From Solibacillus sp. R5-41 (lineage in GTDB: Bacteria > Bacillota > Bacilli > Bacillales_A > Planococcaceae): a stretch of 64,000 nucleotides of DNA. The stretch is from positions 3,526,001 to 3,590,000 of the forward strand of contig NZ_CP024123.1 of assembly GCF_002736105.1 (NCBI RefSeq), read 5' to 3'. Both the position numbers and the translations under genes were made by a program. Below the pieces are notes generated by a model. It ran no database searches, had not been told where the DNA came from, and was given only the letters and a program-made list of their open reading frames with translations. Shown here piece by piece: positions 1-64,000 of the stretch (positions are counted from its first letter, which is position 1; every line of letters begins with the position of its first letter).

Positions 1-329
1 ATTTCTACCATTGGACAAGACATAGTCGTCGCTAAAAATGCAGTTACACCTTCACTTGCCAAATATTTAGCAATTTTTTCATAACTTTTTACGTCGCCAT
101 CCATAAAATCATATCCAACTGCACCATGTACATGGATATCAATCATTCCTGGAATAATATATCCTCGTTGCTGACAATCAATAATTTCTTCAGACCCTGC
201 TATCGATGGGTAATTGTCCATTGAACCAATGTTTGTAATCTTTTTATCTGTTATTTGTAAAAATCCATTTACTAAAATACGATCTTCCATCACAATATTT
301 GCATGAATGATGTATGTTATGTTATTCAT
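1..329 (-). CDS. nagA: N-acetylglucosamine-6-phosphate deacetylase, N-terminal part
   Basis: The gene runs off the left edge of the window; about 109 N-terminal residues are visible. NagA removes the acetyl group from GlcNAc-6-phosphate in the cytoplasm. The visible part has the amidohydrolase entry strand followed by PGMIDIHVHGA, whose HxH pair binds the catalytic metal, and then GVTAFLATTMSCP, typical of the NagA family. ATG at 329 is preceded by GAGGTGAATTG. It is last in a run of minus-strand sugar-transport genes, which hints that the operon handles an amino-sugar compound. A repeat element (367-620) lies between it and the DUF624 gene, so co-transcription is probable but not certain. 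Confidence 0.85.
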   Translation of the reverse strand, partial: MNNITYIIHANIVMEDRILVNGFLQITDKKITNIGSMDNYPSIAGSEEIIDCQQRGYIIPGMIDIHVHGAVGYDFMDGDVKSYEKIAKYLASEGVTAFLATTMSCPMVE

Positions 330-366
330 CAATTCACCTCTTCATCGGTTTAATGTGCTACCACTT

Positions 367-620
367 TTAACTTGCTTCAGCAGAAGTCCTCCACTTCTAA
401 ACGTGGGGAATGAATGCCAAGTATGGCCTTAATTCAGTGGGGGTTTAAACCCCGGCTGAATAGTGGAACTCTGGCTAAGAACGCCGCGTCCTGCGGCAAC
501 GCCTGAGTGACCAACGTCCTGTTGGCCCAAAGTCCCCTGCGGATGTCACAGATTTTTGAAGGAGTTTATCGAGCAAGCTCGAAAAAAATCTGGACGCAAT
601 TACGCCGATGCGTAATTGAT
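367..620 (+). mobile_element. Hairpin-rich repeat element, copy 1 (full length)
   Basis: This about 254-bp element has relatives at 3038-3230 and 25911-26166. It begins at TTAAC, followed by CTTCAGCAGAAG, and ends in GTAATTGAT. Between the ends lie consecutive hairpins: CCCAC/GTGGG, an ATTCAG/CTGAAT stem around GGGGTTTAAACCCC, GCCGC/GCGGC, CCAAC/GTTGG, CAGATTTTT/AAAAATCTG around CGAGCAAGCTCG, and AATTACGC/GCGTAATT. There is no terminal inverted repeat and no coding capacity. Unequal ends with subterminal hairpins suggest a non-autonomous relative of IS200/IS605-type elements; that is an inference. The orientation is opposite to copies 2 and 3. Confidence 0.8.
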
Positions 621-1244
621 TTGTTTTTCTGCCTCTGCCTTCTTTTTGAAAATATGCGACGACATCCAAGTTAAAAATAAAGCTGTTACACTTACACCGA
701 AAAACGGCATTAAGCCAGGCATCCAATTGAAAATAAAATAGAGTATCGTTAGGCCCATTATTGAACCAATCATTTGGAGTGGATACGCGATGCTAAACAA
801 TATCGACACGGCAAAGTAACGGAAATAAGGTAACTCATAGTGAGCGTAAATTTGAAATATGTTTAGTACCATTATGCCAAATATAATGCTGATCGTTACA
901 AATAATGTAAGAGAAATTAAACCCATCACACCTTGGAAAGTTGAAATGATTTGAAAATTAATCGTTAAAAAATAACCAACAGCAATTATCATAATCCCAA
1001 TTTTATTTGATTGAATAAACTCAGCTTTATATGTATGCCAGTATGTTTTTACAAGTTGTTTTAGACTTTCTTCACCTTGCAATCTTTTACGTAAAGTCGT
1101 AAACATAGCAACTGATGCTGGTGTTATTCCAAATAAAACAAGTCCAAGTAATGTTAAACCAATCCACATTAGCTGCAGTACAGCCAGTAATGTAATGAAT
1201 TCTACAGTCGAGTATAACTTCCCTTTCCATCCTTCAAATGTCAT
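600..1244 (-). CDS. DUF624 (YesL-like) membrane protein
   Basis: A membrane protein of 214 residues with about five hydrophobic segments, matching the DUF624/YesL family, which often sits beside LplABC-type sugar transporters and may assist them; the exact role is unknown. ATG at 1244 follows AAGGAGGCAAAGTAC. The last residues and the stop codon lie inside the right end of repeat copy 1 (the C-terminus reads INYASA), so the insertion has replaced or altered the original tail. It is separated from the binding-protein gene upstream by 155 bp containing a stable hairpin. Confidence 0.8.
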   Translation of the reverse strand: MTFEGWKGKLYSTVEFITLLAVLQLMWIGLTLLGLVLFGITPASVAMFTTLRKRLQGEESLKQLVKTYWHTYKAEFIQSNKIGIMIIAVGYFLTINFQIISTFQGVMGLISLTLFVTISIIFGIMVLNIFQIYAHYELPYFRYFAVSILFSIAYPLQMIGSIMGLTILYFIFNWMPGLMPFFGVSVTALFLTWMSSHIFKKKAEAEKQINYASA

Positions 1245-1271
1245 GTACTTTGCCTCCTTACAATAGAAATT

Positions 1272-1300
1272 ACATGCACGACTTTAATCGTCGTGCATGT
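1272..1300. promoter_or_regulatory. Intercistronic stem-loop
   Basis: A strong inverted repeat with arms ACATGCACGA and TCGTGCATGT lies between the binding-protein gene and the DUF624 gene. No T-run follows on the minus strand, so it is more likely an mRNA-stabilising or processing hairpin 3' of the highly expressed binding-protein message than a terminator. Confidence 0.6.
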
Positions 1301-1320
1301 TTCATTCACATTCCGTATTA

Positions 1321-1392
1321 ATTTAAATTACTTCAGCAGAAGTTTCCCACTTTTAATGATAAGCCATCAATTTACTTACTGATGGGAATTAT
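1321..1392 (+). repeat. Truncated derivative of the TTAAC/TTGAT repeat family
   Basis: Carries only the left-end signature of the repeat family (TTTAAA, then CTTCAGCAGAAG and TCCCAC) and afterwards diverges into a CCATCA/TGATGG hairpin close to the stop codon of the binding-protein gene. It appears to be a decayed or solo left end. Confidence 0.5.
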
Positions 1393-1399
1393 TTCTTTA

Positions 1400-3019
1400 T
1401 TATTTTGTACGGTCATATGCGCCTTGAGCGATTTCCATATAGTCTTCTAAGCCCATTTTTTCAATTGTTTTCTTGTAGTCATCCCACTTATCGAAACTTG
1501 TTTTTCCTGTAATAAAGCTTGCTGTACTTTCATCGATATACGTATTGATATCTGTTAAAATCGCTGACACTTTTTCAGATTCCTCTACAGTATAGTTCAG
1601 ACCTGGAATAATATCTTCGTCATTTAGTGCGAATGGTTTTACTTGCTCTGCATTTTTGACAGAGTTTTCTTTCGACTCTGCACCTTGGAAGAATTTCTGT
1701 GTAACGATACCTGGATAATAACCACCTGGCCATGTTAAGTATTCACTGATCGCTTGGTCCATGGTTTTACCTTCTGGGTTGTTCGTAATCGTTTCTAAGT
1801 ATTTGAAGTTTCCTTCAGCATCTTCTTCATACGTTACGCCTTCAAAGCCCATAAAGAACATTTTTGTTCCTTCGTCCCCATATAAGTGGTCAACCCAACG
1901 TACCATTGCTTCAGGATTTTTCGCTTTATCTGTAAGAACGAACATCCCTAAGTTTCCAAGACCATTTGACATCGCAGTATATTGACGATCACCATTAGGA
2001 CCTTCTAACACTTGCGCCCCTACATAGTTGTCTAATTTAAAGACCTCTTTCGGATCTATATCGCTTATCATACCGAAATTCCCTTTTGCTGCTTCAGCAG
2101 CAAAAGCTTGTATCTCTACGGTGAACACATCCTTATTAATTAAACCTTCACTATAAAGCTTATTTACATATTGAAGTAATTGCTTGTATTCATCAGTTGT
2201 TGGCACAAAACGGAATTCTTCTGTTCCTTCTTTAAAGTCTAAATTCGGATTCATTGTTCCTTGCTTATTTAATCCGAAAGAACCTTTTAGGGAATCCATT
2301 AGGTATTTTATACCATACCCTGTACCCCAACCTTGCTCGTCCTGTTTGCCGTTACCATTCGGGTCTTGTTCTTTAAATGCTTTCAACACTTCATATAATT
2401 CGTCCGTCGTTTCAGGTGTTTTTAAGCCTAACTTATCAAGCCATGCTTGGTTGATCCACGGCATTCCTAAATGAAGAGACTCAAATTCAGGGTCAAAAAT
2501 TGCTGGGAAGCCATAAATTTTGCCGTCCGCCATTGTCACACCTTGTTTAACACTCGGATATTTCTCTAATATTGCTTTAAAATTTGGTGCATATTGATCA
2601 ATATATTCATCTAGTGCTAAGAACACACCTTGTTCACCATATTTAATTAAATCTGTTTTTGGAAATGCAGATGCAAAGAAAAATTCTGGATAATCACCTG
2701 CAGCTAACATCAAGTTCCTTTTCTCTGCTAACGCCTCTGTTTGTACTGTTGTCCAATTAATATGAACGTTAGACATTTTCTCATATTCTTGCCAAAGCAT
2801 TAACTTATCCCAATCTTGCGAAGCTAAAAATTTCGCCCCAAAGCCATCCACTTCAATATTTTCCTTCACGATTGGCATGCCTGTTTCATTGACCTTTTCG
2901 GCATTGCTACTAGGCTCCTTTTCACTACTACTTTCTTTATCCGAGCATGCTCCTAAAATGCTTGCCGCTAACATCATACTTGCTACTGCACCATATACAC
3001 GTCTCTTTTTTACTGTCAT
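1400..3019 (-). CDS. Extracellular sugar-binding lipoprotein (LplA/family 1 type)
   Basis: About 539 residues. The signal peptide ends in the lipobox ILGAC, so the mature protein is lipid-anchored outside the membrane. The remainder resembles large LplA/YtcQ-type solute-binding proteins that deliver oligosaccharides to LplB/LplC permeases. ATG at 3019 was chosen because it is preceded by GGAGGAGAGATTATA and starts a proper signal sequence; the reading frame extends further upstream only into repeat copy 2 (3038-3230). The gene follows the two permease genes. No ATPase gene is present in the window, as usual for this family, which commonly shares an MsmX-type ATPase. The substrate is unknown. 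Confidence 0.88.
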   Translation of the reverse strand: MTVKKRRVYGAVASMMLAASILGACSDKESSSEKEPSSNAEKVNETGMPIVKENIEVDGFGAKFLASQDWDKLMLWQEYEKMSNVHINWTTVQTEALAEKRNLMLAAGDYPEFFFASAFPKTDLIKYGEQGVFLALDEYIDQYAPNFKAILEKYPSVKQGVTMADGKIYGFPAIFDPEFESLHLGMPWINQAWLDKLGLKTPETTDELYEVLKAFKEQDPNGNGKQDEQGWGTGYGIKYLMDSLKGSFGLNKQGTMNPNLDFKEGTEEFRFVPTTDEYKQLLQYVNKLYSEGLINKDVFTVEIQAFAAEAAKGNFGMISDIDPKEVFKLDNYVGAQVLEGPNGDRQYTAMSNGLGNLGMFVLTDKAKNPEAMVRWVDHLYGDEGTKMFFMGFEGVTYEEDAEGNFKYLETITNNPEGKTMDQAISEYLTWPGGYYPGIVTQKFFQGAESKENSVKNAEQVKPFALNDEDIIPGLNYTVEESEKVSAILTDINTYIDESTASFITGKTSFDKWDDYKKTIEKMGLEDYMEIAQGAYDRTK

Positions 3020-3037
3020 TATAATCTCTCCTCCTCT

Positions 3038-3230
3038 ATCAATTACGTCTCGGCGTAATTGCGTCCAGATTTTTTCGAGCTCGCTCGAAAAGCTTCCCTT
3101 AAAAATCTGTGACATCCGCCGGGGCTCTAACTTGATTCAGCCAGGGGGTGAACCCCCACTGAAAATAAATGCATAACTTAGCATCCTCCCCCATTTATAA
3201 AAGTAGGAGACTTTTGCTGAAGCAAGTTAA
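3038..3230 (-). mobile_element. Hairpin-rich repeat element, copy 2 (internally shortened)
   Basis: Same family as copies 1 and 3 with both ends preserved (TTAAC and GTAATTGAT, read on the minus strand) but lacking roughly 60 bp of the central GC-rich hairpins. It sits inside the operon: the TTAAC end includes the TAA stop of the LplC-like permease, and the other end stops just before the ribosome site of the binding-protein gene. It may therefore affect mRNA folding or the relative expression of the two genes. Confidence 0.8.
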
Positions 3231-4105
3231 CCTTTTAGTGAACCAATCATGACACCTTTTACAAAATATTTTTGTAAAAACGGATAAAGCATAAGCATTG
3301 GGAGGTTGGCTACAATTAAAACAGCATATTTCAAACCTTCAACGCTTAGTTTTTGCTCAAGTAAGCTTTCTGAAGTCGATTTGACCATATCGTCTACTTG
3401 CCCTTGAATTAAGATTTGTCTCAGAATAAGTTGGAGCGGAAATTTGCTTTGGTCTTGCAAGTAAATTAATGCTTGGAAATACGAGTTCCAATGTCCTACA
3501 GCATAAAATAGAACCATTACAGCCATAACTGGCATTGATAGAGGTAATACGACGCTCCACAAAATTCGGAAATTCCCGGCTCCATCAATCGTTGCAGATT
3601 CTTCTAGTTCATGCGGTATAGATTGGAAGAATGTACGCATAATAATAATGTTCCATACGGCAACCGCATTTGGAATAATCATTACCCAGAACGTATTAAT
3701 CATTCCTAAATCACGAATTAGTAAATAGGTTGGGATTAACCCTCCACTGAAAAACATCGTGAATACCATAAATGCCATAATAACGCCTTTTCCTTTTAAC
3801 TCTCTACGTGATAAAGGATAGGCTGCACAAATGGTCATAACAATGTTCAATATCGTACCGAAAAATGTGTATTTTAAGGTATTAATAAAACCGTTAATAA
3901 TGTCTTCGTTTTGGAACACTTTTTCATATGCACCAACAGTAAATTCTTTTGGCCATAACCACATTTCGCCTGAAATTACATACTCCGGATTACTAAATGA
4001 TGCACTTAATACGAACAACAACGGATAAAGTACGACAAGTGTAACAATTGCTAAGAAAATATAATTAAACACTGTAAATGCTCGATCGCCTCTTGTTTCT
4101 CTCAC
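3227..4105 (-). CDS. ABC sugar transporter permease (LplC type)
   Basis: About 292 residues with six membrane segments and the EAA loop ELEESATIDGAGNF, the cytoplasmic contact for the ATPase. Family: carbohydrate ABC permease, LplC/YtcP branch. The frame is open to 4138 (ATG), but a GTG at 4105 is preferred because AAGGGGTGG lies just upstream and the product then starts at the usual MRETRGDRAF. The start lies 13 bp after the stop of the LplB-like gene. The TAA stop coincides with the TTAAC end of repeat copy 2. Confidence 0.87.
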   Translation of the reverse strand: MRETRGDRAFTVFNYIFLAIVTLVVLYPLLFVLSASFSNPEYVISGEMWLWPKEFTVGAYEKVFQNEDIINGFINTLKYTFFGTILNIVMTICAAYPLSRRELKGKGVIMAFMVFTMFFSGGLIPTYLLIRDLGMINTFWVMIIPNAVAVWNIIIMRTFFQSIPHELEESATIDGAGNFRILWSVVLPLSMPVMAVMVLFYAVGHWNSYFQALIYLQDQSKFPLQLILRQILIQGQVDDMVKSTSESLLEQKLSVEGLKYAVLIVANLPMLMLYPFLQKYFVKGVMIGSLKG

Positions 4106-4118
4106 ATTCACCACCCCT

Positions 4119-5111
4119 TTACCATAAACTTGTGTCACTCACTTTTTTAGCTATCTTATTTACCATAATGAGAAGGATAAAGTTTATGATTGAGTTAAAT
4201 AAGCCTACAGCCGCTGAAAAGCTGTACTGAGCTTCTAAAATCCCACTGCGATAAACAAATGTCGAAATAACGTCTGATGTCGACAAGTTCAAATCATTTT
4301 GCATTAAAAATACCTTTTCAAAACCTACCGCCATAACTGAACCCATATTTAAAATGAATAAAATGACAATTGTTGGCATAATCGCAGGTATATTAATATG
4401 AATGATACGTTTGAATTTGGAAGCACCATCAATCATTGCCGCTTCGTGCTGTGCTGGGTCAACTGCTGCTAATGCGGCAATGTAAATAATCGAACTCCAG
4501 CCCATTGTTTGCCATACGTCTGATAATACATAAATCGATTTAAACCATGACGGCTCTGTAATAAAGTCAATCGGTGTACCACCAAATAACATAATCACTT
4601 GGTTAATCATTCCATCTGATTTTAAGAACAATAGCAACATACCAACTACTACTACTGTTGATAAAAAGTGCGGTGCATAGATCACCGTCTGTACAAACTT
4701 TTTATAACGTAAACTTTTTACTTCATTTAATAATAAAGCAATAATAATTGGTACAGGGAATGCTACAAGTAACGTAAATACACCGATACCAATTGTATTT
4801 TTAATTAATCTCCAGAAATAATAACTATCATAGAAACGTTCAAAGTGCTTTAAACCTACCCATGGGCTATCAGCAATTCCTTTTGTTGCGATAAAATCTT
4901 TGAAAGCGATTTGCAAACCGTAAAGTGGATAGTAATGAAACACTACAAAGTAAAGAATGACAGGAACTAACAATAAATAGAGCTCCCAATTTTTCCTAAG
5001 GGCTTTTTTCCACTCTGCCCAGTGATTCTTCTTTTCTCTTTGCTTTTTATTGGAGATTTTTCTTTCCTTTGAAGAGCTTTTTTCCAAAGTTGGTTTATTC
5101 GCAAGCGTCAT
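4119..5111 (-). CDS. ABC sugar transporter permease (LplB type)
   Basis: 330 residues. A basic N-terminal tail of about 40 residues precedes six membrane segments. The EAA loop is QHEAAMIDGASKFKRI. This is the LplB partner of the LplC-like permease encoded downstream; together they form the channel of an oligosaccharide importer. ATG at 5111 follows GGAGGTGTAAGT. The gene starts 15 bp after the oxidoreductase stop, which supports one operon. Confidence 0.88.
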   Translation of the reverse strand: MTLANKPTLEKSSSKERKISNKKQREKKNHWAEWKKALRKNWELYLLLVPVILYFVVFHYYPLYGLQIAFKDFIATKGIADSPWVGLKHFERFYDSYYFWRLIKNTIGIGVFTLLVAFPVPIIIALLLNEVKSLRYKKFVQTVIYAPHFLSTVVVVGMLLLFLKSDGMINQVIMLFGGTPIDFITEPSWFKSIYVLSDVWQTMGWSSIIYIAALAAVDPAQHEAAMIDGASKFKRIIHINIPAIMPTIVILFILNMGSVMAVGFEKVFLMQNDLNLSTSDVISTFVYRSGILEAQYSFSAAVGLFNSIINFILLIMVNKIAKKVSDTSLW

Positions 5112-5126
5112 ACTTACACCTCCTAT

Positions 5127-6281
5127 TTATTTATGTGAAAGAATAGTAGACTCTTGAGAAATTTCAACAACTTTCCCTCCACTACGGAGTGATTCTGTTG
5201 CCGCACAACCAACTGCAACACTCATACGACCTGCAAATGGAGTAGTTAATGGCTCTTTATTGTAAAGAATTAGCTCCACAAAGTCTTGGGCAATTTTAGG
5301 GTCTGCCCCGCCATGACTTCCATCCTCTGGTTTCATTTCATATACAACATCGCTTAACTCTTCCCAAGAATTTGATTTGCGTGTTTTTAAGTAAATTTTA
5401 TTGTTGACATCATCATTTTCAATACGACCTTTTGTACCTATAAATGTATAGTTTCTCGAATAATCTGGAGTGAAGTGACATTGTAAATAAGAAGCTTTAA
5501 TACCGCCCTCTAGCTCCATAATAAGCATGTTATTATCTTCTACATCAATTTCTTCACGGAATGCACATTCTGTAAAAGTATGAGGAACGTATTCTGGACA
5601 TGTTTTCTTTTGGTCGCAAGTTGGGCATGTTAACGTATTTGGTTTGTCACCACCGTAATAATCTAAGCTACCAAATGCAGAAACTTTTGTCGTATACTTA
5701 CCAGAAAGCCAATGAATAACATCTAAATCATGTGACCCCTTTTGTAGTAAAAGAGATGTCGTATTTTTTGAGTTACCATGCCAATCATGATAGTAGAAGT
5801 ATCCGCCAAAGCCTACGAAGTGACGTACCCATACAGCTTTTAAATCCCCGATAGCACCTGAATCGATTAAGCCTTTCATCGTTTGATACATGCTCATATA
5901 GCGCATATTGAAACCGACCATTAAATGCTTACCAGAGCTCTTCCAAGCATCTAGAATTCTATCACAGCCCTCTACTGTAATAGCTAAAGGCTTTTCAGCA
6001 TAAACGTGCTTACCTGCTTCTAAACACGCAATAATATGTTCTTCGTGTAGGAAGTCTGGCGATAGAACAGCAATCGCATCAATATCGTCTCTCTTTAATA
6101 ATTCCTTATAATCCTTCGTTAAAAATAAAGGAGTATCGAATTTTTCCTGGAATTTATTCAATCGCTCTTGAGAAATATCTGCTAAAGCAACAACCTCTGA
6201 TTCTCCATCAGGCTTGTGCCAATAATGGGCTAATCCCCCTCTTAGTCCAGCCCCAATTACACCAATACGTACTTTCTTCAT
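5127..6281 (-). CDS. Gfo/Idh/MocA family oxidoreductase
   Basis: 384 residues, a cytoplasmic NAD(P)-dependent sugar dehydrogenase. The Rossmann motif is IGVIGAGLRGG; the conserved lysine motif is EKPLAIT at about residue 97; a substrate-side histidine lies in KGSHDLDVIHW. A cysteine cluster (CPTCDQKKTCPEY, with a further C at about 236) is present and may bind a metal. As first gene of the operon it probably oxidises or epimerises the imported sugar; which sugar cannot be read from the sequence. ATG at 6281 follows AAGGGGGAAAATCA. A candidate cre box lies 39 bp upstream. Confidence 0.87.
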   Translation of the reverse strand: MKKVRIGVIGAGLRGGLAHYWHKPDGESEVVALADISQERLNKFQEKFDTPLFLTKDYKELLKRDDIDAIAVLSPDFLHEEHIIACLEAGKHVYAEKPLAITVEGCDRILDAWKSSGKHLMVGFNMRYMSMYQTMKGLIDSGAIGDLKAVWVRHFVGFGGYFYYHDWHGNSKNTTSLLLQKGSHDLDVIHWLSGKYTTKVSAFGSLDYYGGDKPNTLTCPTCDQKKTCPEYVPHTFTECAFREEIDVEDNNMLIMELEGGIKASYLQCHFTPDYSRNYTFIGTKGRIENDDVNNKIYLKTRKSNSWEELSDVVYEMKPEDGSHGGADPKIAQDFVELILYNKEPLTTPFAGRMSVAVGCAATESLRSGGKVVEISQESTILSHK

Positions 6282-6319
6282 TGATTTTCCCCCTTTTAAT
6301 GCACATCACTATCGTTTAA

Positions 6320-6333
6320 AGTAAACGGTTACA
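6320..6333 (-). promoter_or_regulatory. Candidate cre (CcpA) operator
   Basis: On the minus strand the bases read TGTAACCGTTTACT, 13 of 14 matches to the cre consensus TGWAANCGNTNWCA. It lies just upstream of the first gene of the sugar operon, a sensible place for carbon catabolite control. A local LacI-family regulator could use a similar palindrome. Confidence 0.55.
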
Positions 6334-6965
6334 TATTAGAAACCGCTCATCATACCAGTAACATCACAACCACACATTAACACGTTGTAGGTACAAGTTA
6401 GGTTAAACATTTTAACGAATATTGTGAAAATTACGTTTTTATTACTATATAATTCCAACTCTAAGCATGTCAATAAAAAAAATACGTACATTTTGTAGGA
6501 AATATTCTACTTATCTCTTACTTTTTATAGTTATCCCATTATAAAATTCAATATTTAAAGTATTTCAATTGCAACTTGACCTATTCGTTTAAAAGTTTCA
6601 AAATTAACCATTAATTTTATAATTTTAATAGTTATTTTAATTTTCTCGGTCGTTGTTTCCTTTTTTGTACGGTAATAATTAGGAGGTTTGAGTTATGAAA
6701 TGACAAACAAATAAATGAGGAAAGTTGTTCGTGTTTGATCGTATGCAATGGTTCTTCATCTTAATCTTAGGTTGATTTCTATATCGTTTTATCATCCCCA
6801 ATTTTCGGTGTTGGTCTAAAATTTATAACATTCCAAGTAAATAAACCAATTCATATTACCTACTATCACCTGCTCAATTCACAAAAGAATCGAGTCATTT
6901 GTACTGAATGAAATCTATCTTTTAGCACACCTAATATATGGTATTTAAATTTAGTTCCGTGGCAC
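6334..6965. other. AT-rich intergenic region
   Basis: About 630 bp between the sugar operon and the abg operon. It should hold the promoter of the sugar operon. Apart from one possible broken small gene (6731-6844) no coding region or RNA could be recognised. Confidence 0.4.
6731..6844 (+). pseudogene. Possible broken small membrane-protein gene
   Basis: From the GTG at 6731 one frame reads MFDRMQWFFILILG, then a TGA at 6773, then continues 23 codons to a TAA at 6842. A single TGG-to-TGA change would explain it. It has a hydrophobic segment but no recognised family, so this could be chance. Confidence 0.2.
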
Positions 6966-7004
6966 AAAAAAAACGCAAGCAGCACGATAATCTCGTCCGC
7001 TTGC
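6966..7004 (-). terminator. Rho-independent terminator of the abg operon
   Basis: On the minus strand GCAAGC-GACGAGA pairs with TCGTGC-GCTTGC and is followed by a run of eight T. It lies 14 bp after the stop of the AbgB-like gene. Confidence 0.85.
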
Positions 7005-7017
7005 ATTTCCCCACTAA

Positions 7018-8460
7018 TCATCCATACATATTCGGTTGTACGTCTTTTGGTATCGGGTTGCGATATGCATTTTTTGTTTGTGCATCAAGTTCCTGTTTAG
7101 CTTGAGCAATATAGTCCTTATTAGTAAAGAGCTCCACTGCAGTAGCTGCGAGTACTTTTCCTGCATAAAGCATACCTTTATGGCCTAAACTTGTTTTTCC
7201 TTGTGACACAAGCTGCCATGTGTGAAGCGGTGTACCTAACACAAAACATGTTGTGAAAAATTGCGCAGTTGGTACAACCCAGCTAACATCTGCTACATCT
7301 GTAGAACCTGCCATCGCATCTTGGCTTTTTTCGTAAGGTAGTACTTCCTCGTAAAATGGCGAAGCCAGCTGTTCTAATTGTAATTGGTCTGCTTGTGTAC
7401 CTGCTAATCGCTTCATTTCTTCTTTTGCACTCATTAATTCTTGTTGCGTTATCGTACTCGTCATCTGCTTTGCATATGTTAGTTCTTCCTCACTATATTC
7501 AGGCAAACCAACATCATTGAGCTTATCAAAAATGATTTTATTAATCGTATCGTTTGGAATATAGTTTGAACAGGCTTTATCAAATTTAACAGTGACTTTT
7601 GTTTCTGTCATTAATGCAGCGCCCTCTGCAATTTTCAAAATACGCTTATAAATATCATCTACTTCAGCGATCGTTTTTGAACGGATTAAATACAATACTT
7701 CTGCTTGAGATTGTACGACATTGGGGGACATACCACCCGTATTCGTTACAGCATAATGAACCCTTGCTGTTGTCGGAATATGTTCACGTAAATAGTTCAC
7801 ACCTACGTTCATTAACTCCACAGCATCGAGAGCACTGCGTCCTAAATGTGGTGAATTCGCTGCATGGGCAGCAATACCTTCAAATTCAAAATATACTTGA
7901 TAATTTGCTAATGATGAAAAACTAAAGACGCCTGTAAAAGAATTGGGATGCCATGTTAAGGCAATATCTACATCATCAAATATGCCTTCACGTACCATAA
8001 ATGTTTTACCTGAGCCGCCTTCTTCTGCCGGGCAGCCATAATAACGGATTGTACCCTCAAACTCTCCTGCTGCAATTAAATCCTTTAACACAGCTACAGC
8101 AGCAATACCCGCTGTACCTAATAAGTTATGGCCACAACCATGTCCATTAGCACCTTCCACAATTGCTTCGCGAATAGGTGTTCCAGGTTTTTGGTTTAAT
8201 CCGGGTAACGCATCATACTCTCCTAAAATACCGATAACTGGACCTTCTGTACCGTAGCTCGCTACAAAGGCTGTAGGGAGTCCACCTACCCCTATTTCTA
8301 CTTTAAATCCAATTTTTTCAAGGTAGCCTGTCAGTAATTGCGCAGAGTCGTGCTCTTCAAAGCGTGTCTCTGCAATTCCCCAAATTTGATCCGCTAAAGT
8401 AATAATATCTTGTTCGTAATTGGTAAGTACTTCATTTATATTTTCAATTGTAGTGTTCAT
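7018..8460 (-). CDS. M20 family amidohydrolase, AbgB-like
   Basis: 480 residues, a zinc/manganese-dependent cytoplasmic amidohydrolase. Metal-binding stretches visible are NGHGCGHNLLGTAG (about residue 105) and PAEEGGSGKT (about 145). Its length and tail match the B subunit of p-aminobenzoyl-glutamate hydrolase, which cleaves this folate breakdown product together with AbgA. The ATG at 8460 has GAGGAG overlapping the stop region of the AbgA-like gene 5 bp upstream, so translation is coupled. Related enzymes split other N-acyl amino acids, so the substrate is inferred from the neighbours. Confidence 0.8.
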   Translation of the reverse strand: MNTTIENINEVLTNYEQDIITLADQIWGIAETRFEEHDSAQLLTGYLEKIGFKVEIGVGGLPTAFVASYGTEGPVIGILGEYDALPGLNQKPGTPIREAIVEGANGHGCGHNLLGTAGIAAVAVLKDLIAAGEFEGTIRYYGCPAEEGGSGKTFMVREGIFDDVDIALTWHPNSFTGVFSFSSLANYQVYFEFEGIAAHAANSPHLGRSALDAVELMNVGVNYLREHIPTTARVHYAVTNTGGMSPNVVQSQAEVLYLIRSKTIAEVDDIYKRILKIAEGAALMTETKVTVKFDKACSNYIPNDTINKIIFDKLNDVGLPEYSEEELTYAKQMTSTITQQELMSAKEEMKRLAGTQADQLQLEQLASPFYEEVLPYEKSQDAMAGSTDVADVSWVVPTAQFFTTCFVLGTPLHTWQLVSQGKTSLGHKGMLYAGKVLAATAVELFTNKDYIAQAKQELDAQTKNAYRNPIPKDVQPNMYG

Positions 8461-8465
8461 TTATA

Positions 8466-9761
8466 TTATAGCTCCTCATATATTTGAAAGACGGTATTTA
8501 ACCAAATTTCAATGGCTGATAACATATCATCTTCTTCAATATCGAAGCGCTCATGATGATGTCCCGCTGCTAAATTAGTACCGATAATCGAATAGCATGC
8601 CTGACCACCATTGTGCTGTACTTTTTGCATTAAAAATGTTGCATCTTCTGAGCCTGCTTTAAAGTTTCGGTATTCAATTACTTCTTCTATCGTTGTTTTC
8701 CGAGCAGCCTTCGCAAGAATATGTGCTAGTTTTGTATCTGAAGGAACGCTAATTGCGCGTCCTACTTTTTCAATAGTTGCTTCTATATTATATATTGCTG
8801 CGGCACCATGGATAATATGCTCTACTTGTTTTTCGTAAAATGCATTAATTTCAGTAGTTTCTCCTCGTATTTCCAATTGCATTTCCGCTATCGAAGGAAT
8901 GATATTACGCCCTTCTCCTGCTCGGAGTATACCGACATTCACTCGTGAAACACCATCGCTATGTGGCGGCATACTATGCAATGCAAGTGTAGCCTGTGCA
9001 CTCGCTAAAAGTGCATTTTTTCCTCGTTCTGGATATGCCCCTGCATGAGACGCTAAACCCGTAAATGTTACATTATACTTTGTAGATGCTAAAAATCCAT
9101 CTGTCCCTGCAACGAAAGTGCCCTTAGGAATACCAGTACCTATATGCATAGCAAGTAAATACTGCACATCATCTAATAATGGTGAATCCACAATAGCATT
9201 CGCACCGCGCACACCTTCCTCTGCAGGCTGGAAAATGATCTTGATTTTCCCCACTAATTGATCTTTATGTTGCATCAGTTGCTGGGCAAAACCTAAACCA
9301 ATTGTAGCGTGGCTATCATGACCACAAGCATGCATAAAACCTTTGTTTTTTGAACGAAAGCCTAGGTGCTGTGGGCTATGTTTTTTATCTTCTGACTCCG
9401 TTATAGGCAATGCATCTATATCTACTCGAAACGCAATAGTAGGCCCTTCTTTACCAGTATCAAGGGTCGCAATCACACCTGTATAACCGCCTACCATTTT
9501 CTCTAACCACTGCTGTGGTGCTCCATTTTGTTGCGCCCGTTCATAATACTCATCTAAAATTGTTTGTTCCGGGACGCCTAATCGTTCTCCTACAACGACT
9601 TCCTTCCCCACTTTTACATCGTATCCCCACTCATGCAAATAATTCGCAATAATTGATGATGTACGAAATTCCAACCAACCTACTTCTGGATATTGGTGGA
9701 AGTCACGACGCCAAGCAATTAATGTTTGTAAATAATCTTTATCTAGTTGGATCGACTTCAT
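8466..9761 (-). CDS. M20 family amidohydrolase, AbgA-like
   Basis: 431 residues. The peptidase M20 signature HACGHDSHATIGLGFA and PAEEGVRGA are visible, followed by the dimerisation insert with a conserved HAG (ASHAGAYPERGKNA). It corresponds to subunit A of p-aminobenzoyl-glutamate hydrolase. The frame is open from a GTG at 9770, but ATG at 9761 has AAAGGAG at the right distance and is preferred. It lies between the AbgT-like transporter and the AbgB-like subunit. Confidence 0.8.
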   Translation of the reverse strand: MKSIQLDKDYLQTLIAWRRDFHQYPEVGWLEFRTSSIIANYLHEWGYDVKVGKEVVVGERLGVPEQTILDEYYERAQQNGAPQQWLEKMVGGYTGVIATLDTGKEGPTIAFRVDIDALPITESEDKKHSPQHLGFRSKNKGFMHACGHDSHATIGLGFAQQLMQHKDQLVGKIKIIFQPAEEGVRGANAIVDSPLLDDVQYLLAMHIGTGIPKGTFVAGTDGFLASTKYNVTFTGLASHAGAYPERGKNALLASAQATLALHSMPPHSDGVSRVNVGILRAGEGRNIIPSIAEMQLEIRGETTEINAFYEKQVEHIIHGAAAIYNIEATIEKVGRAISVPSDTKLAHILAKAARKTTIEEVIEYRNFKAGSEDATFLMQKVQHNGGQACYSIIGTNLAAGHHHERFDIEEDDMLSAIEIWLNTVFQIYEEL

Positions 9762-9774
9762 ATTAAACACTCCT

Positions 9775-11307
9775 TTATTTTAATAAGTAATTTACGCCTG
9801 GACCAATCGGAATATTGAATATTACAAATACTAGAATTAATATAATCCATGCAAGTAAAAAGACCATCGTATATGGAATCATTAATGACATCAATGTACC
9901 GATACCTGCACGTTTGTTATATACTTGCATAAACCCTAGGATAATCGCGAAATAGGTGTTTAACGGTGTGACCATATTTGTTGAAGACTCACCTACACGG
10001 TATGCTAATTGAATAAACGCTGGATGATAACCAAGTACCATAAATGTCGGTACAAAAATCGGTGCTACTAACGACCATAATGCAGATCCACTAATAATAA
10101 ATAAGCTTAGTATCGCTACAAGTAATACAAATAGAATGATCGCAAAGACATTTGTTAAATTGATCATCGTTAAAAAATCTGCTATGTGTACTGCCATCCA
10201 AGTTGCAATATTTGTCCAGTTAAAATAACCGATAAATTGAGCAATCATAAAAATTAAGACAATATAGCTCGACAGGTCTTTAATTGCTAGTGCCATAATT
10301 TCAGGTACATCAGCTGTTTTTGTAATCATTTTTATCGATACGCCGTATGTAATACCTGTAACTAGGAAGAACATAAATAATATTGGAATGATACCCGATA
10401 AAAATGGTGAACGTAACATAGTTCCATCATCATTTAATAGCGGTGAATTCGGGATCATCATGAGTACTACAATTGCACCAATATACAGCAATGCAACAAT
10501 ACCTGTATTGCGTAGTGCACGGTTTTCTAAAGCTGTTAACGCCGTGGACTCCGCTACTTTCTCTCCCGTATACTTTCCTAAGCGCGGCTCAACAAACTTT
10601 TCTGTTACAACAGCACCTAAAAATGCTAGTAAAAATGTAGAAGCACTCATGAAAAACCAGTTATCTAAAGGTGAAACAACCATATCTGGAATAATCGTTT
10701 GTGCAATTTCAGTTGAAATACCCGAAAGTAACGCATCTGTACCTGCAATTAAAATATTGGCAGTAAATCCGATTCCAGCTCCAGCTAATCCTGCAGCTAA
10801 CCCTGCTAATGGGTGACGCCCTAATGATAAGAAAACTAGGGCTGCTAACGGAGGAATAACAACGAACGCAGCATCCGATGCAACATTTCCTAATATACCG
10901 ATAAAAACAACCATAAACGTGACAATACGTTTAGGTGTTTTTGTGATAGCCTTAGTCATTAATGCTGAAAACAACCCTACTCGCTCAGCTAAGCCAATAC
11001 CTAACATCATCGTTAAAACTAGCCCTAGCGGCGCAAAACCTGTGAAGTTTGTCAAAGTATTCGCTAATATATAGCGAATTCCATCTTTTGATAATAAATT
11101 TTGAACAACAACTTCTTCACCAGTACTTGGATGAATTACTGCTGCTTGTATCGTCCCTAAAATAGCCGAAATTACGACTAGAATACATGTTAAATAGAAG
11201 AACAACATAAATGGATGTGGTAATTTATTACCAACCTTTTCAATTACATTCAGGAATTTATTAAACATCCCATCATTCTTCATTTCTAAATTTTCGTTTG
11301 TGTTCAT
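9775..11307 (-). CDS. AbgT family transporter
   Basis: 510 residues with roughly a dozen membrane segments. The family imports p-aminobenzoyl-glutamate in E. coli; other members export sulfonamides. Here the two hydrolase genes downstream favour import coupled to hydrolysis, recovering p-aminobenzoate and glutamate. ATG at 11307 follows AAGGGGGATATTC. The region 11308-11408 separates it from the divergent regulator and should hold both promoters. Confidence 0.85.
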   Translation of the reverse strand: MNTNENLEMKNDGMFNKFLNVIEKVGNKLPHPFMLFFYLTCILVVISAILGTIQAAVIHPSTGEEVVVQNLLSKDGIRYILANTLTNFTGFAPLGLVLTMMLGIGLAERVGLFSALMTKAITKTPKRIVTFMVVFIGILGNVASDAAFVVIPPLAALVFLSLGRHPLAGLAAGLAGAGIGFTANILIAGTDALLSGISTEIAQTIIPDMVVSPLDNWFFMSASTFLLAFLGAVVTEKFVEPRLGKYTGEKVAESTALTALENRALRNTGIVALLYIGAIVVLMMIPNSPLLNDDGTMLRSPFLSGIIPILFMFFLVTGITYGVSIKMITKTADVPEIMALAIKDLSSYIVLIFMIAQFIGYFNWTNIATWMAVHIADFLTMINLTNVFAIILFVLLVAILSLFIISGSALWSLVAPIFVPTFMVLGYHPAFIQLAYRVGESSTNMVTPLNTYFAIILGFMQVYNKRAGIGTLMSLMIPYTMVFLLAWIILILVFVIFNIPIGPGVNYLLK

Positions 11308-11408
11308 GAATATCCCCCTTCTTTATGGACACTTTTTTACAATGTCTTTAAATTAATTTATACTAAACTGAAAATTTATACAATAGGGAAAATAGGAGGA
11401 ATTTAAAA

Positions 11409-12722
11409 TTGTACAAAATATTAATCTTTTCTACTGAGTATTCATACGTTTGGATGGAAAAAATAAAACAGCTAAAAATGGAAAATGTGTCATTTGATTT
11501 TTATTTTTATAATTCTTTGACTGAATTAGAAAAATTATTTGTGGAGCATGCAAATAAGTATGATGGAATTGCATTTAGCGGTCAGATTCCTTATTTACAT
11601 ATTCAAAGTAAGCTTCCGAACGAGGCGAATTTTATTCCAAGAACCTTTTTTGATATATTACAAAGGGATTTTTATTATAAAATGGCTGAAATTCAGTATA
11701 AAGATCCGAGTTTTTCGTGGAAGGAGTCTGTTATCGACTTTATCTATAATGAAAATAATTATTTAGATTTAAAAAATTGGCTACCACAGGAAGATTTCCC
11801 TTACATTTTGAGTGATACAATCGAAATATTTGGTCATCAAGATGCTTATGATATTGTTAGTCAGCGCCATTTATCGTTGTGGCGTGAAAAGAAAGTACGC
11901 TATTCATTTACGCGCTTAACAAATCTTCATCACTATTTGAAAGACGCTAATATTGAGCCTATCCTAGTCGTACCAACTAAATATAGTATGTCCATTACTT
12001 TAACGAAGCTAATAAAGGAAATTGAACTTGTACAGTTAACAAATAGCCAAGTCGTAACGGGTCATCTTATTTTCTCTGCAGCTCAAAACGATGCACATGA
12101 AATCGAATATCGCCAAATCGCATTATATAAAGCGATCTTAGATTTTAATCGTGAACTCGGTATTCCGTTAATCACCTTTAAAAGTGCGATTCATTATGAA
12201 ATTATTACGAATTACATCGATTTGTTAACAATTACTAGCAACTTGAAGTCTTGTTCACTTACAAATTTCCTTCAAAAAGAGCTTCCATTCAAGGTGAGAA
12301 TTGGTTGGGGAATTGGAAAAACATTAGATGAATCACGCTTACAAGCAGAAAAGGCAACGACATTTTGCCAAGGCGCATTCACACAAAGTTACGTGCTGAC
12401 AAAGGAAAATCAAGTTATTGGTCCACTAGATGGTCAAAGTCTGCTTGCAACAACAACGAGTGATACCGCATTAAATGAAGTGGCAGAACAGACACATCTT
12501 GCACTATTTCAACTCCAAAAAATTAGCGCAGTGTTGGAGAAATTAAAGACAGATGAAGTCATTGCCGAAGATTTAGCAGCCCATTTATCAATCTCTATCA
12601 GAACTGCAAATCGTATGTTAAATAGATTACACGAAACAGGTTACGCAACTGTTTTAGACAAGAAACTTTTGCACGTAAAAGGCCGTCCTCCTAAAGTTTA
12701 TAAGATATCTTTGCATAAATAG
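11409..12722 (+). CDS. Probable transcriptional regulator of the abg-like operon
   Basis: 437 residues, starting at a TTG preceded by AGGAGGAATTTAAAA. I do not recognise the N-terminal part. Around residues 297-317 the stretch VRIGWGIGKTLDESRLQAEKA resembles the end of a degenerate GGDEF/cyclase-like fold. The last 70 residues look like a winged helix (EDLAAHLSISIRTANRMLNR). The divergent orientation towards abgT and the sensor-plus-HTH layout suggest that it controls uptake, perhaps by sensing a nucleotide or the substrate. That function is inferred from context only. Confidence 0.6.
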   Translation: MYKILIFSTEYSYVWMEKIKQLKMENVSFDFYFYNSLTELEKLFVEHANKYDGIAFSGQIPYLHIQSKLPNEANFIPRTFFDILQRDFYYKMAEIQYKDPSFSWKESVIDFIYNENNYLDLKNWLPQEDFPYILSDTIEIFGHQDAYDIVSQRHLSLWREKKVRYSFTRLTNLHHYLKDANIEPILVVPTKYSMSITLTKLIKEIELVQLTNSQVVTGHLIFSAAQNDAHEIEYRQIALYKAILDFNRELGIPLITFKSAIHYEIITNYIDLLTITSNLKSCSLTNFLQKELPFKVRIGWGIGKTLDESRLQAEKATTFCQGAFTQSYVLTKENQVIGPLDGQSLLATTTSDTALNEVAEQTHLALFQLQKISAVLEKLKTDEVIAEDLAAHLSISIRTANRMLNRLHETGYATVLDKKLLHVKGRPPKVYKISLHK

Positions 12723-13269
12723 ATGGATTAACCTGAACTGGGTGCACAAACAATTTTATTACAATAATTTTTTGATATATTTGTTAACAATCACAAGCAA
12801 CAGAAGTATAAAAAATAGCACAACGAAAAATAGCCAACTATATAAGTTAAACAAATTATTCTATCCTTTTTATGTGAGTTTTCTATTATGGATTATTATA
12901 AAGTGTTTGCTTGTTTGGCTGGCTAAGCACATGAGTCACACAGCTTTGTGCTTTGTGAAAGGCTAGCCTATATAAATTTTTTCCTCTGAACTTTTCTACA
13001 TTTATTGCGCCGCTACCGTGGGAGGCGGCGTAATCCTAATTAGATTTCATCCCAGTAGAAAAACCTATTTGTAATATTAACAAGTATTAAGAGAAAACAA
13101 TGCCATTTTCTGTATGTTGGTTAGCACACATATGATATTTCCACTATATCTACATTTATTTAATACGTACAAAAGAAGGAATTTTCCGAAGACGTTTTAC
13201 ATACATTAAATTAAAGTGTAAAATTACACTAATAGAGTGTCATTACATTCTTTGAGAGAGGTGAATTGT
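12723..13269. other. Intergenic region with an inserted hairpin segment
   Basis: About 550 bp without a convincing gene. A reading frame at 12742-12966 has no ribosome site and low-complexity composition. The notable content is a 154-bp segment flanked by a 12-bp direct repeat (separate entry). The promoter of the DUF2339 gene should be near its right end. Confidence 0.4.
12995..13160. repeat. 154-bp insertion flanked by 12-bp direct repeats
   Basis: TCTACATTTATT occurs at 12995-13006 and again at 13149-13160. Between them is a hairpin with arms ATTGCGCCGC and GCGGCGTAAT. The flanking sequence (TTCCTCTGAACT on the left, TTTAATAC-TAC-AAGAAGGAATTT on the right) recurs without the insert at 24551-24600, which looks like an empty site. 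Confidence 0.5.
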
Positions 13270-15351
13270 ATGGAAAAAGACTCAAAGTTGCTCGAACGAA
13301 TTGCTACACTGGAACGAGAACTCCACACATTGCGTACAGAAGTGCAGCATTTAAAAGAGCATGTAAGGTTCGAGCAAATTGTACCTATTAAAAAAGAGGT
13401 AGCAAAAAAAATCGATCCACCAAAACAAACCGTTCAAATAGCAACATCTATAGTCCAGGAAAAAAACGCTCCTGAAAAGGAAATACGCTCACTTGAAGAA
13501 ACGTTTACGAGGGCATTACCAAGAATTTTTATGGTCATTTTAGTGCTCGGTGTTCTGTGGGGCTTGAAGCTTGTGAGCGATTACGGCTTTTTATCAGAAA
13601 GTATAAAAATAATCGGTGGTTTTGCGTTATCCATTGGTCTCGGTATATGTGCATTTATGATGGAGAAAAGGCAAAAAGGATCACGCGTTGTCGCCTTATC
13701 GCTCTATGGTGGTGTATTCATTGTCGGAATTTTAGTGACAGCGGCTGGTGCCATTTTATATGACGTCCTTAATCTATACGTTGCACTCATTATCGCACTT
13801 GTCTACATTGCGTATGGGGTTTTGATTAGTTATGTAAAAGGTAATGAAGCATTAACCGCTCTCGTTATATTTACCTCATTGTTACTACCGTATTTACTCG
13901 AATATATGAAATTTAGCGCACTTATTATCGGTGTTTTCATCGTGTTGCTTTTCGCTGTTGTGCAAGTTGTTATTTGGAAGCATACACAACGCAAAGCACT
14001 CTATATCGGGATGGCTTTTTCGATTTTGGCATTTGGGATCGTTTTTATATTCCATCACGAGCAGAGCGTTTTTTTTGCACTCGCAGTTGTTACGTTATAT
14101 AGCGTCTTTTTAGGAAGCTATTTACGCTTATATTCTAGTAAAAGTAATATAAATGCAGGTATGCTATTTAGCTTTACTATCATTATTTTATCACTAATAA
14201 ACGCGATGCTTTTACAAAAAGAGTCCATCCTGCTTATGGTACTCGCACTATTACTTGGGATTCTAACAATCTCTTTATACATCGTATTTAAACGCAAGGA
14301 CCGACTATTAATCGACATGTTCGGTACATTATCTATCATCACAATATTAAACTTTATTGCACAGCTCAACATTTCAAGCGAGGTCATGTTACTTTTAATG
14401 ATTATCGTGTCATTTGCTGGGTTGGTCCTTGCATTGAAGCATGCGATTGTGTTCATGAAATATTTGCAAGGCATTACATTTTCGGTGCTATCGTTTTTCG
14501 TTCTTATGTTTTATATCGTTCAGCCATTTTTCTCTATAGAGCATTTGACAATTGTGCTCGTCACGATCATGCTCTTCGCATTATACTGGATACTTCGCCA
14601 CTATAATCGTACACCGAGTGAAAACAAAGAATGGCTGATCGGTTTAGAGGATGTCTACCCATGCATTTTATATGTGGTCGCCCTTCTTTACATTTGGAAA
14701 TTGGATTGGGCGTATATGCCACTTCAATTTACTTCCTACTTCTTGTTTAGTGCAATTGCGATTGGCCTTGTACTGATTCTTATCGGAAATCGTACACAGA
14801 TTGGTCGATTGCTTCCAGTCCTTGCTACGGGGATTTACGGATTTGCAGCACTTATTTTAATGACAACAGTATGGGTTGATGAACGGGCAATTACAGTCGC
14901 ACTCATCATCCGCATTTTATACATCGCGATTTTTTGGGGTGTTGTTGCAGATTTATGGAGGAGTGGTAGGATTTCGAAAAAATACGAACCCCTTTCCACT
15001 CGATATACAGAGCCATTTACGCTTGCTGGAATGATTGTTTCGATTGTTTGGCTCTTTAATGTCACACACTTCATGAATTTCCATGAGCTAATTAATTGGA
15101 GCACGGCTGTTATTTTTAATACCGTTTCAATTTTCATTATTGCTTGTTTATCGCTCTTTTTAGCAGCAAAACGAAGCTACCCACAGCTGAAATTAACCGG
15201 CATTTCCCTACTATTTTTGGGGATAATTAAAATGATTTTCTTTGATTTATCCGAACTTGATATTCTTATCCGTTCGATTTTATTTATTTTAATCGGTGCA
15301 ATCGGGCTTGTGATTTCAAATAAGCTTTTAGGAAAAGGGAAAACCGATTAA
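13270..15351 (+). CDS. DUF2339 multi-pass membrane protein
   Basis: 693 residues. An N-terminal coiled coil (LLERIATLERELHTLRTEV, residues about 5-30) and a polar linker are followed by about 20 membrane helices, the layout of DUF2339 proteins. The function of the family is unknown. The frame is open from a GTG at 13237, but ATG at 13270 follows GAGAGGTGAATTGT and gives the expected N-terminus. It appears monocistronic, with a weak terminator after it. Confidence 0.8.
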   Translation: MEKDSKLLERIATLERELHTLRTEVQHLKEHVRFEQIVPIKKEVAKKIDPPKQTVQIATSIVQEKNAPEKEIRSLEETFTRALPRIFMVILVLGVLWGLKLVSDYGFLSESIKIIGGFALSIGLGICAFMMEKRQKGSRVVALSLYGGVFIVGILVTAAGAILYDVLNLYVALIIALVYIAYGVLISYVKGNEALTALVIFTSLLLPYLLEYMKFSALIIGVFIVLLFAVVQVVIWKHTQRKALYIGMAFSILAFGIVFIFHHEQSVFFALAVVTLYSVFLGSYLRLYSSKSNINAGMLFSFTIIILSLINAMLLQKESILLMVLALLLGILTISLYIVFKRKDRLLIDMFGTLSIITILNFIAQLNISSEVMLLLMIIVSFAGLVLALKHAIVFMKYLQGITFSVLSFFVLMFYIVQPFFSIEHLTIVLVTIMLFALYWILRHYNRTPSENKEWLIGLEDVYPCILYVVALLYIWKLDWAYMPLQFTSYFLFSAIAIGLVLILIGNRTQIGRLLPVLATGIYGFAALILMTTVWVDERAITVALIIRILYIAIFWGVVADLWRSGRISKKYEPLSTRYTEPFTLAGMIVSIVWLFNVTHFMNFHELINWSTAVIFNTVSIFIIACLSLFLAAKRSYPQLKLTGISLLFLGIIKMIFFDLSELDILIRSILFILIGAIGLVISNKLLGKGKTD

Positions 15352-15363
15352 GTACATGTTTTA

Positions 15364-15398
15364 AAGTAGCCTTGACGATTTTGTTGGGGCTATTTTTT
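15364..15398 (+). terminator. Probable terminator of the DUF2339 gene
   Basis: TAGCC pairs with GGCTA (extended by weaker pairs) and a run of six T follows, 13 bp after the stop codon. Confidence 0.5.
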
Positions 15399-15499
15399 AA
15401 ATTAAAAATATATAAAGTGAAATTAAGAAACCTTCTACAAATTAAAATCTTCTATATATATAGTATTAATTTTCATTCAATTAAGCGAAAGGAATTTAA

Positions 15500-16111
15500 A
15501 TGGCTATGAATGATACATTAAAAAGAGAAATCCAAGAGGTATATAAAAAGCATTACTTAGATAGGCCTTTTATTGTAGCAATCGACGGATTAGGTGGTGC
15601 CGGAAAAACTACACTTGTTGATCACCTTAAAAATATACTAGATAATGTCGTAATTATTCATATTGATGACCATATTGTTGAAAGAGAATCGAGATATAAT
15701 ACAGGGCATGATGAATGGTTTGAATATTATCAGTTACAATGGGATGCTAATCACCTAAAAGAAAGTTTATTTGAAAAATTACATCAGAATGTAAAGCAAT
15801 TGCACTTGTCCTTTTACAACAATGAAGAAGATACCTCGACAAGCAAAACAATTACTATCCTTCCTAATAGCATTGTAATCATTGAAGGTATTTTTCTTTT
15901 GAGGGAAGAGTGGAAAGTATATTTTGATTATATAATATTCCTAGATTGCCCTAAGGAAGTGAGATATGAACGTGTACTTCAACGTGACACATACATAGGT
16001 GTTTTAGAAGAACGTTTAAAGAAATATCAAAATAGATATTGGTTAGCGGAGGATTATTATATTAAAAAACAGAATCCTTTAAAATTTGCTCATAATATTC
16101 AACGCTTATAA
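15500..16111 (+). CDS. P-loop kinase, uridine-kinase-like
   Basis: 203 residues. The Walker A motif GLGGAGKTTL lies at about residues 29-38, with DDHIVERESRYNTGHDEWF after it and a Walker-B-like IIFLDCP at about 147. This is the uridine kinase/phosphoribulokinase-like P-loop kinase fold, which phosphorylates small metabolites; the substrate cannot be told. ATG at 15500 follows AAAGGAATTTAA. It stands alone between the DUF2339 gene and the convergent thrS. Confidence 0.7.
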   Translation: MAMNDTLKREIQEVYKKHYLDRPFIVAIDGLGGAGKTTLVDHLKNILDNVVIIHIDDHIVERESRYNTGHDEWFEYYQLQWDANHLKESLFEKLHQNVKQLHLSFYNNEEDTSTSKTITILPNSIVIIEGIFLLREEWKVYFDYIIFLDCPKEVRYERVLQRDTYIGVLEERLKKYQNRYWLAEDYYIKKQNPLKFAHNIQRL

Positions 16112-16154
16112 TGATAATTCATTTATGTTAATAACCCACTTCATTATATCAATC

Positions 16155-16200
16155 AAGGACTTGTGCATAGGATAATCCTACACGCAAGTCCTTTCGTTTT
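16155..16200. terminator. Bidirectional terminator between the kinase gene and thrS
   Basis: AAGGACTTG pairs with CAAGTCCTT around a loop with its own short stem, followed by TTTCGTTTT on the plus strand. It can serve the kinase gene and, from the other side, thrS. Confidence 0.6.
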
Positions 16201-16212
16201 GCACTCACACTT

Positions 16213-18149
16213 CTACCGATTCATTCTGACAACTTGTGTAATTTGCTTTCCCGCTACCTCATGCTGAACCTGTTGGATAAACTCTTCAAAGGACATGGTT
16301 TTCAATCCCTCTTGTTTATACGCCCTTACAGTCACCGTCCCGTTCTCAAGCTCTTGATCACCGAGTACAAGAATATACGGTACTTTTTGCATTTGTGCAT
16401 CGCGAATTTTACGGCCTAGCTTTTCATTTCGCCCATCGATAGCTACTCGAATATTTGCCTGACGAAGCTCCTTTGCAACTCTTTCAGCATACACATTATG
16501 TACGTCTGAAACACCAATAATTTGCACTTGCTTTGGTGCAAGCCATAATGGGAATGCTCCACCAAAATGCTCAATTAATATTCCTAAAAAGCGATCAATT
16601 GAACCAAATACAGCCCGGTGGATAACAACTGGTCGTACTTTTTCATTTTCTTCGTTAACGTACGTTAAATCAAACTTCTCTGGTAGTTGAAAGTCCAGCT
16701 GCACTGTTGCACATTGATGACTTCGTTTAATCGCATCTTGTATATGAATATCAATCTTTGGTCCATAAAAAGCGCCGTCCCCCTCATTAATTTTATAAGG
16801 TAAGCCCAAACGATTTAACACATTTTCAAGCGCTTGTTCCGCCTTATCCCACAATGAAAGCTCTCCCATATAGTCAATAGGTCGTGTCGATAATTCAATT
16901 TCATATTCGAAGCCAAATACTTTGTATACACGGTCAATAATTTGCAAAGCGAGTGTAATTTCATTTTCTATTTGCTCAGGTGTCGCGAAAATATGGGCAT
17001 CATCTTGACAAAAAGTACGGACGCGTAAAAGCCCATTTAGTGCCCCACTAAATTCATGACGGTGCACTTGACCAAACTCGGCCATTCGGATAGGTAAATC
17101 ACGATATGAATGCAAATCATTTTTATAAATCAACATATGCCCTGGACAGTTCATCGGTTTTAACGCAAACTTTTGCTCATCTACTTGAGTGAAATACATA
17201 TTATCTTTGTAGTGCTGCCAATGCCCCGACTGCTCCATAAACGTTGATTCATCATGAGCGGTGTACGTACTTCTTTATAATCATAGCTTGTTTGCAAACC
17301 ACGCAAGAAATTTTCTAATTCGTTACGAATAATTTGGCCGTTTGCTAAATAAAATGGCATGCCTGGTGCTTCTTCCGAAAACATAAATAGTTCAAGCTCT
17401 TTTCCTAACTTACGATGGTTACGTTTTTCTGCTTCTTCAAGGAACACAAAGTATTCATCCATATCCTCTTTCGTTGCGAAAGCCACCCCGTAAATACGTT
17501 GCAACATTTGATTATTGCTATCACCACGCCAGTACGCACCTGAAATATTCATCAGTTTGAAGTGCTGCAATTTATTTGTGGATGGCACATGTGGTCCTCT
17601 ACATAAATCGATAAATTCTCCTTGCTCATAAACCGTTACGCGTTCTTCTGCAGGAATTGCTTCTAGTAGCTCAAGCTTTAAATAGTCATGCACAAAAATT
17701 TGACTCGCTTCTTCTCTCGTTACTTCCTTGCGAACAACTTGGAAGTTCTCGCTTACAATCTTTTTCATTTCGCGTTCAATTACACCTAAATCTTCTGGCA
17801 CTAACGTATGAGTCATTTCAATATCATAATAAAACCCGTTTTCAATTACTGGACCAACACCAAATTTTGCATTTGGATATAAACGCTTCACCGCTTGTGC
17901 TAACAAGTGCGCTGTTGAATGACGAAGTACCTCTAAGCCTTCTTTTGACGCAGCATCATACAGAGAAATTTCAGCATCCACTAGAATTGGTCGTGTCAAA
18001 TCGGTTGCCGTCGTATTTACACTACCTACAATTGATTTTTTCGCTAAGCTAGGACTAATCGACTTGGCGATTTCGGTTAGCGTAACACCTTTAGCAAAAC
18101 GTTTTCGTTCGCCATTCGGAAATTGAATCGTTACTTCTTGATTTGACAT
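16213..18149 (-). pseudogene. thrS: Threonyl-tRNA synthetase, frameshifted
   Basis: Two overlapping frames (17181-18149 and 16213-17238) together encode a full ThrS of about 645 residues: TGS domain, editing domain with HSTAHLLAQ, class II core, anticodon domain ending VVRMNR. The first frame ends abnormally after PLMMNQRLW, while the conserved continuation EQSGHWQHYKDNMYF is in the other frame. One missing G restores it (TGGGAG expected, TGGAG present, near 17236). ThrS is normally essential; some Bacillales have a second copy (thrZ). Promoter, T-box leader and ribosome site (GGAGTGGTAGT) are intact, and no other decay is seen, so a sequencing error or a very recent mutation is likely. Confidence 0.85.
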
Positions 18150-18180
18150 ACTACCACTCCTTTTCTTTTTTTGGTAAATA

Positions 18181-18425
18181 AAAAAAACACATATTCGTCC
18201 ACAAAGGGACGAGTATGTGTTTGAATACCCGTGGTTCCACCCAAATTCCTACTGTACTGTTGCATCAGTAGCTCATTGATACAGATAACGCCTGTACACG
18301 TCACTAGTTTCCTAGCACAGCTCCAAGGGAGTAAATCGATTCATCCAATCAGGAAACTTTCAGCCGGTGATTTCCCTCTCTTTTGATCTTCACTAAAACG
18401 ATTCATATCCTTATCATTGCTTTTT
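18181..18425 (-). promoter_or_regulatory. T-box leader of thrS
   Basis: The T-box sequence GGGTGGAACCACGG is at 18229-18242. Upstream on the same strand are the Stem I landmarks AGTGA and AGAGAG and the GGAGCTG block. Directly downstream is a terminator hairpin (AACACATACTCGTCC with GGACGAATATGTGTT) followed by T7. An ACT triplet at 18330-18332, in the expected bulge, is the best candidate threonine specifier. Uncharged tRNA-Thr would stabilise the antiterminator and switch thrS on. Confidence 0.92.
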
Positions 18426-18443
18426 AAATTGAAATTAGTATTT

Positions 18444-18472
18444 AATCTAACCTACACCTAAAATATTGTCAA
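18444..18472 (-). promoter_or_regulatory. SigA promoter of thrS
   Basis: TTGACA (18467-18472), a 17-bp spacer and TAGATT (18444-18449) on the minus strand, just upstream of the T-box leader. Confidence 0.75.
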
Positions 18473-18705
18473 TAACCCATTTTCAAGAATTTACAGAAAA
18501 TACATTCTACAATCGTTGCTATGATTGGATTTACTTGTTTCATAAATTGCCTTACAATAGTGCCCACATATCTCGTAAAATCCCCATATGAATGGAATAT
18601 TATTTGTGCACTCTATGCAAAACACAACACGCACGATATTCTTTGTTAACTCCCAATACTTAAATATATCAACCATGGACGAAAGTATGAAATAATAAAA
18701 CTTCA

Positions 18706-18735
18706 TTTACAATGATAATATTGGTAGGTTATACT
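18706..18735 (+). promoter_or_regulatory. SigA promoter of the ykoFEDC operon
   Basis: TTTACA (18706-18711), an 18-bp spacer and TATACT (18730-18735), placed about 30 bp before the TPP riboswitch. Confidence 0.65.
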
Positions 18736-18769
18736 GATGGCACATTAAAAAAACTACATACCGTTTTCT

Positions 18770-18868
18770 GCACTAGGGGTGCCCACTTTGGCTGAGATGC
18801 GAGCTTTTGCTCCGATCCCTTATAACTCGATCAGGATAATACCTGCGTGAGGAAGTGCGGTGACTTTC
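18770..18868 (+). promoter_or_regulatory. TPP riboswitch (THI element)
   Basis: The hallmark blocks GGGGTGCC, GGCTGAGATG, a short variable arm, and ATCAGGATAATACCTGCGTG then GGAAGTGC are in order and spaced as in thiamine-pyrophosphate aptamers. Binding of TPP should favour the terminator at 18892-18922 and shut off the thiamine precursor transporter genes. Confidence 0.93.
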
Positions 18869-18891
18869 CGATTTTTTCATTTTGGATAAGT

Positions 18892-18922
18892 GGCTGCATC
18901 TTCACGGATGTGGTCTTTTTTT
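18892..18922 (+). terminator. Riboswitch-controlled terminator
   Basis: GGCTGCATC pairs with GATGTGGTC (including G-U pairs) and T7 follows, between the TPP aptamer and the ykoF start. Confidence 0.75.
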
Positions 18923-18949
18923 ATGAAAATTTTTCGGGAGGTTTTTAAT

Positions 18950-19531
18950 ATGCAATGCGGTTTAAGCCCTATCGTTGGATTTCGTTTTTCTCTTCATCCA
19001 ATGACCAATGATTTTATTTCGGTAATTAAAGGTGCTCTTCTAGAAACAGATACATCAAATGTGTGGATGCATACGGATGACGTATCTACTGTTATTCGTG
19101 GAAAACAGGTGCATGTATTTAATGTGGCAAAAGCCATCACTTTACATGCTGCTAAAACGGGAGAGCATATTGCATTATCTGGTACTTTTTCAGTTGGTTG
19201 TCCAGGTGACACTGCAGGAGATGTATTTTTGGATAAAGGAGATGAAGTAGCAAATACAGATACGACGAAACAATATGTTTCCTCTCAATTTGCTCTTTAT
19301 CCGATGAATAATCCTGATTATATGAATGTTATTTATAGTGAAATAGACCGTGCAAAAACGCATGGTGTTTACAATGAGTCGATGCATTATGCAAGTGGTA
19401 TTCACGGAGACATACACGATGTATTTGAATTTTACGAAGAATCTTTCACACATGCACGATCGGAAAAACATAAACATCTTGTTATGACGGTTTCAATGAG
19501 TATTAATAGTCCTTCTCACGGAGGTCTTTAA
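18950..19531 (+). CDS. ykoF: HMP/thiamine-binding protein YkoF
   Basis: 193 residues, a cytoplasmic protein of two related ACT-like halves (MQCGLSPIVGFRFSLHPM and VSSQFALYPMNNPDYMNVI begin them), typical of YkoF, which binds thiamine and its HMP moiety. The frame is open from 18890, but ATG at 18950 follows GGGAGGTTTTTAAT and lies after the riboswitch terminator, so it is the true start. It is first in the ykoF-E-D-C operon. Confidence 0.92.
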   Translation: MQCGLSPIVGFRFSLHPMTNDFISVIKGALLETDTSNVWMHTDDVSTVIRGKQVHVFNVAKAITLHAAKTGEHIALSGTFSVGCPGDTAGDVFLDKGDEVANTDTTKQYVSSQFALYPMNNPDYMNVIYSEIDRAKTHGVYNESMHYASGIHGDIHDVFEFYEESFTHARSEKHKHLVMTVSMSINSPSHGGL

Positions 19532-19532
19532 T

Positions 19533-20114
19533 ATGTTGAAATCTTGGAAGCTAAAAGAGATTGTACTTATGTCTTTATTTTCTGTTGTGTTTGGTATTGT
19601 CTATTTACTATTTCTACATGCAGGAAATATTTGGGCAGGGTTTATTGGTCCTATTGCGTATGAATGGATCTTCGGCATTTGGTTTATCGTATCGATTATT
19701 TGCATGTATATTATTCGTAAACCTGGCGCAGCAGTCATTTCTGAAACAATCGCAGCAACAATAGAGGTTTTATTGGGCAATGCCATTGGTCCGCGTTTAA
19801 TTCTTACAGGTCTTATTCAAGGATTGGGAGCAGAAGCAGTTTTTGCCGCAACACGCTACAAACGCTTTGACTTGTGGGTATTAATGTTAGCTGGTGTTGG
19901 CTCAGCCGTTTTCAGCTTTGTATATGGATACTTTTTAGGGGGCTTTGCCGTGTACAGCACAGGTTACGTAGCATTAATGTTAGGACTTCGCATATTAAGT
20001 GGTGCTCTAATTGCCGGTGTCGGTGGAAAAGCTTTATCAGACGGATTACTCGCTACGGGTTCACTCCGCGGATATGCCATTTCACGCTCGAAAAAAGGTG
20101 AATCACATGCCTAA
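19533..20114 (+). CDS. ykoE: Thiamine/HMP ECF transporter substrate-binding subunit YkoE
   Basis: 193 residues, five to six membrane helices, the S component of an energy-coupling-factor importer. GNIWAGFIGPIAYEWIFGIW and the following helices match YkoE. ATG at 19533 is 2 bp after the ykoF stop with GGAGGTCTTTAAT upstream. The stop overlaps the ykoD start region. Confidence 0.92.
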   Translation: MLKSWKLKEIVLMSLFSVVFGIVYLLFLHAGNIWAGFIGPIAYEWIFGIWFIVSIICMYIIRKPGAAVISETIAATIEVLLGNAIGPRLILTGLIQGLGAEAVFAATRYKRFDLWVLMLAGVGSAVFSFVYGYFLGGFAVYSTGYVALMLGLRILSGALIAGVGGKALSDGLLATGSLRGYAISRSKKGESHA

Positions 20115-21477
20115 TGTTATCTGCTTTAACAATGTAACTTTCTCTTATCCCGACGAAGAACAGCCAATACTCGAGAATCTTTCGTTGTCCATTCGTCGCG
20201 GAGAGCGTGTTGTCATTACAGGTCCAAGCGGCTGTGGTAAAACAACCTTACTGTATTTATGTAATAGACTTTACCCTGATAATTGTGATGGCATCTTAAC
20301 TGGGTCATTAGAGCTGTTCGGGAAAGACAGTTTCTCTTATATCCCTGGAGAAATAAATCGCCGGATAGCAACTGTTTTTCAAGATCCCGATGCTCAGTTT
20401 TGCATGCAAACGGTAGAGGAAGAACTTGCATTTACATTAGAAAACTTGCATATACCACGTGAAGACATGGATGGTCGTATTCACGAGGTGTTGGAATTGA
20501 CGGGCTTAAGTGGGTTTCGTCACGCAATTATTCAAAAGCTTTCAGGTGGCCAAAAACAGCGAATTGCTACTGCATGTGCACTCATTATGGAGCCTGAAAT
20601 TTTGTTGTTAGACGAACCGATTGCTCACTTAGACCCTTACACTGCCCTAAAATATGTGGAATGGTTGGATCAGCTACAGTTAAAACGAAAAATTACGATT
20701 GTTGCCATTGAGCATCAATTAGATCTATGGGGGGATTTTTTTGAACGAAACATCCCATTAAATAAAACTGAGGATGCTACCCCTTTACAAAAACGGAATA
20801 GCTCCATGCAAGAAGATGTTACTTTCCTTGCCAGTAGCATAAGTGCGAAACCGTTTCTCCAAGAAGTTTCTTTCACTTTAAATCGTGGTGAAATAACAGT
20901 TTTGGCTGGTCCTAATGGTAGTGGAAAGTCTACTTTATTAAAATCATTGTGTCGATTAATCCCTTCTAGTGGAACGGTTCAGCCTGAAAATTTAGGATAT
21001 GTGCCACAGTCACCAGAATTTTTATTCCTAACAAAAAAAGTCCATGATGAAGTTGCATTTGGTGGGGGAAAGGATGTCGATAAAATGTTAACTCGACTAA
21101 AATTAACCCCCATTGCAGATGCCCATCCTTTTGCAGTTAGTCATGGGCAAAAGCGAAGAGTAGCGATTGCAGCAATGCTTTCGGATGGACGTGATGTGAT
21201 TGTGATGGATGAGCCTACTTCCGGTCAAGATGCAGCAGCATTATCTGAGTTGTTTCAATTAATAGATGAGCGATCCCGAGCTGGAACAACATTTTTGATC
21301 GTTACACATGATATGGAGTTCGCTTATTGCATAGCCGATTCGATATTATTACTAAATAATGGGCATCTGACTGGAAAGTTTCCCGCTGCCGATGTTTGGA
21401 GAAATGAAAACCTGCAATTGGATCATCACTTACTACCACCGAAAGGATTGATGTCACGTGAAGCATGCTTTACATAA
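20107..21477 (+). CDS. ykoD: ECF transporter double ATPase YkoD
   Basis: 456 residues with two fused ABC domains. First: Walker A GPSGCGKTT, signature LSGGQKQR, Walker B EILLLDEP. Second: GPNGSGKST, atypical signature VSHGQKRR, VIVMDEPTSGQD. It powers uptake of HMP/thiamine. ATG at 20107, overlapping the end of ykoE and preceded by AAAAAGGTGAATCAC, is preferred to upstream codons in the same frame (20011). Confidence 0.92.
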   Translation: MPNVICFNNVTFSYPDEEQPILENLSLSIRRGERVVITGPSGCGKTTLLYLCNRLYPDNCDGILTGSLELFGKDSFSYIPGEINRRIATVFQDPDAQFCMQTVEEELAFTLENLHIPREDMDGRIHEVLELTGLSGFRHAIIQKLSGGQKQRIATACALIMEPEILLLDEPIAHLDPYTALKYVEWLDQLQLKRKITIVAIEHQLDLWGDFFERNIPLNKTEDATPLQKRNSSMQEDVTFLASSISAKPFLQEVSFTLNRGEITVLAGPNGSGKSTLLKSLCRLIPSSGTVQPENLGYVPQSPEFLFLTKKVHDEVAFGGGKDVDKMLTRLKLTPIADAHPFAVSHGQKRRVAIAAMLSDGRDVIVMDEPTSGQDAAALSELFQLIDERSRAGTTFLIVTHDMEFAYCIADSILLLNNGHLTGKFPAADVWRNENLQLDHHLLPPKGLMSREACFT

Positions 21478-22213
21478 AATGAATCCTTCACTGAAATTTT
21501 TATTGTTCACAGTTTGTATGCTTACGATGGCTTTCTTTTTTGATCCGTGGACTCCGTTCGTGTTTTGTATTGGCATACTTGTGCTACAAATATTGTTTAG
21601 TCGAATTAATTGGAAAAAATGGTTGTTGTTTATGATTCCTTTTTTTGTGACGGCTTTCGGGTATTTTTGGTCAACGATTGTTTTTGCGGAAGATCAATCT
21701 GGACCTGTTATTTGGTCTTTTTGGGTACTAAACGTTACAGAAACACAGTTGCATTATGCTTTATCATTAAGTTTTCGGATCTTGGCGTTTTCAAGCCTTT
21801 CTCTCTTGTTCGCTTTTACGACGAATCCAAATACTTTTATCATGAGCTTAATGCAGCAATTAAAACTGTCTCCTAAAATTGCATATGGGGTAATGGTCGG
21901 CTACCAATTCCTACCTGTGTTAAAGGATGAATTTATTCATATTCAACAAGCACATAGATTAAGAGGAGCTACTCCAGAGAAAAATGCTTTACAACGACTT
22001 CTTGGCTTACGGAGAATTTTAATCCCTATGCTAGCAGGCGCTGTTCGTAAAGCCGAGCGAGCTGCATTTGCGATGGAAGCAAGAGGCTTTACAGGAGAAC
22101 GAAGAACTAGCTATTTTCAAGTGATAACAGTAAGCAAAATAGATGGCGTTTGTGCCGCTTTATTCCTAATCGTGCTTCTGTTAAGCTGTACGAATAGTTT
22201 GTGGCTTGGTTAA
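21458..22213 (+). CDS. ykoC: ECF transporter transmembrane T component YkoC
   Basis: 251 residues with five to six helices and the cytoplasmic coupling motif region AHRLRGATPEKNA and AMEARGFTGERR, characteristic of ECF-T proteins. It overlaps ykoD by 20 bp. It completes the YkoCDE importer, with YkoF as helper. Confidence 0.92.
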   Translation: MKHALHKMNPSLKFLLFTVCMLTMAFFFDPWTPFVFCIGILVLQILFSRINWKKWLLFMIPFFVTAFGYFWSTIVFAEDQSGPVIWSFWVLNVTETQLHYALSLSFRILAFSSLSLLFAFTTNPNTFIMSLMQQLKLSPKIAYGVMVGYQFLPVLKDEFIHIQQAHRLRGATPEKNALQRLLGLRRILIPMLAGAVRKAERAAFAMEARGFTGERRTSYFQVITVSKIDGVCAALFLIVLLLSCTNSLWLG

Positions 22214-22236
22214 AATAATAATCCAAGAATTAAGGA

Positions 22237-22273
22237 AAAGTTTCCGCCTCATGAGAAGGTGGAAACTTTTTTG
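22237..22273 (+). terminator. Terminator of the ykoFEDC operon
   Basis: AAAGTTTCCGCCT pairs with AGGTGGAAACTTT, followed by T-rich sequence, 24 bp after the ykoC stop. Confidence 0.85.
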
Positions 22274-22431
22274 TGTAATTCATTTGTAATTGGTTCTCGT
22301 TCTTTAATGTAAAGCAAATGCATTTGGGTTTGTCATTCTACAAGGACACTTGTGTAAAATAGTCTATTATCCTCACTCAATGTATTATTATTAATTGTAG
22401 TAAATTGTGTTTGCACCTGGTGCAGGATTAT

Positions 22432-22475
22432 ATTAAAAGCGTCTTCTCTACAAACCACTCTGTAGAAAAGACGCT
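22432..22475 (-). terminator. Terminator of the EamA transporter gene
   Basis: On the minus strand AGCGTCTTTTCTACAG pairs with its complement around a short loop and is followed by TTTTAATA. Confidence 0.7.
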
Positions 22476-22488
22476 CGAATACATCCCT

Positions 22489-23475
22489 TTATTCACTTAG
22501 TAACTTTCTAGTTTTCAGCACTTTGCTCCTCGGAGACAATTGCTCTGACAACTTTTTCTTCTGATTCATTCGAATATATATATTATTCGATACGAGAGAG
22601 AAAAGGATAAAAATGATTCCAATACTCTCATAGGAATTTACTTGATTACCTTGAACAATTGAAATAACAAGTGTTGTTACCGGAACAAAGTTAATAAACA
22701 AAAGTCCGTTCAATGGAGTTAGAATGCTGACCCCTATGTTCCACCCTACTAATGCAATAACACCCGGGAAAATAATCATAAATAATAAATGTGGGCTTAC
22801 AATTTTAATTGTTTCAACTGTTGGTGGAGCAACATATCCCATAAGCGTTAATGTAAACACAATTACAGCTGCAGTCAAAGTTCCCATTAAACAACTTAAT
22901 GTGGAATAGCGGAGCGCAGACCACCCTCTAAACTGATTTCCTCCCATTGTGTATATTACCCATCCAATAACCGCGATTAAGATAAGGATGGATGGTATAA
23001 TATCATCCGTTGCAGAAAGAAACGATACTAAATTACCTTTTGTAATAACAAGCATTGCGCCGATAAAGGCTACTAAAACACATAACAGGGTAAATGCATA
23101 AGGGCGGCGTCTATGTAAAATCCATACAATAACAATGGAGATCATCGGCATTAAAGATTCCATAATAGATGCAACCATTACGCCTGGCTCACCTAATAAA
23201 TCTTCTCCCCAGAAAATGAGTAAATTATAAACAGTAAATGCCATTGTACCGAAAAACCAAAGCGATGCTGCTTTTCCTTCTAATTGAAAAGCCTCTTTCC
23301 CTTCCTTCCAATAGAGAACTACAACTAAGATAACCGTCACTGCTCCATAACGGAAAATAGTAAAGTAGAATGGATCAATATATTGAAAAGCATGATGAGC
23401 AATGGGAAACATCGCTCCCCATGACACACTTGCAATAAAACATAAAATAACACCTAATAACACATTATTTTTCAT
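22489..23475 (-). CDS. EamA/DMT family transporter
   Basis: 328 residues with ten membrane helices in two EamA repeats (VSWGAMFPIAHHAF in the first; YTMGGNQFRGWSAL opens the second). Such proteins are usually metabolite exporters; the substrate is unknown. ATG at 23475 is preceded by GAAGGAGATTGGTATGTT. It is divergent from the LysR-type gene 134 bp away, which probably controls it. Confidence 0.82.
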   Translation of the reverse strand: MKNNVLLGVILCFIASVSWGAMFPIAHHAFQYIDPFYFTIFRYGAVTVILVVVLYWKEGKEAFQLEGKAASLWFFGTMAFTVYNLLIFWGEDLLGEPGVMVASIMESLMPMISIVIVWILHRRRPYAFTLLCVLVAFIGAMLVITKGNLVSFLSATDDIIPSILILIAVIGWVIYTMGGNQFRGWSALRYSTLSCLMGTLTAAVIVFTLTLMGYVAPPTVETIKIVSPHLLFMIIFPGVIALVGWNIGVSILTPLNGLLFINFVPVTTLVISIVQGNQVNSYESIGIIFILFSLVSNNIYIRMNQKKKLSEQLSPRSKVLKTRKLLSE

Positions 23476-23609
23476 AACATACCAATCTCCTTCACAATAT
23501 TGCCTTACTCATTAAACTCCATAATCACCCATCATGTAAAATGAATAAAAATGATGTTTGCTATCATTTTTAGTGATACCATAAAGAAAATGAATGATGA
23601 GGTAAAATA

Positions 23610-24488
23610 ATGGAATTAAAAGATTTAGAGATTTTCCAAAAGGTCGCTGAAAAAGGTACCGTTACAGAAGCAGCAAAAGAGTTAAGTTATGTACAGTCAA
23701 ATATTACATCGAGGATCCAAAAACTTGAAACGGAACTAAATACACCTTTGTTCAACCGACATAATCGAGGAATGAGTTTAACACCCGAGGGAAAAAAGCT
23801 ATTAGTATATTGCGAAAAGATATTATCATTAACAAACGAAATGGTAAAATTTGTGCAAAGTAGAGAGGAACCTTCTGGTAAATTAGAAATAGGCACAGTT
23901 GAAACTGTCATTAAACTACCGACAATTCTATCAACGTACACTAAAAAATATAAGAATGTGGATTTGTCGCTATTCTCTGGAGTGACTGAAAAGCTGCAAG
24001 AAGATGTATTAAAACATCAGATTGATGGAGCTTTTGTGACTGAAATAGACCCTCACCCAGAGCTTGTGTACCATAATGTTTTTCAAGAAGAGCTTGTATT
24101 AATATCAGATGTAAACACAACATCCATCGAACAACTAATACATGAGCCATTCTTATGTTTTAGTAAAGGATGTGGCTACCGGGCAAGACTTGAAGCTTGG
24201 TATAAAGATCAACATATTATCCCTCAAAAAGTAATGGAATTTGGCACATTAGAAACGATATTAAGTAGTGTTGTCGTCGGTCTTGGTATCACATTTGTTC
24301 CAAAATCGACTGTTTTACATTTGGAAAAAAGAGGGCTCATTCACTGCCATGCTCTCCCTGAAAAATATAGTAAAATCAACACTGTTTTCGTTAGGAGATC
24401 CAATTCATACCTCACCTCAACAATCGAAAAATTTATCGAAACAATTGAACAGAGTAAAAGTGAAACGTCTGAACTTCAGTCTTTTTAA
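23610..24488 (+). CDS. LysR family transcriptional regulator
   Basis: 292 residues. N-terminal winged HTH (MELKDLEIFQKVAEKGTVTE, then SNITSRIQKLE) and C-terminal ligand-binding domain. ATG at 23610 follows GATGAGGTAAAATA. Its placement back to back with the EamA transporter gene is the usual arrangement for a regulator of that transporter. Confidence 0.85.
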   Translation: MELKDLEIFQKVAEKGTVTEAAKELSYVQSNITSRIQKLETELNTPLFNRHNRGMSLTPEGKKLLVYCEKILSLTNEMVKFVQSREEPSGKLEIGTVETVIKLPTILSTYTKKYKNVDLSLFSGVTEKLQEDVLKHQIDGAFVTEIDPHPELVYHNVFQEELVLISDVNTTSIEQLIHEPFLCFSKGCGYRARLEAWYKDQHIIPQKVMEFGTLETILSSVVVGLGITFVPKSTVLHLEKRGLIHCHALPEKYSKINTVFVRRSNSYLTSTIEKFIETIEQSKSETSELQSF

Positions 24489-24513
24489 CAATTGTAAGCG
24501 GTCAAATACACAT

Positions 24514-24543
24514 AACACCGTCCATAAAAACCTGGACGGTGTT
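24514..24543 (+). terminator. Stem-loop after the LysR gene
   Basis: AACACCGTCC pairs perfectly with GGACGGTGTT, 25 bp after the stop. The following GATATTATT is a poor T-run, so termination may be partial. Confidence 0.5.
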
Positions 24544-24550
24544 GATATTA

Positions 24551-24600
24551 TTCCTCTGAACTACTTCCTCGATATTTAATACATACATAAGAAGGAATTT
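24551..24600. repeat. Uninterrupted copy of the 13-kb repeat flanks
   Basis: TTCCTCTGAACT and, 11 bp later, ATTTAATACATACATAAGAA then GGAATTT match 12981-12992 and the sequence after 13160 in the same order and spacing once the 154-bp insert there is removed. Confidence 0.45.
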
Positions 24601-24624
24601 ACTCCTGCACCGTTTGCAAAAAAA

Positions 24625-25890
24625 TTACTCAATAACAGTCGTTGGTGTCGCCTCTTTCACAATTATTAAGCCATCATAAGATTCATTTGGTATCATTTTA
24701 ATCGTATAAAACATCTTTGCGAACTTATACCAAGAGCGAAAATCATCCCCTATATTCCCCATTTTCTGTTCCGTTGATAGCATTGCTGCTAACTCTTTAG
24801 ATGCACTAGCTTTTTCAAAATCTACGTAAAAAACATTTTCATCTACATCACTAAAAGCATCTACTAAATCGTTATGGTGCTCTAGTGTATAGTCTTTACG
24901 TTCACCTGAGCTAGCGTTTAATGCTTGGAATGTATTATCGATAAAATCCGTTCCAATCGCAAAATATTCCTCGCCGTAGATTTCATCTAAATAATCGCCC
25001 ATTGCTTTATAACCCGCTAATGACGCAGATGTTTTTTCAATATGCCCATTATGTGCAGAAATCAGTACTTTATCGTGCCCGCGCGCCGCTTCAAAATCAA
25101 CGATCCATTTCAAATTATCTGCTAAATATTGATCCCGTAGCTGGGCATAATCGCTATCATTTAAAAATAGCTGAGTACGTTGCTTCATAATTTGTGCGTA
25201 TTGTGAAGCCATAGCAAAGGTTTCTTCCGATGAGCGTGTGATATATGCTGTGCTATTTGATTGTAAATCTGAAATAATCTTATCCATTGTTGCATCCAGC
25301 TCTTTCAGTTGGCTGTTTGTTAATTCGCGCATTGTCTCATTGGATACATGCTCCAGCTGCGTTGCATATTCTTTTACCACATCACTGTTTACTTCTTTAT
25401 AATAATCTAGCAACCCTTTTTTACTGTAGTCATAGCGTTGCATATCGTTGCCGTAAAAATAAACCTTCTCATTTTCATCTACTGTCCTGTTATAATCATG
25501 CAGCCATTGCACAAGCGCTATCATCTGCTCTGTTCGGTAAATATTATAATCAAGGGCATTTACAGCCTCTTCTGCTGTACCATTGCCCGTTAAAATAAAC
25601 CGATTAATTTGCTGTGCACCACCAAAATCGCCCTCTAAAACAAAGACACGAACATTCTCATTCACAACTAATGCTTTAAATAGATCTTTTTTCAATTCCT
25701 GAAATTCAATATTACCGTGTGTTGCTTCTCCAAAACCGATGACTTTAACGTCATTTGGAATATCAATGTTTTCTATTTTCGATGTATATTGAGCTACATC
25801 TTCTACTGCTTCCCCACTTCCACACCCTGCTAGGAAAACAGAAAGGGCAATAGATGTAGTAATAAACCAACTCTTTTTCAACAAAGTCAT
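24625..25890 (-). CDS. Erythromycin-esterase-like lipoprotein
   Basis: 421 residues. The signal peptide ends in the lipobox FLAGC, so it is membrane-anchored outside the cell. The erythromycin esterase/succinoglycan-like domain shows GFGEATHGNIEFQ (catalytic histidine region), VFVLEGDFGG and ISAHNGHIEK. Ere enzymes hydrolyse macrolide lactones, but most chromosomal homologues have unknown substrates, and a surface lipoprotein form argues against assuming resistance. ATG at 25890 follows TGAGGAGGATGTTAA. The upstream end of repeat copy 3 is only about 20 bp before the start. Confidence 0.8.
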   Translation of the reverse strand: MTLLKKSWFITTSIALSVFLAGCGSGEAVEDVAQYTSKIENIDIPNDVKVIGFGEATHGNIEFQELKKDLFKALVVNENVRVFVLEGDFGGAQQINRFILTGNGTAEEAVNALDYNIYRTEQMIALVQWLHDYNRTVDENEKVYFYGNDMQRYDYSKKGLLDYYKEVNSDVVKEYATQLEHVSNETMRELTNSQLKELDATMDKIISDLQSNSTAYITRSSEETFAMASQYAQIMKQRTQLFLNDSDYAQLRDQYLADNLKWIVDFEAARGHDKVLISAHNGHIEKTSASLAGYKAMGDYLDEIYGEEYFAIGTDFIDNTFQALNASSGERKDYTLEHHNDLVDAFSDVDENVFYVDFEKASASKELAAMLSTEQKMGNIGDDFRSWYKFAKMFYTIKMIPNESYDGLIIVKEATPTTVIE

Positions 25891-25910
25891 TTAACATCCT
25901 CCTCACAAAA

Positions 25911-26166
25911 ATCAATTACGTCTCGGCGTAATTGCGTCCAGATTTTTTTCGAGCCTGCTCGAAAAGCTCCCCTTAAAAATCTGTGACATCCGCCGGGGGC
26001 TTTGGGCAAACAGGAAGTTGGTCACTCAGGCGTTGCCGCAGGACGCGGCGTTCTTAGCCAGAGTTCCACTATTCAGCCTGGGTTTAACCCCCAACTAAAT
26101 AAAAATTGCATATTTGGCATTCATCTCCCATTTATATAAATAGGGACTTCTGCTGAAACAAGTTAA
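25911..26166 (-). mobile_element. Hairpin-rich repeat element, copy 3 (full length)
   Basis: Full-length copy, closely similar to copy 1 throughout the central hairpins and in the same orientation as the minus-strand genes. The TTAAC end contains the TAA stop of the ABC permease gene at 26163. The other end (GTAATTGAT) lies about 20 bp upstream of the esterase-like gene, so the element fills the whole intergenic space and must contain or displace the promoter of that gene. Confidence 0.8.
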
Positions 26167-26891
26167 ACAGCTTTTCTCTGGAAGTACAAATAGCCTCCAA
26201 TGAAAAACAACATAAAGCTACCACCTACAACTGTAACTAATTGCTCCCATGGAACAAAAAATACTTCCTCTGTGCTTCCACCTATATTCATCATAAAAAA
26301 AGGTTGCACCCACGGATAATAAGGACCAAATTGTTCAGAATTCGCAACTATTATAGCTGGCAATGTAAAAATTACGTTCACTGCAAACGGAGCAGCAAAG
26401 CTTTTAAACATTACTGACATCCACAATTGCAATGCAACTAAGGGAAAAGTCGCTACCCATCCTCCAAAAATACTTTTCCAAACAATTTCCATTGGGAAAG
26501 GATCTGTATAACCCTTTATCATACCTACCGCATATATCGAACATAAATATAATAATTGCATCGCCATGATTAGCAGCATGATTAATATATACTTCGCTAC
26601 AAATACTCTTCCCCTTGTAACAGGCAATGCTAAAAGTTGTTTCCAGCCACCCGCTTGATGCTCATATCTACAAATGAGGCTTGCAAAGATACCTGATATA
26701 AGTGGAAGAAACAATAATGCATATGTTAAATTCATTGAAAGTAATGCAATATACCATTTATTCACATCGAAATCATCCTCGAAACCGACCGATAATCCTA
26801 TTATTAGACCGATCATCGGACCCGTAAGAATAAGTGGTATCATTTTAGACTTCCTTAATTTGTACCATTCAGAGTGAAGTATTGCGCGCAT
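26163..26891 (-). CDS. ABC-2 type permease, second subunit
   Basis: 242 residues, six membrane helices, similar in plan to the preceding permease and to LanE/LanG-type subunits of lantibiotic immunity exporters. The gene overlaps the upstream permease by one base, so translation is coupled. Its stop codon lies in the TTAAC end of repeat copy 3. With the ATPase and the other permease it forms an exporter probably protecting against a membrane-active peptide; the substrate is inferred. Confidence 0.75.
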   Translation of the reverse strand: MRAILHSEWYKLRKSKMIPLILTGPMIGLIIGLSVGFEDDFDVNKWYIALLSMNLTYALLFLPLISGIFASLICRYEHQAGGWKQLLALPVTRGRVFVAKYILIMLLIMAMQLLYLCSIYAVGMIKGYTDPFPMEIVWKSIFGGWVATFPLVALQLWMSVMFKSFAAPFAVNVIFTLPAIIVANSEQFGPYYPWVQPFFMMNIGGSTEEVFFVPWEQLVTVVGGSFMLFFIGGYLYFQRKAV

Positions 26892-27601
26892 TATTTCACA
26901 TCCCTTCTCGTGAAATCGATCATTCCAACGATATATAATAGAATACCTACACCTATACCTAGTGCAACATTGATGATTGGTTCATTCCATTCATTCATTA
27001 ATGTTGGCCACTTCCAAATCATCCAATCTGGCAATTTATATGCTGAAAATGCAAATATCACACCAAAGACCCCAGTAGTAATTGGTATGGCTTGATTTTG
27101 ACTAACAGTCGCAATCCAAAGCTGCAATGCCAATACTGGTAATGACGCTAAAAATGGATAATAACTAGACTTGACTAGCTCCATATAAGGAATGTTCTCA
27201 CCCAAATCTAAAAACAATCCGTAAGCAAAAGTAAAAAACAACAATAGCGAAGAAGAAACAAATAATAATATGGTTAGCACTGTAAATTTTGATAAATAAA
27301 CTGTCATTTTTGATACAGGTAAAGCAATTAATTGCTTCCATGCATTTGTTTCATTTTCAATACTCGCCATGAAAGACGTTAATATGGCAATCCCTAATAT
27401 AAGTGCAAGCGGGGTAAAAGAATGTACATTCCCTAAATAATAGCCCCAATCATCCTCACTTTGCTGTAACAAATAGTCTTTTCTTATGCCGTAATTGACC
27501 GTTTGTAGCGCCACTACACCAAGAGGTCCTAAAGCTGTTAAAAACCATAATCCCTTTCGTTTAATTTTTAAGAAGTCAGATGACAAAAGATTGCCTATCA
27601 T
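26891..27601 (-). CDS. ABC-2 type permease, first subunit
   Basis: 236 residues with six helices. ATG at 27601 overlaps the ATPase stop (ATGA type junction). Length and order (ATPase, permease, permease) match LanFEG or bacitracin-type exporters. Confidence 0.75.
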   Translation of the reverse strand: MIGNLLSSDFLKIKRKGLWFLTALGPLGVVALQTVNYGIRKDYLLQQSEDDWGYYLGNVHSFTPLALILGIAILTSFMASIENETNAWKQLIALPVSKMTVYLSKFTVLTILLFVSSSLLLFFTFAYGLFLDLGENIPYMELVKSSYYPFLASLPVLALQLWIATVSQNQAIPITTGVFGVIFAFSAYKLPDWMIWKWPTLMNEWNEPIINVALGIGVGILLYIVGMIDFTRRDVK

Positions 27602-28509
27602 ATCGCTTGCACTCCCGCCGTCATTTGAAGGAATATATCCTCCAATGATTGTTTTTCTTCTTCTACGCGATAAACCGAAAAGCCCTCTTGCACAAGAATT
27701 TGAACGATTTGCGCTACTTTTTCATCGGAGCATTCATCCAATACAATTTGCCCTTCTTTACATTCAGCTTTTATACCATTCGCCACTAACGAACGCCATG
27801 CTTGCTCACTCTTATTCACCTTGAATATAACTTTTGGCTGTGCATGCATACGCATTGCTTCAATTGAATCTTGAAAAATCATTTTCCCTTTCGAAACAAT
27901 GCCAACTGTTGTCGCCATTTGATCAATTTCAGACAACAAATGACTCGAAATAACAACCGTCATCCCATATTCAGAAGGAAGTCGTTTAATTAAATTTCGA
28001 ATTTCAATAATTCCAGATGGATCAAGTCCATTTGTTGGTTCATCTAAAATTAATAATTCTGGATTGTGTAAAAGAGAAGCGGCAATACCTAGACGCTGCT
28101 TCATACCAAGCGAAAATCCTTTGACTTTTTTATTGGCTGCCTCTGTTAAACGAACAATTTCTAACACTTCATCAATGCGCGCTTTAGGCACTCCTAAAAT
28201 TTTTCGAAGAGCTTCTAAGTTTTCATACGCAGTTAAATGCGGATAATAGGATGGGTTTTCAACTAACGAACCAATTTTTGATAATATTTCGACTCTTTCC
28301 TTTGTTACATCCTTTTGAAAAATTTTAATCTTGCCAGATGTCGGTTTCATCAATCCTAAAAGCATACGAATAGTCGTTGTTTTCCCTGCGCCATTTGGGC
28401 CTAAAAATCCGTAAATTTCCCCTTTACGAATTTTTAAATCTAATTTTGATACAGCCTGCTCATTACCAAACTGTTTTGATAAATTTTCTGTTTGTACGAT
28501 ATATTCCAT
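27598..28509 (-). CDS. ABC transporter ATPase (LanF/BcrA-like)
   Basis: 303 residues. Walker A GPNGAGKTT, signature FSLGMKQR, Walker B LLILDEPTNGLDP, then a C-terminal extension typical of BcrA/LanF ATPases. The frame begins at 28533, but ATG at 28509 directly follows GAGGTGAGGGAA and gives the usual MEYIVQTENLSK start. Downstream of the two-component genes on the same strand but separated from them by a terminator and a mini-repeat. Confidence 0.85.
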   Translation of the reverse strand: MEYIVQTENLSKQFGNEQAVSKLDLKIRKGEIYGFLGPNGAGKTTTIRMLLGLMKPTSGKIKIFQKDVTKERVEILSKIGSLVENPSYYPHLTAYENLEALRKILGVPKARIDEVLEIVRLTEAANKKVKGFSLGMKQRLGIAASLLHNPELLILDEPTNGLDPSGIIEIRNLIKRLPSEYGMTVVISSHLLSEIDQMATTVGIVSKGKMIFQDSIEAMRMHAQPKVIFKVNKSEQAWRSLVANGIKAECKEGQIVLDECSDEKVAQIVQILVQEGFSVYRVEEEKQSLEDIFLQMTAGVQAI

Positions 28510-28578
28510 TTCCCTCACCTCTTTATTTAGCATAAAGTACCAAGTTTAAAAGTAAGTATGTACGAAGTTTAAATTTTG

Positions 28579-28625
28579 TTTAAATTGCTTCAGCAGAAGC
28601 AATTTAAAGCCCCTGCGTAATTGAT
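28579..28625 (+). repeat. Mini-derivative of the TTAAC/TTGAT repeat family
   Basis: TTTAAATTGCTTC and GAAGCAATTTAAA form a perfect 13-bp stem with AGCA loop (28579-28608), directly joined to GCCCCTGCGTAATTGAT, the right end of the family. It looks like a copy with nearly everything between the ends deleted. Confidence 0.6.
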
Positions 28626-28628
28626 AAA

Positions 28629-28664
28629 AAGAAGCCGCCCGAAAAATCATTCGGACAGCTTCTT
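28629..28664 (-). terminator. Terminator overlapping the histidine kinase gene end
   Basis: AAGAAGCTGTCCGAA pairs with TTCGGGCGGCTTCTT on the minus strand, followed by TTTTTATC. The stop codon of the kinase lies in the loop. Confidence 0.8.
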
Positions 28665-30029
28665 ACGTCGTATAATTTTAATAATTGTGCCGGATTCACT
28701 TGAAATGATATCCCAATCTAGCTCCATACCCTTCACCATAATATCCACTATAGATAAACCAATACCTGCGCCTTTTGCATTGGATTCATTATTCATTCCT
28801 TTTCCACAATCCGAAATGACGAATGCATCATAGTGCTTTGTAGATTCTGTTTTAACACCAATATATCGCCCACTACTTGCATGACGTAATACATTTTGAA
28901 AGAAATTATCAAATATACGACCTAACCAAAGCGAATCAACTAGCCAGTTATTGTCCTCAAATGAATATAACTCTACGTCTATTTCAAAACCTTCTTTTTC
29001 AAAAACAGGATACCACGTAGTCATGTGCTCTCGTGCAAATCGAATAACATTAGTTTCCTTTGGTTCATATTTATATTTACTAGCCATTAATAGCGTATAC
29101 GACATTAAATTTTCCATTAATCCGTCAATATTTACAATCGATGTTTCCAAAGCTTTCACAGCGTATTTGCCTTCATCTGATAATTCCTCTTTACTAATGG
29201 AGTAGGTTTGTGCCCGTACTTTAGTTAAAGGGGTCCGTAAATCATGTGATAGATTAGCAATTAATTCTCTCCGCAATTGTTCTTCCTTTTGTTCACGATT
29301 TTTACTTTCCCTAAGCTCACACACCATGCGATTAAAGCTTTGTTCAAGTTGCCCAATCTCATCCTTCTTTTTCACATCCATCCCAATAGGTAACCCATCT
29401 ACATCACGAATTTCCATCGCATCCTGTAGCTTTAATAAACGTTTTCGAATCCCTCTAAAAAATAAAAAGGATACACTGATAAAAAATATGATGATACAAA
29501 TAACACCTAAAATTACAAAGGTCCCATATTCCTGATAAACATTTATAAGCGGTGGATTCAATACCGATCTAGGAATTTCAAAAACAATAAAACCATTCGT
29601 TTCATCATCTCCTAGAAATGCAATAACGGTAAAAGGATCCCCGTCATATCGCTCTTTTATAAACTTAGTCGTAAATGCAGGTGTCCATTGTGCTGGAAGC
29701 TGCTCTTTCACATTGACTTCTGTTAGTAATGTCCCCTTCTCACTTACCCAAAACATGGCCGCTTCGGGGTATTTTTGCTGCCATTCTTCAAATAGTTGTT
29801 CGATTACTTCAATTTTAATAGCTTTTATTTTATTTGCTTCAGTATGCCATTGTTCCTCAATCATATTTTCATTGTAGTCTTCGCCATATTGAATATTATT
29901 ATTACTTTCCTCTTTTTGAGCAATCCCCATTACAAATAAAGCAGGAATAAAGTACGCTATTTGAACAATAGACATTGCCAGTAAAATAATTAGCATATAC
30001 TTCGCTAATAATGATCGGAAAATTTTCAT
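28647..30029 (-). CDS. Sensor histidine kinase
   Basis: 460 residues: membrane helix, extracellular sensor domain of about 150 residues, second helix, HAMP-like linker, then LSHDLRTPL with the phosphorylated histidine, N box NFFQNVLRH, DCGKGM and GAGIGLSI of the ATP lid. It overlaps the response regulator gene by 4 bp (ATGA). It likely senses a membrane-active compound and controls the ABC exporter genes that follow. Confidence 0.87.
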   Translation of the reverse strand: MKIFRSLLAKYMLIILLAMSIVQIAYFIPALFVMGIAQKEESNNNIQYGEDYNENMIEEQWHTEANKIKAIKIEVIEQLFEEWQQKYPEAAMFWVSEKGTLLTEVNVKEQLPAQWTPAFTTKFIKERYDGDPFTVIAFLGDDETNGFIVFEIPRSVLNPPLINVYQEYGTFVILGVICIIIFFISVSFLFFRGIRKRLLKLQDAMEIRDVDGLPIGMDVKKKDEIGQLEQSFNRMVCELRESKNREQKEEQLRRELIANLSHDLRTPLTKVRAQTYSISKEELSDEGKYAVKALETSIVNIDGLMENLMSYTLLMASKYKYEPKETNVIRFAREHMTTWYPVFEKEGFEIDVELYSFEDNNWLVDSLWLGRIFDNFFQNVLRHASSGRYIGVKTESTKHYDAFVISDCGKGMNNESNAKGAGIGLSIVDIMVKGMELDWDIISSESGTIIKIIRRKKLSE

Positions 30030-30694
30030 AGTTTTACCCTATAGCCAATGCCGCGAATTGTTTCAATAATCAGTGGCTTAGCTGGATTTAATTCTATTTT
30101 TTCTCTTAAATATCTTATATGGACCATTAGTGTTTTATCCCCTTCTATATATGCCTCTTCCCAAACCCCTTCATATAGCTGTTCTTTTGTTAATATTTGA
30201 TTTAAATGGCGGATAAAATATTGAAATAAATAAAACTGCTTGTTTGTTAATTGAATTTCTTCATTTGCAATACTATCCATTATTCGCATCTCTTTTGTAT
30301 GTATTTTTAAGTGCTGAAGGTCTAATACATCGTCATTCTTTTGATATCTCCTTAGTAAAACTTCTACACGCGCTACTAGTTCATCCGGATGGAATGGTTT
30401 TGTTAAGTAATCATCCGCGAAGTTTAGCCCCTCAATTTTGTCCTCCACTGCTGTGCGTGCGGAAAGCATTAAAATAGGTAATTCATTATTTTCCCTCTTG
30501 ATTCTTTTCCCGATAGAAAAGCCATCTAATCCAGGTAGCATAACATCCAAAATGACAACATCAGCAGATCCTATATAATTCTCAACCCCCTCGCCAGACT
30601 CTAGCCATGTAACGTCAAATCCTCTTTCTGTTAATTCCTTCGTCACCCATTGCCCAATTTCTTTTTCATCTTCTATGTACAAAATACGAAACAA
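30026..30694 (-). CDS. OmpR family response regulator
   Basis: 222 residues. Receiver domain with phosphoacceptor aspartate in VVILDVMLPGLDGF and YLTKPF; C-terminal winged helix (LMVHIRYLREKI). The start is TTG at 30694 with GGGAGATGATAGCAG upstream. First gene of the regulator-kinase pair. Confidence 0.88.
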   Translation of the reverse strand: MFRILYIEDEKEIGQWVTKELTERGFDVTWLESGEGVENYIGSADVVILDVMLPGLDGFSIGKRIKRENNELPILMLSARTAVEDKIEGLNFADDYLTKPFHPDELVARVEVLLRRYQKNDDVLDLQHLKIHTKEMRIMDSIANEEIQLTNKQFYLFQYFIRHLNQILTKEQLYEGVWEEAYIEGDKTLMVHIRYLREKIELNPAKPLIIETIRGIGYRVKL

Positions 30695-31031
30695 CTGCTA
30701 TCATCTCCCACTTTCAATTCAATTGAAATATCTATTTTGAATTATTATACATTTAAGTAAAAAAGCACTCAATCTATAATCCCTTATTTAATATTTATAT
30801 AGGCAGGCATATTTTTAAATAATCAAAAAATCTACGTTTTAACCCCAATAATTTGATCTGAAACGTAGCTTATCTATTTTGTTAAATAACTTTGGCTGGT
30901 TACACAAACAATACTTTTTTTGGTCTCGCTCCCCATTATTTTGGAAACCCACGCCCACTATTCGTATAGATTGCATTTAAAACATGTACCGTATATGATG
31001 GGCTTATTCTGTAGAAAAGGATTCGATTTCA
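30695..31031. other. Intergenic region between the two-component genes and the UPF0316 gene
   Basis: About 340 bp, AT rich. Contains a CTACGTTT/AAACGTAG inverted repeat (about 30831-30867) and should hold two divergent promoters. A reading frame at 30920-31189 overlaps the real gene and lacks a ribosome site. Confidence 0.4.
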
Positions 31032-31559
31032 ATGAAAGAAATTTTACTTATATTATTACTTCAACTGATATATGTACCTTTATTTACACTTCGTACGATT
31101 TTCCTAGTAAAGAATATTACTGTGCTCGCATCGTTGATTGGCATTGTGGAGATGCTGATTTATGTGTTTGGTCTGTCACTTGTGTTTAGTGGAGATCAAG
31201 GGTTCCTTGCGATGGTCGTTTATGCGGTCGGATTTGGTATCGGCATTATTATCGGAACGCGCATTGAGCAAAAGCTCGCGATTGGCTATATTTACGTAAC
31301 GATTAATACACAAAATCGCAATGAAGAATTGATCAAAATGATTCGTGAGGAAGGGTTTGCGCTTACGACATACGTAGGCGAAGGACGCGACAGTCAGCGT
31401 TATAAATACGAAATTTTAACAAAGCGTAATCGCGAGAAGGAATTGTTTATGCTCGTGCAACATTATGAGCCGACTGCGTTTATTATTTCCTACGAGCCGA
31501 AGTCGTTCAAAGGTGGATTTTTGGTCAAACGAATGAAACAACATAAAAAACATAAATAG
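31032..31559 (+). CDS. UPF0316 (DUF2179) membrane protein
   Basis: 175 residues: three membrane helices, then a DUF2179-like cytoplasmic domain (TINTQNRNEELIKMIREEGF) of the fold shared with YitT proteins, which in related proteins may bind a small ligand. Function unknown. ATG at 31032, AAAAGGATTCGATTTCA upstream. A clear terminator follows. Confidence 0.8.
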   Translation: MKEILLILLLQLIYVPLFTLRTIFLVKNITVLASLIGIVEMLIYVFGLSLVFSGDQGFLAMVVYAVGFGIGIIIGTRIEQKLAIGYIYVTINTQNRNEELIKMIREEGFALTTYVGEGRDSQRYKYEILTKRNREKELFMLVQHYEPTAFIISYEPKSFKGGFLVKRMKQHKKHK

Positions 31560-31572
31560 CTAGTCCTTCCGA

Positions 31573-31604
31573 AACTTAGTGCCAGTGGTTGCACTAGGTT
31601 TTTT
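31573..31604 (+). terminator. Terminator of the UPF0316 gene
   Basis: AACTTAGTGC pairs with GCACTAGGTT (one G-U), followed by T6. Confidence 0.85.
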
Positions 31605-32037
31605 GTTGTGAAATTGAGGTTCTAGGTGCTAACACAGTATTCATGGATGTTTCAATTCTTTCATAAATGAATCCATTTCATAAATCATTTTTTTAAGAGC
31701 TTAACCTCAAAAGCCACTTTGATAAATCAATACTACGATAATGAGCTTATTGTAATTGGCCCTTGAGTTGATATGAGTTTTTTAGATGAGCATTATACAT
31801 TAAAGCTATTCTTGATTGCTCTAAGCTTATTTTTATTTTGCCTATAGATAGTGATATTATATAACAAGAGGTGAACTAAATTGGAGAACTCAACAGTAAA
31901 ACCTATTATTGAAATGTTACAAGAAATAAAGCTTTGATACGTGGATAAAGTCTACAAAATTATTAACCTATAATGAAAGCAACTCAACTGTGATGATTAC
32001 TGCGCCTAATTCATTTGCTATATAAAAGGAGATACAT
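31605..32037. other. Intergenic region with a possible gene remnant
   Basis: A ribosome site (AGAGGTGAACTAAA) followed by an 18-codon reading frame from TTG at 31881 to TGA at 31935 (MENSTVKPIIEMLQEIKL) looks like the stump of a gene. Nothing else is recognised. Confidence 0.3.
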
Positions 32038-32727
32038 ATGATGGAAAATTTAAAAGATTGGAATACTGGTGCTGATGGTCAAAAGTTTGTTGCCTCCTTT
32101 AGCGGTGGTAAAGATAGTACACTCGCTTTATACGAAGCAATGAAAACCGGGCAAGCAGTAGGTTTAATTGCCGTACTTGAGGAAGATGGCACACGTTCTC
32201 GGTCACATGGTATGACCGTCGACTTCATAAAAGCACAGGCTCAGTCTATTGGCTTGCCCATTCATTTAGCAGCAGCAAGCTGGGCAAACTATGAAGCAAT
32301 ATTTATAGAGATGCTAAATAAAATGAAGACTCTAGGAGCAGATGCACTTGTTACAGGCGATCTTGATATGCCTGAGCACGGCTGCTGGCATGAAAAAGTT
32401 ACAAACATCGCAAACTTAAAACTCGGAATGCCTTTATGGCAAGATGATCATTCAGAAGTTGTTGAACGCTTCATTAATTTAGGTTTTAAAACGATAATGA
32501 CTACCGTTAACTTAACACTAGGTATGCGAGAAGATGATTTAGGGAAAGTACTAACACATGAGTATGTGCAGGAGCTAAAAACTCGAGGCATTGATCCTTG
32601 TGGTGAAGGTGGCGAGTTCCATACAACAGTTATTGATGGGCCCATTCTTAAACAGCCTATTTCTTTTCAAACGTGCAAAATTATTCGAAAAGACAACTTT
32701 GCGTTTTTACCGCTCAAATTAATTTGA
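32038..32727 (+). CDS. Diphthine--ammonia ligase family ATP pyrophosphatase
   Basis: 229 residues. PP-loop motif FSGGKDSTLALYEA at about residues 20-33 and the family signature GEGGEFHTTVIDGP near the C-terminus. In archaea and eukaryotes Dph6 amidates diphthine on EF2; bacteria lack diphthamide, so here the protein must act on something else. Start at the first of two adjacent ATG codons, AAAAGGAGATACAT upstream. Confidence 0.85.
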   Translation: MMENLKDWNTGADGQKFVASFSGGKDSTLALYEAMKTGQAVGLIAVLEEDGTRSRSHGMTVDFIKAQAQSIGLPIHLAAASWANYEAIFIEMLNKMKTLGADALVTGDLDMPEHGCWHEKVTNIANLKLGMPLWQDDHSEVVERFINLGFKTIMTTVNLTLGMREDDLGKVLTHEYVQELKTRGIDPCGEGGEFHTTVIDGPILKQPISFQTCKIIRKDNFAFLPLKLI

Positions 32728-32885
32728 ACATTTATTTGAGTAAAAGCTCTTTGCAAGCTACAAAATTGCGGGCACATTGAATTACACAAAAAAGCTGTTG
32801 GCGTTATCCAATTCTATAAAATGTATCACCTTTGAATTAGTATCGACTATGGGAAAAATTTTAGTTACAAACGGTGGAGTGAAAA

Positions 32886-33725
32886 ATGAAAAAAATTACA
32901 ATTGATATTATTATGATTATGATTGGGGCATTCCTCTTTGCCCTTGCTATCAACTTATTCGTTATTCCAAACGATTTAGGTGAAGGCGGTGTAACAGGTG
33001 TAACGATTATTCTTTACTATGTAATGGAATGGTCTCCTGGTCTTGTCAGCTTTGCAATCAATGCAGTCCTATTAATTATCGGCTATCGATTCCTCAATAG
33101 GCAAACTACAATTTATACAATTATCGCCGTAACCTTCAATTCGATTTTCTTATATTTAACAGAATCTTGGTCAATTCAATCAGATGAAATTATGATTAAT
33201 GCTATTTTTGGTGGGGTTTTTGTTGGTGTTGGGATTGGATTAATTATCCGCGTCGGTGGTACAACTGCCGGCACGACCATTTTGGCGAGAATAGCGAATA
33301 AATTCCTTGGCTGGAATATTAGCTATGCACTACTTTTTTTCGATTTAATCGTCGCATTTTCATCCTATTTCATTATCGGCGCAGAAGCACTCATGCTTAC
33401 GATTATGATGCTTTACATTGGAACAAAGGTTATGGAATTCGTGATTGAAGGTGTTAACCCTCAAAAAGCGGTGACAATCATTTCAAAAAATCCGAATGCC
33501 ATCGCGGATCAAGTAAGCTATAAAATGAATCGTGGTGTAACTGTACTATCTGGGCACGGCTATTATACGAAAGAACAAAAGGAAATTTTATATATCGTTA
33601 TTAGCAGACAGGAAGTCATTAAGCTAAAAAATATCGTAAAAGCGGTAGATAAGGATGCCTTTATTGCAATCCATGATGTACGAGATGTGTTTGGAGAAGG
33701 TTTTATCGAACTATCAAAGTCTTAA
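32886..33725 (+). CDS. YitT family membrane protein
   Basis: 279 residues: five to six helices of the YitT/DUF161 type, then the cytoplasmic DUF2179 domain. Function of the family unknown. ATG at 32886 preceded by GGTGGAGTGAAAA. Confidence 0.85.
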   Translation: MKKITIDIIMIMIGAFLFALAINLFVIPNDLGEGGVTGVTIILYYVMEWSPGLVSFAINAVLLIIGYRFLNRQTTIYTIIAVTFNSIFLYLTESWSIQSDEIMINAIFGGVFVGVGIGLIIRVGGTTAGTTILARIANKFLGWNISYALLFFDLIVAFSSYFIIGAEALMLTIMMLYIGTKVMEFVIEGVNPQKAVTIISKNPNAIADQVSYKMNRGVTVLSGHGYYTKEQKEILYIVISRQEVIKLKNIVKAVDKDAFIAIHDVRDVFGEGFIELSKS

Positions 33726-34124
33726 TAAGAAAAGACTGTAGTATCATGCCTTGGTGCAAATACAATTGTGCGGTGAAATAGCTTCCCTGTTATTCGTTTT
33801 ATTGTAGACGAGCCTTTGTGAAATACAAACAATACAAGCCGCGCAACCTAATTGATTGCGCGGCTTGTATTATGGGTGCTTATTCATCTAGTTCAGTAAA
33901 TAGCTCTCGAGCTCATCCTCCGTTTCATAGATAATCTCATGACACAGTAAGCTACACCATCCTCGAATTCGATGTAATTGTAGCAGACTATGCATTGCTC
34001 TTGTTTCAACAAATTTCCACCTTCTTTTAGAGGTTAAAAATTCTTCGCATAAGTGAACAGCTAAAAACTATGAAATATTAAAGCCTTTCGCATTTGAAAT
34101 TGAGGGCATTCCTAGCAGCTCATT
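33726..34124. other. Intergenic region with a strong hairpin and a decayed reading frame
   Basis: A perfect 16-bp stem (AATACAAGCCGCGCAA and its complement, 33831-33871) may terminate from either side although no long T-run is present. On the minus strand 33888-34067 is open for 60 codons (ends LCHEIIYETEDELESYLLN) without a start codon near its beginning; it reads like a protein remnant. Confidence 0.4.
33888..34067 (-). pseudogene. Probable gene remnant
   Basis: Open from a TAG at 34068 to a TAG at 33888, with protein-like composition (FLTSKRRWKFVETRAMHSLL) but no usable start. No family recognised. Confidence 0.25.
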
Positions 34125-34427
34125 TTAACCTTCCACGTAATTCGCTTCTAATAAACGCGCAATTTCCTTCATTTTCTCTAAAATAACTTGATGTGAAACC
34201 GCTACATAAATTTCACCTTCGAAAAAACGGAACGGTATTTTTACATTATCTAATTGCCACATGAAAAAGTGACCTTTAATCTTCATATGTACACCATCTT
34301 GGCTCGCACCAAATGAATCACTATACTCGAAATCCGATTTTGTCGCGAAGAACCTTTGGCATTCCTCTAAGCTCAACGTTGGATTTCCTTCTTTATCAAG
34401 ACGTGTAATTTTATATCGTGTATTCAT
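34125..34427 (-). CDS. Conserved small protein of unknown function
   Basis: 100 residues, soluble, mixed alpha/beta composition, no signal or membrane segment. I do not recognise a family. ATG at 34427 (TTG one codon earlier is also possible) follows AAGGAGTTTTTTTG, a good ribosome site, so it is probably real. It is the last chromosomal gene before the island. Confidence 0.6.
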   Translation of the reverse strand: MNTRYKITRLDKEGNPTLSLEECQRFFATKSDFEYSDSFGASQDGVHMKIKGHFFMWQLDNVKIPFRFFEGEIYVAVSHQVILEKMKEIARLLEANYVEG

Positions 34428-34600
34428 CAAAAAAACTCCTTCAAATACCTTACTTTCGTTTTATTATAATTGGTTGCATTTGTTTAGGCAAAATTTCCTG
34501 CACGGGTGTTAATACAATATTACCTAACCCAATTTTAACTTTGTTTCATATAAAAACGATTAAGAAACCCTGAAATGTGATGTTTTTTTAAAAACGAAAA

Positions 34601-34640
34601 AAGTGCCAAAACCCTTATACATCAGGGATTTTGACACTTT
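34601..34640 (-). terminator. Original ssrA terminator, now separated from ssrA
   Basis: On the minus strand AAAGTGTCAAAATCCCTGA folds on TAAGGGTTTTGGCACTTTTTT. A similar but not identical copy stands right behind ssrA at 55319-55357. This left copy belonged to the gene before the island entered. Confidence 0.75.
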
Positions 34641-34663
34641 ATGAAACGTATTTGTTTAATCTG

Positions 34664-34687
34664 TATGGAGACGGCGGGAGTCGAACC
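34664..34687 (-). other. attL core
   Basis: Exact 24-bp match to the ssrA 3' end at 55381-55404; beyond it the sequence diverges (ACCGTATT here versus CGCGTCCA in ssrA). Confidence 0.9.
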
Positions 34688-34710
34688 AACCGTATTGGGT
34701 TATTGTTATA

Positions 34711-34962
34711 TCAATAGTTGCGGGGGTAAAATATTTTATTGACTATGTTTTTGACTACGTTAGTTATTTTTTTGTAGGGATAAGAGAATATACCTGTTCC
34801 TGCTCCTGGATCTAAAATTCTTATACAGCGCTCCTGAAAATCGATTAACTTCGCCATATACTCAGCAACTTTAGGCGGAGTAAAAGGTTGGGCTTTTTTC
34901 TTTTTAGAATCTGTTTTAACTTTTGGTATTTGATTTTGAGTATTCTCATGTATATTCAGTTA
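34711..34962 (-). pseudogene. DNA methyltransferase fragment
   Basis: One minus-strand frame reads QPFTPPKVAEYMAKLIDF then ILDPGAGTGIFSY, the classic target-recognition entrance and SAM-binding motif I of N6-adenine methylases (Eco57I/type II-like). The frame then runs into unrelated sequence and stops at 34711. Upstream and downstream parts are missing. Confidence 0.7.
34740..34757 (+). other. Candidate integrase arm sites, left end
   Basis: TGACTA at 34740 and 34752, 12 bp apart. The same hexamer repeats three times near the right end (55251-55278). Confidence 0.4.
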
Positions 34963-35136
34963 ACATATTTCAAAACTCAATTGTATTGCAAAACTTATAA
35001 AAGCTTATCCAATATTCACTTCAAAAAACAATTAACTTTCACCATATCTATAGTGAAAATTAATAATAAAAGATAAACTCATTTTATCCAACGCAATGCT
35101 GGTTCATTAACAAAACTACCTAACAATTTCATCAAG

Positions 35137-35220
35137 TCACCTGAACAGTACACCTTTAATGCAGTAAAGCAAGTGTTTTCCCGCTCCAGGAACACCTGTT
35201 TGAAATTCACAAACCAAGTA
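35137..35220 (-). pseudogene. P-loop ATPase fragment
   Basis: Short open stretch with FQTGVPGAGKHLLYC, a Walker A motif as in DUF2075-type ATPases but with the usual GKT threonine replaced by H, ended by TGA. Surrounding sequence has further protein-like scraps (GSFVNEPALRWIK). A remnant of a lost gene. Confidence 0.45.
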
Positions 35221-35325
35221 ATTATAATAACAAGCTTACTTGTGAAGTTTTATACTCTAAATCTAGCATAGAAGTGAAGCTTTCAAGTTGTAACAAAATC
35301 TTACTGTAATTTTAAGCAGTAGAAA

Positions 35326-35352
35326 ATCCACCCGACAATTTACCGAGTGGAT
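35326..35352 (-). terminator. Terminator of the hsd operon
   Basis: ATCCACTCG pairs with CGGGTGGAT on the minus strand, followed by TTTTCT, 37 bp after hsdS. Confidence 0.6.
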
Positions 35353-35388
35353 AAATTAGCTGTCTGTTTACATAAATAGAAACAACAA

Positions 35389-36693
35389 TTATATCTTTTC
35401 TTGAAGAATTGATTTTAATAATTCAATTGCTGATTCATCAGTTGGAGCATTTGTACTTAATTTACCTTTGAAAGCTTTTGCCAAAACACTCTGCCTCAAT
35501 AAATCTAAATCTACTGATCGCATTATATCTAATACTTTTTCTTCCTTGCTCATAAAATTTCGATAAATTTTTATTGCTTGTTCTTGTTCTTCTAAAGTCT
35601 TAATAGGCACTCTTAATTCCTTGATTTTTATTAGCGACAGCTTGCCTAATGTAGCAGAGGCAATACTTTGTTTAATTTCACTTTGCGCCTCGTTTGAACT
35701 TAACCAGATAGCAATATATTTTGGTAAGAAACCTTGGATATTCGTTATTTTAGCTGCATTTTCAGTTAAGTTAGCACCTTCAAAATCAGAAGGTATGATT
35801 CCTACATCACCTATACATGCTCCAACAATAGTGATATAAACATCATTAGTGCTTACCTTATAGTTTTTAATTTTTTCATGCGTTTCAGGTAATAAATATT
35901 GAATTTTATCTGGAATAACTGTCCCAAACTTAAGATCTCCAGCTTTAATATAAGGGAAGCCTGTATCATAATCCACTAAAGTCTCACCTTTAGGAAGCCT
36001 TTTTCCACCTTTTACATTACTTATTCCACCAATGATTTTATATTGATTATTATTTGGGTCTTTAAATATTTTTTCTAAAATCGCCGCACGTCGAAGTTCA
36101 AATGTCTCTTTTGCCTCTTCAATTAATTGTTTAGCTTCATCAATTTTAGCAAATAAAATCCCGATTTTATTAACTACCTGTTGCTGAATTGATTTTGGTG
36201 CTATTGGAACTTCTATATTTAAAATATCTTCACGTGAGATACCAGGAATAACACCTTTAGAAGCTTCTTTTAGTTTATTTATATATGTTAATAAATAATA
36301 ATATATATATTTCCTTTCACATTTATTATTTACTCTTATTCCCATTACTTGTCGACTTAAATGACACTTTTCATTTTTTTGTATTAAGATCTTACCTATA
36401 GTACCTTTTACAGATAACAATATATCCCCTTCATTACCTATAACTGTTGGTTCTTCTATCCAACGTTCTATTACTAATTCTCCATCAACAAAATTACTCG
36501 CCCCCATAATATATGGGGTTCCTTTCCCTTCTGAGTTACACACTCCCGAACTAATATCGCGTCCTGAAATCAAAGTTATTACACTTCCTAATTTCACCCA
36601 ACACCAATTCTCAGGAAGCTCATAAAGCTGCTCATCTTCCGATCCTAATGCTTCTTCTAAAAACTCATCTAATGTCTTTTTCTTCTTACTCAC
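35389..36693 (-). CDS. hsdS: Type I restriction-modification specificity subunit
   Basis: 434 residues with two target-recognition domains, each followed by a helical spacer (KIGILFAKIDEAKQLIEEA at about 185 and the C-terminal helix). HsdS gives sequence specificity to the HsdM2S methylase and the HsdR2M2S nuclease. GTG at 36693 is chosen: AGGTG lies 7 bp upstream, and the start overlaps hsdM by 8 bp. A TTG at 36708 in the same frame is less likely. The two recognition domains should define a bipartite site. Confidence 0.88.
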   Translation of the reverse strand: MSKKKKTLDEFLEEALGSEDEQLYELPENWCWVKLGSVITLISGRDISSGVCNSEGKGTPYIMGASNFVDGELVIERWIEEPTVIGNEGDILLSVKGTIGKILIQKNEKCHLSRQVMGIRVNNKCERKYIYYYLLTYINKLKEASKGVIPGISREDILNIEVPIAPKSIQQQVVNKIGILFAKIDEAKQLIEEAKETFELRRAAILEKIFKDPNNNQYKIIGGISNVKGGKRLPKGETLVDYDTGFPYIKAGDLKFGTVIPDKIQYLLPETHEKIKNYKVSTNDVYITIVGACIGDVGIIPSDFEGANLTENAAKITNIQGFLPKYIAIWLSSNEAQSEIKQSIASATLGKLSLIKIKELRVPIKTLEEQEQAIKIYRNFMSKEEKVLDIMRSVDLDLLRQSVLAKAFKGKLSTNAPTDESAIELLKSILQEKI

Positions 36694-38116
36694 GATCTTG
36701 CACCTCAATCGCTTTCAGTTCAGCTACAACTTCAACTAATAAATTCATCGCTTGTTGTAGCTTTTCAATTGCGTCTTCTGCCGATTCAATTGGGTCTGGT
36801 AAGTTGTCATAAGCAGATAATGATTCATCGGCGATTAAACCAACGTCTAAGTTATCTCCTTTAGCTGCAATCTCTTCACGTGTATATAGATTCCATCGTT
36901 CATCTTGCACTTTTGTACGGTCATCTGCATTATATGCCTTAATAAATCCATCAAAATGTTTTTCTGTTAATGGAGTGCGAACACCAAATTTCGGCATATT
37001 TGTACGCATATCGTAAATCCATACTTCTTTTGTATTTCCATCATCTGATGTACAACGATCAAAGAATAAAACATTCGTTTTAACGCCTTTTGCATAGAAA
37101 ATTCCAACAGGTAAGCGTAAGATAGTATGCAAATTACATTTATCCATTAAATCTTGGCGGATTTTTACTCCAACTTCATTATCAAACAATACATTATCTG
37201 GTAATACAACAGCAGCCCTACCTGTTCCATCAATAACTAATGAATTATAAATAGTTTGTAAAAAATTTAATTGTTTATTCGATGTTTCAAAAGTTAAATC
37301 ATCTCGTGTAGCACGTTCACCCCCTGTTTTTGTGCCAAATGGAGGATTTGTTAAAACTACATTGAAATTTTTCATCCACTTTCCATTTGCTGAAAGTGAA
37401 TCACCTTGCTCAATGCGACCTTCCATATCATGAAGCAATGCGTTCATTAAAGCTAAACGGTGTGTGTCTTTTACAAGTTCCATACCTGTAAATGCTTCTT
37501 TCTTTTGGAACTCCGCTTCTTCTGGTGCTAGGTCAAAGTAATCGTCTGTTTGCTCTTTTAAGTAGCGGTCTGCTGCAATCATGAAGCCAAATGTTCCTGA
37601 GGCTGGGTCATTGCATCGTTCACCAATTTTCGGGTCAATTAGCTTTACCATTACATCAATTAAGACACGTGGTGTGAAGTATTGCCCTGCGCCAGACTTT
37701 TTCTCACTCGCGTTTTTCTCAAGTAAGCCCTCGTATAAGTCACCTAAGCCTTCTTCTTTTGCGTTATACCAATCAAGTGCATCAATTGATTTAATTAGCT
37801 TTTCAAGATTTTTAGGCTCATCAATACTTGTTGCAGCACCGTTGTAAATTTGGCGTAGGCGCTCATTTTCAACTCCACTACTACCAAGCTTTAATAATAG
37901 TCCTTGATAGAACTCTTTAAGTTCAATTCCTTCTTTTACAAGTAAATCATCCCAGCGATAGCCTTCTGGAATGACTACTTCCATCTCTTGCTCTTTCATC
38001 ATTTTTAAAAATAGGATATATGTTAATTCCGTTACATACTGTTGATATGTAATCCCATCATCACGTAATACATTCGCTAAGCCCCAAAGTTTTGAGACGA
38101 TTTCTGTGTTGTTCAT
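36686..38116 (-). CDS. hsdM: Type I restriction-modification DNA methylase subunit
   Basis: 476 residues. N-terminal HsdM helical domain, then SAM motif NDPASGTFGFM (about 178) and catalytic NPPFG (about 254): an N6-adenine methylase. ATG at 38116 follows GGAGGAATATC. Translationally coupled to hsdS. HsdR is 109 bp upstream on the same strand. Confidence 0.9.
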   Translation of the reverse strand: MNNTEIVSKLWGLANVLRDDGITYQQYVTELTYILFLKMMKEQEMEVVIPEGYRWDDLLVKEGIELKEFYQGLLLKLGSSGVENERLRQIYNGAATSIDEPKNLEKLIKSIDALDWYNAKEEGLGDLYEGLLEKNASEKKSGAGQYFTPRVLIDVMVKLIDPKIGERCNDPASGTFGFMIAADRYLKEQTDDYFDLAPEEAEFQKKEAFTGMELVKDTHRLALMNALLHDMEGRIEQGDSLSANGKWMKNFNVVLTNPPFGTKTGGERATRDDLTFETSNKQLNFLQTIYNSLVIDGTGRAAVVLPDNVLFDNEVGVKIRQDLMDKCNLHTILRLPVGIFYAKGVKTNVLFFDRCTSDDGNTKEVWIYDMRTNMPKFGVRTPLTEKHFDGFIKAYNADDRTKVQDERWNLYTREEIAAKGDNLDVGLIADESLSAYDNLPDPIESAEDAIEKLQQAMNLLVEVVAELKAIEVQDRE

Positions 38117-38225
38117 GATATTCCTCCATACTTCTAATTAGTCCATACATATTATAACCGTTATCCGTAATTGTCTCTATTAAAATAGAGGTTCTATCTC
38201 TAGAACCCCTATCTATTGCACAATA

Positions 38226-41200
38226 TTAACTTACGTATAAGTTATCGTTAATTATTTGAACTACTTGGTCTAACTCTTCACCAAGCTCTTTTTTCAATCT
38301 AGTATATCCACCTTGGCTTTTGAATGGTTCTTCCGAAAACGCATCTTCTGGCTTTGGTGCAAGAACTGGCATTTCAATTAATTGCTTTTCAATCCGCTCC
38401 AACCACTTACGCTGGCGTGGTGCCCAATCATGCATTGAATAGACTTTACTCATAGCATTTTTCACACGCATTTCTGTTGATACCAGCGCTTCCCCTAATG
38501 CTGCTTGGCGAATAAAGCTAATAATATCTGCTGCAATTTCTTCATTTTTTGCCTGCTTCCATGCCGTTTGTAAATGATCTTCCTTGAAGTGTTTTGTTGC
38601 AAGAATCACCTCAATTTCACGTAAATCCTTACGTGTTAAATATTTCGGCCTTGTACAGACAATTTGTAGAGCAGGAATTTCGTTCATATTGTCACGTATA
38701 AACTGAACAAAGCCATCTAAATAATCAGCTGGACGTTCATTTCCTTCCCCGTAACCCCGCTTAACATCTGTCACTTTATCTTCATGTTTAGCTATCACTT
38801 GAAGTTCTTTTTGTGTCTTGTACGTCTCAAAATAATCAAAGAGCACAATATGTTCTTTTGCTTTTTCTGGCGTATATCCTTTTAACTCTTTTGTCCAATC
38901 GTCTACTGTCATACCTTGAGTAAGCTGTTCAAATTGTTTCTTTGCAGCATCACTGAGTGTTTGTTTTTTACGTTGGATTTTCGCAACTAACTGTTCTAAG
39001 AAATGCTGTGCTTCATCTTGAGTTTCTGCTTGTTCAAATGAATCACGTAGTTGTCCAATTGTTTGATTTTGTTGTTTTACGACTGGTTTCATTTCTGTAT
39101 ACTGTTGCAATTGATTATAAATACCGACTGCATCAAAAATACGGAAATGGGTTTTACCTATATCTGGACATAATCGAGTCGCTCGTCCTAACATTTGATC
39201 GTATAAAATACGTGATTTAATACGACGTAAAAATACAATGTTCGTAATAGTCGGTACATCGATGCCTGTAGTTAAGAGATCCACTGTAACAACAATATTT
39301 GGATAACGCTCATTTTTAAAACGTTTAATCATTTCATTTGGATGATAAATAGAGCCTGTAATTTTTACGATTGCATCATCTGAAACATCATCACCATTTT
39401 CAGCAAATGCTTCTTTTAATAAGCGTACAATTGAATCAGCGTGCTGGTCTGTTGCTGCGAAAATTAATGTTTTTTCATCACCTTCTGGATCTAGATGATC
39501 TTCAACTAAATTTTTTAATATTGCGCGGTTAAACCCTTCAGTAATAACACGTTTATTAAAATGCTCAACTTCAAATTTCAGTTCATCTTCTAGGTGTTCT
39601 AAAATTATTTCACCTTCATCTGAATCATAAACTTCCACATCTTCGCCTTTTTCAAATTTGATACCATGCTCTTTCAATTCAGTTTCAAATAAATATGGCG
39701 GTTCATGGTCGACTAAATAGCCATCTAATACAGCTTCTGTATAAGAGTACTTATAGATCGGAGAACCAAAAATTTCAGTAGTATGAAGCGCAGGAGTAGC
39801 AGTTAACCCTAAAACAGCTGCATCAAAGTAATCGATTACACGACGATATTGACTTACATATTCATTTTGATCGCGGAATAATAACTCGTCTTCTGTCATC
39901 TCACGGTCACTCGTATATCCTCTATGTGCTTCATCTACTATAATAAAGTCATATTGACCTACTGAAGGTAATTGGTCATTATCACTATAAAATAAGCGTC
40001 TTACCATCCCTTGAACGGTCGCAATTTGAACTTTTGTTTCAACATCTGGTGTCATATCTGTAAGCGACTTTACATCGTAAATAGAAGTAAATGATAAATC
40101 ATTTTCCATCTTCGAATCTTTTAACACATCGGCTGTTTGTTGCCCTAAGGAGTTACGGTCTACAAGGAATAAAATACGACGACATTTTTTTGCTTTGATT
40201 AGGCGGTACATTAAAGCAATTGCGGTACGTGTTTTACCTGTACCTGTTGCCATTGCTAATAACATTTTTCTAACACCATCCATCAGTGCTGCTTCAGCTG
40301 CTAATACGGCTTTTTGTTGAAAGTCACGTAATCCGAACTTCGTAATATCTTCATTTTTAAGACGCTCATTGGCTTCTTTATTATCCACATCTAATAATAA
40401 CTTTAAATCGTCTGGTGAATGCCAGCCTTCTAATGGATGTGCGTGCTTTGTAGGGTTGCGAGAGTCCCAGAACCAAATACCTGACTGATCAGCTAATTGC
40501 TTTAAATATGGCCTCCCATTTGATGCATATAAAAATGGCACTTTATATTCACCATTTGGAGGTAATAGTTCTGTCCCTTCAACTGGTTGGATTTCACGTG
40601 CATACACCTTTGTTTGGCTTTCAAGCGCTGCTGGTATGTCACGATGTTTCGCCTTTGCTTCAACAATACCGACTAATTGTAATCCGATAAATAAAGCATA
40701 ATCCGCATATTTCGAACCGACTTTCCATTCAGCAATGGCTATATTTTTATTCTTTTCAGGCATCGTTTTATGCTTCTTATGATTATATTTTTCTGTATCA
40801 ACAATCCAACCAGCCGCACGCAATTTATCATCGATTAATACACGTGTTTGAGCTTCTGATAAACGATGCTTTTGAATATGGAGCTTTGATTTTTCTTTAC
40901 GTCTTACACGCACATCTTTTGTAATTGCATCATCTGTGATTGTATCAAGCTGCTTTAGGAGTTCTTTTTCCTTCTTAGCAATTTCTTCTTCTAAAGCTTG
41001 CACCTTTAATTGAAGCTCCTTAGAACTTTCTTCTCTCTCTGGCTCTCTATATGTAGGTGCGACAAACTCCCAATCAATATATACTTCCATAAACCAAATT
41101 GCTATTTGATACGCTAATGCTAATAATTGTTTCGCTTCTTCTGTCGTACCATAAGATGCTTCATGGGAAGCGGAATTCCCTTTTCTTCGTAACGTATGGA

Positions 41201-41444
41201 ATATATCTAACATTTCTGGCTCTGCTAAGCCTTCTTTTTTCATGGTATTTAAACGGTCTACTTGCTTTGTATCATACGATTCACGAATGTTATCAGATGC
41301 TAAAACAGCTTTTGCAATTGATTCACCTAATAAGCGTAATTTAATAATTGAAGTATGCGGATCATTATATAGATTACGCTCGGCACTTTCACCAAGCTTC
41401 GCTAATACTTCCCAATCACCTTTGAAAAAAGAAAAGTTACTCAT
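38226..41444 (-). CDS. hsdR: Type I restriction enzyme motor/nuclease subunit
   Basis: 1072 residues. Order: DUF4145-like N-terminal domain (about 1-140), HsdR nuclease domain (IVEAKAK includes the PD-ExK-type EAK, about 262), SF2 helicase with ATGTGKTRTA and DEAH, helicase C domain, C-terminal EcoEI/EcoKI-type region. It translocates and cuts unmodified DNA with HsdM and HsdS. ATG at 41444 has GGTGGATGATA upstream; an ATG two codons earlier (41450) is possible. Confidence 0.9.
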   Translation of the reverse strand: MSNFSFFKGDWEVLAKLGESAERNLYNDPHTSIIKLRLLGESIAKAVLASDNIRESYDTKQVDRLNTMKKEGLAEPEMLDIFHTLRRKGNSASHEASYGTTEEAKQLLALAYQIAIWFMEVYIDWEFVAPTYREPEREESSKELQLKVQALEEEIAKKEKELLKQLDTITDDAITKDVRVRRKEKSKLHIQKHRLSEAQTRVLIDDKLRAAGWIVDTEKYNHKKHKTMPEKNKNIAIAEWKVGSKYADYALFIGLQLVGIVEAKAKHRDIPAALESQTKVYAREIQPVEGTELLPPNGEYKVPFLYASNGRPYLKQLADQSGIWFWDSRNPTKHAHPLEGWHSPDDLKLLLDVDNKEANERLKNEDITKFGLRDFQQKAVLAAEAALMDGVRKMLLAMATGTGKTRTAIALMYRLIKAKKCRRILFLVDRNSLGQQTADVLKDSKMENDLSFTSIYDVKSLTDMTPDVETKVQIATVQGMVRRLFYSDNDQLPSVGQYDFIIVDEAHRGYTSDREMTEDELLFRDQNEYVSQYRRVIDYFDAAVLGLTATPALHTTEIFGSPIYKYSYTEAVLDGYLVDHEPPYLFETELKEHGIKFEKGEDVEVYDSDEGEIILEHLEDELKFEVEHFNKRVITEGFNRAILKNLVEDHLDPEGDEKTLIFAATDQHADSIVRLLKEAFAENGDDVSDDAIVKITGSIYHPNEMIKRFKNERYPNIVVTVDLLTTGIDVPTITNIVFLRRIKSRILYDQMLGRATRLCPDIGKTHFRIFDAVGIYNQLQQYTEMKPVVKQQNQTIGQLRDSFEQAETQDEAQHFLEQLVAKIQRKKQTLSDAAKKQFEQLTQGMTVDDWTKELKGYTPEKAKEHIVLFDYFETYKTQKELQVIAKHEDKVTDVKRGYGEGNERPADYLDGFVQFIRDNMNEIPALQIVCTRPKYLTRKDLREIEVILATKHFKEDHLQTAWKQAKNEEIAADIISFIRQAALGEALVSTEMRVKNAMSKVYSMHDWAPRQRKWLERIEKQLIEMPVLAPKPEDAFSEEPFKSQGGYTRLKKELGEELDQVVQIINDNLYVS

Positions 41445-41652
41445 TATCATCCACCGCTTTTCTAAGTATTTGATTTAATTGTATAATAATGGTAATTATT
41501 GTACTACAAGAACAATCATTCTAATAAAGCATATATGGTTAATTTTACTTAGTGATGTGTGTTTGCATCTAGACTAACACTTACAACTACTTAAAGTTTT
41601 TCATATATAAGAATCAACTCAAAATAGATGTGAAACACATTTGCAGAGTTGA

Positions 41653-41766
41653 CACGCCTGTTTCTTTGACATGAGCTCAACCCCAGCTTAGAAAAGCTAG
41701 TTGAAGAGTTGGCCTTAGCACTGATAATTTATCAAGAATGTATTACTTCGATAATCAACAGGCGTG
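41653..41766. ncRNA. Candidate structured RNA or cruciform
   Basis: CACGCCTGTT (41653-41662) is exactly complementary to AACAGGCGTG (41757-41766) and encloses an internal hairpin (AGCTT/AAGCT extended by CAAC/GTTG, 41678-41704) and a TGATAA/TTATCA stem. It lies between hsdR and the unknown 181-residue gene, where a 365-bp gap has no gene. It could be an RNA made by either neighbouring operon or a DNA structure; no promoter was assigned. Confidence 0.4.
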
Positions 41767-41823
41767 ATTTATTATTAATCGATTTATAACTTTTAATATC
41801 AAACTTAGTTCTCACTTTTTGTC

Positions 41824-42369
41824 TCATCTACAACCTGCAGCCACTATATAACCCTCATGAAGTAATTGTTCAACCTCCGATTTAAGATTACTTTTAGTCA
41901 TTTTTAGTTCATTATTAGCACTGAGCCGTATTACACGAGGAAACCCATCGTTTGTTTCAAGATGAGTAATGATACTTGAACTTTCTCCTTTGCCTACAAC
42001 TGAGTGTGGGATGGGACCAAATAATACGGCTCTGTATTTCGGATTATATTGCAACTTATTAAAAGGATAAGTCTTAGCTTCATCATATCCTATACAGAGC
42101 TCAATTTGTTCTTTTGGTATTCCTAACTCTTTAAATGTACCGATAATAACTTGAGGTTTAATCTCACTCTTACCGACAATCAGAATCTTTCCATCTAGAT
42201 AAGATTCAAAATCATTCGCATCTCTTTCTTTCGGGAAAAGATCTCCCATTCCAATCAATTCAAGATATTCCTGCAATCTATTTTCTCTTCCTGCTGTCCG
42301 CAGTTCAGAATGTAAACGATAAGATGCTTCTGCTATAATATCGAGTAATTGATCATTCGATATTTTCAT
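41824..42369 (-). CDS. Unknown protein paired with the methylase-TRD gene
   Basis: 181 residues, soluble. An N-terminal helical part is followed by a Rossmann-like stretch KILIVGKSEIKPQVIIGTF and LFGPIPHSVVGKGESSSII. I do not recognise a family. It overlaps the methylase-TRD gene by 17 bp; ATG at 42369 is used (GTG at 42378 is possible). The coupling implies that the two proteins work together. The glycine-rich loop and the helix-strand alternation suggest nucleotide or phosphate binding, but this is only a guess. Confidence 0.7.
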   Translation of the reverse strand: MKISNDQLLDIIAEASYRLHSELRTAGRENRLQEYLELIGMGDLFPKERDANDFESYLDGKILIVGKSEIKPQVIIGTFKELGIPKEQIELCIGYDEAKTYPFNKLQYNPKYRAVLFGPIPHSVVGKGESSSIITHLETNDGFPRVIRLSANNELKMTKSNLKSEVEQLLHEGYIVAAGCR

Positions 42370-44110
42370 CTCCCTCACGCTCCCCTACTTGATTTAACAA
42401 ATTTGCTTTTTTGTCTTTAATTTTTTCAAGTTGTTTTTGAAGGATTACGATATCATCGCAGAGATCAAGATATTGAGATGCAATTTCCAACTGCTCTTTC
42501 TGCGGAAGTCTCGGAATTTTCAATTGGTTAAGATCTCGAATACTGATACTTTTCATAGCTGAACCTTTCGAAAGTTTCGAAAGTTGAGCCTGTCCCGGTT
42601 CGCTCTCTAAATAGGCTTTAACAAATACAGGATTAACCTTACTTTCGTCTAATTCAATAAAGTAAAGATTTCCATTTGCTAGAATTTTTTCATTTAATCC
42701 AACTTTGGCTAGACCAACCTTAAATGGAAAACCTATTTTCGATAAAATCAAATTATTATTCTGAATACAATGTTTCTCATAGCGCTTATCGATAAACTTT
42801 AAACTTGGTAAATCTTCCTCTATCAACCCTTCGTTAATATTCTGAAGCATTAAATAATGGAATCCTGTAGATTCAGAAGTTGCAAGTTCGTCTAATTCAG
42901 AGGATTTAATTTGTGCACCTCTAGAAATTCGAATACAAAGATCCTCAAAAGGAATACCATCAATCGTCTCATTCAAAGTTAGAATAAATCTCTGTGGATT
43001 TAGTAAATATTCCTCTTTTGCAATTTCTTCAATTGAAACAGATCTACTAAATTCTGAATCACTATTATAATATTTCATGATATGAGCAATATCATTTTCT
43101 TCTAGGGTATTCTGGCGTCTGCCTTTTGTATAAATTGAAGATGCATCTACCATTTTCACTGTCTGACTTTTACTTTTCCCAAGAACCAACAAAGTTACAG
43201 GTATTCCAGTTCCTGTGAGAAGACGTTCTGGAAGTAAAATTACACCTTCGATATTTCCAGATTCAATAAAATATTTGCGAATCATTTCATCCGAACTATT
43301 CCATGTACCCGAATTCGACATAATTACAACCGCTCTCCCAGAATCGTCAAGATTATCTAATACTGCAAAGTTATAGATCCAATCTGAGGAAATATTTCTC
43401 TTCATATTCCCAAAATAATTTCTTAAAGTAGGATTAACATCAATTTTTTGTTTCAACTGTGCCAATTTCATCCCAATTGGATAATTAGAAAAGATTTTGT
43501 TCGCTTCAAATTTTTCGCATGATTTTGCCAGCATATCTCCCTGAACTACTTTAATATCATTTTCAGCAACCAAACCTCTGATATTGGCAACAACTATTGA
43601 TTGTGTATGAATTTCAATACCAAAATAATAAGCAGAATTTTCATTCATATTTGCAGTGATCAAAAAGTTGTTTAAACCTGAACCCATATCTAACACTTTA
43701 TCACCTGGTTTAATATCGAGAATATTAAGTGCTAACTTGATTATTCCACTTGGTGTTGCATAATTACTCACCGCTGAATAAAGGTTCGGTTCCGCAAACA
43801 ATATATATGAAATAAGGACTTCTTCTTCATATTTATCTGTCAAATCAAAAATCAGATTTCCAAATTCAAAAGCTACATTGTTCAAATAGTGTTCAGTTGT
43901 TTCGTCTTTAACCTTCTCAGAAATCACTAATGCTAAAGTTGTCTTTTCCTTTTCTTCTGTTTGCTTCCAAAGTAAAGTTAAAAATGCAACAGACACTCCC
44001 TTTACTAAGTACTCGTCTGGTACACAAAAAGCTCTCAGTGAATTTGTAAGCGTCCATTCAAAATTAGTGTAATCTTTTTTTTGCAATTCAATATATTTCT
44101 TTTTATCCAA
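42353..44110 (-). CDS. N6-methylase-like protein fused to a single specificity domain
   Basis: 585 residues. Residues about 1-120 are helical as in HsdM; SAM motif VLDMGSGLNNFL (about 149) is followed by a motif IV that reads FSNYPIGM instead of NPPY/F, so methyl transfer may be altered or lost. From about 385 there is one HsdS-like target-recognition domain ending in a coiled coil (QKEQLEIASQYLDL, then KQLEKIKDKKANLLNQ). TTG start at 44110 after GGAGGGATTATA. No nuclease gene accompanies it apart from the unknown partner. It could be an orphan modification enzyme, a DNA-recognition module, or an uncharacterised defence component. Confidence 0.75.
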   Translation of the reverse strand: MDKKKYIELQKKDYTNFEWTLTNSLRAFCVPDEYLVKGVSVAFLTLLWKQTEEKEKTTLALVISEKVKDETTEHYLNNVAFEFGNLIFDLTDKYEEEVLISYILFAEPNLYSAVSNYATPSGIIKLALNILDIKPGDKVLDMGSGLNNFLITANMNENSAYYFGIEIHTQSIVVANIRGLVAENDIKVVQGDMLAKSCEKFEANKIFSNYPIGMKLAQLKQKIDVNPTLRNYFGNMKRNISSDWIYNFAVLDNLDDSGRAVVIMSNSGTWNSSDEMIRKYFIESGNIEGVILLPERLLTGTGIPVTLLVLGKSKSQTVKMVDASSIYTKGRRQNTLEENDIAHIMKYYNSDSEFSRSVSIEEIAKEEYLLNPQRFILTLNETIDGIPFEDLCIRISRGAQIKSSELDELATSESTGFHYLMLQNINEGLIEEDLPSLKFIDKRYEKHCIQNNNLILSKIGFPFKVGLAKVGLNEKILANGNLYFIELDESKVNPVFVKAYLESEPGQAQLSKLSKGSAMKSISIRDLNQLKIPRLPQKEQLEIASQYLDLCDDIVILQKQLEKIKDKKANLLNQVGEREGDENIE

Positions 44111-44254
44111 TATAATCCCTCCGTTTGGTTTTTTTAATCTTTCTATGGTTATTATAAACCATACAGTAGAACGATGTCAATGTGGTTATTAAAAACCATA
44201 AAAAATTATTTGCAACTAAATTAAAATTCGATTTCCCAAAATCCCTTTTCCCTT

Positions 44255-44776
44255 TTCAAACTTTTTGCTTACAACGATATGCGTAAAGATAAGGCACGCG
44301 CTCTTACTTGGAAAAGAGTTAACTTTAAAACAAATGAGATATGTATAAACAAAGGAATTTCTCACGAGAAAGACAACAAGCTTTATGTCAATGACACCAA
44401 AACAGATGATTTCCCGTATCATTAACGATGCAGGATGTCGATTCTTTCAGAGTGGTAGAAGGGACAAAGGAAAAGAATTTTGTAGAAAGGATTAATACAG
44501 CTCAACTGTAACAGGTTGTTTTAGCAATGAAGATAATAACTTCTTACAGCATGCAAAAAGAAAATGGCTTAAGGACACGTATGATCTACCTAAAATTAAG
44601 ACACGTGCTTTCTGTCATTTACATTACTTTCTTATATCTAGAAGCTGATGAAATACTAAAGAAGTACAGAATCGCTTAGGACATTCGGATATTCGAACTA
44701 CAAAGAACATTTATGCACAGGTTTCAAGAAAACAAAAGAAGGAGCCATCAATAAATTCGATAGGTTCATTGTATTT
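44255..44776 (+). pseudogene. Decayed tyrosine integrase
   Basis: Pieces of the C-terminal catalytic domain can be read in shifting frames: NDMRKDKARALTWKRVNF (first catalytic arginine), GISHEKDNKLYVNDTKTDD, TRAFCHLHYF (HxxR box, damaged), and RLGHSDIRTTKNIYAQVSRK (tyrosine). These match the intact island integrase domain by domain. A relic of an earlier insertion. Confidence 0.75.
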
Positions 44777-44868
44777 TTTTCATTGAGGGTATTGCAAATC
44801 AATAGGATTTGATGAATGATCACAAAATAAAAAATCCTTGTGGATGAGAAAATTAAAGTTAAAAAATA

Positions 44869-44896
44869 AAAAACAGCCATAAACGGCTGTTTTTTA
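44869..44896 (-). terminator. Terminator of the RT/GIY-YIG operon
   Basis: AAAAAACAGCC pairs with GGCTGTTTTTT on the minus strand, overlapping the GIY-YIG stop codon. The long A/T arms make it work in both directions. Confidence 0.85.
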
Positions 44897-45733
44897 CTGC
44901 AATTCTTTTAAGCTTCTACCAAATTTATTCTTCCACTCCGTCAACCCATTCGCACTTCGTCCCATAACAATATCAGCTGCTGCAGAAGGACTCGTAAACA
45001 AAAGATCCTCCATCACAATAAATTCACCATTAATAACTGTTACTCTTTCTGACTGTATTAGTTCATTTCTTTTAGCAATTGAACGTTCTGAATAGGAATT
45101 AACATAATCCGTTGCAATTTTAGAACCATTTAAGACAACAAAACCCTCCTGAGTTTGAATTCCATTTGCTTTCGCACCACGAGCAGCTTCAATAAAGAAA
45201 ATATCATTTTCGTGAATTTCAGCATTGTCTTTAATTTCCTCAAATAACTTATGTCCAAGCGTATTTACCATCATCATAAGGTTACTAATATATTCATCCA
45301 TTTCCGCACGATCTGGTTCTGATATAGAAGGCATTGGAGGGATATTTCCATTCATCACGAAATAACGATTTGTTGCTTTCGCTCTTTCATATAATTTATT
45401 TTCGATGTATTTAATGTGGGCTTTATTTAGGTTTTCGTCTTTACTAATAAAAACGATAACTTCGTTCCAAAAGTCTTTTTCTCGTAAGTGATATTGTAAT
45501 CTCTCATATACTTCTTCTGCTTCACCAATGTATACGGCCTCTTTATCATCCTCATTGCGACCAAATAACATGTATACACCTGTCGAATTTAAATTAGGTC
45601 GATCCGCGCATTTCTTCACCTCAGTACGAGGGATTCGATAAGCTAAACCTGTCCAATTCGAAAGCTCACAAGTTAAACGCCCACTCGGATCTCCATCTAT
45701 TAGAAACATTTTTATTGTCTTTCCAAAAGTCAT
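44894..45733 (-). CDS. GIY-YIG nuclease domain protein with DUF4357
   Basis: 279 residues. GIY-YIG domain with GVYML (52), VYIG (67-70), arginine at 78 and catalytic glutamate at about 111 (IKYIENKL). The C-terminus has the DUF4357 module (TSPSAAADIVMGRSANGLTE). ATG at 45733 is preceded by AGGTGAGAAGTA, starting 19 bp after the RT stop, so it is translated from the RT message. Homologues often occur alone or near restriction genes. Here it may be the effector or a nucleic-acid processing partner of the RT, which is an inference from operon structure. Confidence 0.85.
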   Translation of the reverse strand: MTFGKTIKMFLIDGDPSGRLTCELSNWTGLAYRIPRTEVKKCADRPNLNSTGVYMLFGRNEDDKEAVYIGEAEEVYERLQYHLREKDFWNEVIVFISKDENLNKAHIKYIENKLYERAKATNRYFVMNGNIPPMPSISEPDRAEMDEYISNLMMMVNTLGHKLFEEIKDNAEIHENDIFFIEAARGAKANGIQTQEGFVVLNGSKIATDYVNSYSERSIAKRNELIQSERVTVINGEFIVMEDLLFTSPSAAADIVMGRSANGLTEWKNKFGRSLKELQ

Positions 45734-45752
45734 TACTTCTCACCTATCCGTA

Positions 45753-47141
45753 CTAATTATTTAACTTATTATGAATTTTCACCCAATGTCTCTTAGTTTG
45801 CTTCCTGATATATGATTTACAAGGTAACTCTTTCATCATTTTATGCGCTTTTTTCGCATATGCATTAAAGTTACCATAACCAAGATATTTATGACCAAGA
45901 TGCGTATATAAATCATATAACTCTCTTTTCGGGCCAGGTCGGTTAGTAGCATAAGCTATTCGTTTACTCGTTTTAGTTTTCTTATATGCACGGGAATAAT
46001 ACTTGAATAAACTTTTTTCTCTAATCTTAATAATATTTTTATCTATAACGAAGCCTAAATAATCTAATGGACTAATTTCCATCTTTTCATTATAAATTGT
46101 CTTATCTCTATATAAGCGCATCTCCGTCTTCTTTTCTTGAATAATTAGACCATCGTCTTTATAGCGGTCAATTTGAATCAAAAATTCATTTTTCCACTCT
46201 TCAAGTAGTTCTACAGTAGCATTAGCTGTAGGTATTACAATTATAAGATCATCGCAATATCTTCTATATAATGCTTCTGGATGCTTCTGCTTAGACCATT
46301 CAAGTACTTCTTTATCGAAGTCGATTAAATGCACATTAGAACAAACTGCACTCATACCAGAACCTTGGGGTATTCCATAAAAATTCTGATTCACTTTAAT
46401 TTTCCCTTCTTTAAATTGCCTAAATTCAGTTGGGTTCATAATTTTAGGCAATTTAGACCGAATCTTTCTCAATTTCTTTCTTCCATACTTATCAAGCAAA
46501 AACTCTTCTATATCCGCCTTTTCTACATATGAATAACGAGTGATATTTTTAAAAATTTTGTACCAATCTTTTGGTAACTCTTCTACGTTTAATACACGTT
46601 TAATTTTTTGCTTAAGTGATTTGTGATTAATATTATCAAAAAAGCTTTTAAAATCTAATGCTATAACTATTGATTGATCTTGCTTCAAAAGAAAATCAAA
46701 CACCTCATATGCAAAATCAATGTTATTTTTACCGCGCTTATTATTTCGATAGGCGACAGCTATCTCATTAATATCTTTATTAGAAGCATAGTGGTTATAT
46801 GCATTGTTAAGTAAGTCTCCGTAATATTTGTAAATGAGACTATCTTTATGAGCAGCGTAATATATTTCACGTGGCTTCTTGTCTGGCTTCTTATATTTTT
46901 CTCCCTTTTCATTTTTTAAAGTTATATATTTTTTAAATACAATTTCGAAATGAATGGACGGCAAAAAAGCATATGAAGCTACCCAAGATGGGTCTTGGAT
47001 TTTCGCTTGCATATGCTCATCATTTTTTATATCTACACGTTTATCAAAGTGTAGATATTCCTTTTTCTTGTATTTTGACCAATTAATTTCAGAAGAGCTA
47101 GAAAGGCCATGTAATCGTCGCGGCCCATTACTTCTATTCAA
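45753..47141 (-). CDS. Defence-type reverse transcriptase (DRT2/UG-like)
   Basis: 462 residues. RT motifs: ALDFKSFFDNINH (catalytic D163), GIPQGSGMSAVCSN (256-269), YRRYCDDLIIV (YCDD at 295-298), IIQEKKTEM, LDYLGFVI. No maturase X/HNH domain, so not a group II intron protein; no VTG or NAxxH retron motifs were found, so a retron is unlikely. The YCDD site, the length and an upstream ncRNA fit the unknown-group RTs of DRT2 kind. TTG start at 47141 follows AGGAGGCTGATCTAT. Exact UG class is not certain. Confidence 0.85.
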   Translation of the reverse strand: MNRSNGPRRLHGLSSSSEINWSKYKKKEYLHFDKRVDIKNDEHMQAKIQDPSWVASYAFLPSIHFEIVFKKYITLKNEKGEKYKKPDKKPREIYYAAHKDSLIYKYYGDLLNNAYNHYASNKDINEIAVAYRNNKRGKNNIDFAYEVFDFLLKQDQSIVIALDFKSFFDNINHKSLKQKIKRVLNVEELPKDWYKIFKNITRYSYVEKADIEEFLLDKYGRKKLRKIRSKLPKIMNPTEFRQFKEGKIKVNQNFYGIPQGSGMSAVCSNVHLIDFDKEVLEWSKQKHPEALYRRYCDDLIIVIPTANATVELLEEWKNEFLIQIDRYKDDGLIIQEKKTEMRLYRDKTIYNEKMEISPLDYLGFVIDKNIIKIREKSLFKYYSRAYKKTKTSKRIAYATNRPGPKRELYDLYTHLGHKYLGYGNFNAYAKKAHKMMKELPCKSYIRKQTKRHWVKIHNKLNN

Positions 47142-47406
47142 ATAGATCAGCCTCCTAGCATAATTTTGGCGGGTTCACCCTTATACGGGGAAGAGCCTTT
47201 GACCGCTTGCACTCTAGAAGAGTACTCTTAAACATTTGGTATCATTACCGTAAGGAGGTAATTCTAACCGTGATTAGTTTATTCAATGTGGAAGGCCAAG
47301 CTTTAATAGCAATGATCCTCGACATCTGGTGGTTGAGCGAGTTTATGAACGTTCAGAAACTTGCTCAACATAGAAACTAATTGCTCTCACAACCAATTTT
47401 GGAGAC
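47142..47406 (-). ncRNA. Structured ncRNA upstream of the reverse transcriptase
   Basis: About 265 nt between the promoter at 47413-47441 and the RT start, with no coding gene. Read on the minus strand it has a long hairpin TTGAGC-AGTTT/AAACT-GCTCAA capped by TGAACGTTCA (47332-47368), a long-range pair ATTAGTTT/AAACTAAT that encloses it, an ATTACC/GGTAAT hairpin (47244-47262), AAGAGTACTCTT and a CCCCGTATAAGGGTG-type stem. Structure-rich leaders of this length serve as the template RNA in DRT2-type systems. Two stop-free windows (47306-47386 and 47248-47352) are noted. Role inferred. Confidence 0.65.
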
Positions 47407-47412
47407 AAGTTA

Positions 47413-47441
47413 ATTGTAACTAAATTTTCAAGTAAATACAA
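47413..47441 (-). promoter_or_regulatory. SigA promoter of the ncRNA/RT operon
   Basis: TTGTAT (47436-47441), 17-bp spacer, TACAAT (47413-47418) on the minus strand; the predicted start is near 47406. Confidence 0.65.
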
Positions 47442-47513
47442 ATATAAGGAATTTAAATGGGTATATTATTACATTCATTTCAGATTTAATCTATAGTTTA
47501 AATGGAAAAACTA

Positions 47514-48398
47514 TTAATTTAATTTTTGATAATGCTCCTTCATATAACCTAATTGCTTTTCATTCAACTTTACTCGCAACCCATCATGAATATTCAAAAA
47601 CATTCGAGCTGTTTCATCTAATGTTTGTGATATCACAATCTTTCCTTGTAAATCAAACGAAATTAAATGTTTATCAAACAATGCATCATGATTTGGACAA
47701 AGTAATAATCCATTATTCACGTCAAGACGCTCCTCATTTGTAGAAGTGCTCCATGGTTTAATATGACTAGCTATCAAAACTCGTGGATCGGTTACACCAC
47801 ATAATGCACATTTACATTCACGATCGAAAAGTAATTTTTTAAACTTCCCCTGACCTATGCGCCCTTTGATTAGGCGTTCTTTTTCAGTTTGAAGTATTGG
47901 TAGGTTTTCAATTTGCTGAATTTCATTAAATTCTTCTTCTAGTTCTTGCTTATCATTCTTAGGAGATGGTAATTTTGTAAACTTTGCTTTACTATCCTTT
48001 AAGCGCAGAGGGAAAATCCATACAAGACGCTGCCTTCCATCTTGATCCTTTTGCTGCCCCTGATAAGGCTCGCCAGCAAGCTCTACCTGTCCTCGATATG
48101 TATATTCTCTCGGCTTCATTACCTCAAAAAAATGAACCTCGACTCCATTAATGTCTGATTCAGCTAATGTTAAATTTTGACCGCTCATTTTCTGATCACC
48201 ACTCTGGCCCATACCTGTATAATGATAAATATCATCTACTACCTTGTCATCATAAAGCTTCGTCTTATCCGAAATAAGCGTCAACGTATTAGTACGATTC
48301 GATTTACGCATTCCCCCCTGCGGCGCACATAAAAACACCCCACAAAGTTGCTTATTATTTACAACTTCATTGATTACTAACGGACGTTTCATACTCAT
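47514..48398 (-). CDS. HNH endonuclease with SRA-like domain (McrA type)
   Basis: 294 residues. The N-terminal half (YHYTGMGQSGDQKM, FFEVMKPREYTYRG) resembles the SRA/YDG-like base-reading domain of ScoMcrA-type enzymes; the C-terminal HNH domain has CALCG, ASHIKPW, NNGLLLCPNHDALFD. Such type IV enzymes cut DNA with modified bases. ATG at 48398 after GGGAGATAATTCT is used, although the frame is open to 48542. It is upstream of the ncRNA on the same strand. Confidence 0.82.
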   Translation of the reverse strand: MSMKRPLVINEVVNNKQLCGVFLCAPQGGMRKSNRTNTLTLISDKTKLYDDKVVDDIYHYTGMGQSGDQKMSGQNLTLAESDINGVEVHFFEVMKPREYTYRGQVELAGEPYQGQQKDQDGRQRLVWIFPLRLKDSKAKFTKLPSPKNDKQELEEEFNEIQQIENLPILQTEKERLIKGRIGQGKFKKLLFDRECKCALCGVTDPRVLIASHIKPWSTSTNEERLDVNNGLLLCPNHDALFDKHLISFDLQGKIVISQTLDETARMFLNIHDGLRVKLNEKQLGYMKEHYQKLN

Positions 48399-48697
48399 AG
48401 AATTATCTCCCAAAATATTATTTATTCTTATTATTATATTCATTGTACTATGAAGGTAAACATAGGACCATGGTGTCAGATGAAAAGTCTCCCTAACTGC
48501 GCAGGACAAAATAACCCAATATAAACCATTAATAACATTCAATGTTAAAAAATATTTATTTCAAGTATAATAATCAACTAGGAATAGATCTCAGATTTAA
48601 AGATTGATCAAGAGAAATCACTTCATCCAGCTAGTGATGACATCAAGCTTACTGAGTTGTGGAGTAGCGTATAAAATATTAGAAAGTTGGTATAAAT
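48399..48697. other. Divergent intergenic region
   Basis: About 300 bp between the HNH and XRE genes. TATAAT at 48566-48571 could be a rightward -10 element but its -35 is weak. No operator or RNA recognised. Confidence 0.35.
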
Positions 48698-50053
48698 TTG
48701 ATTGATTTGGAAGCATATCTAGTTCCTAAAATTGCAGAGCGATGTAAAAAATTAAGAGTAGATTTAGGTTTTCCTATGGAAAGAATATCTGATAGAAGTG
48801 ATATAAGTCGTATCGAAAGAGGTAAGATTCGTGGTAATTTCATTACAGAAACAGTACTTTTAGACTATACTACTATTTTTGATAAAGCTCCAGAAGAGAT
48901 TATTTTCGGAAGTTCAGAAGAATTTGAAGAAACTTTAAAATGGCTTTTTACAAATTTGTTTAAACTAATTAATCTTAAAGATTTAACTACTGATTCAGAC
49001 TTGTATGAAGGTAAAGATAATATTGATATCGAGTCCCAAAAAGCTATGTTATCAATGGCAGAAACTTTTGCTGAATATAATATAAAGCGATATAACTTTC
49101 TAAAATCTGATGAGATTTATATGGATAATGTAAGTAAAAAGTTTGATTATCCTTTATGGATAGGTGGGAAAATCGTTAATATCGAGAGAGATTTTAGAAT
49201 AAATCCAATAAATGAAGAAACTGTAATCGATCTTTTTGATATGAGAGACAAAATGTGGTTGATGTGTAGAAAGAAGATTATAAGTTCATTCAGAGCTGAA
49301 ATAATTGATAAAATTTTCAATAAATTCGACTATTCTAAGATTAATTCTGAAGTTAGACAGTGGATTTTGGGGCAATTTAATAAAATTATTATTCCTGATG
49401 TTGTAGCAAAATTAAAGAGTAATATGATTTTCAAAATCGGATTCATGGTGAAAAGTTTAATTGATGAATTCCTAGATGAAGATTTAGCAATATCATTTCA
49501 AAATACGATTCCATTGCAGACGACAAAAGCTGAACACTACAAAATAAACATTAGTAGTGCTGGTTTAAGAGGATTATCGGAAGCTGAAAGAATTGAAAGA
49601 GCTGAAATAATATCAGTAGTTATGAAAACATTACAAAAAGGAGATATTCCAGATGCTAAGTTGTTACGGTATGGCATTACCTTTAGTGAAGTACCTGAAA
49701 CTATTTCAATTAAAGAAGTCGAAATTGATGATGTTATAAATCGTGCAGTCAATAACAGGGGTATTGGAAGGACTCTTAAGAATCCACGGATGTTTGAAGA
49801 AAGTCCTATTTTTGAGACATCAGATTTTAATTCTCAGGAAGAGGTAATGGCTGCTATGGAGGATTGGTATAATGATAAACACTTTAAAAATCAAAACATC
49901 CCAGGGTATTTGACTAATAATAGCCAAATAGTTCAACGCTTGCAAGAACGTATGAATAAAGATATTCATGAATCAATTGATAGATTTATTGATATTCAAA
50001 ATAATCTTTTGAAACTGTTGACTGATGAGGAACTAATACATTTTTCTAAATAG
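48698..50053 (+). CDS. XRE-like HTH protein of unknown function
   Basis: 451 residues. The first 70 residues form an XRE-type HTH (RCKKLRVDLGFPMERISDRS, ISRIERGK). The rest is helical and unfamiliar, ending in a long helical region (RLQERMNKDIHESIDRFIDI). TTG start at 48698; the ribosome site is weak (AGAAAGTTGG). It is the first gene of the rightward mobility segment, so it is either the island repressor or a regulator of the defence array on its left. Confidence 0.65.
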   Translation: MIDLEAYLVPKIAERCKKLRVDLGFPMERISDRSDISRIERGKIRGNFITETVLLDYTTIFDKAPEEIIFGSSEEFEETLKWLFTNLFKLINLKDLTTDSDLYEGKDNIDIESQKAMLSMAETFAEYNIKRYNFLKSDEIYMDNVSKKFDYPLWIGGKIVNIERDFRINPINEETVIDLFDMRDKMWLMCRKKIISSFRAEIIDKIFNKFDYSKINSEVRQWILGQFNKIIIPDVVAKLKSNMIFKIGFMVKSLIDEFLDEDLAISFQNTIPLQTTKAEHYKINISSAGLRGLSEAERIERAEIISVVMKTLQKGDIPDAKLLRYGITFSEVPETISIKEVEIDDVINRAVNNRGIGRTLKNPRMFEESPIFETSDFNSQEEVMAAMEDWYNDKHFKNQNIPGYLTNNSQIVQRLQERMNKDIHESIDRFIDIQNNLLKLLTDEELIHFSK

Positions 50054-50063
50054 GTGATTATTA

Positions 50064-50091
50064 AGAGCAGAAAAAATTCTGCTCTTTTTTT
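50064..50091 (+). terminator. Terminator of the XRE gene
   Basis: AGAGCAGAA pairs with TTCTGCTCT and is followed by T7. Confidence 0.9.
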
Positions 50092-50185
50092 ATTGAATAT
50101 TTTGTTGGTAGTCATGTTGGCAAAATAATATGAAAATACCCACATAACTGCAACCTAATAAGAAGAAAACTTTTATAAGATGAAT

Positions 50186-50274
50186 CTATCAAAGTTCAGC
50201 AAAGCTTTGATAGTTTGAATATCTAAACAAGTTGCAAATTGTTTAGATAGCAGAGGAAGAAGTTGCTGCTTCTT
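50186..50274 (+). promoter_or_regulatory. Three consecutive hairpins before the transfer genes
   Basis: CTATCAAAG/CTTTGATAG (50186-50213), ATCTAAACAA/TTGTTTAGAT (50221-50248) and AAGAAG/CTTCTT (50257-50274) follow each other in the leader of the 105-residue gene, just before AAAGGAGG. Possible roles are transcript control, a transfer origin or a small RNA. Confidence 0.5.
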
Positions 50275-50303
50275 AACTCTATTTTATAAAGGAGGTTTTC
50301 ATA

Positions 50304-50621
50304 ATGAAAACAGGATTTATTCAATCGAATCAGTATTCAGAATCAGTAGCTCGCAAATTTATTGCAACAAATGTCCCGACGAAATGTGCAACAACTTTTA
50401 TTGAAACGCAGTACGAATACGTCGATAAGCAACGAACAGAAAATATTAAAGGTTACAAGTTATGGTTTGTACAAGATGGACTCAATCCTTTCACAGTCAA
50501 ATTCACGAAAAAACCTGACTTACCACCGTTTCTTTCAATAATAGAATTCGAAAATCTTCAAGGCATTGAAATTCGTTCAAATGTGTATTTTAAAGCAGAT
50601 GGCTTGAAAGTAGTTAAATGA
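50304..50621 (+). CDS. Small mobile-element protein of unknown function
   Basis: 105 residues, soluble, beta-rich. Located directly before the FtsK-like gene and overlapping it by 4 bp (ATGA), the position held by DUF961-type proteins in Tn916-like elements, but I cannot confirm that family. ATG at 50304 follows AAAGGAGGTTTTCATA. Confidence 0.65.
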   Translation: MKTGFIQSNQYSESVARKFIATNVPTKCATTFIETQYEYVDKQRTENIKGYKLWFVQDGLNPFTVKFTKKPDLPPFLSIIEFENLQGIEIRSNVYFKADGLKVVK

Positions 50622-51691
50622 TGGATAAGTCTTACATTAAAAAATATTTGAATCAGAGTTTAAATATGGCTCTTGCGATGAATGGAGAATCAACATACAC
50701 TAATTCATTTTATGTAGAAGTTCGAGATGACGGATTTTTATTCGTCCCTCGTACTCCTGCGGGTTATCTAATTGATGATGATTTATACCAAAAGATTTTT
50801 ATTATTGCAAATGCCAGTCTTTATCCAAGGTATACACTTTTAAAACAAAATTCAGCTTATTTTATTCCTCTAGATACGGATGATATTCATGTACAGCGTG
50901 CATTGTTCTTCCCTTGGTTTATAGGGATTAGTGAAAGATTAGTTTTATCAGATTTGATGAGGTTGCTGAAAGAAAATAAATCTAACCAAATTCCAATTAT
51001 GAAAAATCTAAAAATAAATTTCAACAAAGTGACTGGGATAATTATTTCAGGAAATTCGGGGAGTGGTAAGTCATATTTTTTAACTTATTTACTTGAGATA
51101 CTGAACGAAATTTCTGAACTAATAATTATCGATCCAAAGTTTGATACTCCATCCAGATGGGCTAGAAATCATAACATCGCGGTAATTCACCCTGAAAATA
51201 ACCGTTCGAAAAGTGATTTTGTTAGTCAAGTCAATGAATCTCTAAGTTCTGTGCTAAACATTATTTATCAGCGACAAGAAATATTATACGAAAACCCTGC
51301 ATATGAGTTTGAACATTTGACCGTAGTTATTGATGAAGTTTTAGCATTATCAGAAGGAGTGAACAAACAAATTAAAGATTCCTTTATGTCATTGCTTAGT
51401 TCTATTGCCTTACTAGGGCGTTCAACACGGTGTCATTTAGTATTAGTATCGCAGCGTTTTGATTTTAATGCGGTTCCTGTAAGTGTACGAGAACAAGCAA
51501 ATGTTCTAGTTCAGATTGGTAATATTAGCAGCAAGACAACCCAATTCTTGTTTCCGGATTTAAATCCTGAGGGTATTGTAATTCCCATAGGGAAAGGAAC
51601 GGGATTAATACAAGTCATTGATGATGAACATCCTTATCAAGTTTTACCGCTGCTCACACCTACTTTTTATATGGAAAGAGGTATTCTGTGA
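50618..51691 (+). CDS. FtsK/SpoIIIE-type DNA-pumping ATPase
   Basis: 357 residues. Walker A SGNSGSGKSYFL (about 144), Walker B LTVVIDEVLALS (about 230), and STRCHLVLVSQR after it. No membrane helices are evident, unlike cellular FtsK; the next gene encodes a membrane protein and could anchor it. In mobile elements these ATPases act as coupling proteins for DNA transfer. Overlaps both neighbours by 4 bp. Confidence 0.8.
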   Translation: MMDKSYIKKYLNQSLNMALAMNGESTYTNSFYVEVRDDGFLFVPRTPAGYLIDDDLYQKIFIIANASLYPRYTLLKQNSAYFIPLDTDDIHVQRALFFPWFIGISERLVLSDLMRLLKENKSNQIPIMKNLKINFNKVTGIIISGNSGSGKSYFLTYLLEILNEISELIIIDPKFDTPSRWARNHNIAVIHPENNRSKSDFVSQVNESLSSVLNIIYQRQEILYENPAYEFEHLTVVIDEVLALSEGVNKQIKDSFMSLLSSIALLGRSTRCHLVLVSQRFDFNAVPVSVREQANVLVQIGNISSKTTQFLFPDLNPEGIVIPIGKGTGLIQVIDDEHPYQVLPLLTPTFYMERGIL

Positions 51692-52296
51692 TGAAAAAAT
51701 CATACTTGATGAAAATCTATAACTTAATACAGTTTCTAGGGACTTTCTTCCTCTTGAGCATTATATTTACGCTAATAATTAAACTCTTACGAAAAAATTT
51801 AATTAACTTAGGCGAAAGTTTACCATTACCCAATCAACTTTTCCAATTTATTGAACAAATTTTAAGGATACTATATGTAACTAACCTCTTGATTCCTAGT
51901 TTAATATTTGTTCTTCTTCTACAAGAAGTTTTCCTAAGATTGATTAATGATTCTTTAATCAACCTAGGAAAATCAATTATAGGTACACTTAGGTTCAGAA
52001 AATTCTTAAAACAATACCAAAAAGCTCCGGTGAATGATTCAGATAATTATATGTTACCCAAAAATGAAGTTATTTTAAAGTTCAATAAAGAGGTAAGAAA
52101 ATCCGTAATTGATTTAACTAATAAACAGTTGAAACTACTAATAAAAATTCCTAAAGAGGCACAGTCTCAAAAAATTCTTAAAGAGTATGAGGGGCAAATA
52201 AAAGAGCATATTTCAAGCTTATATCCTGATTATTTAATCTCGACTTTTGAACGTAATAAATTCAACTTATGGCTCATTGGTACAAAGAGTAAATGA
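51688..52296 (+). CDS. Island membrane protein
   Basis: 202 residues with two hydrophobic hairpins in the first 90 residues and a charged cytoplasmic C-terminus. No family recognised. Translationally coupled to the FtsK-like gene (overlap ATGATG/TGATGA), so a membrane anchor or partner of that ATPase is plausible. Confidence 0.65.
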   Translation: MMKKSYLMKIYNLIQFLGTFFLLSIIFTLIIKLLRKNLINLGESLPLPNQLFQFIEQILRILYVTNLLIPSLIFVLLLQEVFLRLINDSLINLGKSIIGTLRFRKFLKQYQKAPVNDSDNYMLPKNEVILKFNKEVRKSVIDLTNKQLKLLIKIPKEAQSQKILKEYEGQIKEHISSLYPDYLISTFERNKFNLWLIGTKSK

Positions 52297-52302
52297 ATAG
52301 TG

Positions 52303-52344
52303 GTGCTTTTGGCTCGGAACGAAAAGCCAAAAAAAGCACCAAAA
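52303..52344. other. Stem-loop after the membrane protein gene
   Basis: GGTGCTTTTGGCT can pair with AGCCAAAA-AGCACC. No T-run on the plus strand. It may belong to the replication origin region together with the next hairpin. Confidence 0.4.
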
Positions 52345-52396
52345 TAAAAAAATTTATAAAGTTCATAGCCAAATTTAAATAAAAAACTATATTTCA

Positions 52397-52424
52397 TGCG
52401 GTGGTAGAGCTTGTTATACCACCG
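52397..52424. other. Candidate replication origin hairpin
   Basis: A perfect stem GCGGTGGTA/TACCACCGC with a 10-base loop (GAGCTTGTTA), upstream of rep. A 12-bp direct repeat AGGTAGCCAAAA flanks it on the right at 52430 and 52555. HUH replication proteins nick single-stranded loops of such hairpins, so this is the most likely nick site. Confidence 0.5.
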
Positions 52425-52591
52425 CTTAGTAGGTAGCCAAAAATTATTGAAAAACCAACAATGTCGACTAATCACAGTCTTTTTAATCAAATTAAATGAT
52501 AGCTAAAATTTATCAAAAAGCATTATTAAATCTGAAAAAATTATATTTTTAAGGAGGTAGCCAAAATGGGAAGCCCAAAGCAATTAATGTA

Positions 52592-53740
52592 ATGTATCAG
52601 CAACAACTTTCACATTTGCCATCGTCTATTAAACGGAAGACACTAAATAGCATCGTAAAAACTTTGGTGGAATGTTTGGAACCTTTAAAAATTGCTGCAA
52701 TTATACATGATAAAGATATGAATGAAGAAGGGAACTCGGTTGAAAAACATGTTCATGTAGTATTACAGTTTGAAAACCAAAGGAGTTTAGAAAGACTTGC
52801 AAAGCTTTTAAACGAACCACAAATATCATCCTTTCAACAGTGGAGAGGAAATGTTAACAATGCTTACTCTTATCTTGTTCATCAAACAAAAGAAGCAAAA
52901 GGCAAATATCAATATCAGCTTGAGGAAGTAAAAGCTAATTTTGATTATCCTGCATTGATGAGAGATATAACCCAAAAAATCGAACAGAAAATTAAAATGA
53001 AAGATAGTGAAATTATTAAAAGCTTGCTTGATCAATTAGGAACAGGCGAACTATCAAAAGATGAAGTTATCTTAAATTTGACAGGTTCACAATTTGCTAA
53101 GGCAAAAAAGCAGATCAATGATGTCTATCAGCAGGTACAAGAACAAAAATCTAAAGTTTGGTTAGATGAGCAGAAAAGTAAAAATGAACCGATTACGGTT
53201 ATATGGATATATGGGACTTCTGGAACTGGAAAAACAGCTCTAGCTAAAAAATACGCAGATGAACAAAATGTAAAGTATTTTATTACAGGTTCATCCAGGG
53301 ATAGTTTTCAACATTATGATGGCGAACATCTTGTGATTTTAGATGAGTTGAGACCAACTACTTTTAATTATGATGATTTATTGAAAATGCTTGATCCTTT
53401 TGGAGAAAATCCCAAAGCTCCAAGCCGTTTTTTTGATAAATCTCTAATGATTGATATATTCATCATCACTTCTCCATATAGCCCAAAACAATTTTATGAT
53501 GAAATTTTCAGACATAAAAAAACGGTTGATTCATTTGGACAACTTCAGAGAAGAATTACTTTCGTTCAATTTATAACTCAAGATTATTTTGAAATGCAAA
53601 ATTATAATGACTTAGAAAAAAAATATATTTCTGTTGAAGATACTAGACAAAAAAATTATTTACTTAAAAAACTTAAAGAGAAATATAATACCAATGGTAG
53701 ACAAACTTATGATAAATTCAATCAGTTTTTAAATAAATAG
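52592..53740 (+). CDS. HUH endonuclease-SF3 helicase replication initiator
   Basis: 382 residues as read from ATG 52592. The HUH endonuclease (Rep_2, pMV158 RepB-like) has KHVHVVLQF at about 52-60 and the nicking tyrosine in NNAYSYLVH; a superfamily 3 helicase follows with IYGTSGTGKTALAK (about 204) and LVILDEL. Rep_2 plus SF3 is the layout of CRESS-type Reps. The ribosome site AAGGAGG and ATG at 52566 open a different frame that stops after 8 codons; in the rep frame the bases before 52592 read KPKAINVMYQQQL, as expected for this family. One missing G near 52568-52570 would explain it. Confidence 0.82.
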   Translation: MYQQQLSHLPSSIKRKTLNSIVKTLVECLEPLKIAAIIHDKDMNEEGNSVEKHVHVVLQFENQRSLERLAKLLNEPQISSFQQWRGNVNNAYSYLVHQTKEAKGKYQYQLEEVKANFDYPALMRDITQKIEQKIKMKDSEIIKSLLDQLGTGELSKDEVILNLTGSQFAKAKKQINDVYQQVQEQKSKVWLDEQKSKNEPITVIWIYGTSGTGKTALAKKYADEQNVKYFITGSSRDSFQHYDGEHLVILDELRPTTFNYDDLLKMLDPFGENPKAPSRFFDKSLMIDIFIITSPYSPKQFYDEIFRHKKTVDSFGQLQRRITFVQFITQDYFEMQNYNDLEKKYISVEDTRQKNYLLKKLKEKYNTNGRQTYDKFNQFLNK

Positions 53741-53780
53741 TACCTAAATTACGATAAATTAAACGCTAGGAGTGGACTAA

Positions 53781-53972
53781 TTGAATCAAAGATATGAATT
53801 CACCTTTCCAAAGGAATGGTTCTCGTTAAAAGAAGCAGCTAATTACGCTGGGGTCTCATACAACACATTCAAAAAATTTCGTTTACTTGGCTTAAAAGTA
53901 TGTGAAATTGAGGGCATAAAACGAGTAGCAAAAAAAGAAATCGATCGCTTTTTAGAAGAATACAGCTCTTAA
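53781..53972 (+). CDS. xis: Excisionase
   Basis: 63 residues with a winged HTH of the MerR/excisionase type (SLKEAANYAGVSYNTFKKF, then IKRVAKKEIDRFLEE). TTG start preceded by AGGAGTGGACTAA. Upstream of the integrase, as in Tn916- and phage-like modules; it directs integrase towards excision. Confidence 0.8.
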   Translation: MNQRYEFTFPKEWFSLKEAANYAGVSYNTFKKFRLLGLKVCEIEGIKRVAKKEIDRFLEEYSS

Positions 53973-54023
53973 TCAAGTTCTACAAGAGGATTTTTCCCCA
54001 GTTAAATTATATATTATAACTGT

Positions 54024-54044
54024 GAGGATTAATCCTCTCTTTTT
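54024..54044 (+). terminator. Terminator between xis and int
   Basis: The palindrome GAGGATTAATCCTC is followed by TCTTTTT. Confidence 0.55.
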
Positions 54045-54078
54045 ATCTTGCCCCCGCAACGATATTAGGAGGATCACT

Positions 54079-55245
54079 ATGAAAAAAAATAATTCTTCAC
54101 CCATCAAAAATTATCAAAATAAAGATGGTAAAACATTATATATGTTTCGAGTATTTTTAGGAACAGATGAACTAACAGGAAAAGCTAAAAACACTACACG
54201 CCGTGGATTTAAAACAAAAAAAGAAGCAGAGCTCGCTTTAGCACGTATTAAACTACAAGTATCTGAAGGAACATACAAACAAAAGAGCGCAGAAACCTAC
54301 CAGGAAGTTTACGATCTTTGGATTAACCAATATGAAAAAACTGTAGAAGAAAGTACATTTGTTAAAACAGCTGGCTACTTCAAAAATCATATCTTACCTG
54401 CTATGGGTAATTATCGTATCGAAAAAATCACGATTGCTATTTGCCAAAAACATTACAATGAATGGGCTACAAAAGTTCAAAAAGCGCGTACAATTAAATC
54501 CTATGCAAAAAAAGTTTTAGATTTCGCTATTGTACATGGCTTTATTCAAACTAACCCATTCACACATGTTGAGACCAAAGTAAAGAAAGCCTTTACTGAA
54601 AGTGTAGAAGAAGGAAGCGAAAATTTTTATATTAAAGATGAGCTAATTACATTTCTAGAAAAGGCAAAAGAGCATCTTAACTTTAAGGCATATGCCCTAT
54701 TACGATTAATTGCTTATACAGGGATGCGAAAAAGTGAGGCATTAGCATTAACCTGGAATGATGTAAACTTTGTAGAAAGTGAACTCACAATCAATAAAGC
54801 AATTGGCCGTGGTAAACAAACACAACTTTATTTAAAAACAACCAAAACCGGCAAGCCACGCGCAATAAAACTAGATGAAACAACGTTATTGATCTTAAAA
54901 GAATGGAATAAGCATCAGAAGCAGCAATATATAAAACTTGGGTTTAATACAATGAAGAAGAATCAGTTGATATTTAGCAACACTAAAAACGAATTTATTC
55001 AACCTGTGCAAGTACAAAAATGGATGTATAGTGTGCAAAATAAATATCAGTTCAAGCATGTATCGCCACATGGCCTTCGACATACGCATTGCTCACTTTT
55101 ATTCGAAGCGGGTGCAAGCATTAAAGAAGTACAAGATCGCTTAGGACATTCAGATGTTAAGACTACTTTAGACATTTATACACATGTAACTAAAAAAGCG
55201 AAAGAAGGTGCTATACAGAAGTTTGTGAACTATTTAGAGGGTTAA
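54079..55245 (+). CDS. int: Tyrosine recombinase (island integrase)
   Basis: 388 residues: an AP2-like arm-binding N-terminal domain (KTLYMFRVFLGTDEL), SAM-like core-binding domain, and catalytic domain with AYTGMRKSEALALTW (Arg I), HGLRHTHCSLL (HxxR), LGHSDVKTTLDIYTHV (tyrosine). ATG at 54079 follows TTAGGAGGATCACT; the frame is open from 54022. It lies 136 bp from attR, so it is the enzyme for ssrA integration. Confidence 0.92.
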   Translation: MKKNNSSPIKNYQNKDGKTLYMFRVFLGTDELTGKAKNTTRRGFKTKKEAELALARIKLQVSEGTYKQKSAETYQEVYDLWINQYEKTVEESTFVKTAGYFKNHILPAMGNYRIEKITIAICQKHYNEWATKVQKARTIKSYAKKVLDFAIVHGFIQTNPFTHVETKVKKAFTESVEEGSENFYIKDELITFLEKAKEHLNFKAYALLRLIAYTGMRKSEALALTWNDVNFVESELTINKAIGRGKQTQLYLKTTKTGKPRAIKLDETTLLILKEWNKHQKQQYIKLGFNTMKKNQLIFSNTKNEFIQPVQVQKWMYSVQNKYQFKHVSPHGLRHTHCSLLFEAGASIKEVQDRLGHSDVKTTLDIYTHVTKKAKEGAIQKFVNYLEG

Positions 55246-55250
55246 GTTTC

Positions 55251-55278
55251 TGACTATTTTCTGACTACAAATTGACTA
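55251..55278 (+). other. Candidate integrase arm sites, right end
   Basis: TGACTA at 55251, 55262 and 55273, exactly 11 bp apart, beginning 5 bp after the integrase stop. Confidence 0.45.
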
Positions 55279-55318
55279 TTTTTCGATGGAATTAGATGAA
55301 ACTAACTGACATTAAAAA

Positions 55319-55357
55319 AGTGCCAAAACCCTTGTTTATCAAGGATTTTGACACTCT
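55319..55357 (-). terminator. Current ssrA terminator (brought by the island)
   Basis: AGTGTCAAAATCCTTGA pairs with CAAGGGTTTTGGCACTTTTTT on the minus strand. Confidence 0.85.
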
Positions 55358-55380
55358 ATGAAATCATTTGATTTCTATTT

Positions 55381-55404
55381 TATGGAGACGGCGGGAGTCG
55401 AACC
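55381..55404 (-). other. attR core
   Basis: 24-bp core identical to 34664-34687, formed by the last bases of ssrA (the T-arm region of the tRNA-like domain). Confidence 0.9.
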
Positions 55405-55735
55405 CGCGTCCAGAAGCTCCAATACTCCGGCTTCTACGCGTGTAGTTTACCTATTTGCGATTCGCGTGGCATTATGCCGGTAAACAGGCGTCCTGCACGC
55501 TAGCTTGGAAATCTCTTGCCGGTGACTCAAGCGGCACCACCGACCGTATCCCACTAAAGTTGGGCCCTACGTACTGCACATGGGCGATGCAGAGGCAGAG
55601 CGCTTACGAGCTTACGCTGCGAAAGCTAAGTTTTGTTGTTTGCCAGTTATAATATAACTTCCGTTGATGACGAAGACGAGACCTCCGACGCGCGACCAGA
55701 GCTTGAACCACCCCTGTCGAATCCGTAACGTCCCC
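55383..55735 (-). ncRNA. ssrA: tmRNA
   Basis: Begins GGGGACGTTACGGATTCGAC at 55735 and ends with the tRNA-like GGGTTCGACTCCCGCC acceptor part closing on CCA at 55383. The tag frame reads GKQQNLAFAA then TAA. It rescues stalled ribosomes with SmpB, whose gene is close by. The 3' end is the island integration site and is preserved. Confidence 0.95.
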
Positions 55736-55946
55736 GAGTATAAAAACCCGAGTATAGTTCGGCTGGAGACAAAGCTCCTAAACGTATGCCGTATGAGTAG
55801 ACATACACTGGCTATCTGTAATGAATTATATGATAAATTAGCTAAACTAGCAAGCGATAGCATTCCATGATTAAATGTCACAAAATATTTCTTACAAACA
55901 CAAGTCACTCCCCCGAAATAGGCTCAGCGTGTGGCAAATGTGATTT

Positions 55947-56300
55947 CTATTTAACTACTTTCGCCTTGCAAATTTGATTCCTATACTTGCTAGGACTAAT
56001 CCCCATTTGCTTTTCGAAAATACGGACAAATTCAAAATAGCCATTTATTCCTACCGCTATTGCAACTTCCTTTACATCCAATTGTGTTTCTTCTAATAAT
56101 CGGACGGCTTGTTCCGTACGTAATCTAACGATGTATTCATGAATTGTTAAATTTACTTGTTCTTGAAAAACCTTTTCATAAACAGGATACTCCACAAATA
56201 TCACTTCATGTAAATCCTTTAAGCAATTTTTTACACGAAAGTTTTTTTCAATGTGAAAAATAATCCTATCTACTATTTCAGCCTGTTGTAAAAGTTCCAT
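55947..56300 (-). CDS. Small AraC family regulator
   Basis: 117 residues, practically the two-HTH AraC domain alone: VKEVAIAVGINGYFEFVRIF and FEKQMGISPSKYRNQ. The sensor domain is absent, as in short MarA/SoxS-like members. ATG at 56300 is used; a GTG at 56315 falls inside the ribosome site AAGGAGTG. Target unknown. Confidence 0.75.
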   Translation of the reverse strand: MELLQQAEIVDRIIFHIEKNFRVKNCLKDLHEVIFVEYPVYEKVFQEQVNLTIHEYIVRLRTEQAVRLLEETQLDVKEVAIAVGINGYFEFVRIFEKQMGISPSKYRNQICKAKVVK

Positions 56301-56509
56301 TTTTTTTGTAACCACTCCTTTTCCCCGAAATCTATTTTACATCAATTAAAAACATAAATCATCGAAAAAAATCCCTTTTCTCCTTTAAAAACTAAATATT
56401 CTTAAAATTATATATTTTTCGACATTAAAAGACACCCCAGAAAATTCCAATGAATTTCCGTGCTTTCTTATACGGATTACCTTAAAATTTCTATGTATTA
56501 ATAAAAAAA

Positions 56510-56545
56510 AAAGAGTGCCCTCATTTCTGTATGAGGCACTCTTTT
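56510..56545. terminator. Terminator of the smpB operon
   Basis: AAAAGAGTGCC(T)CAT/ATGAGG(G)CACTCTTTT stem with a T10 run on the minus strand and T-rich arm on the plus strand. Confidence 0.9.
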
Positions 56546-56549
56546 AAAA

Positions 56550-57014
56550 TTAACGTTGACGGTCTTTGAATACGCGTTCCATGTCGCGCTTTGCTTCTTT
56601 TTTACGCATATCATTGCGCTTATCGTAATCCTTTTTACCTTTACCGGTTCCGATTAGAAGTTTGGCATAGCCGTCTTTAATATACATTTTTAATGGAACA
56701 ATGGTATAGCCATCGCGCTTTACCGCGCCGACAAGCTGACCAATTTGCTTTTTATGTAAGAGCAGCTTACGTTCACGGAGTGGATCGTGATTAAAACGAT
56801 TTCCTTGATCAAAAGGGCTGACATGCATATTAATAATCCACGCTTCGCCGTTTCGTAGACGCACGTAAGAATCCTTTAACTGGACCTTACTTGCGCGAAC
56901 CGATTTAATTTCAGTACCAGTCAGCACCATACCTGCCTCGATTGTTTCTTCTATGAAATAATCATGATTCGCTTTTTTGTTTTGTGCTATTACTTTACCT
57001 GCGCCTTTTGCCAT
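56550..57014 (-). CDS. smpB: SsrA-binding protein
   Basis: 154 residues, the partner of tmRNA that brings it to stalled ribosomes. Typical segments: [36 protein letters not shown], and the basic tail [23 protein letters not shown] at 57014 follows AAGGGGTGTTAATA and gives the usual MAKG start. 57 bp after rnr. Confidence 0.95.
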
Positions 57015-57071
57015 TATTAACACCCCTTAGAAAGGAGCTAGGATTTCGAACATCAATCCTAGCTTCAAACA

Positions 57072-59480
57072 TTATTTCTTCTTTTTATTCTTTTTCTTTT
57101 TCCCTCGAGCAATACCCTCATAGAACTTTGGCTTATCATTGGATTTGCCATCTTTTCTACGACCGCGTGGATCACGTTCATCGGAGCGGCTACTTCTTTT
57201 CTCTTTTGCAGGACGCTCCTTGCTGCCGCCGCGCGACTTGCGATCACGTTTTTCACCTGTTCGCTCTGGACGGCTCTTTTCTTGACGACCAGCATGAATC
57301 ACTCTTGTGGATTGCTTTTTAAATGGTCGTGCATTCGAAATCATATCAACAATTTCAAAGTCTACTGAAGATTCTTCAATGACTACATTGGCAACACGAA
57401 TTTTTACTTCATCACCAATTCGGAATTGACGTCCTGTACGTTCGCCAATCATCATCATCGAGCGATCATCAAAACGGTAGTAATCATCGGCCATATTCGA
57501 AATATGCACGAGACCTTCTACTGTATTTTCTAATTCCACGAAAATCCCGAAGTTTGTAACGGAAGAAACAATTCCTTCAAATTCCTCACCAATTTTATCG
57601 GACATATACTGTGCTTTTTTCAGTGCATCTGTATCACGTTCTGCCTCTACTGCACGTCGTTCGCGATTCGATGTATGATCCGCAATCTCATCCATCGCTT
57701 GGCCCCACTGGAATACTGTTTCCTTCGATGTATCGCCATTAATTAAATACGTGCGAATTAAACGGTGAACGATTAAATCCGGGTATCGTCGAATTGGAGA
57801 AGTGAAGTGCGTATAGTAATCCGTCGACAAGCCGAAGTGACCAAGTGATTCCGGATAATACTTTGCCTGCTGCATTGAACGTAGTAACATCGTAGAAATG
57901 ACAGGCTCTTCTGGTAAACCTTCAATTGCTGAAATAATTTCTTGTAACGCTTTCGGATGGACTGATGCGCCCGAACCTTTAATCACCAAGCCAAAATTCG
58001 TAACGAATTCAAAGAAACGCTGTAATTTTTCAGGCTTTGGATCTTCGTGTATACGATAAATAAATGGTAGCTCCATCCAGTGGAAATGTTCCGCAATTGT
58101 TTCATTGGCTGCTAACATAAATTCTTCAATTAAACGCTCGGCAACAGTACGCTCACGTAAAACGATTTCAGTTGGCCAGCCTTCTTCTGATACAAGGACT
58201 TTCGATTCTTTAAAGTCAAAATCAATCGCACCGCGCGTCATTCGCTTATTACGCAACACTTGTGCAAGCTCCGCCATGTTTCTAAACATCGGCACTAAGT
58301 CCGCATAGCGTTCCATTAGCTCCGGATGTTCATCTGAATGCTCTAAAATATGGTATACATCGGTATATGTCATACGTTCTGTTGTGTTAATCACACTTTG
58401 GAAAATCTCATGCTTAATGACGTGCCCACTGCCATCAATCGTCATTTCGCATGACAATGTTAAGCGATCAACCTGTGGATTTAATGAACAAATCCCGTTC
58501 GATAAACGGTGTGGAATCATTGGAATAACACGGTCTGTTAAGTACACGGATGTTGCACGCTCATACGCTTCTATATCAAGGACTGAACCTTGCGTCACAT
58601 AATAGCTGACATCTGCAATATGAACACCTAGCTTATACGTACCATCTGCATTTTTAATAACAGTTACCGCATCATCTAAGTCTTTCGCATCCGCGCCATC
58701 AATGGTTACGATTACTTCATTGCGCAAATCACGACGACCAACTAAATCCTGCTCTGAAATTTCATCCTTCACTTCCGTTGCTGCTTGCACAACTTCCTCT
58801 GGAAACTCTGGTGGAATGTCATATTTATACAGAATCGATAAAATATCCACACCTGGATCATTTCGGTGACCTAAAATTTTCGTAATCATCCCAGTAGCCG
58901 ATTTTGTTTCATCCGGCCAATGCGTAACTTCTACAACGACTTTATGACCATCTACCGCACCTAAAGCATCTTCCTTGGCGATAAAAATGTCCATATTTAG
59001 TTTTTTATCATCTGTCACGACAAAGCCAAAGCCACGATTTGCTTGGTACGTACCGACAAAGGTCGTTTTACTGCGTTCAACTACTTTTGTAATCGTTCCT
59101 TCACGGCGATCCCCAGAAGTTTCTTTTAATACACGGACTAATACTGTGTCGCCATTTAATGCACCATTAATTTCATATGGTGGAATAAAAATATCATCCA
59201 TGCCTTGTTCTTCTGGTGCCACGAAGCCGAATCCTTTCGCGTGTCCGATAAAGCGACCGCGCATTAGATTCATACGTTCTGGCAATCCGTATCGATTGGA
59301 ACGAGAGCGAACAATATGGCCCTGTGCTTCCATTTTAACTAGTGTTTTAACGAGCTCACGGAAATCATCCGCTTCCTCTAATTCAAAAGCTTCCTCAATT
59401 TCAGAAACTGTCATTGGGTTATAACCCTCTTCTTTCATAAAAGAAAGGATTCGCGTTTGAAAATCATTGTTTTGAGTCAT
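57072..59480 (-). CDS. rnr: Ribonuclease R
   Basis: 802 residues. N-terminal winged helix, two cold-shock domains, RNB catalytic domain with DLDDAVTV-type metal-binding aspartates (about 270-280), S1 domain (about 630-710) and a long lysine/arginine-rich tail. A 3'-5' exonuclease that degrades structured RNA and works with tmRNA-SmpB. ATG at 59480 after AAAGGAGGGTAAAAA. Confidence 0.95.
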
Positions 59481-59519
59481 TTTTTACCCTCCTTTGAACA
59501 GAAAATATATATTCAACCA

Positions 59520-60266
59520 TTAGACTGTCCAATCTAATGAATTTAAAAACGCAAGAACATCATCATGGAGCTGATTTCTTTCTTTATCAAGTGTAATCAC
59601 ATGACCTGATTGCTCAAACCATTTCAACTCTTTTTGAATGGATTCCACACTACTATAAATTATGTTTGCTGAGTGCGGATCAATGACATCATCTTGACGT
59701 GATTGTACGACCAAAATCGGTGCATATAATAAGTCAATGGACTGTCGTACTTCTTGAATAAGTTGCTGCAACTGTGGTAAAGAAGCCATCCCTGTATTTT
59801 TTAGCGCTTCTATTTCTAGTTCGATTTTCTGTTCATTTTTACCTTCTTGTTTTTTATATTGTTGTGCATATTCGATGACACCTTCAAACATTTTATGTGT
59901 TGTGCGCATCGACATGGGTGAACACATTGTAATAACGCCTTTTACTGGCTTTTGCAGTGCTAATTTTAATGAAAAAACACCACCTAAAGATAGTCCCGCA
60001 ACGGCGATTTCTTCATAGCCTGCTTGTTTTAATGTATCATATCCATTGAGTACATCTTGCCACCAATCATCGGGACTAGTGACTATGAGCTCTTCTGGTG
60101 GTACGCCATGCCCTTTATAATGAGGTGCATGAGAAGTATACCCATTATTCTCTAAAAAACGGCCAAGTATCCGTACATCCGCGGAACTTCCTGTAAAACC
60201 ATGTAATAATAAAACTGCTCGTGATCCAGCTTCAAATAAAAATGGTGTAGACATTGCTTTTTTCAT
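59520..60266 (-). CDS. est: Carboxylesterase (Est30-like)
   Basis: 248 residues, alpha/beta hydrolase: [10 protein letters not shown] oxyanion strand, nucleophile serine in AGLSLGG (about 94), aspartate in RQDDVID (about 193), histidine in QSGHVIT (about 223). Placement between secG and rnr is conserved in Bacillales. Confidence 0.9.
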
Positions 60267-60388
60267 CGCAAATACTCCTGTCGAAATGTTTCCTTAGAAA
60301 AATACGATTCGTGCATTACTGCAGAATCGCGGTCTTCCTAATCTGGATAATTCTATTATACGTTTTTTTGCTCCTGAACAAAAGAAAA

Positions 60389-60419
60389 AGCCCAACCATG
60401 CTTTGCGCTCGGTTAGGCG
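60389..60419 (-). terminator. Stem-loop after secG
   Basis: GCCTAACC pairs with GGTTGGGC and is followed by T5 on the minus strand. Partial read-through would still allow expression of est-rnr-smpB. Confidence 0.75.
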
Positions 60420-60434
60420 ATTGATTTCATTCGA

Positions 60435-60671
60435 TTAGAATTTTGTAATAGCTAATGCTAATACGAAGAATAAAACAGCAAGAACAATCGTGATGCGGTG
60501 TAATACTAAATCCATCCCACGAGCTTTCTGTTTACCGAATAGTTGCTCAGCTCCACCTGAGATGGCACCTGATAAACCAGCACTTTTACCTGATTGTAAT
60601 AATACAATAACGATTAAAGATAAAGCTACGATAATAAGTAATACTGTAAATATTGTATGCATTTGCTCCAC
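60435..60671 (-). CDS. secG: Preprotein translocase subunit SecG
   Basis: 78 residues with two membrane helices around the conserved [20 protein letters not shown] loop. Assists SecYEG-mediated export. Confidence 0.93.
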
Positions 60672-60774
60672 CTCCTAGACACGGACGTTACAATACATAA
60701 CAGTATATCAAATTCATTGTGTGCTGACAATATAACATTGATGTTAAGAACCAATTTTTGTATAAATTTTTAGA

Positions 60775-61338
60775 TTATTTGTTTGTGGCGTGATTTATTT
60801 GTTGAGACTTTTTAAATCGGCTCAATGGATCTTCGGTATTATCTATCGTTTCTTCGACAGATTCTTGCTTTCTTTCGTACTCACAAAATACAATGTCAGA
60901 ATAATGCCCGACATCACTATAAAGTTGAATGGCAATACAATCTTTCGCTAATAATGCGGATTCTAGCACTTCAAATTGAAATTGATAGTTTTTTGTAATC
61001 GGAATTTTTGCCTGATAGCCGAATTCTAAAAAATCTTTTTGTCCACTTAATTTGAAACGAATTGAATAGTTGCCTCCTGCTTTTTTTGCACTGGACTCGT
61101 CAATTTCACCTTTTATAATGATGCTTTCACTTGCAGTATCATATATATATTGCACTTTTTTCGGTGCAGGTAAGGCATTTTTCTTATGCTCGAGCTGCTG
61201 TCGTTTCTTTAGTTTTCGAAGGGCTTTTTTAGTTTTTGGATTTTTATTATCTTCATTTAGATTTTGTTGCGGTACTTCATTCTGTATAGGATTGCTCTCA
61301 TTTTTGAAACCTACTTTTTCTTCTACATGCTTAACCAA
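60775..61338 (-). CDS. Unknown protein with basic N-terminal and beta-rich C-terminal part
   Basis: 187 residues. Residues 1-60 are charged and probably disordered (KTKKALRKLKKRQQLEHKKN); the remainder is beta-rich. No family, signal or membrane segment recognised. TTG start at 61338 preceded by TTTAGGGGGGATTTTA. Confidence 0.6.
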   Translation of the reverse strand: MVKHVEEKVGFKNESNPIQNEVPQQNLNEDNKNPKTKKALRKLKKRQQLEHKKNALPAPKKVQYIYDTASESIIIKGEIDESSAKKAGGNYSIRFKLSGQKDFLEFGYQAKIPITKNYQFQFEVLESALLAKDCIAIQLYSDVGHYSDIVFCEYERKQESVEETIDNTEDPLSRFKKSQQINHATNK

Positions 61339-61809
61339 TAAAATCCCCCCTAAATTATTCCTTTTTAATAGTATATAGAATTTAAATTAAATTGTAATAG
61401 TTATTTTGGAACTTCTTTTTTAGGCATAGTAGATTTTTATGCAAACTTTTTGCTTCATATACTTCATTTGACCCAGTTTGTATAACTTTTCGGAACGTTG
61501 TACATTAAAGTTGGAGCTCCGCGGCTCTAAACGCTCATCCCCCCGATTGCTCCCTCCCCCAAACAAAAGCACTTAAACAACATATCAGCATAATGTGTTT
61601 GAGTGCTGTTAAAATTGAATAAATTATTTAATATTGTAGATAAATTTTAAGCATTCATAGCGTGCATTGACACCTAATAAGCCTTCTCCCTTCATACGCT
61701 TGGAGAGGGAGACTTCTTAGATGTGCTATTAAATTTAATTGAATTGTGTTATTTGAACAAACTAGATTTCCCTATTATTTACTGTCACACATTTTTCGTG
61801 TACCAATCA
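61339..61809. other. Intergenic region
   Basis: 470 bp. Holds the terminator at 61560-61607 and a pyrimidine-rich patch near 61540 (CATCCCCCCGATTGCTCCC). No gene seen. Confidence 0.4.
61560..61607 (-). terminator. Probable terminator downstream of the sortase gene
   Basis: AGCACTCAAACA pairs with TGTTTAAGTGCT on the minus strand, then TTTTGTTT. It is about 200 bp from the sortase stop. Confidence 0.55.
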
Positions 61810-62394
61810 TCACTTTTCAATTAGTTTCGCATAAACAATATACCGTTTTGGCGCATTTCCAATATACCGAAATGGATAGCAAGTAGATAAAGTCAGCATT
61901 TCTTCCGGTGCTGTAGAGCGGATGACTGTTGTATCATTTGCATCGACAATTTCCGTCTCTACTATGGTATATGTGAAAGTTCCATGCTGCATTTTCACAA
62001 TGATTGGATCGCCATTTTGTAATTTGTCCAATCCCGTAAATACGGTGTCCCTATGTCCTGATAACAAAATTTGATCCTTTTGCCCAGGATAAAAGGTGCC
62101 TGTGTAGTGACCAACACCTTGCTTTAAAGCATCCTCATCCGTCCCTTCCACAATCGGGACCTCTTTTTCAATAAGGGGAATTTGCAAAATGCCAATTGTT
62201 TGACCGTTTTGAAAAGACAGTTCAGGATTGGATGATTCAGGCTGAGATGTCTCTATTATTTGTTTTTTTAAATCTTCTTTTGCCTGAGCTAGCGCTACTT
62301 TTTCCAACTGCTGTACGGACTTTAGTTCCATACCGGCGTAACCTATGAAAATCAGTCCAACCGTCAGCAAAATAAAGGCCATTTTTTTTAACAA
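61810..62394 (-). CDS. Class D sortase
   Basis: 194 residues. N-terminal membrane anchor (8-25), then a sortase barrel with LLSGHRDTVF (catalytic His), TLSTCYPF (catalytic Cys, about 172) and APKRYIVYA (Arg). It attaches proteins carrying an LPxTG-like signal to the cell wall; the LPATS protein encoded upstream is the obvious substrate. Confidence 0.88.
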   Translation of the reverse strand: MLKKMAFILLTVGLIFIGYAGMELKSVQQLEKVALAQAKEDLKKQIIETSQPESSNPELSFQNGQTIGILQIPLIEKEVPIVEGTDEDALKQGVGHYTGTFYPGQKDQILLSGHRDTVFTGLDKLQNGDPIIVKMQHGTFTYTIVETEIVDANDTTVIRSTAPEEMLTLSTCYPFRYIGNAPKRYIVYAKLIEK

Positions 62395-62481
62395 AACTCA
62401 ACACCTCCTGCAAAATCGTACGGTAAATTCTAATAACGGCACTGTTGACCTATCTCCTCTTTACAGTAAGTAGCCTGCGCA

Positions 62482-62532
62482 AAAAAACGAAAAAGCAACC
62501 TAGGCAAGATACACGATGCCTAGGAAGCTTTT
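62482..62532 (-). terminator. Terminator after the LPATS protein gene
   Basis: AAAAGC--CCTAGGCA pairs with TGCCTAGG--GCTTTT, followed by TTTCGTTTTTTT on the minus strand. It separates the sortase transcript from the surface-protein genes, at least partly. Confidence 0.8.
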
Positions 62533-62550
62533 CAAAAGTCACTTTATCGT

Positions 62551-63210
62551 CTATTGAGCTAATTTCATTCGTCTGTAATATGTGATAATCATCATGACAA
62601 TGCCACCTACCACAAGTACAGCACCAAATAACATTATATTAAATATATTTGTCGACGTGGCAGGCAGGATTTTGCCAGTTGGCGTTGGACCACCGCTAGC
62701 AATCTGTCCTGATGCCACCGCTTGTACTGCAGTGCTGTCTTTTCCTTCTGCTGTAAAAATGAAATCAAAAGCCGTTAAAAGTCCTTGAAATTCATTGCCA
62801 AGGTGCTCTGGAAAACGAATCGTTATATCCAAATCTTCCCCACTGCCAGTTGCCAGCTTTCTTATTGGCAGAGATTTAAATGCAGCCAATTTGCCCTGAT
62901 ACAATTCCTCGTCACCAGCTTTTATTTCCAGTAGCAGCTCATTGAACAGTTTTTCTTCTCCATCGTTTCGTAACTGCATTTGGTAGTCAAAATCCTTACT
63001 TCCGGAGTTTTTGACTGTAATTACCCGAGGCGCCCAGTCACCAGGCTTCATATTGCTAATATTAAATAATGTATCTTTTGGTGAAATACTAATCTCTATT
63101 TCATTCTTGTCCGTGCCATTCTCATCGTCTGCAAATACAGTCGTTACGGGAAGGAAACATATTCCGCTAATTAACAAAAGGAGCGGTAAAAATCGAAACA
63201 GTTTGTTCAT
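62551..63210 (-). CDS. Sortase-anchored surface protein (LPATS)
   Basis: 219 residues. Signal peptide (FLPLLLLISGICFLPVTTVF then ADD), beta-rich domain with VKNSGSKDFDYQMQLRN as in TasA/CalY-like or camelysin-related ectodomains, then LPATS, a membrane helix and the positive tail RRMKLAQ. ATG at 63210 after GGAGGTATTAC; upstream codons are excluded. Substrate for the class D sortase next door. Confidence 0.82.
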   Translation of the reverse strand: MNKLFRFLPLLLLISGICFLPVTTVFADDENGTDKNEIEISISPKDTLFNISNMKPGDWAPRVITVKNSGSKDFDYQMQLRNDGEEKLFNELLLEIKAGDEELYQGKLAAFKSLPIRKLATGSGEDLDITIRFPEHLGNEFQGLLTAFDFIFTAEGKDSTAVQAVASGQIASGGPTPTGKILPATSTNIFNIMLFGAVLVVGGIVMMIITYYRRMKLAQ

Positions 63211-63238
63211 GTAATACCTCCATATCCTTGCAATCGAT

Positions 63239-63850
63239 TCAGGAAGGACTTTTCTCGCCATCTTCTCCCACTATTTCTGCTTTTTTTCTTTGAGGTAATT
63301 CGACTACAGATAGTACTTTCCAAATTGTAAATGCTGAGTATAGAAGTAGTAGTATTCCCGGTATTAACAATAAAAATGCACCATTTTTCGACTGGGCAAA
63401 GTTATTGAAGTACCCTACGTAAGGCATTGTAAAGCCAGTGTACTTCGCCACCACATTTTCAGACATAACTGGATTCATATCCTCGCCATTGTTGTTATCG
63501 CCTTTTGTCCGGTAAAGAACAGAATCCCCACTTTTGATTACTTCTGTAATTCGGTGAGTAATTAAAATGCCTTCAGCTTCTTGGAATGTGATGACATCGC
63601 CTTTTTTGTAGTTCGTTTTATCTTCAGCAGCCTTGACAGCTATAATGGAGCCAGTTTGAATCCCCGGTTCCATGGATCCCGAAAGAACAGTTTTTAACTG
63701 GTAACCGAAAAATTGCGGTTCTCCGCCAGATACTTTTGAAATAACTACTACGGAGGCTACACTGATCAGCAAAAACATTAGTATGCCCGAGACAATATTA
63801 TTTACCCACTTCATGATCTTGCTATTTTTCGATTTCTTTATATACCTCAT
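63239..63850 (-). CDS. sipW: Signal peptidase I, SipW type
   Basis: 203 residues. ER-type signal peptidase: catalytic serine in LSGSMEPGIQTG, histidine in ILITHRITEV (Ser-His type rather than Ser-Lys), and TKGDNN, with membrane helices at both ends. In B. subtilis SipW processes TasA and TapA of the biofilm matrix. ATG at 63850 fits AAAGGATGATACAA; ATG at 63859 is too close to it. Confidence 0.88.
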   Translation of the reverse strand: MRYIKKSKNSKIMKWVNNIVSGILMFLLISVASVVVISKVSGGEPQFFGYQLKTVLSGSMEPGIQTGSIIAVKAAEDKTNYKKGDVITFQEAEGILITHRITEVIKSGDSVLYRTKGDNNNGEDMNPVMSENVVAKYTGFTMPYVGYFNNFAQSKNGAFLLLIPGILLLLYSAFTIWKVLSVVELPQRKKAEIVGEDGEKSPS

Positions 63851-63907
63851 TTGTATCATCCTTTATATTTTTTTGTTTTCAGCAACGTTCAATGCGCCAG
63901 CTTTTTT

Positions 63908-64000
63908 TTAGTCGGTACTAATTTCTGAAGCATTATCTCCTGGGGAGTCCTGGTCTGTTTGGTTCGTTTCCTCCGATTCAGAAACAGGTTCATCCTTGCT
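63908..64000 (-). CDS. C-terminal end of a probable surface protein
   Basis: Only 30 codons are inside the window: an acidic, serine-rich tail (EPVSESEETNQTDQDSPGDN, end STD). It is immediately upstream of sipW, where a TasA/CalY-like matrix protein would be expected. The identity is inferred from position. Confidence 0.55.
   Translation of the reverse strand, partial: SKDEPVSESEETNQTDQDSPGDNASEISTD

What the first reader, a model, noticed from the sequence alone, without database searches (positions are those of the whole stretch)
44869..47441. ncRNA-reverse transcriptase-GIY-YIG operon: possible new DRT-type defence system
The sequence shows one promoter, a 265-nt structured non-coding leader, an RT with YCDD active site and no maturase or retron motifs, and a GIY-YIG/DUF4357 gene starting 19 bp after the RT stop, closed by a terminator. 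Known DRT2 systems consist of an ncRNA and a single RT. A translationally linked nuclease would be an added component. It sits in an island with other anti-phage genes.
Basis: partly seen in the sequence, partly recalled or inferred. Interest (0 to 1): 0.88.

Follow-up and report, generated by a model that had tools for sequence, protein, structure and literature searches.

The report
DRT2 defence operon with hidden gene
This is a bacterial anti-phage reverse-transcriptase system of a known kind (DRT2) that appears to build a hidden growth-arrest gene out of its own non-coding RNA using a different joining signal from the one described, while the nuclease gene next to it looks like an interchangeable neighbour rather than a core part.

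Summary
The operon is real: weak promoter, leader RNA, YCDD reverse transcriptase (RT), GIY-YIG/DUF4357 gene 19 nt after it, terminator. The RT is a divergent DRT2: PADLOC Drt2 448 bits, nearest solved structure the DRT2 complex 9c0i, but below NCBIfam's Drt2 cut-off. The leader carries the DRT2 signature in reverse complement: a 144-nt unit bounded by two GTTT motifs which, head to tail, rebuilds a -35/17 nt/-10 promoter and a stop-free frame with RBS and GTG start (a neo gene). The same holds in 16 of 16 loci (window included) picked for the motif; two more clade members have an in-frame GTTT unit but a poor -10. Published DRT2 uses ACA; other clades here show other motifs that follow the RT tree. 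Choosing by promoter alone, 31 of 33 high-scoring leaders are in frame and stop-free, against 0 of 9 equally high-scoring shuffles. The GIY-YIG gene is a listed candidate (PDC-S14) beside 3 of 70 DRT2 loci and beside other defence genes; it is not co-inherited with the RT, though the pairing recurs in the Winogradskyella family. So: DRT2 with a variant jump motif, not a new DRT type. No activity was tested.

The parts
47413..47441 (-). Putative promoter of the ncRNA-RT-GIY operon, TTGTAT - 17 nt - TACAAT
   Evidence: Sequence; TTGCAT-17-TACAAT in L003; weak, not listed by the consensus scan
47142..47406 (-). Structured non-coding leader (DRT2-type ncRNA), about 265 nt from the inferred transcription start
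   Evidence: Fold z -2.84; alignment of 14 rows; start site inferred, not shown
47385..47405 (-). 5' handle hairpin of the ncRNA
   Evidence: 7 of 7 pairs with changes on both sides, 97.1% of cells paired in 15 distinct rows
47374..47377 (-). [quoted passage not shown]
   Evidence: Present in 16 of 16 loci picked for it and in L070, L071; coordinates
47230..47233 (-). GTTT-2, inferred jump motif just 3' of the template
   Evidence: As for GTTT-1; coordinates
47234..47377 (+). Neo unit: reverse complement of the 144-nt template, 48 sense codons, endless when repeated head to tail
   Evidence: Stop-free in one of three frames, length divisible by 3
47361..47366 (+). -35 (TTGCTC) of the promoter rebuilt across the repeat junction
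   Evidence: 17 nt from the -10 of the next repeat
47240..47245 (+). -10 (TATCAT) of the rebuilt promoter
47252..47272 (+). Neo ribosome-binding site (AAGGAGG) and GTG start codon
   Evidence: Sequence; similar stretch in many of the relatives; start codon inferred
45753..47141 (-). DRT2-type reverse transcriptase, 462 aa, YCDD
   Evidence: PADLOC Drt2 1.4e-134; NCBIfam Drt2 346.5 bits, cut-off 390; PDB 9c0i 1.9e-54; Foldseek top hit 9c0i 1.3e-27
44894..45733 (-). GIY-YIG/DUF4357 protein, 279 aa, PADLOC candidate family PDC-S14; judged an accessory neighbour
   Evidence: PADLOC 4.5e-115; DUF4357 1.5e-18 and weak GIY-YIG 0.003, below its cut-off; Y54, Y68, G70, R78, E111, N128 invariant in 12 rows
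44865..44898 (-). Intrinsic terminator closing the operon
47514..48542 (-). HNH_2 endonuclease gene upstream; in L031 it is followed after 95 nt by the GIY-YIG gene without the DRT2 cassette

Best explanation
A DRT2 (UG2) anti-phage operon, in a subclade that uses GTTT instead of ACA as the template-jump motif, followed by an independent accessory GIY-YIG gene. Proposed working: (1) the leader ncRNA and RT are co-transcribed and form a complex (inferred by family); (2) the RT copies the 144-nt template, ends on GTTT-1, and the AAAC end of the cDNA re-pairs with GTTT-2 for another round (inferred from the motif pair); (3) the head-to-tail cDNA, once double-stranded during infection, rebuilds TTGCTC-17-TATCAT (shown in sequence, activity inferred); (4) the transcript is read from GTG as an endless 48-residue repeat protein, Neo (frame shown in sequence, expression inferred), which arrests the infected cell (inferred from K. 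pneumoniae DRT2). The GIY-YIG protein is most likely a separate, exchangeable defence gene translated from the same message.
For: RT identity. Neo: in 16 of 16 loci picked for the motif (window included) the GTTT pair with the best promoter, chosen without looking at frame, gives a length divisible by 3 (141-159 nt), exactly one stop-free frame and a 17-nt spacer; a shuffled unit of the same length is stop-free with probability 0.017-0.235. The two other members of the clade, L070 and L071, have a GTTT pair 123 nt apart, in frame and stop-free, with TTGACA. Free motif choice over 73 leaders (3 near-copies dropped from the real counts): of 33 reaching score 17, 31 are in frame and stop-free; of 876 shuffles 9 reach 17 and none passes; at score 15, 41 of 51 against 12 of 339. 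Motif labels need 10 changes on the RT tree, the minimum for 11 groups (10 motifs and the outgroup), 19 rows uncounted. 5' hairpin covaries. Mechanism as described for KpnDRT2 in PMC12039810 and PMC11100668. GIY-YIG independence; L031.
Against: No expression, cDNA or phage data. NCBIfam's Drt2 cut-off is missed. For the window alone the rebuilt promoter is mediocre (score 14); two shorter candidates of 85 and 87 nt with 3- or 4-base motifs score 16, and the 87-nt one is also in frame and stop-free: the assignment rests on relatives. L070 and L071, inside the clade, have a poor -10 (TCTATT) and an 18-nt spacer. Of the 33 high scorers two fail: L150, an annotated Drt2 (145 nt), and L091. Codon-level constraint on Neo is weak: pN/pS 0.66 against 0.82 and 0.98 in shifted frames, and window against L003 has 9 of 12 changes amino-acid altering. 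The 3' scaffold helices (tower, buttress, pseudoknot) were not recovered by RNAalifold. The recurrence of RT-GIY-YIG pairs in a second phylum leaves room for a real partnership.
Confidence: 0.86

Rival explanations
1. A three-part system: the GIY-YIG nuclease is a working component of this DRT2 branch, for example trimming the hairpin-ended concatemeric cDNA or cutting phage DNA in the same response.
For: 19-nt spacing and a shared terminator; pairing recurs in L111, L187 and L192 at 14, 2 and -4 nt; candidate catalytic residues invariant.
Against: 3 of 70 DRT2 loci have it, and 11 further Bacteroidota RT loci (L155-L165) have none; L110 without it nests among GIY-linked RTs; the gene follows HNH, type I HsdR and PDC-M62B genes elsewhere; no co-inheritance with DRT2.
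Confidence: 0.12
2. The leader templates something other than neo (such as a DRT9-like homopolymer or a cDNA without a coding role), and the open frame is incidental.
For: Weak codon constraint; poor rebuilt promoter in L070 and L071; no product is known for this clade.
Against: Joint occurrence of 17-nt spacer, frame and length in 16 of 16 and 31 of 33 loci against shuffles; fold and sequence nearest DRT2, DRT9 far behind.
Confidence: 0.05
3. A retron or group II intron RT misread as a defence RT.
For: Weak hits to retron and intron RT profiles.
Against: Drt2 profile 448 bits against 46 for the best model labelled retron; intron RT 66 bits against a cut-off of 300; six weakly matching RTs of unverified type are split off by a fully supported branch.
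Confidence: 0.01

Closest known systems
DRT2 / UG2 of Klebsiella pneumoniae (neo system; PDB 9c0i)
   Same: Upstream ncRNA, single-domain YCDD RT, 5' hairpin before the template, template unit divisible by three, antisense stop-free frame, promoter rebuilt over the repeat junction with 17-nt spacing, RBS after the -10
   Different: GTTT instead of ACA as the inferred jump motif; unit 144 nt (141-159 in the 16 loci, 123 in two more) rather than 120 (111-129 reported); GTG start; RT 31% identical in the Foldseek alignment and below NCBIfam's Drt2 cut-off; GIY-YIG gene downstream
PDC-S14 (PADLOC candidate; GIY-YIG/DUF4357 protein)
   Same: Full-length profile match, 381.8 bits
   Different: Here it lies in one operon with DRT2; the name is in 3 papers of the library, seen as a listing only, and I know of no tested function
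DRT9
   Same: ncRNA-RT layout; second-ranked fold match
   Different: Published product is poly-dA, no coding role seen (PMC12483538, passages); fold match far weaker (7.6e-10 against 1.3e-27)

Membership tests
DRT2 | RT of the Drt2/UG2 family by profile | tested here: met
   PADLOC PDLC03757 447.8 bits, best non-Drt2 model 67 bits
DRT2 | NCBIfam Drt2 equivalog cut-off (390 bits) | tested here: not met
   346.5 bits, so a divergent relative rather than an equivalog by that rule
DRT2 | Fold nearest to the DRT2 RT, YCDD active site | tested here: met
   Foldseek 9c0i 1.3e-27, next 7.6e-10; model mean pLDDT 72.7; RYCDD
DRT2 | Upstream structured ncRNA with 5' handle hairpin | tested here: met
DRT2 | 3' scaffold with tower, buttress and pseudoknot | tested here: inconclusive
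   Conserved 3' sequence, helices not resolved
DRT2 | Template flanked by two ACA motifs (reported for close KpnDRT2 homologues) | tested here: not met
   GTTT pair instead, 16 of 16 loci picked for it. This is a feature of published close homologues; the annotated Drt2 loci L148 and L149 did not give ACA either
DRT2 | Head-to-tail unit rebuilds a 17-nt-spaced promoter | tested here: met
   mediocre in the window itself, stronger in most relatives
DRT2 | Unit divisible by three with a stop-free antisense frame, RBS and start | tested here: met
DRT2 | Rolling-circle cDNA, Neo toxicity, phage defence | not testable with these tools
   Needs infection and sequencing
PDC-S14 | Profile match to the PADLOC candidate family | tested here: met
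   PDLC04925 4.5e-115 over the full protein
PDC-S14 | GIY-YIG nuclease activity | not testable with these tools
   Residues conserved; Pfam GIY-YIG below its cut-off; fold search weak, no hit at E 0.001, top 2lwf E 0.03
Retron | Retron RT profile | tested here: not met
   Best model labelled retron 45.9 bits against Drt2 447.8; NCBIfam retron St85 45.7 bits, cut-off 235
Group II intron | Group II RT/maturase profile cut-off | tested here: not met
   66.2 bits, cut-off 300

The most novel reading that the evidence does not exclude
A DRT2 branch has recruited a GIY-YIG nuclease as a second component, more than once (window's family and the Winogradskyella family), so that the nuclease acts on the reverse-transcribed concatemer or on phage DNA in the same response; with it, DRT2 jump signals are an evolving code (ACA, GTTT, GTGA, GTAT, ATGA, ATCT and others), so that neo genes are a general property of DRT2 across phyla.
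Probability: 0.12. Interest if true: 0.8.

Novelty: new variant of a known kind. Interest (0 to 1): 0.55.

Why it matters
The preprint describing neo reports that in more divergent DRT2 clades Neo was harder to annotate and raises the possibility of alternative mechanisms (PMC11100668, section 10). The present result offers a simpler answer that can be tested at once: such clades may well have neo, but with another jump motif. It gives predicted units, motifs and reading frames for about thirty leaders, mostly of Bacillota, a few of Pseudomonadota and of phage or viral records, and a natural series of jump motifs for asking how an RT re-primes on a few bases of homology. It also warns against reading operon neighbours in defence islands as components.

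Tried and rejected
A new DRT type defined by the nuclease: rejected on linkage and trees. Retron and intron origin: rejected. Rfam gave no family for the leader at gathering scores. First viral-contig scan with the single protein found no relative; with the alignment, one locus. A phage search with the 1.8-kb cassette found nothing. Codon-substitution test gave only weak support. RNAalifold of the whole ncRNA resolved the 5' handle, one template stem and a pairing of the RT's Shine-Dalgarno, but not the 3' scaffold. ACA as jump motif in the annotated Drt2 control L148: the best solution had AGAT and a 111-nt unit, a length reported in print; L150 was out of frame at 145 nt, though a 144-nt stop-free candidate with a 16-nt spacer ranks second. 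GIY-YIG fold search was weak. Many Bacteroidota leaders gave TATTT- or ATTT-type candidates with weaker sigma-70-like promoters, left unassigned because I recall that phylum's promoters as different.
Full report
What is there. On the minus strand of the window lie, in order, a weak promoter (TTGTAT-17-TACAAT, 47413-47441), a leader of about 265 nt, a 462-aa RT gene (45753-47141), a 279-aa GIY-YIG/DUF4357 gene starting 19 nt later (44894-45733) and a terminator (44865-44898).

The RT. It matches PADLOC Drt2 at 447.8 bits and NCBIfam Drt2 at 346.5 bits, below the cut-off of 390. Among solved structures its nearest relative by sequence is the DRT2 RT (9c0i, 1.9e-54), and a model built from an eight-row alignment (mean pLDDT 72.7) matches 9c0i at 1.3e-27, the next being DRT9 at 7.6e-10. 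In a quick tree of 59 RTs it lies among the DRT2 rows, sister to L003, with six weakly matching RTs of unverified type as outgroup. It is a divergent DRT2.

The hidden gene. In K. pneumoniae DRT2 a template between two ACA motifs is copied round and round; the antisense repeat rebuilds a promoter across the junction and an endless frame, neo (PMC12039810 section 4, whole; PMC11100668 sections 7, 8, 10, 11 and the first part of the figure legends). Comparing leaders of relatives showed the same layout here with GTTT in place of ACA. The window's 144-nt unit (47234-47377) puts TTGCTC 17 nt before TATCAT across the junction, then AAGGAGG and GTG, and reads through with no stop in one of three frames; the other two frames and the three frames of the opposite strand all have stops.

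How strong. In 16 loci (window, L003-L008, L060, L061, L063-L068, L089) I took, among all GTTT pairs 84-200 nt apart, the one with the best promoter, ignoring frame: 16 of 16 were divisible by three (141, 144, 147, 153 or 159 nt), had one stop-free frame and a 17-nt spacer. These 16 were picked because the motif had been seen in them. L070 and L071, which the tree places inside the same clade, have a GTTT pair 123 nt apart that is in frame and stop-free with TTGACA, but an 18-nt spacer and a poor -10, TCTATT; L009, just outside, gives AGTTT, 171 nt, in frame, score 15. With any shared motif of four or more bases, and again choosing by promoter alone over 73 leaders (three near-copies left out of the real counts), 33 reached score 17, of which 31 were in frame and stop-free (failures L150 and L091); of 876 shuffles 9 reached that score and none passed. 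At score 15 the figures are 41 of 51 and 12 of 339. For the window alone the promoter is mediocre (score 14); candidates of 85 and 87 nt score 16 and the latter is also in frame, so the assignment rests on comparison. Codon constraint is weak (pN/pS 0.66 against 0.82 and 0.98, 55 pairs), in line with the published remark that the template tends to be the least conserved part of the RNA. The 5' hairpin covaries strongly.

Jump motifs differ by clade. Besides GTTT, the same procedures gave GTGA, ATGA, GTAT, ATCT, ATTT or GTG (tied), AGAT, TATGT, ATTG and TCAAGT in other loci. On the RT tree these labels need 10 changes, the minimum for 11 groups (10 motifs and the outgroup). Caveats: 19 rows without a confident motif were not counted, four of the motifs rest on one row each in the tree, GTGA alone needs two changes, and the tree is a quick one. 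I found no paper describing this: searches for DRT2 with rolling circle and neo, with template jumping, with UG2 and Bacillus, and with divergent homologs listed the two founding papers, a structural DRT2 paper (PMC12596737, passages read), papers on other DRT types (PMC12483538, passages; others as listings), reviews and unrelated papers. The journal version of PMC11100668 and the supplements were not read, so part of this could be in print.

The GIY-YIG gene. It matches the PADLOC candidate PDC-S14 over its full length; putative catalytic residues are invariant in 12 rows (that they are catalytic is recalled), while Pfam GIY-YIG is below cut-off and a fold search is weak (top 2lwf, E 0.03). 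Of 70 DRT2 loci, near-copies included, 3 carry it (window, L003, L111); three of the 70 have under 700 nt of room downstream. Eleven further Bacteroidota RT loci, L155-L165, some of them partial matches, have none. Seen from the other side, 58 GIY-YIG loci with 1.5-kb flanks, many of them partial or remote matches, include four with a DRT2 RT hit: L036 (same place as L003), L153 (same as L111), L187 and L192. Ten upstream genes were scanned against PADLOC: one HNH, one type I HsdR, three PDC-M62B-like, one Drt2 (L187) and four without a match. In L031 the window's HNH gene is followed after 95 nt by the GIY-YIG gene, so the ncRNA-RT cassette lies between two genes that also occur side by side without it; insertion or loss cannot be told apart. 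In a tree of 27 GIY-YIG proteins the five DRT2-linked rows need five changes, at least four forced by well supported branches; window and L003 are not sisters there although their RTs are. L110, lacking it, nests among GIY-linked RTs of the Winogradskyella family. The gene is not co-inherited with the RT. Still, tight pairing in two phyla keeps a partnership possible; I give it 0.12. Searches for papers with DRT2 and GIY-YIG, and with DUF4357 and GIY-YIG, showed no report of a linkage (listings; the one paper, a review, was not opened; passages of PMC4619093).

Setting. The operon lies in a 20.7-kb element bounded by a 24-nt repeat of the tmRNA gene's 3' end (34664-34687 and 55381-55404) with an integrase beside it; type I restriction, methylase and specificity genes lie inside. 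L003 also lies about 6 kb from a tmRNA gene, so a shared island history can explain its identical gene order. The genome belongs to the family of Psychrobacillus, Ureibacillus and Lysinibacillus: loci L004, L008 and L009, told as same family, lie on contigs of the same length and range as named contigs of those genera.

Verdict. A DRT2 system with a variant jump motif and a recognisable neo gene, next to an exchangeable nuclease-like gene. Every functional step beyond sequence is inferred from K. pneumoniae DRT2.

Noticed in passing
34664-34687 and 55381-55404: 24-nt direct repeat of the tmRNA (ssrA) 3' end bounding a 20.7-kb element with integrase (54022-55245), a Rep_OBD gene, a weakly FtsK-like gene, type I R-M, DRT2, HNH and GIY-YIG: an ssrA-integrated mobile defence island.
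   Followed up: partly
47139-47275: The complement of the neo ribosome-binding site (CUCCU in the ncRNA) can pair with the RT gene's own Shine-Dalgarno (AGGAG); 12-14 of 14 rows pair but never by double change. Possible autoregulation, or a trivial result of two conserved sites.
   Followed up: no
55380-55735: Neo is a non-stop protein, and its release in K. pneumoniae is proposed to use ArfA rather than tmRNA (PMC11100668, legend to Fig. 4); this system sits in the tmRNA gene of a Gram-positive relative of Lysinibacillus, for which I recall no ArfA. How Neo would escape tmRNA tagging here is open.
   Followed up: no
44300-44780: Degenerate integrase-like remnant just downstream of the operon, seen by eye, perhaps of an older element.
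   Followed up: no
48698-50053: 451-aa ORF pointing away from the HNH gene, with no Pfam or NCBIfam family at E 0.01 and only a marginal PADLOC hit.
   Followed up: no
L097, leader upstream of the RT: The leader holds an exact tandem duplication: 136 bases match at a distance of 132, and the unit is in frame and stop-free. It could be a neo repeat written back into the genome, or an ordinary duplication.
   Followed up: no
L068: Contig titled Lutibacter MAG carries an RT that groups with the Bacillota GTTT clade; probably a mis-binned contig.
   Followed up: no
L005:1-2901: A DRT2 RT directly abutted by a large gene with a P-loop by eye: another tight, different downstream neighbour.
   Followed up: no
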